From a virus: DNA of 30,227 nt. Positions 1-30,227 of this stretch are shown piece after piece. Position numbers and translations under genes: made by a program. Positions within the stretch are counted from its first letter, which is position 1; every line of letters begins with the position of its first letter. Location of the stretch: positions 1-30,227 of IMG/VR virus record IMGVR_UViG_3300010318_000026; one strand, written 5' to 3'. The notes beneath the pieces are model-generated. The model worked only from the letters and a program-made list of their open reading frames with translations, did no database searches and was not told where the DNA came from.

Positions 1-1251
1 CTTGCTGATAATATGTTAAGAGAAAAAAGCGATGTTAATAAAGTTAAATTAAATTACTCATTGGTATCACCAAGAGTATACAATGGTAGAATTGAATCAT
101 TAGTAAGTAGAGTTACAGGCTTTGCGGATATGATACAATTAACACATTTAAAAATACAACAAGTACTTTCAAGAATGGTACCGGATGGTGTATATTTAGA
201 TGCTGATGGATTAGCTGAAATTGATTTAGGTAACGGAACAAATTATAATCCACAGGAAGCATTGAATATGTTTTTCCAAACAGGTTCTGTTATTGGTAGA
301 TCATTTACGTCAGAAGGAGATATGAATCCGGGCAAAGTACCTATTCAAGAAATAAGTAATAATGCAGGAGCAAATAAATTAGCACAATTAATTAGTACAT
401 ATAACTATTATATGCAAATGATTAGGGATGCTACTGGATTGAATGAAGCAAGAGATGGAAGCACACCTGATAAAAACGCATTAGTTGGTGTACAGAAACT
501 TGCAGCAGCCAATAGTAATACAGCAACAAGACACATATTACAAGCTGGATTATTTTTAACTGCTGAAACCGCAGAAAAAATATCATTAAGAATATCTGAT
601 GTATTAGAATACTCACCGACAAGAGATGCGTTTATTCAAAGTATTGGTGCGCATAACGTCGCAACATTACAAGAATTAACTGAATTACATCTTTATGACT
701 TTGGTATATTTTTAGAATTAGCGCCAGATGAAGAAGAAAAACAAATGCTTGAAAATAATATTCAGGTTGCAATTGGTCAACAAAATATTGATTTAGATGA
801 TGCTATTGATATTAGACAAATTAAAAATATCAAACTTGCAAATCAACTATTAAAATTAAGAAGAAAGAAAAAAATAGAAAGAGACCAGCAAATACAACAA
901 CAAAATATTCAAGCACAAGCACAAGCAAATGCTCAAGCTCAACAGGTTGCAGCACAGGCAGAAGTGCAAAAACAACAAGCATTAACTCAAAGCAAAATTC
1001 AACTGGAGTCAGCAAAAAGTCAAATGGAAATGCAAAGACTTCAAGCTGAAAAAGAAATGAAAAAAGAATTAATGCAATTAGAATTTCAAATAAATATGCA
1101 ATTACAGGGCATGGCGCAACAAGCATCAACTCAACAATTGCAAATAAAAGAAGACGCGAAAGCGCAAAAACAAACCGCTAAACCCTTTGAATCATCGGGT
1201 AATGATATATTAAGTGGTGGATTTGGCTTAGGTGCATTTGAACCTAAGTAA
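1..1251 (+). CDS. Portal protein, C-terminal part (5' end outside window)
   Basis: Likely head-tail portal, the dodecameric ring through which DNA enters and leaves the capsid. The frame is open from base 1 (four codons before the ATG at 13), so the true start lies upstream and only about 416 codons are seen. The visible part is helical and begins with a stem-like segment (RVYNGRIESLVSRVTGFADM). The last 130 residues are a Gln/Ala-rich coiled coil followed by a short Gly-rich tail, a pattern known from portals of podovirus-like marine phages. The position directly before an acidic scaffold and the capsid gene matches the T7 order gp8-gp9-gp10. I see no catalytic motif and would expect none. 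The call rests on context and overall pattern rather than a diagnostic motif. The stop is TAA and 31 bases follow before the next gene. Confidence 0.72.
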   Translation, partial: LADNMLREKSDVNKVKLNYSLVSPRVYNGRIESLVSRVTGFADMIQLTHLKIQQVLSRMVPDGVYLDADGLAEIDLGNGTNYNPQEALNMFFQTGSVIGRSFTSEGDMNPGKVPIQEISNNAGANKLAQLISTYNYYMQMIRDATGLNEARDGSTPDKNALVGVQKLAAANSNTATRHILQAGLFLTAETAEKISLRISDVLEYSPTRDAFIQSIGAHNVATLQELTELHLYDFGIFLELAPDEEEKQMLENNIQVAIGQQNIDLDDAIDIRQIKNIKLANQLLKLRRKKKIERDQQIQQQNIQAQAQANAQAQQVAAQAEVQKQQALTQSKIQLESAKSQMEMQRLQAEKEMKKELMQLEFQINMQLQGMAQQASTQQLQIKEDAKAQKQTAKPFESSGNDILSGGFGLGAFEPK

Positions 1252-1282
1252 TATATAATGTATAATCATATAATATTTTATC

Positions 1283-2530
1283 ATGTCAGAAAAAGTAAAA
1301 GCAAAAGTTTTAGATGCTGAAGAGCCATCTATACAAGAAAAAGAAGAAATTGTACAAAAAAATGCAGGTTTTGATAAAGAATCTGGAGTGTACAAGGTGG
1401 ATCTTTCGAAACCACCAGTAACTGAAGAACAACCTAAAGAAGAAACAGATGCCGTTCAAGAGCAAAGCACAGATGAGGTTCCTGTACAAAACGAACCCAA
1501 AATTAGCGAAGAAGTGGTCGAAGAAATACGGGACGAAAAACCTGCCGGAGAAAGTAATGAAGATGTGCGGGATACACAGGAAGAAATAGTATTAGAAGAA
1601 ATAACGGATGAACAAACCAGTGATGACGAGGCTGCAGTGGTTGCAGATCAAGAGGAAGAACAAGTTGAACAGGTTGAAAAAGCAGAAGTTAAAGAAGAAA
1701 TAGAATATCCTGAAAATATTCAAGACTTAGTTAAGTTTATGAATGAAACAGGTGGAACTTTAGAAGATTATGTAGCATTAAACAAAGATTACGGGCAATT
1801 TGAAGACATGTCCTTATTGCATGAATACTACACTAGGTCTAAACCTCATTTATCAGCAGATGAAATTAACTTTTTAATAGAAGATAAATTTTCATATGAC
1901 GAAGAAATAGATGAGCCTAAAGATATAAAAAGAAAAAAATTAGCTTTTAAAGAAGAGGTTGCACAAGCAAAAAATCATCTTGAATCACAAAAGTCTAATT
2001 ATTATAAAGAAATTAAGGCTGGATCAAGGTTAACGCCTGAACAGCAAAAAGCAATGGACTTTTTTAATAGATACAATAAAGAAAGTGCAGAGCAAGAAAA
2101 AATAACACGATCTCAAAGAGAAGTGTTCGACAACAAAACTAAATCTTTTTTCAATAACCAATTCAAAGGTTTTGAATATAATGTTGGAGACAAAAGATAT
2201 AGATTTAATGTCAAAAATGTGAACGAGGTTAAAAATACTCAAAGCGACATCAATAATTTTGTCAAGAGGTTCTTGAATGAAAAAAATGAAATGAACGACG
2301 CTGCCGGTTATCATAAGTCTTTGTTTACTGCGATGAATGCCGACGCTATCGCAAATCACTTTTATGAGCAAGGTAAAGCAGATGCTATTAAAGAATCTGT
2401 TAAATCTGCAAAAAACATCAAAATGGATCCTAGATCTAGTCATCAAGAAATTGAGGTTGGTGGTTTAAAAGCGAGGATAGTTAGTGGAGACGATTCATCT
2501 GGTTTAAAATTAAAACTTAAAAATTATTAA
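1283..2530 (+). CDS. Capsid assembly scaffolding protein
   Basis: Probable internal scaffold that guides capsid assembly and leaves before or during packaging. The 415-aa protein has a very acidic, low-complexity first 150 residues rich in Glu, Asp, Val and Gln. Next comes a mixed segment with a clear start (EYPENIQDLVKFMNETGG) and a long charged helical region. It ends in a basic C-terminus (SSGLKLKLKNY) of the kind that docks scaffolds to capsid subunits. It lies between portal and major capsid protein, where T7 gp9 lies. Its stop (2528-2530) is two bases from the capsid ATG. The start has no Shine-Dalgarno; the leader is pure A/T (ataatattttatcATG). Such proteins diverge quickly, so the call is from position, charge pattern and predicted helicity. 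Confidence 0.7.
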   Translation: MSEKVKAKVLDAEEPSIQEKEEIVQKNAGFDKESGVYKVDLSKPPVTEEQPKEETDAVQEQSTDEVPVQNEPKISEEVVEEIRDEKPAGESNEDVRDTQEEIVLEEITDEQTSDDEAAVVADQEEEQVEQVEKAEVKEEIEYPENIQDLVKFMNETGGTLEDYVALNKDYGQFEDMSLLHEYYTRSKPHLSADEINFLIEDKFSYDEEIDEPKDIKRKKLAFKEEVAQAKNHLESQKSNYYKEIKAGSRLTPEQQKAMDFFNRYNKESAEQEKITRSQREVFDNKTKSFFNNQFKGFEYNVGDKRYRFNVKNVNEVKNTQSDINNFVKRFLNEKNEMNDAAGYHKSLFTAMNADAIANHFYEQGKADAIKESVKSAKNIKMDPRSSHQEIEVGGLKARIVSGDDSSGLKLKLKNY

Positions 2531-2532
2531 AA

Positions 2533-3987
2533 ATGGCAAACAACAATGTAGCGTTTAGCGGCCCAGCGGCTGCTAGCATAATTAGCCCAAGTGCTGTAAA
2601 AGCAACACTTGCGTCTAATTACTTAAACTTCCATGGTGCAGGTGGTGCTAACTGGTCACAGCAGTATTTACCTGAACTATATGAGCAAGAAGTTGAAAGA
2701 TACGGAAATAGAACTGTATCTTCATTCTTAAGAATGGTAGGTGCTGAAATGCCTATGGCTTCTGATCAAGTTATTTGGTCTGAGCAAGGTAGATTACACC
2801 TAGCATATAATGGTGTTGTAGACTGTACAGATGGTTCTGTAGGTACAATCACTGGTATTGATTCAGGTACTGCTGAGGCACACGCTGTAAGAAAAGGAGC
2901 AACTATTGTAGCTTCTGTTACAGGTAACTCAAGTGCAGCAACTGAAGTTGTAAAATGTTATGTAACAGCTGGTATTGAAGCTTCTACATCTGCGTTAACT
3001 ATCAAACCTTACGGTGGAGCTAACTTAGAAGATATAGGATCTTTAACATCTTCTGATACAGCAGCAGTAATTAAATTCTTTGTTTATGGTTCTGAATTTA
3101 ACAAAGGTACAGCTAGCATGACTGACGCTGTAGAGCCAAGCTTCAAATCTTTTACTAATAAACCACTTATTATTAAAGATCACTATGAAGTAAATGGTTC
3201 TGACACAGCTCAAATCGGTTGGGTAGAAGTATCAGGAGAATCTGGACAAAATGGTTACTTATGGTATTTAAAAGCTGAAGGCGACACAAGAGTAAGATAC
3301 GAAGATTATTTAGAAATGGTAATGATTGAAGCTGAAAAGAAAAACGGTGGAGACGCAGCTGTTCCTGAAGGATCTGAAGGATTATTCGCAGCAATTGAGT
3401 CTAGAGGTATTGTAGCAACAAATCAATTTGATTCAACAACTACAGCCCCAGACAAATTACCAGAATTTGATGCATTACTAAAAGAATTAGATAAGCAAGG
3501 ATCTATCGAAGAAAACATGTTATTCTTAGACAGAGACGCTAATCTATACTTTGATGATTTACTAGCAGGGTTAAACCCAAATATTACAGGTGGTTTATCT
3601 TTTGGTGTTTTTGAAAACTCACAAGATATGGCGCTTAATTTAGGTTTCTCTGGATTCAGAAGAGGTTCTTATGACTTCTACAAAACTGACTGGAAATATC
3701 TTAATGATAAGTCTACAAGAGGTTTAGTAGGTGGATTAAGCGGTATTATGATTCCAGCTGGTACATCTTCAGTGTATGACCAACAATTAGGTAAAAACGT
3801 CAGAAGACCTTTCTTACACGTAAGATATAGAGCTTCTGAAACTGATGACAGAAGAATGAAATCTTGGATTACTGGTTCAGTAGGTGGAGCATCTACAACT
3901 GGAGATGACAAGATGGAAGTTCACTATCTATCAGAAAGATGTTTAGTAGTACAAGCAGCTAATAACTTTGTATTATTTAACTCTTAA
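2533..3987 (+). CDS. Major capsid protein
   Basis: Main shell subunit, expected to have the HK97 fold. The 484-aa protein follows the scaffold gene with a two-base gap and is followed by a hairpin (4003-4029), as highly expressed capsid genes often are. The N-terminus (about 1-70) contains a helical arm with YLPELYEQEVERYGNRT. Residues about 95-195 are Gly/Thr/Ala-rich beta sequence that could be an inserted or E-loop-like domain. The C-terminal half has segments that I associate with capsid proteins of marine podovirus contigs, such as LSFGVFENSQDMALNLGF and RRGSYDFYKTDWKYLND. The coding sequence looks more codon-optimised and less A-rich than its neighbours, which fits high expression. The fold itself is inferred, not demonstrated. 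Confidence 0.82.
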   Translation: MANNNVAFSGPAAASIISPSAVKATLASNYLNFHGAGGANWSQQYLPELYEQEVERYGNRTVSSFLRMVGAEMPMASDQVIWSEQGRLHLAYNGVVDCTDGSVGTITGIDSGTAEAHAVRKGATIVASVTGNSSAATEVVKCYVTAGIEASTSALTIKPYGGANLEDIGSLTSSDTAAVIKFFVYGSEFNKGTASMTDAVEPSFKSFTNKPLIIKDHYEVNGSDTAQIGWVEVSGESGQNGYLWYLKAEGDTRVRYEDYLEMVMIEAEKKNGGDAAVPEGSEGLFAAIESRGIVATNQFDSTTTAPDKLPEFDALLKELDKQGSIEENMLFLDRDANLYFDDLLAGLNPNITGGLSFGVFENSQDMALNLGFSGFRRGSYDFYKTDWKYLNDKSTRGLVGGLSGIMIPAGTSSVYDQQLGKNVRRPFLHVRYRASETDDRRMKSWITGSVGGASTTGDDKMEVHYLSERCLVVQAANNFVLFNS

Positions 3988-4002
3988 TATTTAAAGTAAA
4001 TT

Positions 4003-4029
4003 TTACCCTCGTTGTAACTACGGGGGTAA
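4003..4029 (+). terminator. Hairpin after the capsid gene, probable (partial) terminator
   Basis: Inverted repeat TTACCCTCG / CGGGGGTAA around a nine-base loop gives a nine-pair stem with one T-G wobble. It is followed by T-rich sequence (tctttaccttt). It lies 16 bases after the capsid stop. T7 has a terminator in the same place after gene 10, so a role in partial termination or mRNA protection is plausible. The rest of the gap to 4064 is A/T-rich leader. Confidence 0.6.
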
Positions 4030-4063
4030 TCTTTACCTTTATTAATTTTTATTTTATTATATC

Positions 4064-4864
4064 ATGGCAAAAAAAGAAAAAGCAGAGGTGGCTGTTGAGG
4101 AACCCGTAGCGGTTGCACCACCAAAAAAAGAAGATAAAACTCCTAAATGGGAGATTAAGGATAGGGTTTATGAATTAAAATTAAATAAAACCCCTATTGT
4201 ATACATATTAAAAAGTAGAGGATTAATGTGGTTTGATGAAGAATTAGGTTATGAAAGAGAAATTAAATATTGTGAAAATCAAAAAACAGTATTTCAAGAT
4301 GAAATGAAAGGACCAGAAAGACTGAGTCATATTATTTTTAGAGATGGTCAGTTATATGTTCCAAAAGAAAAACAAACATTACAAAAATTTCTTTCATTAT
4401 ATCACCCTTGGAATGGTTCTAAATTTATAGAATACAATCCAGTACAAATAGCTGAAAACGATATTGATTATCTTGAAGCTGAAATTGAAGCGTTAAATGC
4501 GGCCCAAAGCATTGAAATTGACCATGCAGAGGCAATAATGAGGACAGAACTAGGATCTAAGGTATCTAAGATGACTTCTAAGGAGCTTAAAAGAGATTTA
4601 TTACTATTTGCTCGAAGTAATCCAAAATTGTTCTTAGAATTAGCAAATGACGAAAATATTAATATTAGGAATATTGGTATTAAAGCTACTGAAATGAAGA
4701 TTATTAAATTATCAAATGACCAAAGAACATTTACTTGGGGATCAACTGGTAGAAAATTAATTACAGTTCCATTTGATGAAAATCCATATTCAGCTTTAGC
4801 AGCATACTTTAAAACTGATGAAGGTATTGAAGTATATCAAACTATTGAAAAGAAATTAAAGTAA
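4064..4864 (+). CDS. Unknown structural-module protein, 266 aa
   Basis: Function not recognised. The N-terminus (1-28) is a charged, Lys/Glu/Ala/Val/Pro-rich linker. Residues about 29-130 form a compact, aromatic-rich domain (KWEIKDRVYELKLN, GLMWFDEELGYEREI, QTLQKFLSLYHPWNG). The remainder is mostly helical, with a region resembling a short helix-turn scaffold (MTSKELKRDLLLFARSNPKLF) that leads into a Trp/Thr-containing C-terminal strand (RTFTWGSTGRK). There is no signal peptide, membrane segment or catalytic motif. It sits between the capsid gene and the head-tail adaptors and is flanked by hairpins on both sides, so it may be expressed at its own level. A capsid-associated or connector role is inferred from position only. 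Confidence 0.6.
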   Translation: MAKKEKAEVAVEEPVAVAPPKKEDKTPKWEIKDRVYELKLNKTPIVYILKSRGLMWFDEELGYEREIKYCENQKTVFQDEMKGPERLSHIIFRDGQLYVPKEKQTLQKFLSLYHPWNGSKFIEYNPVQIAENDIDYLEAEIEALNAAQSIEIDHAEAIMRTELGSKVSKMTSKELKRDLLLFARSNPKLFLELANDENINIRNIGIKATEMKIIKLSNDQRTFTWGSTGRKLITVPFDENPYSALAAYFKTDEGIEVYQTIEKKLK

Positions 4865-4872
4865 GCAATTGT

Positions 4873-4906
4873 AGGTAAGAGGCCTGCGATTGTGGGCCTT
4901 TAACCT
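4873..4906 (+). terminator. Interrupted hairpin between structural genes
   Basis: AGGTAAGAGGCC pairs with GGCCTTTAACCT across a ten-base loop, giving 12 positions with one A-A mismatch and one G-T wobble. It lies in the 56-base gap between the 266-aa gene and the first adaptor gene. No T-run follows (ataataaacat), so it may be an attenuator or RNA-processing/stability element rather than a full terminator. Confidence 0.42.
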
Positions 4907-4920
4907 ATAATAAACATATA

Positions 4921-5613
4921 ATGAGCGTAAACGTAAATACAATATACCAAAGAGTATTAGCTATAACAAACAAAGAGCAACGAGGTTATATTACGCCTCA
5001 GGAATTTAATTATCTCGCAAATCAAGCTCAGATGGACATATTTGAGCAGTATTTTTATGATATTAATCAGTTTAGTAGAATACCAGGTAACGACACTGAA
5101 TATTCTGATATGCTTGATATATTAGAAAAAAAATTAAGTTTATTTGAAAAAACAAACCAAACTGTAACAAATGGAACAACATTACCAAGCGATCTATATA
5201 GGTTAGGTAGTGTTATCTTCAATAATGCTGTAGCTGAATTAATTAGCCAAAAAGACTGGATATATATTAAATCTTCACCATTAGCACAGCCAACAAATGA
5301 TTTTCCTGTATATATAAAAGACGTAGACGGTATAAAAGTGTACGGAAAAGATAACAGCGGAAACATTGAACAAAAAACATCAAACGTTACTTGTAATTAT
5401 ACAAAGGTACCTAATGAAGTTTCATGGGCTTATAATTCTGTAACAGGTACGTATGATGCAGGTAATTCTGTTAATTTTGAATTGCATGCTTCTGAAGAAA
5501 CCGACTTGGTTATAAAAATATTAGCATTAGCCGGTATAATACTTAAAGATAATTCTTTATATGGCATTGGTAGTGGCGAAGATGTTAGAAATGAACAACA
5601 AGAAAAATCATAA
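4921..5613 (+). CDS. Head-tail adaptor / ring-type connector protein, 230 aa
   Basis: Probable connector (collar ring) protein that joins portal and tail. The helical N-terminus has the pattern INTIYQRVL..TNKEQRGYITPQEFNYLANQAQ. I associate this with a connector-like family in crAss-like and marine Bacteroidota podoviruses. Residues about 50-190 are beta-rich, and the C-terminal helix is DLVIKILALAGIILKD. The gene is immediately followed, after three bases, by a second adaptor-type gene and then the large tail protein, matching the usual connector-to-tail order. No enzymatic motif is present. The family resemblance is from memory of sequence patterns and could not be tested here. Confidence 0.6.
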   Translation: MSVNVNTIYQRVLAITNKEQRGYITPQEFNYLANQAQMDIFEQYFYDINQFSRIPGNDTEYSDMLDILEKKLSLFEKTNQTVTNGTTLPSDLYRLGSVIFNNAVAELISQKDWIYIKSSPLAQPTNDFPVYIKDVDGIKVYGKDNSGNIEQKTSNVTCNYTKVPNEVSWAYNSVTGTYDAGNSVNFELHASEETDLVIKILALAGIILKDNSLYGIGSGEDVRNEQQEKS

Positions 5614-5616
5614 TAA

Positions 5617-6498
5617 ATGGGATTAATTAATCAAACACAACAAGCATATTACGAAGGCAACAATTTTGGAGGCTATCAGTTTATATCACTAAAAGATATT
5701 GTAAATAATTTTATGCTATCTTATGTTGGTGAAGAAAAAATAATCCCTAAAATTAAAAGAAACAACGTAAGTTTTTATGCTCAAAGAGCATTGCAAGAAT
5801 TAAGCTACGATACTTTTAGAATTGAAAAATCACAAGAAATTGAAATTCCACCAACACTAGTAATGGTTTTGCCGCAAGATTATGTAAATTATGTTAAAGT
5901 AAGCTGGACAGATACAAGCGGCGTTGAGCATCCTGTATATCCTACAATAAACACTAGTAATCCAGAAGCTATATTGCAGGACGATCAGTATAATTATACA
6001 TTTGATGCAGATGGTAATTTATTAAAAGCTAATGAATCCGAAACGTGGACAAAATACAAAGACCAAAATACGGATACAGATATTGTTAATGACTTTTATT
6101 TAGAAGACAATAGAAGTTTTCAAACACTGAATGGCCAAAGATATGGTTCAGATCCACAACATATGAATTCAAATGGATCATTCTATATTGACCCTATTAA
6201 ATCAAGGATACATTTTTCTGGTAATTTAACAGATAAAATTGTAACGTTAAAATATATAAGTGACGGGTTAGGGACGGATGCAGAAATGAAAGTGCATAAA
6301 TTAGCAGAAGAAGCAATGTACAAATGTATAGCATGTTATATACTTGAAGCAAGAGCGAATACTCCCGAATACTTAGTTATGAGGTATAGAAAAGACAAGT
6401 TCGCTTCCGTTAGAAAAGCAAAACTTAGATTATCAAATATAAAACTTACCGAGCTTACACAAACCCTTAGAGGTAAATCAAAACATCTAAAACACTAG
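5617..6498 (+). CDS. Tail adaptor / tail tubular A-like ring protein, 293 aa
   Basis: Likely second connector ring, playing the role of T7 gp11 or P22 gp4 between portal and nozzle. An N-terminal helical region (GGYQFISLKDIVNNFMLSYVG, IKRNNVSFYAQRALQELSYD) leads into a strand motif common in tail tubular A proteins (PPTLVMVLPQDYVNYVKVSW). A variable central loop region follows, then a helical C-terminus (HKLAEEAMYKCIACYILEAR). It ends in a basic tail (LRGKSKHLKH) of the kind I recall from ring proteins of crAss-like phages. It starts three bases after the preceding stop (TAAtaaATG) without a Shine-Dalgarno. It stops with TAG, one of only two TAG stops found. The fold assignment is inference. 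Confidence 0.62.
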   Translation: MGLINQTQQAYYEGNNFGGYQFISLKDIVNNFMLSYVGEEKIIPKIKRNNVSFYAQRALQELSYDTFRIEKSQEIEIPPTLVMVLPQDYVNYVKVSWTDTSGVEHPVYPTINTSNPEAILQDDQYNYTFDADGNLLKANESETWTKYKDQNTDTDIVNDFYLEDNRSFQTLNGQRYGSDPQHMNSNGSFYIDPIKSRIHFSGNLTDKIVTLKYISDGLGTDAEMKVHKLAEEAMYKCIACYILEARANTPEYLVMRYRKDKFASVRKAKLRLSNIKLTELTQTLRGKSKHLKH

Positions 6499-6501
6499 AA
6501 T

Positions 6502-9500
6502 ATGCCTGAAATTAAAAATGCTTTTATACAAGGTAAAATGAATAAAGACCTTGATGAAAGATTAGTTCCTAATGGTGAATATAGAGATGCATTAAACATT
6601 GACGTTGATTATTCAGAAGGCAGTGACGTAGGCGCATTAAAAAATGTTTTAGGTAATATTGTTGTAGGATCAATTCCTGGTAATGGCGAATCTATTATTT
6701 CATCAGGATATTGTATTGGGTATGTTAAAGATACAAAAGAAAACAAAATATATTGGTTGATACAAGATAATCAATTTATACACCCTATAAATGGTACATT
6801 TCAAAATAGAGATATAATAGCTGAATACGATATTGAAACAAACACATTATCACCTGTTATAGTCGATTGGAGTATAGGTGCTTTAAATTTCAATAGATTT
6901 TATTTAGTTACAGGTATAAATATATTAGATGGTGTATTATATTTTACTGATAATTTAAACGAACCAAAGCAAATTGATATTGCATATTGGAAAACACAAA
7001 CAACAAATTTTCTTACAAATACAACAGGGTTATCAGAAGAACGAATTACTGTTATTAAAAAATCTCCATTACAAGCACCAACTTTAGTGTTGAGTTCGTC
7101 AACACGAGGTGGGAATGGGACTTCAGGTAATACAAACGTTTTTGTTTCATTAAATTTATCCGACAGCGGCACAAATGTAAATACATTAAGTGATGCTAAA
7201 GAATCTGGTGAAACAATTGTGGGAACATTTACATTAGCACCTAATTATGAACCAGGAGATGTGGTTACATTAAAATATACATTTTTAGAAGGTGATGATC
7301 AAACAAAATTAGAAGCAAGAATATTATTATCATCTGCATATGTAGCTGGTGCAACATTTTTTTCAGGTGAATTATTAACTATAAGTGAAAATGTGCCTGG
7401 TGGAATTGTGCAATGGCAAGTAATATTAGAAGAGGAAGACCCGTTATTTGAATTAAAATTTCCATTATTTTCATACAGATATAAATATACTAATGGTCAA
7501 TATAGTTGTTTTGCACCATTTTCAAAAGCTGCATTTTTACCAGACCCAACTAAAATAGGCGGCAATTTTGAATATAATGCAAAAGACGGTTATAATTTAG
7601 CCATGATTAATAGTGTTAGAAGTATAACTATTAATAATATAAATCACAATATAAATACTACAGATGTTGAAGAAATAGATATATTATATAAAGATTCTGT
7701 AAGTAGCAATATTTATATTGTGGATACAATTAAAAAAATAAATGGCAGCTTAGCAACAAGTTTTTCAGTTAAAAATGAACAAATATATAAGGTTGTTGAA
7801 GCCAATCAATTATTAAGATTATTTGATAGCGTGCCTAAAAAAGCTAAATCACAAGAAATTAGCTCAAATAGAATTATATATGGTAATTATACACACCAAT
7901 TTAATTTACCAAATGAGATTACTTTTGATATAAAATTAAAAAACAGATATAATCCTACAGATAATAGAACAGATTTATTATCTATAAAATCAAATAGAAC
8001 ATATCAAATAGGTGTTGTTTATATGGACGAGTATGGTAGACAAACACCTGTGCTAACAGATAAATCTGGTATTATAAAAGTTCCGTTCAGTCAAGCTAAA
8101 AATTTAACTAAATTTGAACCTAAAATCACGTCAGCATGGCCTAGTTTTGCAGAATATTATAAATATTTTATAAAAGAAATATCCAAAACTGTTTATAACT
8201 TAGCTGCAGATAGTTTTTATCAAGACAATGAAGGATATATGTATATATCTTTTCCTTCTTCTGAAATAAATAAAGTAAAAGAAGAAGACATTATATTATT
8301 AAAAAAGGGAAGAGATAACGTGCCCTCCGAAGTATCTACAAGTTTTAAAGTATTAGATAAGTTATCCGCACCCCCATCTTTTTTAGCAAAACCTATTGAG
8401 GTTACTTATGACCCTGCGGTATTTAAATATTCCGCACAATTTGGAGATGGTACTGAACAAACAACAATAAAAGCGGGTTGTACACCTGTGCCAAATCATA
8501 ATACAATAACCGTAAGAGATTTTTTTAAATGGCAAGATACAGATGCTGCTGGAAATGTATACGATAGCGATTTACAAACAGCAATTGGAACATCTATAGA
8601 AGGTAGAGCTGCGTTAGCGCCAGGCAAAAAAGTAAGATTTGAAAACGCAGATGCTAAATCAAAAGTATATACTGTTAAATCTTTGGAAACACACATGACC
8701 GGAGGCGATGATGTTGAAGTAACATTTGAGGAAGAATTTGGTAATGATATTTTAATATTATATGATGATTATGAAAACAACCCAACAAGTGCTAAAGTTA
8801 GCGGTAGATTAGTTGGCGTAGAACAAGTTGATAAATCAGGAAGTCCTGAGTTTGAAGGTAGATTTTTTATTAAATTAAAAGCAGATAATAATTTATTAAC
8901 AGAGCTCGTTGGCACAAATGTTAATAACTTGAATGCAATATCTACAACAAACGGAGTTGATGGCGATGCACAAAATAATACAAGCGGAACATCAGGTAAT
9001 CCTAGCAATCCAGATAGACAATATTTTATTAGATTTGGTGGTAAAAATGGAGTAAATTCATCTTCAACATATAACTTGGCAGCGCAATCAGGAGGTTTTA
9101 ATCAAGCTAATATTGCTAGCTTAGGTGCATCGCAATTAGATTTAACTGAAGGTTGGCATATAACTATAGGAACAACAAAAGCTTTTGATGATCCAGAATC
9201 ATACTATAGAAGCCATGCGTTTACAACCAATTTAAAAGCTGGGAATTATATATCATTTTTTAACAAATATAAAGCAAACGGAACTGATTTAGATAATAAT
9301 TTTTATAAAATAGAAGATGTATTTATTGGTGATGCAAGTGATGGTAGAAGATTTTGGACATTGAAGTTTAATAAAAATTTAGATGGTGATGTTAGAACAT
9401 TTTTTGGAACTGTAGACAGTACAGCAACTAAAATGTCAATAACAGTACATGATTTCAAAAAAGATAGTTTAAAAAATATAACTAATCCACCTATATTTGA

Positions 9501-10998
9501 AGTTGAGCCGCAAGATGATGTAGATATTGATATATATTACGAAACTCAAGAAGTATTTGTTCAAGGTAATCATGGGCAAGCTAATAATTTATCATATCAT
9601 AACTGTTATAGTTTTGAAAATGGGGTTGAATCGTTTGTTATAAGAGATGATTATAATGCGCCAGCGCTAGGTAAAGGTGTTCGTGTTTCAACTGTATTTG
9701 AGGATAATTATCAAGAAGAAACTTTAAAGTCTGGCTTAATATATTCACAAATATACAATGGTAAAACAGGTATAAATAAATTAAATCAATTTATTATAGC
9801 TGATAAAATTACAAAAGATTTAAACCCAGAATATGGTAGTATACAAAAGCTTTATGGAAGAGACACTGATTTACTAGCTTTATGCGAAGATAAAATTGTA
9901 AAAATATTAGCAAATAAAGATGCTGTATTTAATGCAGATGGTAATCCACAATTAATTGCTAGCAATAGAGTATTAGGTCAAGCTATTATACCCGCGACAT
10001 TTGGATCATATGGCTGTCAAAATCCTGAAAGCTTTGTAGATTATACGTACAGATCTTATTTTGTAGATAAAGTAAGAGGATGCGTTTTAAGATTATCAGC
10101 AGATGGAATTACTGAGGTTTCAAATTACGGAATGAAAGATTATTTTAAAGATAATTTAAGGGCGCAAGTTTCAAATTCTAATTATGGTAGAATATTTGGA
10201 ACATATGATGAGGTTAAAAATCAATATAATGTTTCATTACCCACAGGCGTTGCAACTACAGTTTCGTATTCTGAATCAATAAACGGATGGGCAAGTAGAA
10301 AATCATTTTTACCGGAAGGTGGATTGAGTATAAATAACAAGTATTACACATTTAAAAATGGTAGTTTATACGAACATCATAGCGAGTCAGGAGTGAGAAA
10401 TACTTTTTATGGTGTAAAAACAAATCCTGAAGTTACATTTTTATTTAACGAAGCACCTGCAAATGTTAAAAACTTTAGAACATTAAATTACGAAGGCAGT
10501 TCAGGTTGGACATGTGCTACCATCGTTACTGATAAGCAAGACGGTTCAGTTCCTTCGTTTGTTGAAAAAGAAGGTAAATATTACAACTACATATCTGGTG
10601 TTACTGAAAATGAAAACACTCTAGATACTAAAGCTTTAAATGTACAAGGCTTAGGTAATTTAACTTCACAAACAACAAATAGTGGAAACAGAATATTTAC
10701 ATTTAATTTTAATTTAAATAATGATCTACAAATTGGTGATAATTTATATTATGTAGATTCATCAAGTAATAAACAAGATTTAGGTAAAATAACGGCAATA
10801 AATAAAGTTAGTAAAACAATTACTATTGTAGATGGGTCAGAAGTGCCACAAGCGTCTGCATATATGTTTTATAGCAAAGATGCTAAATTCAATACATCAG
10901 GTATTTTAGGATATTACGCAGAAACAAAAATGACAAACACGTCTACAGATTTTAAAGAATTGTACTCAGTTGGTTCTGAGATTAGTATAAGTAGTTAA
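6502..10998 (+). CDS. Large tail nozzle / stabilisation-type protein, 1498 aa
   Basis: Probable tail tube/nozzle that plugs the portal channel. The N-terminus (residues about 5-40) has GKMNKDLDERLVPNGEYR followed by ALNIDV. This is the pattern of the stabilisation (P22 gp10-like, muzzle/nozzle) proteins of crAss-like and other podoviruses, and it corresponds functionally to T7 gp12. The rest is almost wholly beta-rich, with many Asn/Thr/Gly/Asp strands. The C-terminal part contains propeller-like segments (LYGRDTDLLALCEDKIVKI; YGRIFGTYDEVKNQYNVSLP). At 1498 aa it is much longer than P22 gp10 or T7 gp12, and residues about 620-1080 look like an insertion. No separate tail fibre is visible in this window, so part of this protein may serve in receptor binding (inference). 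The next gene starts 31 bases later. Confidence 0.7.
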   Translation: MPEIKNAFIQGKMNKDLDERLVPNGEYRDALNIDVDYSEGSDVGALKNVLGNIVVGSIPGNGESIISSGYCIGYVKDTKENKIYWLIQDNQFIHPINGTFQNRDIIAEYDIETNTLSPVIVDWSIGALNFNRFYLVTGINILDGVLYFTDNLNEPKQIDIAYWKTQTTNFLTNTTGLSEERITVIKKSPLQAPTLVLSSSTRGGNGTSGNTNVFVSLNLSDSGTNVNTLSDAKESGETIVGTFTLAPNYEPGDVVTLKYTFLEGDDQTKLEARILLSSAYVAGATFFSGELLTISENVPGGIVQWQVILEEEDPLFELKFPLFSYRYKYTNGQYSCFAPFSKAAFLPDPTKIGGNFEYNAKDGYNLAMINSVRSITINNINHNINTTDVEEIDILYKDSVSSNIYIVDTIKKINGSLATSFSVKNEQIYKVVEANQLLRLFDSVPKKAKSQEISSNRIIYGNYTHQFNLPNEITFDIKLKNRYNPTDNRTDLLSIKSNRTYQIGVVYMDEYGRQTPVLTDKSGIIKVPFSQAKNLTKFEPKITSAWPSFAEYYKYFIKEISKTVYNLAADSFYQDNEGYMYISFPSSEINKVKEEDIILLKKGRDNVPSEVSTSFKVLDKLSAPPSFLAKPIEVTYDPAVFKYSAQFGDGTEQTTIKAGCTPVPNHNTITVRDFFKWQDTDAAGNVYDSDLQTAIGTSIEGRAALAPGKKVRFENADAKSKVYTVKSLETHMTGGDDVEVTFEEEFGNDILILYDDYENNPTSAKVSGRLVGVEQVDKSGSPEFEGRFFIKLKADNNLLTELVGTNVNNLNAISTTNGVDGDAQNNTSGTSGNPSNPDRQYFIRFGGKNGVNSSSTYNLAAQSGGFNQANIASLGASQLDLTEGWHITIGTTKAFDDPESYYRSHAFTTNLKAGNYISFFNKYKANGTDLDNNFYKIEDVFIGDASDGRRFWTLKFNKNLDGDVRTFFGTVDSTATKMSITVHDFKKDSLKNITNPPIFEVEPQDDVDIDIYYETQEVFVQGNHGQANNLSYHNCYSFENGVESFVIRDDYNAPALGKGVRVSTVFEDNYQEETLKSGLIYSQIYNGKTGINKLNQFIIADKITKDLNPEYGSIQKLYGRDTDLLALCEDKIVKILANKDAVFNADGNPQLIASNRVLGQAIIPATFGSYGCQNPESFVDYTYRSYFVDKVRGCVLRLSADGITEVSNYGMKDYFKDNLRAQVSNSNYGRIFGTYDEVKNQYNVSLPTGVATTVSYSESINGWASRKSFLPEGGLSINNKYYTFKNGSLYEHHSESGVRNTFYGVKTNPEVTFLFNEAPANVKNFRTLNYEGSSGWTCATIVTDKQDGSVPSFVEKEGKYYNYISGVTENENTLDTKALNVQGLGNLTSQTTNSGNRIFTFNFNLNNDLQIGDNLYYVDSSSNKQDLGKITAINKVSKTITIVDGSEVPQASAYMFYSKDAKFNTSGILGYYAETKMTNTSTDFKELYSVGSEISISS

Positions 10999-11029
10999 TA
11001 TGTAATTATAATATATAAATAAATAAATT

Positions 11030-11692
11030 ATGGCAGTACCAATAATGGCGGCAGCAGCAGCAGCACAAGCAGTCGGCGGCGTTATTAAAACAGTAGGTTC
11101 CCTTTTTGGAGGAGGCAAAAGAAGAAGAGAACAAAGAGCAGCAGCGGCAGAAATGGAGCGGTATAAGCAAAAATACGAACAATTAGATACGTCTAATCCG
11201 TATGCTAATATGACTAACCCATATGAAAATTTAACTGTTAATACTCAAGCAGCTGATTTTGCGGCACAACAAAATTCACAAAATGCTGCAAACATTATGA
11301 GTGGCTTAGCGGCAGCAGCAGGTGGTGGAGGTGTAGCAGCGTTAGCTCAATCTATGGCTAATTCACAAGCTCAAGCAACACAGCAAGCTTCTGCAAGTAT
11401 TGCACAACAAGAATCACAAAATCAACAATTAGCTGCACAAGGTGAATTTAAAAGACAACAGTTTATTGCTGCGGGTGAACAAGTATCTCAGCAGAGAGAA
11501 ATGGATAAAACAGGTACGTTACTTGGAATGGCACAACAAAGAAAAGCAGCAGCTGACCAAGCAAGAGCGGAAGCAAAATCACAATTGCTTGGAGGTATTA
11601 GCGATATAGCCGGGGCTGGTATTGCGGCTGGAGCAGGAGGAGTGGGTCCTTTAGCGGGCCCAATGGAAACCTTATTAACACCAAAAGGATAA
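11030..11692 (+). CDS. Small internal virion / DNA-ejection protein, 220 aa
   Basis: Probable ejection protein similar in role to T7 gp14. The N-terminus is a hydrophobic Ala/Val/Gly helix (residues 1-27) followed by a basic patch (GGGKRRREQR), the make-up of a protein that inserts in the cell envelope early in infection. The middle is Ala/Gln-rich and coiled-coil forming (about 35-175). The C-terminus is a second small-residue hydrophobic stretch (GGISDIAGAGIAAGAGGVG). Its position between the nozzle protein and two further ejection-type genes supports the role. The stop at 11690-11692 lies one base from the next ATG. No enzymatic motif is present. Direct family proof would need profile search. 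Confidence 0.6.
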   Translation: MAVPIMAAAAAAQAVGGVIKTVGSLFGGGKRRREQRAAAAEMERYKQKYEQLDTSNPYANMTNPYENLTVNTQAADFAAQQNSQNAANIMSGLAAAAGGGGVAALAQSMANSQAQATQQASASIAQQESQNQQLAAQGEFKRQQFIAAGEQVSQQREMDKTGTLLGMAQQRKAAADQARAEAKSQLLGGISDIAGAGIAAGAGGVGPLAGPMETLLTPKG

Positions 11693-11693
11693 C

Positions 11694-12854
11694 ATGGCAA
11701 CAAAAACAAATCAAAGCGCATCTATTAGAAGCAGTTTAATAGCTGGAGCTGGAATGGCTGCAGATAAATTTACAGGCCTTAAAGATTTTAAGGTTAATGT
11801 AGGTGGTTTATTAGACATAGCTAAACAAGAGGCTGCTAAAACCGCACAATTAAAACAGCAATTAAATTCTCAAGTAGAGTACATGGCGGATTTAACCAAA
11901 GTAGGGGAACATGAAGCGCCAATATTACAAGATTATTTTCAAACTGGTAAAAATCAAATTGCTGATTTACATAATGAATTACAATATGCAGATGATGAAG
12001 GCAAAAGACAAATACAACAGCAAATAAGCCAGATACAAAATAGTGCAAAAGCAGCCAATGGATATTTAAGTAAAAAACTTGAGTTAGCTCAAGAACTTAA
12101 AGAAAATATAGATAATATATCTGATAGCATGCCTGGCGGCAAGCTTGAAAGAATCAAAGCTGTTTTACTTGGAAAAGATTATAAAATGGAATTTAATGAT
12201 TATTCAGGTAAACCAGTTTATGTATTACCAGACGGCAGCAGGGTTGAACATGAGGAATTAGATGATTTTTATTATAAAGACAGTAAAACAGCATTAACAA
12301 TTAATAATTATGCTGAAACTTATATTAACAAAGGTAGAAGAAATGAACCTCTAACTGAAGCTGATGTAAATATATTAGAAACTAAATTAAATCAAAGTAT
12401 TGATAATCCAGGTAGTGTTAATTCATTACTAGTAGACCCTATGATTTCTGGTTTAAATTTTGGAACTGCAATTACAGATGAAAAACTTTCAAATTTAAAA
12501 AAGCAATACCCTAATGAAGATGATAATCAAATAAAAAAGAGGGCAGTTGTTGGTGAAATAATGGAACATTTAAAAAATGTACATAGACAAGGGCAGGGGG
12601 AATATAATAGCAAACAAAACCCTGGAGGAGAGGGAACATTTAAATCAGTAGATGGTTCAATACCTTTTATTAGCACAAGAAATCAAGGAGATTTTATTTG
12701 GTATGAGGAATTTGGTGGTTATGGTCCAGGCTTACCAAACCCAGCTGGCGGTATTATGAAAAATGAAAACTTAACAAAAGATCAAATAGTGTCGGATCCT
12801 GATGCATTAAATACAATGGTTGTCGGTTTTGGAGATATTAAATTCGGAAAATAA
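11694..12854 (+). CDS. Putative internal virion protein, 386 aa, coiled coil
   Basis: Not recognised by motif. It starts one base after the preceding stop and ends five bases before the giant virion protein gene, so it sits where T7 gp15 sits among the ejection proteins. Residues about 1-45 include a Gly/Ala segment (IAGAGMAADKFTG). Residues 45-150 are a long Gln/Lys/Glu-rich coiled coil (KQQLNSQVEYMADLTKVG and following). After that comes a mixed alpha/beta domain with YVLPDGSRVEHEELDDFYY. The C-terminal 100 residues are Gly/Pro-rich and compact (FIWYEEFGGYGPGLPNPAGG). There is no signal peptide or membrane helix. A role as an ejection protein or as a partner of the 2628-aa protein is inferred from order and helicity. 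Confidence 0.55.
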   Translation: MATKTNQSASIRSSLIAGAGMAADKFTGLKDFKVNVGGLLDIAKQEAAKTAQLKQQLNSQVEYMADLTKVGEHEAPILQDYFQTGKNQIADLHNELQYADDEGKRQIQQQISQIQNSAKAANGYLSKKLELAQELKENIDNISDSMPGGKLERIKAVLLGKDYKMEFNDYSGKPVYVLPDGSRVEHEELDDFYYKDSKTALTINNYAETYINKGRRNEPLTEADVNILETKLNQSIDNPGSVNSLLVDPMISGLNFGTAITDEKLSNLKKQYPNEDDNQIKKRAVVGEIMEHLKNVHRQGQGEYNSKQNPGGEGTFKSVDGSIPFISTRNQGDFIWYEEFGGYGPGLPNPAGGIMKNENLTKDQIVSDPDALNTMVVGFGDIKFGK

Positions 12855-12859
12855 ATTTT

Positions 12860-15800
12860 ATGGCAGATCCAAAATTAAATGAGCAATTACTGGAGCTGCA
12901 GGAGCAAGTAAATCAACTTAAACCTACAGATAACTCTCAAGAAGCTATATTATTAAGGAGAAAGCTTAAGCAAATTCAAGCGCAAGTTAATGCGCAAGAT
13001 ACGGCTGAAACTCAAAAATTAGAAGAGGTTGTCATAACCGTGGATGCTAAAGATGATGTTAAAACAGCTTTAGATGGTGCAAAGCAATACAAAGAAGACA
13101 TAAAAAAAATAACACCCGAAACTGAAAAAACAAAAATAGGTTACGAATATTTTGGTCTTAAAATGTATGACACCTTAAAGCCCCAAATAGAAAGAGAAAC
13201 TTATTATCCTGATTTACCAGGTGGCAGAAAATCTGGGTTTATACAATATAGAAATACGTATGATGAAGATTTAAAAAAATCATTAGGTAATAAAAAATAT
13301 GAAGAATGGAAAAAAATCGAGGCAGCTGCAAACAAAGATGGTGTTAGACTTGATGAAACAAACATAAATAAATATTTAAATTTAGCGGATTTTGACGAAC
13401 AAACAAAAAGCGAAGTTGTTCAACAATCTAAAAGTAAAAAATCTGATTTAATATTAAGGGGTTATAGTAATAAACAAAGAAATATTATTGAAAAAGAAAT
13501 ATTTGAGGGAGAGGCAAAAGAAAAAGCTTATGAAGAATATTCAAATACTTTTAATAAAAATTTAGAAGAATACAAAAAAACTGGAGTTGCAAATTTTCAG
13601 CAACCGGATTATACTCCTATTGTAAAAGAATTAAACAATGAGGTTAAAAAATCATCTGAAGATCTTGACATAAAATTTGATAATTTTAAAATAAAACAGG
13701 AAAAATACACTAACACATATAAAGGCTACGAAAAAAGAATAGCAGACACGGAAGAAAAGATTAAAAATTTTACCATGTCTGAAAACCCCACCGTAGCAGA
13801 AATACAAAAACGTAACGCACTAGCAGAAGAATACGATAACATATTTAAGGAAGATTTATTTACTAATTTAGATAATCAATGGCAAGAGCTGAAAGCTTTA
13901 GGCACTGAAATAACTAATGAATCAGAAAAATTAAATAAAGCTTCTTTAGAAGTTGGTGACATTAATTTAATGAGCAATTCATTAAGTAAGAACTACAATA
14001 GAATGGATAGATTTTTACACACAATGGAAGAATCTTTCTTGGGTAGCGCTGCAATGCTAGGATCATCTATATTAAAAGGTGGAGGCGATGTTGCTGCTTT
14101 TTTTGCTAGTAGTAACAAATATGACGCAAGAACAGCTGATTGGTATCAGGATTTAGTGGACATGAAAGGTCACGCGGTTGATTATAACAATCGTTTGCAG
14201 AAATATAGACAAAATGTATTACCTGAAAAATTAGAGTACGGCGATGGAGGTGGTTTTGATTATTTTGCAGAAATGATGATTGATAATAGTCCTTCGATAT
14301 TAACAGCTTTTGGAACAATGGGCTATAGTTCATTAGCTACCGGAGCGGGAATAGCAAGAGCCGCAGCGGTGAGACAAGCAACAAATGCTGCAACAGGTGT
14401 ATTTTTCACTATGGAAGCTGGTGGCCAAATGGCTAATCTTGAAATAGCGCAAAAAGAAGCACCTAAAATGATAGCTGCTTTAAAAAACGAATTAAAAAAT
14501 GAAACTAATTTAGTAAAAAGAAAAGAATTAGAAGAGCAAATATCTGACCAGGAAAACTTATTGAAAATGTCCCAGTTCAAAAAAAGTTTTAATAGTATAG
14601 CTTACGGCGGTATTGCTTCACTTGCAGAAAGATTTGGTACATTAAGATTTATAAATGATTTTCAAAAATATTCAAAGCCTTTAGGTTTAACTAAACTAGA
14701 AAAATTAGGAGTTGCTAAATCGGTAGCTAGAGTTACAAGTAAAGCATTTGGCACTACATCTGGCGTTGGTATTGGTATGGGAATAGAATTAGTAGAAGAA
14801 GGAGCGACGTTGTTGGGCCAAAATTTTATGGACATTGTGGTTTTAGATCAAAATAAAAGTTTAATTGAGGGATTAGATGGTGAATTTGTAAGAAACACTT
14901 TAGCGACATCTTTAGGCATATCCGGTCCTTCAGCAAGTATGAATTTAGCGGCCGCATTTAATAATGAAGTAAAGTTAAGAAGTGAGGCAAGGCAAGAAGG
15001 AAAAATAAGAGATGAAGTAATTGATATACAAAACGAATTAAATATTTTAGATAAAAGAACAAAGAAGGCTATAGATTTAAAGAAAAGACAAAATAAATTA
15101 TTAGCTGAAGCGGCAGAAATAAATAGCTTTATACCTTTAAAGCTTGGAAATATGACAGACGCAGAGGTTCAAAGTGTTTTTGAAAATGGTAAAAGAATGC
15201 GTGAATTAATAGCTGAGGGGAAAGAATTAGGGCAGCAGTTGGAGATTACATCGTACGAAAAACAACGAGTTGAAGATATAAAACAAGAAATTCAAACGTT
15301 ATTTGATGTTAATCAAGAAACATTAGGTAAGTCACAAAAACAATATTTAAGCGAAATAGGAAGAGATGCACCAAATAAATTTGAGTATGTTGTTAATAGA
15401 GGAAGATACGACGGTTATAAACACTTAATTAGAAACATGAAAGGTATAAACCTTCTTGCAACTGATGGTAAAAATATTGATCAATTTCTTAAACAATCAA
15501 ATTATACAGATAAACAAAAAAAGGATATAAAAAATTCTTATAATAGGGGGTCCAATGCTGTGAATATAAATGATGATGTTATAACTTTTGATGATAATGT
15601 TGGCGTTGCTTTAAGTGTATTAAGCGGAACAGACGCTGTTATAGCAGCTGTTTCACCATTACATGAAGTTGGACATATACAAACTAGAAAAGCAGGTATA
15701 ATAAAAGACGATAAACTTGCTGCTCATGCAAAAGGAATGGTTGAAGACATAATCGCTGATGTGAGAAGGCGAAACAATATTGGTAAATTATCTGATTCTG

Positions 15801-18800
15801 ATTTTCAAATATTTAATGATAGAATAAACGAATACAAAAGCACAGATGGTGAAGTTAATGCTGACGAGCTTATACAGTTAGTGTCTGATTTTACTGCGGC
15901 TGGTATTTTGCCTAAAAGCTCATTTGGACAATTATATAGCGCTAAAACTTTCATTAATTCTTTATTGACTAAATTTAATGGGGAAGCCTCACCTTTTTTT
16001 AAAATAAACACGGCTAATGATGCGTTTAATTTTATTGCTAGCTGGCAACAAAAAGCACTAACTTCACAAACAGAAGGTGCAGAAGAAGAAACAGATGTTG
16101 TAGAAAGTAAAGATTTACAAAGTAAAATAGCAGCACTAGTACCAAACACTGTTCAAACACAGCAAGACTTTTTTAATAGAGATGTATTTAACCCTATATA
16201 TAATAATGGTAATTTACATCCATTAATTGCTAGATATATAAGATCAAGATCTATATCACAAGAGCAAGCCGAATTAAACATACAAAATGTTGCTGATAGA
16301 TTATTAAACTTTAATCCTGAAGCAACAAGAAAAGATGGGGCTACGGTTGGTGCACAAGGTTTTGTAGAATTTATAAATTCAAATGCTAATTTTGCTAAAT
16401 TAGATTCTGCTAAACAATTAGCTATTGAAGCAGAACGAAGAAAAAGAACTGAAAAAATAGATGATACAACTAAACAAATACCAGCACCTGCGCCACAACC
16501 TAAGCAACAAGAAAAACCAACATATAAAACTATTTCAAAAAGTAATATATTTTCAACATCAGCACTTGATCAAATTAAAAATAAGTTAGTATCTACGGTT
16601 AGAGTATTAAAATCAAAAATAAATGCACCAACCACAATAAATCAAACTGTTAAACCTATTATATCAGAAATAAAAACTGAAATGGGTAAACAAGCTGATA
16701 TTATAATTAAAAAAGCATCAGGAACAATAAAAGACGGCAGGTTAGAAACTACATTTAGAAAATCTAAAAAAGCAACATTAGAAAATGCACCTACAACTTG
16801 GCTTGCTAAAGCGATGCCTTTTGCTGTTCAAAAATCTGTAGGTGGTAAATTTACAGATATTCCTATTTTAAATGAAAAAGGAAATATAGTTGGATATGAA
16901 TTTAAACCAAATTTTATAGATGATTGGCAAGGCAAAAAAATAGATAGAGTAAAAACAACTACAGCAGGTCAGACTTCAGGTAATCAATTTATAAAAAGAA
17001 AACCAAATGTAGCTCAAAAAGTAACTGACGAGCAATTTATGTCGTACATGTTTAAATTTGACAATGATGGTAATGCCACGGAAATTATAAGAGGCAGAAA
17101 AGAATCATGGTCAAAAATGATGGCGGAAGAAATATCATTTGAATTAATAGATGATGCGTTGAATGATTTAACCAGCCCTATTGCAGAAGAACTTATAAAA
17201 AATCAAGCAAGATTAGGTGTTGAAATTGTAGAAAATTTTGCTCAACAAGTAAGAAAAGATATTGACAGAGGTACAGTAAAAGAAAGTAAAGGTTTAGCTA
17301 GTTTTACACCAGAACAAATGGATATTTATACTAGCTCAAAAGGCTGGGCTGATTTCAAAAATAAAATGGCAGCTGCTGAAGGGAAATATAGAGAAAACAT
17401 TATATATAGATTTCATAAAGAATCTTTTTTAGAAACATATCCAGATAAATTACAAAAAGAAATTGCTAAACAATTTTTTGTTAAATTAAAAAATTATGGT
17501 GATGTTGAATCTATTAAAGTGCAATTAAAAGAAGATAACAGTTCATTGCCGGAATATTTAGAAGCTATTAGAAACCAAATAGATTTTAATGAAACAGTTA
17601 AACAAATTACAGGAGCAGAGGCATCTATTCCGGTATTAAATGATAACAAAGTATATGTAGCTGACACGCAACAATATGTTATAGACCAAGCAAAAGGAGA
17701 AGACATAAAAACAGTTGTTGCATTCTTTGCCCCTACATTTGCTAATTCCGGTAAAATTGGGAGAGAAAGAAAAGGCATAATTGGGAAAGTAAGTAGAGCT
17801 GATTTATTCTATAATCAAGCGCATGTTATCAGTTCACTTAATGAAGCTGGGTTTAATATTGATAAAATAACTAAAAAAGATATAATATTAAAAGATGGTA
17901 CTATTATACCTAGAGAATTTACATCTACCGCAAAAGTAGAGCAAAAACATTTAGATGGAAGTTTAGATATAAATAAAGAAATAGAAATTGCTGGTAAGGC
18001 TTGGGATTTTATGATGAAATTAATTAAAAATTTAAAAAATCAACCTTCCCACGTTCGAGCATTAACTTTAGCCGCTATGAACTCTGGCACAAATACTGTT
18101 TTAAGAGTTGCGGCGCCTGTTTTAAATGTTAGCACTGTTTTACCTTCTAAATTACCATCAGATTACAGATACGAGCATAGACCGCCAGCAAGGGTTGTTA
18201 TGGCATTATCTTATAAAAGTGAAGTATTAGGCGACAAAAATATAAATATTGAAGCTTTGAAAAATGATTACCAAGTTTCTATTATACCAGTAACAATGGA
18301 TAAAGTAATAGGAAAAATTGGATTAGGTCAAAGTACAATGCCTGACTACAAACCTGGTATTACACCTGCAACCAATGATTATTATAATGCTTTTACAAAA
18401 AATAAACCCGGTATAGTTTCTATAAAAAATCTTAAAACTAATGAAATAATTGGTAAAGATTATGAAGCATCATCTAAATTAAAAAATCAACCTACAATAA
18501 AAGAAACTGTTGCTCAACCTAAACAACCTAAAGAGTCAGTTGTAAAAGAAAGTAAAGGTTTAAATTTAAACAAAGAAATTAATAATATGATTGCTAGGCA
18601 AAAAGGAATAAGAGCAGAAGCAACATATTCTGAAATAGTAGCAAGAAAAAAAGGTGCAAGCAAAGGAGCTTTACAATTTTTCTTACCAGCTACAGCAGAA
18701 GATTTTAGAGGTTTAACATCATATACATTTGCAGGTAGAGGAAAGCAAGGAGAAGCAGACCAAAAGTTTTTTGAAGATAATTTAGTAAAACCTTATATAA

Positions 18801-20746
18801 AAGGTGTTGCTGCAATGGAACGCGCAAGACAAGCATTAAAAAATGATTATAGAGGATTATTACAAATGTATCCTGAAATTAAAAAATCTTTAAATAAAGA
18901 AATAGGCAAGACTGGATTTACATTAGACCAAGCTATAAGAGCATATTTATATGAAAAATCTGGTAACGAAGTTCCTGGTATATCTAAAAGAGATTTAAAG
19001 TTATTAACAGACACAATTAATAATAACGAAAATTATAAAGGGTTCGCTGATGGTTTATTAGCTGCAAGTAAAAAAGACTCTTGGGTTGAACCAGACCCAT
19101 ATTGGGATGCGGGTAGTATATTGAAAGATTTGAATGACATGGACCAAAATGTAAATAGAGCTGAATATTTACAAGAATTTATTGAAAATGTTGATATAAT
19201 ATTTGATAAACAAAATTTAAATAAGATTGAAGCATTATATGGTTCTAGGCATAGAGAAGCATTGGAAGATATAATTAGAAGAATGAAGTCTGGTAGTAAT
19301 AGACCACCAGGTACAGGAGATAGACAAACAACAGCTTGGTTAAACTGGGTAAACAATTCTGTAGGTACAATAATGTTCTTTAACAGAAGATCAGCATTAT
19401 TACAGATGATTTCATTTGCTAACTTTACAAACTGGTCAGATAATAACCCATTAATGGCTGCAAAAGCATTTGCTAATCAACCAGCATTTTGGAAAGCTTG
19501 GGTTGAAATATTTAATTCAGATAAATTAAAACAAAGAAGAGGCGGTTTAAAGTCTGATGTACAAGAACAAGAAATTGCTAATCAAGCTAAAAATTCACCT
19601 AACAAAGTTCAAGCAGCTATATCTTATTTATTAAAAATAGGTTTTACACCAACGCAAATAGCAGATAGCGTTGCTATTGCAACTGGTGGTGCTACATTTT
19701 TAATTAATAGAACAAATACATACCAAAAGCAAGGAATGAGCTACGAAGATGCAAGAGCAAAAGCTTTTGAAGATTTTAGCGCTATATCTGATGAAACGCA
19801 GCAATCAGGTGATCCAATGCTTATATCAAAACAACAGGCTGGGCATTTAGGTAGATTTATATTATCATTCCAAAATACACCAATGCAATATACCAGATTA
19901 ATGAAAAAAGCTGGTCAAGATTTAATAAATGGTAGAGGTGATTGGAAAACGAATGTAAGTAAAATATTATATTATGGATTTGTGCAAAACTTAATATTTG
20001 CTGCGTTGCAAAATGCTTTATTTGCGTTGTTGCCAGAATTTGATCCTGAAGAAGAAGAGGAGGCATATGACAAACAAAAAAATAATAAATACGATAGAAT
20101 TATAAATAGTATGATTGATACTATTTTAAGAGGAAGTGGTTTAGCAGGGGCTATTGTGTCAACACTAAAAAATGCTATAAGAAGATATAATTTTGAAGAA
20201 GCAAAAGGCTTTACAGGAGACCATGCATACACATTATTGGAATTAGCTAACGTTTCACCACCTATCGGTTCAAAACTTAGAAAAGTTTATGGAGCAATAC
20301 AAACCAAAAGGTTTGATCAAGATATATTAGATGAAAGAGGTTTAGCTCCTGACAGCCCTGCTTATGAAATAATCGCTAATTTATTATCCGCTGGAGCAAA
20401 CATACCACTAGATAGAGCATTAGCTGAAGTCAAAGCTATAGCAGAAGCGTTAGACTCAAATAATACGGCTATGCAAAGAATGGCATTAGCCTTAGGTTGG
20501 AGAACATGGGATGTTAATATAAGAAATGAAGAGCATGAGCTTATAAAAACACAAGCTAAAGCAATAAGAAAAGAAGAAGGTATAAAAAAAGCTAAAGAAA
20601 CTAGAAAAAGAAATGCAGAGCTTAAAAAAGAAATATTAATAAAATTATCTAAAGAAAATCAAAAAGAATATATAAAATATTTAGGAATGTCTACTAAAGA
20701 TAAAAATGAATATATTAAAAAAGAAATAGAAAAACTAAACAAATAA
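12860..20746 (+). CDS. Giant virion protein with HEVGH metalloprotease motif, 2628 aa
   Basis: Probable ejected internal virion protein, in the place of T7 gp16, and a multi-domain (polyvalent) protein. Residues 1-370 are Lys/Glu-rich coiled coil. Residues about 385-700 hold several small-residue hydrophobic stretches (for example GSAAMLGSSILKGGGDVAAF and SLATGAGIARAAA) and may contact membranes. H935-E-V-G-H939 is a zinc-metalloprotease motif, with E1003 as a possible third ligand. Residues about 1150-1210 are a Lys/Pro linker. Residues about 1600-1870 form an unidentified domain with EHRPPARVV (from 1772). The C-terminal 500 residues contain ILSFQNTPMQYTRLMKKAG and a hydrophobic stretch (about 2369-2394), then a very basic helical tail. 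Three ESK(G/D)L motifs (1082, 1475 and 1897) separate regions and may be linkers or cleavage sites. I see no lytic transglycosylase motif and no DxDxD polymerase motif. Confidence 0.7.
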   Translation: MADPKLNEQLLELQEQVNQLKPTDNSQEAILLRRKLKQIQAQVNAQDTAETQKLEEVVITVDAKDDVKTALDGAKQYKEDIKKITPETEKTKIGYEYFGLKMYDTLKPQIERETYYPDLPGGRKSGFIQYRNTYDEDLKKSLGNKKYEEWKKIEAAANKDGVRLDETNINKYLNLADFDEQTKSEVVQQSKSKKSDLILRGYSNKQRNIIEKEIFEGEAKEKAYEEYSNTFNKNLEEYKKTGVANFQQPDYTPIVKELNNEVKKSSEDLDIKFDNFKIKQEKYTNTYKGYEKRIADTEEKIKNFTMSENPTVAEIQKRNALAEEYDNIFKEDLFTNLDNQWQELKALGTEITNESEKLNKASLEVGDINLMSNSLSKNYNRMDRFLHTMEESFLGSAAMLGSSILKGGGDVAAFFASSNKYDARTADWYQDLVDMKGHAVDYNNRLQKYRQNVLPEKLEYGDGGGFDYFAEMMIDNSPSILTAFGTMGYSSLATGAGIARAAAVRQATNAATGVFFTMEAGGQMANLEIAQKEAPKMIAALKNELKNETNLVKRKELEEQISDQENLLKMSQFKKSFNSIAYGGIASLAERFGTLRFINDFQKYSKPLGLTKLEKLGVAKSVARVTSKAFGTTSGVGIGMGIELVEEGATLLGQNFMDIVVLDQNKSLIEGLDGEFVRNTLATSLGISGPSASMNLAAAFNNEVKLRSEARQEGKIRDEVIDIQNELNILDKRTKKAIDLKKRQNKLLAEAAEINSFIPLKLGNMTDAEVQSVFENGKRMRELIAEGKELGQQLEITSYEKQRVEDIKQEIQTLFDVNQETLGKSQKQYLSEIGRDAPNKFEYVVNRGRYDGYKHLIRNMKGINLLATDGKNIDQFLKQSNYTDKQKKDIKNSYNRGSNAVNINDDVITFDDNVGVALSVLSGTDAVIAAVSPLHEVGHIQTRKAGIIKDDKLAAHAKGMVEDIIADVRRRNNIGKLSDSDFQIFNDRINEYKSTDGEVNADELIQLVSDFTAAGILPKSSFGQLYSAKTFINSLLTKFNGEASPFFKINTANDAFNFIASWQQKALTSQTEGAEEETDVVESKDLQSKIAALVPNTVQTQQDFFNRDVFNPIYNNGNLHPLIARYIRSRSISQEQAELNIQNVADRLLNFNPEATRKDGATVGAQGFVEFINSNANFAKLDSAKQLAIEAERRKRTEKIDDTTKQIPAPAPQPKQQEKPTYKTISKSNIFSTSALDQIKNKLVSTVRVLKSKINAPTTINQTVKPIISEIKTEMGKQADIIIKKASGTIKDGRLETTFRKSKKATLENAPTTWLAKAMPFAVQKSVGGKFTDIPILNEKGNIVGYEFKPNFIDDWQGKKIDRVKTTTAGQTSGNQFIKRKPNVAQKVTDEQFMSYMFKFDNDGNATEIIRGRKESWSKMMAEEISFELIDDALNDLTSPIAEELIKNQARLGVEIVENFAQQVRKDIDRGTVKESKGLASFTPEQMDIYTSSKGWADFKNKMAAAEGKYRENIIYRFHKESFLETYPDKLQKEIAKQFFVKLKNYGDVESIKVQLKEDNSSLPEYLEAIRNQIDFNETVKQITGAEASIPVLNDNKVYVADTQQYVIDQAKGEDIKTVVAFFAPTFANSGKIGRERKGIIGKVSRADLFYNQAHVISSLNEAGFNIDKITKKDIILKDGTIIPREFTSTAKVEQKHLDGSLDINKEIEIAGKAWDFMMKLIKNLKNQPSHVRALTLAAMNSGTNTVLRVAAPVLNVSTVLPSKLPSDYRYEHRPPARVVMALSYKSEVLGDKNINIEALKNDYQVSIIPVTMDKVIGKIGLGQSTMPDYKPGITPATNDYYNAFTKNKPGIVSIKNLKTNEIIGKDYEASSKLKNQPTIKETVAQPKQPKESVVKESKGLNLNKEINNMIARQKGIRAEATYSEIVARKKGASKGALQFFLPATAEDFRGLTSYTFAGRGKQGEADQKFFEDNLVKPYIKGVAAMERARQALKNDYRGLLQMYPEIKKSLNKEIGKTGFTLDQAIRAYLYEKSGNEVPGISKRDLKLLTDTINNNENYKGFADGLLAASKKDSWVEPDPYWDAGSILKDLNDMDQNVNRAEYLQEFIENVDIIFDKQNLNKIEALYGSRHREALEDIIRRMKSGSNRPPGTGDRQTTAWLNWVNNSVGTIMFFNRRSALLQMISFANFTNWSDNNPLMAAKAFANQPAFWKAWVEIFNSDKLKQRRGGLKSDVQEQEIANQAKNSPNKVQAAISYLLKIGFTPTQIADSVAIATGGATFLINRTNTYQKQGMSYEDARAKAFEDFSAISDETQQSGDPMLISKQQAGHLGRFILSFQNTPMQYTRLMKKAGQDLINGRGDWKTNVSKILYYGFVQNLIFAALQNALFALLPEFDPEEEEEAYDKQKNNKYDRIINSMIDTILRGSGLAGAIVSTLKNAIRRYNFEEAKGFTGDHAYTLLELANVSPPIGSKLRKVYGAIQTKRFDQDILDERGLAPDSPAYEIIANLLSAGANIPLDRALAEVKAIAEALDSNNTAMQRMALALGWRTWDVNIRNEEHELIKTQAKAIRKEEGIKKAKETRKRNAELKKEILIKLSKENQKEYIKYLGMSTKDKNEYIKKEIEKLNK
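16097..16117 (+). repeat. Degenerate copy of the ESK-L linker repeat
   Basis: Encodes VVESKDL (residues 1080-1086 of the giant virion protein). It matches the two exact copies at 17276 and 18542 over the core gaaagtaaag and the following tta codon. It lies just after an acidic stretch (TEGAEEETD) and about 140 residues after the HEVGH motif. Confidence 0.45.
17276..17296 (+). repeat. 21-base direct repeat, copy 1 (VKESKGL)
   Basis: Encodes residues 1473-1479 (VKESKGL) of the giant virion protein. It is identical at all 21 bases to the copy at 18542-18562, from the gta codon through ggt tta. The flanks differ, so this is a short isolated repeat and not part of a longer duplication. Confidence 0.75.
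18542..18562 (+). repeat. 21-base direct repeat, copy 2 (VKESKGL)
   Basis: Encodes residues 1895-1901 of the giant virion protein and is identical to 17276-17296. It follows a Lys/Pro/Gln-rich linker (QPKQPKESV), so it sits at a domain boundary. The two exact copies bracket the unidentified domain at about residues 1480-1890. Confidence 0.75.
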
Positions 20747-20748
20747 TT

Positions 20749-20880
20749 ATGGCAAAAGACGCATGTTATAAAAAAGTAAAAGCAAGGTACAAAGTATTCC
20801 CCTCAGCATATGCTTCAGGAGCTATTGCAAAATGTAGAAAAGTTGGGGCTGCTAATTGGGGTAATAAATCTAAAAAATAA
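20749..20880 (+). CDS. Small basic conserved phage protein, 43 aa
   Basis: Reads MAKDACYKKVKARYKVFP, then SAYASGAIAKCRKVGAANWG and a Lys-rich end. The ATG lies two bases after the giant-gene stop. Its own stop overlaps the next start as TAATG, suggesting coupled translation. The (Y/F)K-V-F-P-S-A-Y-A-S-G pattern with two Cys is one I recall from small proteins of marine phages and large algal viruses. The function is unknown. High charge suggests nucleic-acid or virion binding, but nothing here proves it. It is too short for many gene finders, yet spacing, overlap and conserved pattern make it a convincing gene. Confidence 0.78.
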   Translation: MAKDACYKKVKARYKVFPSAYASGAIAKCRKVGAANWGNKSKK

Positions 20881-21155
20881 TGGCAGTACGTAAAACAGCT
20901 AAAGGCGCTTCACTTAAACGTTGGTTTAAAGAAAAATGGATTGATGTTAGAACTGGCAAACCTTGTGGTAGAACAAAGGGCGATGGTAGAGGTGTACCAT
21001 ATTGTAGGCCAAGCAAAAGAATATCTAGCGAAACACCAAAAACATCTGGAGAAATGTCATATTCAGAAAAAGCAAAAAAGATTAGAGAAAAAAAATCATT
21101 AGGACAACCAGCAGGTAAACCAAGAAGAGTAAAAAATCTTAAAAGAGGTAAATAA
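20880..21155 (+). CDS. Small basic protein, 91 aa, unknown function
   Basis: Very Lys/Arg-rich 91-aa protein with a compact N-terminal part (LKRWFKEKWIDVRTGKPCGR, then GVPYCRPSKRI) holding two Cys, a Ser/Glu-containing helix, and a basic tail (GKPRRVKNLKRGK). It resembles short Lys/Trp proteins that I recall from marine phages and algal viruses, listed there as a domain of unknown function (possibly DUF5872; not checked). It starts in a TAATG overlap with the 43-aa gene, so the two are likely co-translated. A DNA- or virion-binding role is a guess from charge. There are no membrane segments. Confidence 0.72.
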   Translation: MAVRKTAKGASLKRWFKEKWIDVRTGKPCGRTKGDGRGVPYCRPSKRISSETPKTSGEMSYSEKAKKIREKKSLGQPAGKPRRVKNLKRGK

Positions 21156-21188
21156 CAGGTAATCACATATAATATACAAATCTAAGTC

Positions 21189-21341
21189 ATGGAAGATATG
21201 AAGCTATACTTAATAAATTCAGCTGCATTTTTAATTTCGTTAACCAGTATTGAACTATGGTTAAAGATAGCTTTGCTTATCTTAACAATATTCTACACTA
21301 TACAACGAATAAAAAATGAAAGAAATAACCGAAAATTCTAA
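21189..21341 (+). CDS. Putative holin, 50-aa membrane protein
   Basis: A short ORF beginning MEDMKLYLINSAAFLISL, with two closely spaced hydrophobic stretches (about residues 6-19 and 25-38) and a basic end (RIKNERNNRKF). Size, membrane nature and position three genes before a peptidoglycan hydrolase fit a small holin. It overlaps the next gene (ATG 21316) by 26 bases. Similar mini-proteins with a Lys-Leu-Tyr start and a Ser/Ala-rich first helix occur at this place in related phages, as far as I recall. The annotation as holin is inference from topology and neighbours. It could also be another small membrane factor. Confidence 0.6.
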   Translation: MEDMKLYLINSAAFLISLTSIELWLKIALLILTIFYTIQRIKNERNNRKF

Positions 21342-21630
21342 AGTAAGTTTAGACGTAAAAGCAGTAATTGGTGCAGTCGTTGGTATTGTATCAATAGCCG
21401 GCGTTTGGTTTACACTAACAGCTGAGATAGCTCAATTGCAATTAGATGTAATGAGAATACAAGATACTGTTGCACTTAATGAAGAGTTTAGAATTAAATG
21501 GCCAAGAGGAGAAATGGGTTCATTACCAGATGATGCAAAACAAGATTTAAGAATAGAGTATATTCAAGATGATGTAGAGCAGCTAAAATACGTTGTTAAG
21601 GCTCTTGAAATAGACAATGCAAAAAGATAA
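21316..21630 (+). CDS. Membrane-anchored coiled-coil protein (spanin- or holin-like), 104 aa
   Basis: One N-terminal transmembrane helix (about residues 16-35, AVIGAVVGIVSIAGVWFTL) is followed by a coiled coil (IAQLQLDVMRIQDTVALN). A motif follows with EFRIKWPRGEMGSLPDDAKQD, then a second coiled segment. The membrane anchor plus periplasmic coiled-coil topology is that of an inner-membrane spanin subunit. A role as signal-anchor holin partner is also possible. It lies between the likely holin and the M15 peptidase, so it belongs to the lysis cassette. No lipoprotein (outer spanin) partner was found nearby. The start at 21316 gives a polar 15-residue N-terminus before the helix. Confidence 0.6.
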   Translation: MKEITENSKVSLDVKAVIGAVVGIVSIAGVWFTLTAEIAQLQLDVMRIQDTVALNEEFRIKWPRGEMGSLPDDAKQDLRIEYIQDDVEQLKYVVKALEIDNAKR

Positions 21631-21636
21631 AATTAA

Positions 21637-22098
21637 ATGAGTAAAATAAGTGAACATATCACATATAAGGAAGGTGTGTATAGCACGACAGCGAAAATAT
21701 TAGGAATTGATAATACACCGAGTGCATATCATTTGCAAAATATGGAATTGCTTGCTGAAAAAATATTTGAACCTTTAAGAAAAGCGGCTAACGGGCCAAT
21801 AGCTATAAATTCATTTTATCGCTGTGAAGAATTAAATAAAGCGATTGGTGGGTCAAGTAAATCGCAACATTGTGAAGGACGTGCAATTGATATAGATGAC
21901 ACGTACGGTTACATGTCAAATAAAGAAATGTATGAATACATTAAAAACAATCTTGATTTTGATCAGCTCATATGGGAATTTGGGACTGACGATAATCCTA
22001 ATTGGGTTCATGTTAGTTATGTTGATCATGATTTTAACAGACAAAGATGCTTAAAAGCATATAAAGAAAACGGAAAAACAAAATATAAAGTAATATAA
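21637..22098 (+). CDS. Endolysin, M15-family peptidoglycan peptidase, 153 aa
   Basis: Probable zinc DD- or LD-peptidase that cuts cell-wall peptides to lyse the host. It carries the M15 signature: H78 and D85 in SQHCEGRAIDID and H125 in NWVHVSY as zinc ligands, E114 (LIWEFG) as likely catalytic base, and the typical upstream strand INSFYRCEELNKAIGG. The length fits a single-domain phage endolysin. There is no signal peptide and no wall-binding domain, so it needs a holin for export, and two small membrane genes stand just before it. It starts six bases after the preceding stop. A structural (virion) peptidase is a less likely alternative. Confidence 0.85.
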   Translation: MSKISEHITYKEGVYSTTAKILGIDNTPSAYHLQNMELLAEKIFEPLRKAANGPIAINSFYRCEELNKAIGGSSKSQHCEGRAIDIDDTYGYMSNKEMYEYIKNNLDFDQLIWEFGTDDNPNWVHVSYVDHDFNRQRCLKAYKENGKTKYKVI

Positions 22099-22099
22099 T

Positions 22100-22138
22100 A
22101 TGGAAAATTGTAATTGTCCTTATTGCATTTGTGAATAA
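22100..22138 (+). CDS. Possible 12-codon Cys-rich peptide
   Basis: Reads MENCNCPYCICE and ends in TAA. The ATG begins one base after the endolysin stop, and four of the 12 residues are Cys in the order C-x-C-x2-C-x-C, a metal-binding type spacing. It is the last ORF before the convergent terminator. The close spacing and the unusual composition speak for translation. Its tiny size means chance cannot be ruled out. Confidence 0.35.
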   Translation: MENCNCPYCICE

Positions 22139-22153
22139 CAAATAGAATAAAAA

Positions 22154-22171
22154 AAGGGGCCGAAGCCCCTT
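22154..22171 (-). terminator. Convergent intrinsic terminator with UUCG tetraloop
   Basis: Perfect seven-pair stem AAGGGGC/GCCCCTT. Read leftwards (after nrdA) the RNA is GGGGC-UUCG-GCCCC followed by a run of seven U, an ideal intrinsic terminator with the very stable C(UUCG)G loop. Read rightwards the loop is CGAA and the tail is TTAATTATT, so it may stop the structural/lysis transcript too. It lies between the two convergent gene modules, five bases after the nrdA stop codon. Confidence 0.88.
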
Positions 22172-22176
22172 AATTA

Positions 22177-23901
22177 TTATCCGTCACACGCTAAACAATT
22201 TTCATCCATTGCTGAATCGGCAATATCTCCTCTTAGAACAGACTCTGTTCGCATATAATACAAAGTTTTAATACCTTTCTTCCAAGCTGCCATATGGACT
22301 TTATTAATCCATTTTGGCGTAGCTACAGATGGAAAAGCTAAATTTAAAGAAACAGATTGGTCAATATATTGTTGACGTATACCTGCTTGATTAACCAATT
22401 CTAATTGATTAATCTCTTTAAATGTTTTAAATACTTCTTTAGCTGGTATGTCATTATACTTACCAAGCATTATATCATCTAATTCTTTCACTCCTTGTAC
22501 AGAACCACCATCTCTTAAAATTTTATTCCATACTTTTTCAGTATCAATTTTATACCGTCTTAGTATCTTTTTTAACGTAGGGTTTTTGCGAATGAACGTA
22601 CCTTTTGCGCTTTGTTCAGTAAAGACGTTTGCAGCCCATGGTTCAATCCCGGGAGAAACATTACCACTAAGCTTGCTGTTAGATACAGTAGGAGCAATAG
22701 CGCGCAAATGAGTATTACGAAAGCCCGAACCACGACACCATAAAGGCTCACCAAATTCTTCTGCAAGAGCCATGGAAGCTCTTTCGCTTTCAATTTTAAT
22801 TTGACTAAATATTCTTCTTGTTTCATATTGTGATAATAAACCTTCAAATGGTAAACCTTGCTCTTGTAAATATGTATGCCAACCTAACACACCTAATCCT
22901 AACGCTCTACCTTTTTCAGCAGATCTAACAGAATTATGAAAGCCAACTTTACCTTTTGATTTTTGTATAAATTCTTCTAACACACCATCTAAAAACCATA
23001 TACTATCGTAAATTAGATTAGTGTTCTTCCATTCGTCATATTTGGCTAAGTTTAATGACGAAAGACAACAAACAAATGAATGAGATTCATCAGTATGTAA
23101 CGTAATCTCACTACAGATATTTGTCATATGTACTTTTAATCCATGCTTTCTGTAAGCGTCTGGGTTATTTTTGTTTGTATTTCCTTTAAATAAGATATAA
23201 GGCTCTCCAGTTGCTTTACGTTTTTGAAGTAGCTTACCCCATAACCTCCTCGCATCTTTATCGCCCGCATCAAGTCTTCGCATAAACTTGTCGCCGACCA
23301 CAGCGCACTGGTGTAAGTTGAGCGATTGACGATTAACGTCTCCTTTAGGTTCTCGTATTTCCAACCACTCTTCGAAATCGGGGTGGTCAATATTAATATT
23401 AACGCTTGCAGCTCCTCTTCGGACAGATCCTTGATTCGTGGCAAGTATAGTTGAATCGTATATCTTAGCAAAAGGCACAATTCCATCAGATGTTCCATTA
23501 CCAGTAATTTTAGCTCCGGCGGGTCTAATCATATTTATTCCGATACCAACTCCGCCGCCGTGTTTTGCGAGTAGCATCATCTCTAAGTTTTTCATTCCAA
23601 TCTCATATATCGAGTCACCAACATCAATACCAAAGCACGATATAGGCAAACCTCGATCTGTGCCTGTATTAGAGAGCACAGGAGACGCTAAACATAGCCA
23701 ACCCTTCCATACATATTGAAAAAAAGTTTCAGCTAGTTCTGGGCGATTTAAACGCTTCGCTACAGTTGTAGCAACACGCATATAAGCATCCTTTGGTGTT
23801 TCATCTCCTACAAGATAACCACCACCGATTGTTTTCTTATATACATCTGTATCACCCCACGCAGGGTAATCTTCATTCTTTTTCCAATCCGGGTTCCACA
23901 T
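22177..23901 (-). CDS. nrdA: Class I ribonucleotide reductase, alpha subunit
   Basis: Catalytic subunit that reduces ribonucleoside diphosphates to deoxyribonucleotides, working with the beta subunit encoded at 24339-25331. The active-site set is complete. C89 (LPISCF) and C278 (FVCCLSSLNL) form the substrate-reducing pair. N261, C263 and E265 (NICSEI) match the radical-site N-C-E. Y548 and Y549 (TLYYMRTES) relay the radical. C569 and C572 (CLACDG) are the C-terminal redox pair. At 574 aa it is much shorter than E. coli NrdA (761 aa); the N-terminal ATP-cone is absent, so overall-activity inhibition by dATP is probably lost. The start ATG lies 29 bases inside the end of the preceding 73-aa gene. 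It is the last gene of the leftward operon and is followed by the terminator. Confidence 0.95.
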   Translation of the reverse strand: MWNPDWKKNEDYPAWGDTDVYKKTIGGGYLVGDETPKDAYMRVATTVAKRLNRPELAETFFQYVWKGWLCLASPVLSNTGTDRGLPISCFGIDVGDSIYEIGMKNLEMMLLAKHGGGVGIGINMIRPAGAKITGNGTSDGIVPFAKIYDSTILATNQGSVRRGAASVNINIDHPDFEEWLEIREPKGDVNRQSLNLHQCAVVGDKFMRRLDAGDKDARRLWGKLLQKRKATGEPYILFKGNTNKNNPDAYRKHGLKVHMTNICSEITLHTDESHSFVCCLSSLNLAKYDEWKNTNLIYDSIWFLDGVLEEFIQKSKGKVGFHNSVRSAEKGRALGLGVLGWHTYLQEQGLPFEGLLSQYETRRIFSQIKIESERASMALAEEFGEPLWCRGSGFRNTHLRAIAPTVSNSKLSGNVSPGIEPWAANVFTEQSAKGTFIRKNPTLKKILRRYKIDTEKVWNKILRDGGSVQGVKELDDIMLGKYNDIPAKEVFKTFKEINQLELVNQAGIRQQYIDQSVSLNLAFPSVATPKWINKVHMAAWKKGIKTLYYMRTESVLRGDIADSAMDENCLACDG

Positions 23902-24094
23902 TTCTTTTTTCTAGGTTTTTTAATTCTTCTACTAATTTACTCCACTCATCTTCTCCAATATGTAATTGAAAGGCCGTGAGTGTCCCTTGTGATAAAGTTT
24001 TTAAAGCGTCAAGTTCTTTCAGTGCTCTTGTTAAAGCACCACCTAAAACTTCAACTTGTTCTTGTAACTTTTTAATATTCTTTTGTACTCCCAT
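23873..24094 (-). CDS. Small coiled-coil protein, 73 aa, unknown function
   Basis: Lies between the RNR subunit genes. Nearly the whole protein is a charged helix with heptad spacing (IKKLQEQVEVLGGALTRAL, then LDALKTLSQGT, and WSKLVEELKNLEKRN). It begins in a TAATG overlap with the stop of the membrane-protein gene and runs 29 bases into nrdA, so it is almost certainly translated as part of the operon. There is no catalytic or membrane motif. It could be a partner of the adjacent membrane protein or an RNR accessory; both are guesses from position. Confidence 0.65.
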   Translation of the reverse strand: MGVQKNIKKLQEQVEVLGGALTRALKELDALKTLSQGTLTAFQLHIGEDEWSKLVEELKNLEKRNVEPGLEKE

Positions 24095-24345
24095 TATTTA
24101 ATTAAATGATTAATCCAAGCAATTAAGCCGTTGATATTTAATAAAACTAGATTCCATTGTTTTCTAGCTCCTGTTTGTATCATTACACAAATAAAACCAG
24201 CAATGTATAGCATCGGTTCAATTGTCCACTGCGCTGCCACAAGAAAACCTGCACCCATATATCCAATACGAGTAGACATTTTTTCAAGTGGCGTCAGTCT
24301 TTTAGTTGTTGCTATTAGCTTTAGTATTTTTCTTTTTTTTACCAT
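24094..24345 (-). CDS. Small membrane protein, 83 aa, between nrdB and nrdA
   Basis: A basic N-terminus (MVKKRKILKLIATTKR) leads into two or three hydrophobic helices (about residues 28-40 and 44-58, and a weaker one at 64-81). A conserved-looking stretch reads IQTGARKQWNLVLLNING. The ATG overlaps the nrdB stop by seven bases, and the stop overlaps the next start as TAATG. Function is unknown. It could be a membrane transport-like protein, a lysis helper or an early host-takeover protein; nothing in the sequence decides this. A membrane gene inside an RNR operon is unexpected and worth noting. Confidence 0.68.
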   Translation of the reverse strand: MVKKRKILKLIATTKRLTPLEKMSTRIGYMGAGFLVAAQWTIEPMLYIAGFICVMIQTGARKQWNLVLLNINGLIAWINHLIK

Positions 24346-25331
24346 ATGTCCTCAAAATCTTCTCCTTCGTTTGCTTTACTGTAGTCAGTCGGCCTAACAG
24401 CGAAAAAATCAGTATGAGTATGGCCCCCGGTAAGATGATCAAACCAAGCCATGCGATCAACCGCTTTTTGGTCGTAAGATTTTTCTGTCCAGTCCCATTG
24501 ATTATACTTCCTAGTTGTGTAGCCCAGCTCCGCAAGCTTGTCTCCGACTCTTTTTTTGATGAAGTGTTGTAAATCATAAGCTTTTAAATTTTCAATATCA
24601 CCTGCTTCAAACATCTTACTAATGTAAGTCATTTCAGCATTGTGCATTACTAATGCGGCTTCAAATATGTGCGGTTCGCATTCTTCCTTTAATCCAGGAA
24701 TTTGTGAGCACATATGTCTAAATAATTGGCATCCCATTTTTGAATGCAACGATTCATCTCTTACAGACCATTTCATTTGTTGGCCAATACCTTTAAGCAT
24801 ATTCCTCATTTGAAAAGAATACAATACTGCAAACGCAGAATATAAAGATACACCTTCAGCAAACGCAGAAAATACTGCAAGACTTTTGCCAATCCCTACG
24901 GGATCATTGCCTTCATAAGCAACTAAATTTTCAAATCTTTTTGCTGTAGCAGGCTCATGTAAGAAAGCCTCATAGTCTTCAAGACCTAAGGTTTCATTTA
25001 AATAACTGTATGCAACTGCATGGATAGTCTCTTGACTTCCAAACATCATTGCCATTTGTTGAATTTCATGTTTAGGAAACCATGAAACAACTTTTTGTGT
25101 CCAATAGTCCGAAACTGCGCATTCGGTCTGTGCAAAACCGAGTAATATGTTTCCGACCAAACTCTTCTCTTTATCATTAAGTTTTTCTTTCCAATCTTTA
25201 ACATCACCGCTCATTGGTATTTCAGTATGCAACCAAAATGCTTGAGCTTGCTTTAACCAACCTTCTGTATAATACTCTGGGTATTCAAAAGGCTTATAAG
25301 GTATTCTTTCTGTAAATAAAGGTACATTCAT
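24339..25331 (-). CDS. nrdB: Class I ribonucleotide reductase, beta subunit
   Basis: Ferritin-like radical-generating subunit for the alpha chain. The metal ligands have the spacing of E. coli NrdB: E70, E101, H104, E159, E193 and H196 (E. coli D84, E115, H118, E204, E238 and H241). The radical Tyr is present at Y108 (E. coli Y122). The first ligand is Glu instead of the usual Asp. Chlamydial class Ic proteins have Glu there too, but they lack the Tyr, so this looks like a Tyr-radical enzyme with an altered ligand. The C-terminus is acidic (EGEDFEDIW), as needed to dock on the alpha subunit. The length of 330 aa is normal. The gene starts one base after the 54-aa mini-gene and overlaps the next gene by seven bases. 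Confidence 0.95.
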   Translation of the reverse strand: MNVPLFTERIPYKPFEYPEYYTEGWLKQAQAFWLHTEIPMSGDVKDWKEKLNDKEKSLVGNILLGFAQTECAVSDYWTQKVVSWFPKHEIQQMAMMFGSQETIHAVAYSYLNETLGLEDYEAFLHEPATAKRFENLVAYEGNDPVGIGKSLAVFSAFAEGVSLYSAFAVLYSFQMRNMLKGIGQQMKWSVRDESLHSKMGCQLFRHMCSQIPGLKEECEPHIFEAALVMHNAEMTYISKMFEAGDIENLKAYDLQHFIKKRVGDKLAELGYTTRKYNQWDWTEKSYDQKAVDRMAWFDHLTGGHTHTDFFAVRPTDYSKANEGEDFEDIW

Positions 25332-25332
25332 A

Positions 25333-25497
25333 TTAATTTTCCCATTCTATTGCGAGGTCCACAAAAGGCAAATAAATCACAGTTTGTGAATATATTGGTC
25401 CATGATAAGTTCTTACTCCAAATAAAATACCTGGATAAAAACCTAATGCCATTGTCCAATTTCTTTTATCTTCCTTGTCCTCTGTATTGTTTGACAT
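25333..25497 (-). CDS. Mini-gene, 54 aa, unknown function
   Basis: Encodes a 54-aa protein starting MSNNTEDKEDKRNWTMALGF, with YPGILFGVRTYHG and a C-terminal YLPFVDLAIEWEN. The stop lies one base before the nrdB ATG, and the start lies 32 bases inside the end of the preceding 46-aa gene. The aromatic/Pro-Gly pattern (ALGFYPGILFGVRTY...YLPFVDLAI) looks like a genuine folded small domain, and I recall similar proteins in phages of flavobacteria. It may be weakly membrane-associated. Function is unknown. Confidence 0.68.
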   Translation of the reverse strand: MSNNTEDKEDKRNWTMALGFYPGILFGVRTYHGPIYSQTVIYLPFVDLAIEWEN

Positions 25498-25606
25498 AAT
25501 TTTTACTTGTTTTTAATTTTGATGTTTTAGTTTTTGCATGTATACCAGTGCGTCTTTTTTTAGCTGGCTTTACATACTTAAATATATTAACTCCCTTTTT
25601 AGCCAT
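25466..25606 (-). CDS. Mini-gene, 46-aa very basic protein
   Basis: Reads MAKKGVNIFKYVKPAKKRRT and ends NYVKQYRGQGR; more than a third of its residues are Lys or Arg. It overlaps both neighbours (eight bases with the 57-aa gene before it, 32 bases with the 54-aa gene after it). The composition suggests nucleic-acid binding, which is inference only. The Tyr-Arg-Gly-Gln-Gly-Arg end recalls small basic proteins in related phages. Confidence 0.62.
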   Translation of the reverse strand: MAKKGVNIFKYVKPAKKRRTGIHAKTKTSKLKTSKNYVKQYRGQGR

Positions 25607-25772
25607 AGCATTTAATGTTGTATTTCTTGTGTATAAATATTAAATCTTTCCATCTTAAGTAACCTCGTTTTTTTACTGACCACTTAATGAATGTATCGAT
25701 CTTTCTTTCTTTATACTTTTGCCTAGCTATATGCTTGGTTGATTCTGTAGTATTTCGATTACTCGGTCGCAT
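25599..25772 (-). CDS. Mini-gene, 57-aa basic protein
   Basis: Starts MRPSNRNTTESTKHIARQ, continues KIDTFIKWSVKKRGYLRWKD and ends YNIKCYG. The only ATG in the frame is at 25770-25772, 46 bases inside the end of the resolvase gene. The stop overlaps the next start by eight bases. The basic, Trp/Tyr-containing helix could bind nucleic acid. Function is unknown. Support comes from the unbroken frame and the chain of overlaps that leaves no gap in the operon; the long overlap with the resolvase gene lowers certainty. Confidence 0.5.
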   Translation of the reverse strand: MRPSNRNTTESTKHIARQKYKERKIDTFIKWSVKKRGYLRWKDLIFIHKKYNIKCYG

Positions 25773-26182
25773 TCTTTTTGATTTTGTGGTTTAAACAATG
25801 TATAGCTTGGAAATTGTTCTGTAACTAATTTTTTAAACAACTTCCATCTCATTGGAAAAGATTCATTAGGTCTTCCTTTAGTTTCAATTATAAAGCTTTT
25901 GCCAATAAAATCTGGCGTATACTTTATAGGCAATACTCTTTTGCTACCTCTATTTTTAAAATAGCCTTTGCTATTTGATTGCCTTTCCCAACATTCGTTT
26001 TCAAAATGAAAACCATTTAGTAAAACAAATGTTTCACCTTCGTATGTAGCTTTTATACCTGCTTTTTTCAAAGCACAATACATATATTTTTCTAAACCAG
26101 ATGCAAAGGTAATTCCATCGTATACAACTTTTTTAGAAACTACTGGACCTCTTTTTCTTTTATATGTCCTTTTCTTTCTCAT
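25727..26182 (-). CDS. T7 endonuclease I-like Holliday-junction resolvase, 151 aa
   Basis: Cuts branched DNA (Holliday junctions, replication forks) so that replicated DNA can be packaged. In T7 it also helps degrade host DNA. The catalytic set of the family is visible: E31 in FASGLEK, D91 in IKYTPDF, and E100 and K102 in IIETKGR, matching T7 E20, D55, E65 and K67. The length is close to that of T7 endonuclease I (149 aa). The N-terminus is very basic (MRKKRTYKRKRG). I chose the ATG at 26182, four bases after the preceding stop. An upstream in-frame ATG at 26209 would add nine residues and overlap the preceding gene by 23 bases. An insertion at about residues 56-86 distinguishes it from T7. 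Confidence 0.85.
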   Translation of the reverse strand: MRKKRTYKRKRGPVVSKKVVYDGITFASGLEKYMYCALKKAGIKATYEGETFVLLNGFHFENECWERQSNSKGYFKNRGSKRVLPIKYTPDFIGKSFIIETKGRPNESFPMRWKLFKKLVTEQFPSYTLFKPQNQKECDRVIEILQNQPSI

Positions 26183-26186
26183 AAGT

Positions 26187-26450
26187 TTATTTATTCCAGA
26201 CTGCATCATTGTCTAACATATAACCATCGTGCTCAGGTTTATAATCCTTTTCGTTTGTATATGTTTCTTTAGCTTTTTGTAAATATAATACAGCATCCAT
26301 TAATTCTTCTTGTAAATGATTTAACCAATCAATCATTTTTGAGGGGTCGTCTTCAAGCGTTACGCCATATTTTGCATAGCCAACGTTTGATCGTTGTTTG
26401 AATTTGTTTACAACGCGTTCAACAACTGGGTCTCTATATTCTTTACTCAT
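26187..26450 (-). CDS. MazG-like NTP pyrophosphohydrolase-related protein, 87 aa
   Basis: A short helical protein with the pattern YAKYGVTLEDD followed by WLNHLQEELMDAVLYLQK. E48, E49 and D52 form the E-E-x2-D part of an all-alpha NTP pyrophosphohydrolase site. The helix pair typical of this superfamily is present, but the protein is shorter than a full MazG domain, so it may work as a multimer or with the fusion protein encoded just before it. Similar small proteins in phages are annotated as nucleotide pyrophosphohydrolases. It overlaps the preceding gene by eight bases. Expected substrates are (d)NTPs, yielding (d)NMP plus PPi. Substrate choice cannot be read from the sequence. Confidence 0.6.
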   Translation of the reverse strand: MSKEYRDPVVERVVNKFKQRSNVGYAKYGVTLEDDPSKMIDWLNHLQEELMDAVLYLQKAKETYTNEKDYKPEHDGYMLDNDAVWNK

Positions 26451-27255
26451 CTTTTACAAATGTTCCGTTAATCATTTTACCGGTTCTGCTGTTAATTACT
26501 TTGAAAGCGGATTGAATACAATCTTCTATATTGTGTCCTTTCTGCTTAGCTAAATTAGTTAATACAACAACAATATCTCCTATGGCATCTACTATTTCAT
26601 CATTATTGTTTTTTAATAAAGCTTTAGCTAATTCCCCACACTCTTCTTGTAATTTTACATATTGAGTCGTAGCATCGCCTTTAGAATATATACCTCTATC
26701 TTCTGCCCATTTTCTAATTTTATTAAATATCATTAGATTCTTTTTAGGCATTGTTAAACCTCCAATATTATTTTGGTCAACATACTCTTGTAATGATTCA
26801 AGGCTATTGATTTCTGTAAATGCTTCCCATAAAGCTTTGTTATATACATAGCTTCTATCACTATTATACATTGATGTGTGTGCGTTAAAAGCTATCCAAT
26901 CGGCTAATTTTGCAGATAAATGTATCTTTCCAAATTCAGTTTGCCAATTCAAACCAAGCTGATCGTGCAATCTACCTTTTAATTTTGTTAAAGGCACAGG
27001 GAATGTTGTGGTTTGTTCGGTTACGTTTATTTTCATTTTAAATAAATTTTTATAAAGTTTGTGATCTTTTCTGTAGCCGTAAGACTGTTGAAGTTCTATT
27101 TCTTTCTTTGATATATAATCTATATCGTCTGATTGATCAAGAACTTCATATTCTCCAGGCTTATAACCCTGCGTTAGCGTAACCCTTCTATTAAGATCAC
27201 GTGTAACGCCGATTTTTTTACCCGGGATGTGATATAAAAAATAAGTTTCTGTCAT
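26443..27255 (-). CDS. GIY-YIG-like domain fused to MazG pyrophosphohydrolase, 270 aa
   Basis: Two domains. Residues 1-65 resemble a GIY-YIG/T5orf172-type fold: TYFLYHIPGKKIGVTRDLNRR has strands at the GIY and YIG places with Arg residues after them, followed by a helix KKEIELQQSYGY. The G-I-Y and Y-I-G triplets themselves are degenerate, so nuclease activity is uncertain. Residues about 175-262 are a MazG domain with E204, E205 and E208 (EECGELAKAL) and E220, D223 and D227 (EIVDAIGDIVVVL), the metal-binding set for cleaving NTPs to NMP plus PPi. Residues about 90-165 are unassigned. The start overlaps the stop of the thymidylate-synthase-family gene as TAATG, so the two are probably translationally coupled and may share a nucleotide pathway. 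Confidence 0.75.
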   Translation of the reverse strand: MTETYFLYHIPGKKIGVTRDLNRRVTLTQGYKPGEYEVLDQSDDIDYISKKEIELQQSYGYRKDHKLYKNLFKMKINVTEQTTTFPVPLTKLKGRLHDQLGLNWQTEFGKIHLSAKLADWIAFNAHTSMYNSDRSYVYNKALWEAFTEINSLESLQEYVDQNNIGGLTMPKKNLMIFNKIRKWAEDRGIYSKGDATTQYVKLQEECGELAKALLKNNNDEIVDAIGDIVVVLTNLAKQKGHNIEDCIQSAFKVINSRTGKMINGTFVKDE

Positions 27256-28088
27256 TATTTTCCAACGTTTAGTGGGGCTGGTAAATCGCCCATGTGTTTA
27301 TATCCATGCAATATCATACTGTCCAGTGATGGAATATTAATTTGATTTTGACTATTAATGCAAACGCCTATAGTATCTAATTGCAATACCGGACAATGAT
27401 ACATATCGGTTGTTCTATACATTATTGTAGTCGCTTGATCAATATGATTTTTGTAAATATGACAATCGCCAAGCTGACCAATTAATTTACCTGGTTTATA
27501 ACCATGGCCTTTAGCTAATAATTCTAATAATAAACCGTACATAGCTATATCGTAAGGCAAGCCTAAAAATACATCAACTGATCTTTGTTGCCACATTAAA
27601 TCAAGCTTACCATTGTTTACATAAATTTGAAAGCCATAATGACACGGTGGCAAAGCCATATCTTTCATATCAGCAGGATTCCAAGCTGATACAACCATTC
27701 TTCTTGAATTAGGATTATTAGATAATTCTAATAATAAATCATACATTTGATCAATACCATTAAAGTCTCGCCATTGCTTTCCGTATACTGGGCCTAATGT
27801 TTCATCAGTTCTACCAGACCTTTCATAATCTGCTCTCCAATATTTAACACCGTTATCTTCTAAATACTTTAAATCAGTTCTGCCTTGTAGTATCCACATA
27901 AGCTCAACCTTAGCAGCTTTAAAAGAAACTTTTTTCGTGTATAGCAATGGAAAACCTAAAGCCATATCGTGTCTAATAGTATAACCAAACTTTGATAACG
28001 TACCAACTTCGGTTCTATCATCTTTATGTTTGCCGCTATTAAGTATTTCAGATACTAATATCCTATATTGTTCATTTATATTTATCAT
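27255..28088 (-). CDS. Thymidylate-synthase-family enzyme, probable dCMP (hydroxy)methylase
   Basis: Transfers a one-carbon unit from methylene-tetrahydrofolate to C5 of a pyrimidine nucleotide. The catalytic C149-H150 (LPPCHYGF) is present, as are phosphate-binding R129-R130 and R169, E62, W84, D172, and H210 and Y212 (GDCHIY). All match E. coli ThyA. However, the dUMP-specifying Asn of true thymidylate synthases (E. coli N177 in LPFNIA) is Asp here (D180 in LPYDIA). T4 dCMP hydroxymethylase has Asp at this place, and the equivalent L. casei change converts the enzyme to dCMP. I therefore infer dCMP as substrate. The chosen ATG at 28088 gives 277 aa, in line with the family; an upstream ATG (28154) would add 22 unrelated residues. 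The start overlaps the end of the 90-aa gene by 17 bases. A ThyA function remains the alternative. Confidence 0.88.
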   Translation of the reverse strand: MININEQYRILVSEILNSGKHKDDRTEVGTLSKFGYTIRHDMALGFPLLYTKKVSFKAAKVELMWILQGRTDLKYLEDNGVKYWRADYERSGRTDETLGPVYGKQWRDFNGIDQMYDLLLELSNNPNSRRMVVSAWNPADMKDMALPPCHYGFQIYVNNGKLDLMWQQRSVDVFLGLPYDIAMYGLLLELLAKGHGYKPGKLIGQLGDCHIYKNHIDQATTIMYRTTDMYHCPVLQLDTIGVCINSQNQINIPSLDSMILHGYKHMGDLPAPLNVGK

Positions 28089-28344
28089 AATAATATTTAC
28101 AGAATTTATAATATTCTGGCCATAATGTTTCTTTGTCATATAGATAAGGAGCAAAATTACATTTCTCTCCTTTTTTATATGGGCCTATGTTTATACATAT
28201 CTTCCATTTACCATCTTCTGTTGTTCCCCAAGGCGATATTCTTATATTGTTTCTTGTACAAAATAACTTCCACTCTTGTTCTTCAGGTGTTGCAATATAA
28301 GACGGCAGATAGTTTTTCTTTCTTCTTGTATATAAACTTTTCAT
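28072..28344 (-). CDS. Unknown small protein, 90 aa
   Basis: Basic, Tyr- and Trp-rich protein beginning MKSLYTRRKKNYLPSYIA, with NNIRISPWGTTEDGKWKI and a C-terminal helix LWPEYYKFCKYYYDKYK. Its ATG abuts the primase-helicase stop exactly (TAA-ATG) and its end overlaps the next gene by 17 bases, so it is a real operon member. No domain is recognised. A strand-rich core followed by an aromatic helix suggests a small folded protein. The place directly after a replicative helicase hints at a replication or nucleotide role, but this is only context. Confidence 0.68.
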   Translation of the reverse strand: MKSLYTRRKKNYLPSYIATPEEQEWKLFCTRNNIRISPWGTTEDGKWKICINIGPYKKGEKCNFAPYLYDKETLWPEYYKFCKYYYDKYK

Positions 28345-30069
28345 TTATTCCCAAGGCATTGGCTCTTCATTTAGTTCAACCACTTCGTGTGGCATAAAAC
28401 AACCTGATCTTGGTTCCCATTTAAAATGTGCTTCAGCACCATTCTCACCAAGATTCTGAAACTTAACTTTTAGAACTTTTGCTTTAACAGTCTTGTCTTC
28501 ATAATTTCTGTGTACTAATAAACCATGATAAGATGCATCATACCATTCACCTCCGCCTTTGATGTTATACATTGTTGGTTCTTCAATCTTGCCATTACCG
28601 TCTTTATACATTTTAGTAGGATGTGCTACTATAAATACTAATACATCAAACTTTTTTGCAAAAGATTCTATCTTAGTAAGATACTCCATTGTATATCTAT
28701 TTACATCTTCAGTCTTCGCATCAACGTCTCGTATTTTATTAAATGGGTCTATAACCAAGCATTTAATACCTTTACGTTTTACAAGCTCAGCACCTTTACG
28801 TAGCACAGATTCAAGTGTATATCTTTCCATGTCAATGAAAAAGAAATTATCATTAACATGCTCAGCAACTTGCTTCCATTTTTCTGAACCAATATCAGAT
28901 TTTTTTGGCATATCTTGCCAAACTTTTCTCATTAATTTATGAGCGTGTAAATATGTTGGTGCATTTTCAGGAGACGCAAACGCTGTTCTCCAACCATAAT
29001 TCATATTATAGCCCACGACCATCTGATCAACGAAATCTGACTTTCCGCTACTAGGTATCCCAGTAACAGTGATAAACTGGCCAGTATAAGTAGAAAAAAT
29101 ACGATCAAAATTAGGTAGCCCAACTTGGTACCCAGGTTTGAAGCCATGTTTAACAAAGTCTGTAACTTCATGTTCTATATCTTTAAAAGTTGTTACGTTT
29201 TCTAATGGTACCGGTCTACAATCTTTAATTACATTAGCTAAATCTTTTTTGCCATACTTAAGTAAATATTCATTTGCATCTTTGCAATCAATAAAGTTTA
29301 CTAAGTAACATACTTCAGCACCAAGCCTTCTAATTAACTCTGCTTGTAATGCAGCACCAGCATCATCTTGATCAACAGCTAATATTATTTTTTCTTTGTC
29401 TGTAAAATAATCAATACAGTTATCAAGATAATCTAAATTGTTGTGGTTTAATGTTGCACCATTTGGAACTGATACTACATTTTTAATACCCGCTTCATGA
29501 AACGATAACACATCCATTTCACCTTCAACAATAACACACGTATCGTGGTTTACAATACTATTTATATTATAAAAGACTTTCTCAGCACCTTTGTATAATT
29601 TAAAGTTCTTTCGTCCGTCTCTATATTTAATATTAATGAGCTCATCGCCCATTACATAATTGAACTGGATAGTATTCTCAACTTGTCCGGTCTGTGGCAT
29701 ATATTCCTTACCTTCTGTAACATTTAAATCATTTAATGTTTGATAAGATATACCACGATCTTTAAACCATTTTACAACTTTTTCATTTAAATCTTTGTAT
29801 TCAACTAAGTGTATAGCATCAGGTTTTTCATATACCTTATTTGGTTCACCTTTGCGTTGATATGTATGTAATTGAAAAGTTGAATCACAGTTATGACAAG
29901 TTCCTAATCCACGTTCCCAGTCGTAACTAGCACATTGTTGTTTCCTGTTTTCAGGTTTCCGGTCAGATGAACACAGGGGACAAATCCCCTGCGTTGCACC
30001 AACCTTCAATTCATGCTGGTTAAACTGGTCGATTAAAAATCCGTTAATCTCCGTGTTGTTTACTTGCAT
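28345..30069 (-). CDS. T7 gp4-like DNA primase-helicase, 574 aa
   Basis: Bifunctional replication protein. Residues 30-61 hold a zinc-binding domain (C30, C33, C58 and C61; CPLC...CHNC) for primer-site recognition. A TOPRIM-type primase core follows, with E182 in VIVEGEMDVLSF and D233, D235 and D236 in LAVDQDDAG. The C-terminal half is a RecA-like hexameric DnaB-type helicase with Walker A at 337-344 (GIPSSGKS), Walker B near 438 (KCLVIDPFNKI) and a later VFIVAHPTK motif. It is in line with T7 gp4 (566 aa). It starts 11 bases after the SSB stop and is directly followed by a small gene. A DNA polymerase is expected outside the window. There is no sign of an internal start for a helicase-only form. 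Confidence 0.93.
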   Translation of the reverse strand: MQVNNTEINGFLIDQFNQHELKVGATQGICPLCSSDRKPENRKQQCASYDWERGLGTCHNCDSTFQLHTYQRKGEPNKVYEKPDAIHLVEYKDLNEKVVKWFKDRGISYQTLNDLNVTEGKEYMPQTGQVENTIQFNYVMGDELINIKYRDGRKNFKLYKGAEKVFYNINSIVNHDTCVIVEGEMDVLSFHEAGIKNVVSVPNGATLNHNNLDYLDNCIDYFTDKEKIILAVDQDDAGAALQAELIRRLGAEVCYLVNFIDCKDANEYLLKYGKKDLANVIKDCRPVPLENVTTFKDIEHEVTDFVKHGFKPGYQVGLPNFDRIFSTYTGQFITVTGIPSSGKSDFVDQMVVGYNMNYGWRTAFASPENAPTYLHAHKLMRKVWQDMPKKSDIGSEKWKQVAEHVNDNFFFIDMERYTLESVLRKGAELVKRKGIKCLVIDPFNKIRDVDAKTEDVNRYTMEYLTKIESFAKKFDVLVFIVAHPTKMYKDGNGKIEEPTMYNIKGGGEWYDASYHGLLVHRNYEDKTVKAKVLKVKFQNLGENGAEAHFKWEPRSGCFMPHEVVELNEEPMPWE

Positions 30070-30080
30070 TAATTAACTAT

Positions 30081-30227
30081 TTAAAATGGTAAATCATCTA
30101 CTGGTTGTGGTTGAGATGGCATAGCTGCTTGAGTTGGTTGTCCGTCTCTAGGTGCTACATCAACATTCTCACCATTTGTCCATACTACCTTTACATTACC
30201 TAAATAAACTTTTTCAGCTTTAGCATC
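30081..30227 (-). CDS. ssb: Single-stranded DNA-binding protein, C-terminal part
   Basis: Only the last 49 codons are in the window; the gene continues beyond 30227. The fragment has a last beta strand (KVYLGNVKVVWTNG), then a Pro/Gln-rich flexible linker (QPTQAAMPSQPQP), and ends in the acidic tip DDLPF. This is the classic bacterial-type SSB C-terminal peptide that recruits replication and repair partners. It lies 11 bases upstream of the primase-helicase gene in the same operon. Family membership of the missing DNA-binding domain is inferred from the tail. Confidence 0.8.
   Translation of the reverse strand, partial: DAKAEKVYLGNVKVVWTNGENVDVAPRDGQPTQAAMPSQPQPVDDLPF

Follow-up and report, generated by a model that had tools for sequence, protein, structure and literature searches.

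The dCMP hydroxymethylase of phage T4, gp42, carries a two-part signature of hydroxymethylation: an Asp (D145) that precedes the catalytic Cys by three residues, and a Ser placed two residues ahead of the catalytic Tyr (S94-x-Y96) (PMC6400193). The enzyme is without a C-terminal tail, and its D145N variant makes no hmdCMP (PMC6400193). In phage XP12, 5-methylcytosine (5mC) replaces all cytosine (PMC7653180, PMC9206674); the XP12 group is compared here through its genus mates DLP4 and DoCa6. When the Asn of ThyA is changed to Asp in the laboratory, the resulting enzymes make 5-methyl-dCMP, according to the passages of PMC8670742 that cite such variants. Further, Asp-177 marks the thymidylate synthases of modified-cytosine contigs, where it co-occurs with PF01503 pyrophosphohydrolases (MetaGPA, eLife 2021, PMC8670742). 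The core idea that an Asp-177 phage thymidylate synthase marks modified cytosine is therefore already published (PMC8670742). Among the 2-aminoadenine phages, MazZ supplies dGMP for PurZ (PMC8342488).

In this report, we describe a thymidylate synthase homologue with Asp at the same site (hereafter TS-D), encoded in a stretch of viral DNA of 30,227 nucleotides (the window). On balance, we judge that TS-D modifies deoxycytidylate for the phage and is most likely a dCMP 5-methylase. What appears to be new is the slot in which its gene lies, beside a gene for a MazG-domain fusion, because this slot is exchangeable between TS-D and gp42-like enzymes. We found no report of such an exchange in a literature search with incomplete paper coverage.

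The pyrimidine-selecting residue of TS-D

The TS-D gene occupies positions 27255..28088 of the minus strand, with its ATG at 28088 and a TAA that ends at 27255, and encodes 277 amino acids. The protein matches the Pfam Thymidylat_synt profile (PF00303) with a score of 276.6 bits (cut-off 24.3). This match, the Cys nucleophile (C149, codon at 27642..27644, minus strand) and the accompanying Arg, Glu, Tyr, Asp and His residues place it in the thymidylate synthase superfamily. Its residues R25, E62, W84, Y102, C149, H150, R169, S170, D172, H210 and Y212 are those conserved in the family. An AlphaFold2 model (pLDDT 91.9) finds its best solved matches in structures of E. coli ThyA (TM 0.88).

TS-D departs from the canonical dUMP-using enzymes at the residue that selects the pyrimidine. 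D180 (codon GAT at 27549..27551, minus strand), within the motif FLGLPYDIAM, aligns with E. coli N177 and with D179 of T4 gp42. A search of viral contigs showed Asp at this place in 80 of 80 relatives, and because it is invariant across 58–93% identity, D180 is neither a chance substitution nor a sequencing error. In all, 148 stretches related to TS-D were found. A copy on a 3.4 kb contig of a Bacteroidetes MAG (L087) also has Asp, and in the search that returned it, every bacterial ThyA locus has Asn. An earlier reading of the DNA, made from sequence only, had given these coordinates exactly, without the strand; the Asn-to-Asp switch and the kept catalytic residues that it had described are borne out by a residue table in which all 11 of the positions listed above match the family.

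The closest parallels are the laboratory variants L. casei N229D and E. coli N177D, which likewise combine a ThyA scaffold with one change to Asp; TS-D, however, is natural, conserved and phage-borne. The MetaGPA enzymes share with TS-D both Asp at the pyrimidine-selecting site and the company of a PF01503/MazG-type pyrophosphohydrolase. They differ in that position 147 is also altered in the modified contigs, whereas TS-D keeps His147, and in that those contigs often carry a carbamoyltransferase or a dCMP deaminase (PMC8670742), whereas no deaminase was found in the relatives of TS-D.

It could be argued that TS-D is mainly a dUMP thymidylate synthase despite its Asp, serving plain nucleotide supply. 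Sequence and fold are ThyA-like, with 38-40% identity to ThyA overall, and the NCBIfam label is thymidylate synthase. Position 177 nevertheless decides the pyrimidine, and Asp shifts ThyA variants to dCMP, again according to the relevant passages of PMC8670742. A dCMP deaminase was also not found in the relatives. These points make a dUMP enzyme improbable, as does the genomic context described below.

One operon slot, two enzymes

Directly downstream of TS-D lies a gene for a 270-residue protein that joins an N-terminal domain to a MazG nucleotide pyrophosphohydrolase domain (26443..27255, minus strand); the stop codon of TS-D and the start codon of this gene overlap (TAATG). The protein matches PF03819 (28.8 bits), PF01503 and the MazG-like family phrog_1992 (6e-32), and its fold matches are to MazG, MazZ and DCTPP1. 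Profile and fold thus identify a MazG-type NTP pyrophosphohydrolase. The model has a mean pLDDT of 69 and is poor outside the MazG domain, so the N-terminal domain is left unnamed; in a relative, this domain has a weak T5orf172/GIY-YIG-like match. A predicted C-terminal beta hairpin resembles the hairpin described for MazZ. Of 82 TS-D loci, 81 contain a related MazG gene, which is in the next position in 77. The sequence-only reading, in its account of the surroundings of TS-D, had overlooked this nearly invariant partner.

The remainder of the operon is shared as well. Upstream of TS-D are a small conserved protein with no assigned function (28072..28344, minus strand) and a primase-helicase with Toprim and DnaB domains (28345..30069, minus strand), identified by profile match and used for a backbone tree. 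The small protein was recognized as an ORF cluster in relatives (61/82 TS-D loci and 62/80 gp42-like loci); the copy in the window was assigned by position, as a longer overlapping ORF hid it in clustering. The primase-helicase is found in 79/82 and 76/80 loci, respectively. On the other side of the MazG fusion gene is an operon-conserved small protein with an EExxD stretch (26187..26450, minus strand), which belongs to PHROG families of unknown function and recurs in 59/82 TS-D and 74/80 gp42-like loci. It is followed by a DUF1064/endonuclease I-like resolvase (25727..26209, minus strand; PF06356, 29.7 bits; phrog_190) and by the small (24339..25331, minus strand; PF00268, 177.9 bits) and large (22177..23901, minus strand; PF02867, 310.9 bits) subunits of ribonucleotide reductase. 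Genes for Erf, an exonuclease and a sigma factor lie in the operon of relatives. In five relatives (L011, L012, L014, L021 and L076), a class II-like (B12) reductase, 620 amino acids long, stands in for the NrdA/NrdB pair of class I. Some TS-D phages have a DUF6445-like gene near the reductase genes (L042:4937-5512, L051:13689-14261, L056:4900-5472 and L057:4175-4732), the product of which resembles by eye a 2-oxoglutarate oxygenase.

The slot between the primase and the MazG fusion does not always hold TS-D. In a record related by its capsid protein (L216 in G042), it is filled by a gp42-like dCMP hydroxymethylase of 217 amino acids (L216:1339-1992), and the family recurs in the same operon of other marine contigs (L217-L296). 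A search with this enzyme returned 480 related stretches. The gene upstream of the MazG fusion is TS-D in 94 loci and gp42-like in 150, and no locus has both; these loci are partly redundant and comprise 177 distinct MazG proteins, 77 with TS-D and 100 with gp42-like enzymes. A single locus with neither enzyme is interrupted by a contig end. Overall, the MazG fusion partners one of the two enzymes throughout the 246 loci, with two exceptions. The same picture emerges from loci retrieved by the MazG protein alone, a procedure that does not select the partner enzyme (69 gp42-like, 10 TS-D, 1 cut). Among 32 capsid-relative records, six have the MazG fusion, five of these with TS-D or a gp42-like enzyme and the sixth beginning inside the MazG gene. 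The other 26 records, many of them fragments, have neither the fusion nor either enzyme.

The two enzymes have replaced one another repeatedly. At least 11 changes of state are needed on the primase tree, or at least seven using only branches with SH-aLRT of at least 95; the MazG tree needs at least 13 changes, or at least six under the same restriction. With soft polytomies, these counts are lower bounds. This repeated exchange beside one MazG protein is the strongest evidence that TS-D works on dCMP, as gp42 does. It would be unexpected for a supplier of dTMP to alternate with, and exclude, dCMP hydroxymethylases beside a common partner. The published co-occurrence of Asp-177 with PF01503 proteins, together with the PF01503 match of the window's MazG protein, also supports the modification of dCMP. 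We thus regard dCMP as the likely substrate of TS-D, given Asp-177 and the context of the slot; the sequence-only reading had favoured the same substrate, and the MazG neighbour and the mutual exclusion strengthen that view.

The gp42-like enzyme also has relatives in a cultured gut phage: in the Bacteroides fragilis phage BF486P2 (OP172667), two genes near a dUTPase gene are annotated as deoxycytidylate 5-hydroxymethyltransferases (L412:2156-2917 and 4989-5669).

Methyl or hydroxymethyl

TS-D shares with T4 gp42 and its sister-phage counterparts the Asp at 179/177, and with the latter also the operon slot and the MazG fusion. At the T4 positions, Ser, Tyr, Asp, Cys, Thr and Asp179 are shared by every one of the 103 distinct gp42-like enzymes, and the dUMP hydroxymethylase of SPO1, gp29, has the Asp before Cys as in T4 gp42. 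TS-D and its clade have Leu at this place (L146 in TS-D, three residues before C149), neither Asp nor Glu, and TS-D has Pro two residues before the Tyr (G-P-V-Y). Further, TS-D retains a ThyA-type C-terminal tail (A-P-L-N-V-G-K). This tail and the equivalents of L143, V93 and H147 are kept across the TS-D clade. At the level of residues, TS-D is what one would expect of a dCMP methylase, with Asp-177 on a ThyA-like, hydride-transferring scaffold. The alignment with T4 gp42, SPO1 and ThyA that had been proposed as a check thus upholds the Asp-179 match but reveals no hydroxylation signature in TS-D. Assignment to the dCMP hydroxymethylase family, the first suggestion of the sequence-only reading, fares poorly on these grounds; 5-methyl-dCMP, its second option, fits the residues better.

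A tree of thymidylate synthase relatives (66 rows, with unsure placement of long branches) puts TS-D and its relatives in one clade (100/99 support). Subject to the same uncertainty, this clade is separate from the Asn-177 ThyA-like enzymes, from the XP12 group and from the gp42-like enzymes, from which it is distant. In the same tree, Asp-177 arises within the Asn clade, too: the Asp-177 thymidylate synthase of Lak megaphage B5 clusters with a phage enzyme that has Asn-177 (97/93). The Lak protein (L195:2461-4011) is a DHFR-TS fusion with residues as in TS-D and is possibly a bifunctional dCMP methylase. Its fusion to DHFR favours methyl transfer, as only a hydride-transferring, DHF-producing reaction would need DHFR.

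The presence of the ThyA residues and tail, taken with the absence of the hydroxylation signature, makes 5-methyl-dCMP a likelier product of TS-D than 5-hydroxymethyl-dCMP. In the mechanism that we propose, Asp180 would read the N3/N4 side of cytosine, replacing the uracil-reading Asn, and Cys149 would attack C6, with the one-carbon unit coming from methylene-tetrahydrofolate. Because the water-excluding residues and the tail of the closed site are kept, the methylene intermediate would probably be reduced by hydride transfer to 5-methyl-dCMP and not hydroxylated.

Another possibility is that TS-D is a dCMP hydroxymethylase that achieves the chemistry of gp42 by different residues, giving the phage 5-hydroxymethylcytosine (5hmC), possibly further decorated. 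TS-D sits in the gp42-like slot and has been exchanged several times; given this repeated replacement by hydroxymethylases, the needed product could be hmdCMP. No DHFR and no dCMP deaminase were found in 34 relatives, whereas DLP4 has both beside its enzyme, which counts against methyl transfer. The XP12 group shares the GLPYD motif with TS-D, and the DLP4 enzyme adjoins a nucleotide pyrophosphohydrolase gene. Unlike TS-D, however, the XP12-group enzymes have Asn at the Asp-before-Cys place (position 143) and Pro at 147, lack a ThyA-type tail and form a separate clade, and a dCMP deaminase is annotated alongside them; these differences at 143 and 147 and in the tree also weaken the case for methyl transfer. 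Four relatives have a cassette after the ribonucleotide reductase large subunit (L007:10790-13386; also L008, L009 and L010), absent from the window, that encodes JmjC_2-domain, cupin-like, glycosyltransferase-like and GT29-like proteins and is possibly linked to DNA decoration. It is limited to these four contigs, and its link to DNA is putative. Moreover, TS-D has neither the Asp before Cys nor the Ser-x-Tyr and keeps the tail and His147, and in T4 hydroxymethylation is lost with D145N (PMC6400193). We therefore consider a hydroxymethylase unlikely, if still to be reckoned with, and continue to favour 5-methyl-dCMP as the product.

The 5-methyl-dCMP would probably be destined for DNA. We presume that the MazG-domain enzyme turns dCTP into dCMP, which would feed TS-D and clear unmodified dCTP; T4 gp56 serves gp42 in the same way. 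The co-conservation of a MazG-like enzyme with the synthase of a modified nucleotide is reminiscent of PurZ-MazZ, although that pair concerns a purine and MazZ is (d)GTP-specific, whereas the dCTP role of the window's MazG domain is presumed. Host kinases would make the modified triphosphate, and the cytosine-modified DNA would resist host nucleases. Incorporation into DNA, protection from nucleases and the specificity of the MazG domain are all steps that we infer; at that level, our analysis agrees with the sequence-only reading that modified cytosine in viral DNA is the likely purpose.

Two observations bear on this scheme. No thymidylate kinase was found in relatives (34–46 across the enzyme searches), and a search of 45 records for a DNMK-family (T4 gp1) kinase was likewise negative; both results count against it. 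As had been stated, the window has neither a sugar transferase nor a gp1-like kinase; in the wider search, the kinase was again not found in those records, and glycosyltransferase-like genes appeared only in the four-contig cassette. Second, 5-methyl-dCMP is deaminated to dTMP in XP12-infected cells. TS-D might thus make 5-methyl-dCMP mainly as a route to dTMP and not for DNA modification, as the dCMP deaminase beside the enzyme in XP12-group phages could suggest, but the lack of a deaminase in the 34 relatives renders such a route most improbable.

The phage and the significance of the slot

The phage is a marine Elemovirus/crAss-like podovirus, probably of Flavobacteriia. Among named phages, the relatives of its capsid protein infect Flavobacterium (Elemovirus), Cellulophaga and Maribacter. 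A virion protein of 1498 amino acids (6502-10998) matches the C-terminal domain of the crassvirus muzzle (30 bits, cut-off 27), and three relatives together have crassvirus muzzle, GroEL/ES and Erf genes. A host in the Flavobacteriia is likely, in keeping with the Bacteroidota host first suggested; the accompanying description as a T7-like podovirus gives way to these capsid relatives and the muzzle domain. No Rfam families or tRNAs were found in the window, and defence models gave no matches. Short palindromes have observed/expected ratios of 0.59-0.82 in cultured relatives without the enzyme and about 0.9 in TS-D phages. Marine relatives that seemingly lack the whole module also have ratios of 0.88-0.97, and restriction-site avoidance is therefore uninformative as a sign of modification.

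These results suggest that hundreds of uncultured marine Bacteroidota phages probably have modified cytosine (148 TS-D and 480 gp42-like stretches). We tentatively propose, with less than even confidence, that two enzymes alternate in the operon slot, a methylase derived from ThyA and a hydroxymethylase of the gp42 type, and that both use the same MazG fusion. Close relatives would thereby change from 5mC to 5hmC DNA or back, perhaps escaping modification-dependent nucleases. The phages constitute a natural set of pairs in which the choice between methyl and hydroxymethyl may depend on a single gene. With them, the question of hydride transfer versus water attack in this enzyme family can be put directly to the test. 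They also suggest a sequence rule, whereby the presence or absence, alongside Asp-177, of an Asp three positions ahead of the Cys may allow 5hmC or 5mC, respectively, to be predicted from metagenomes.
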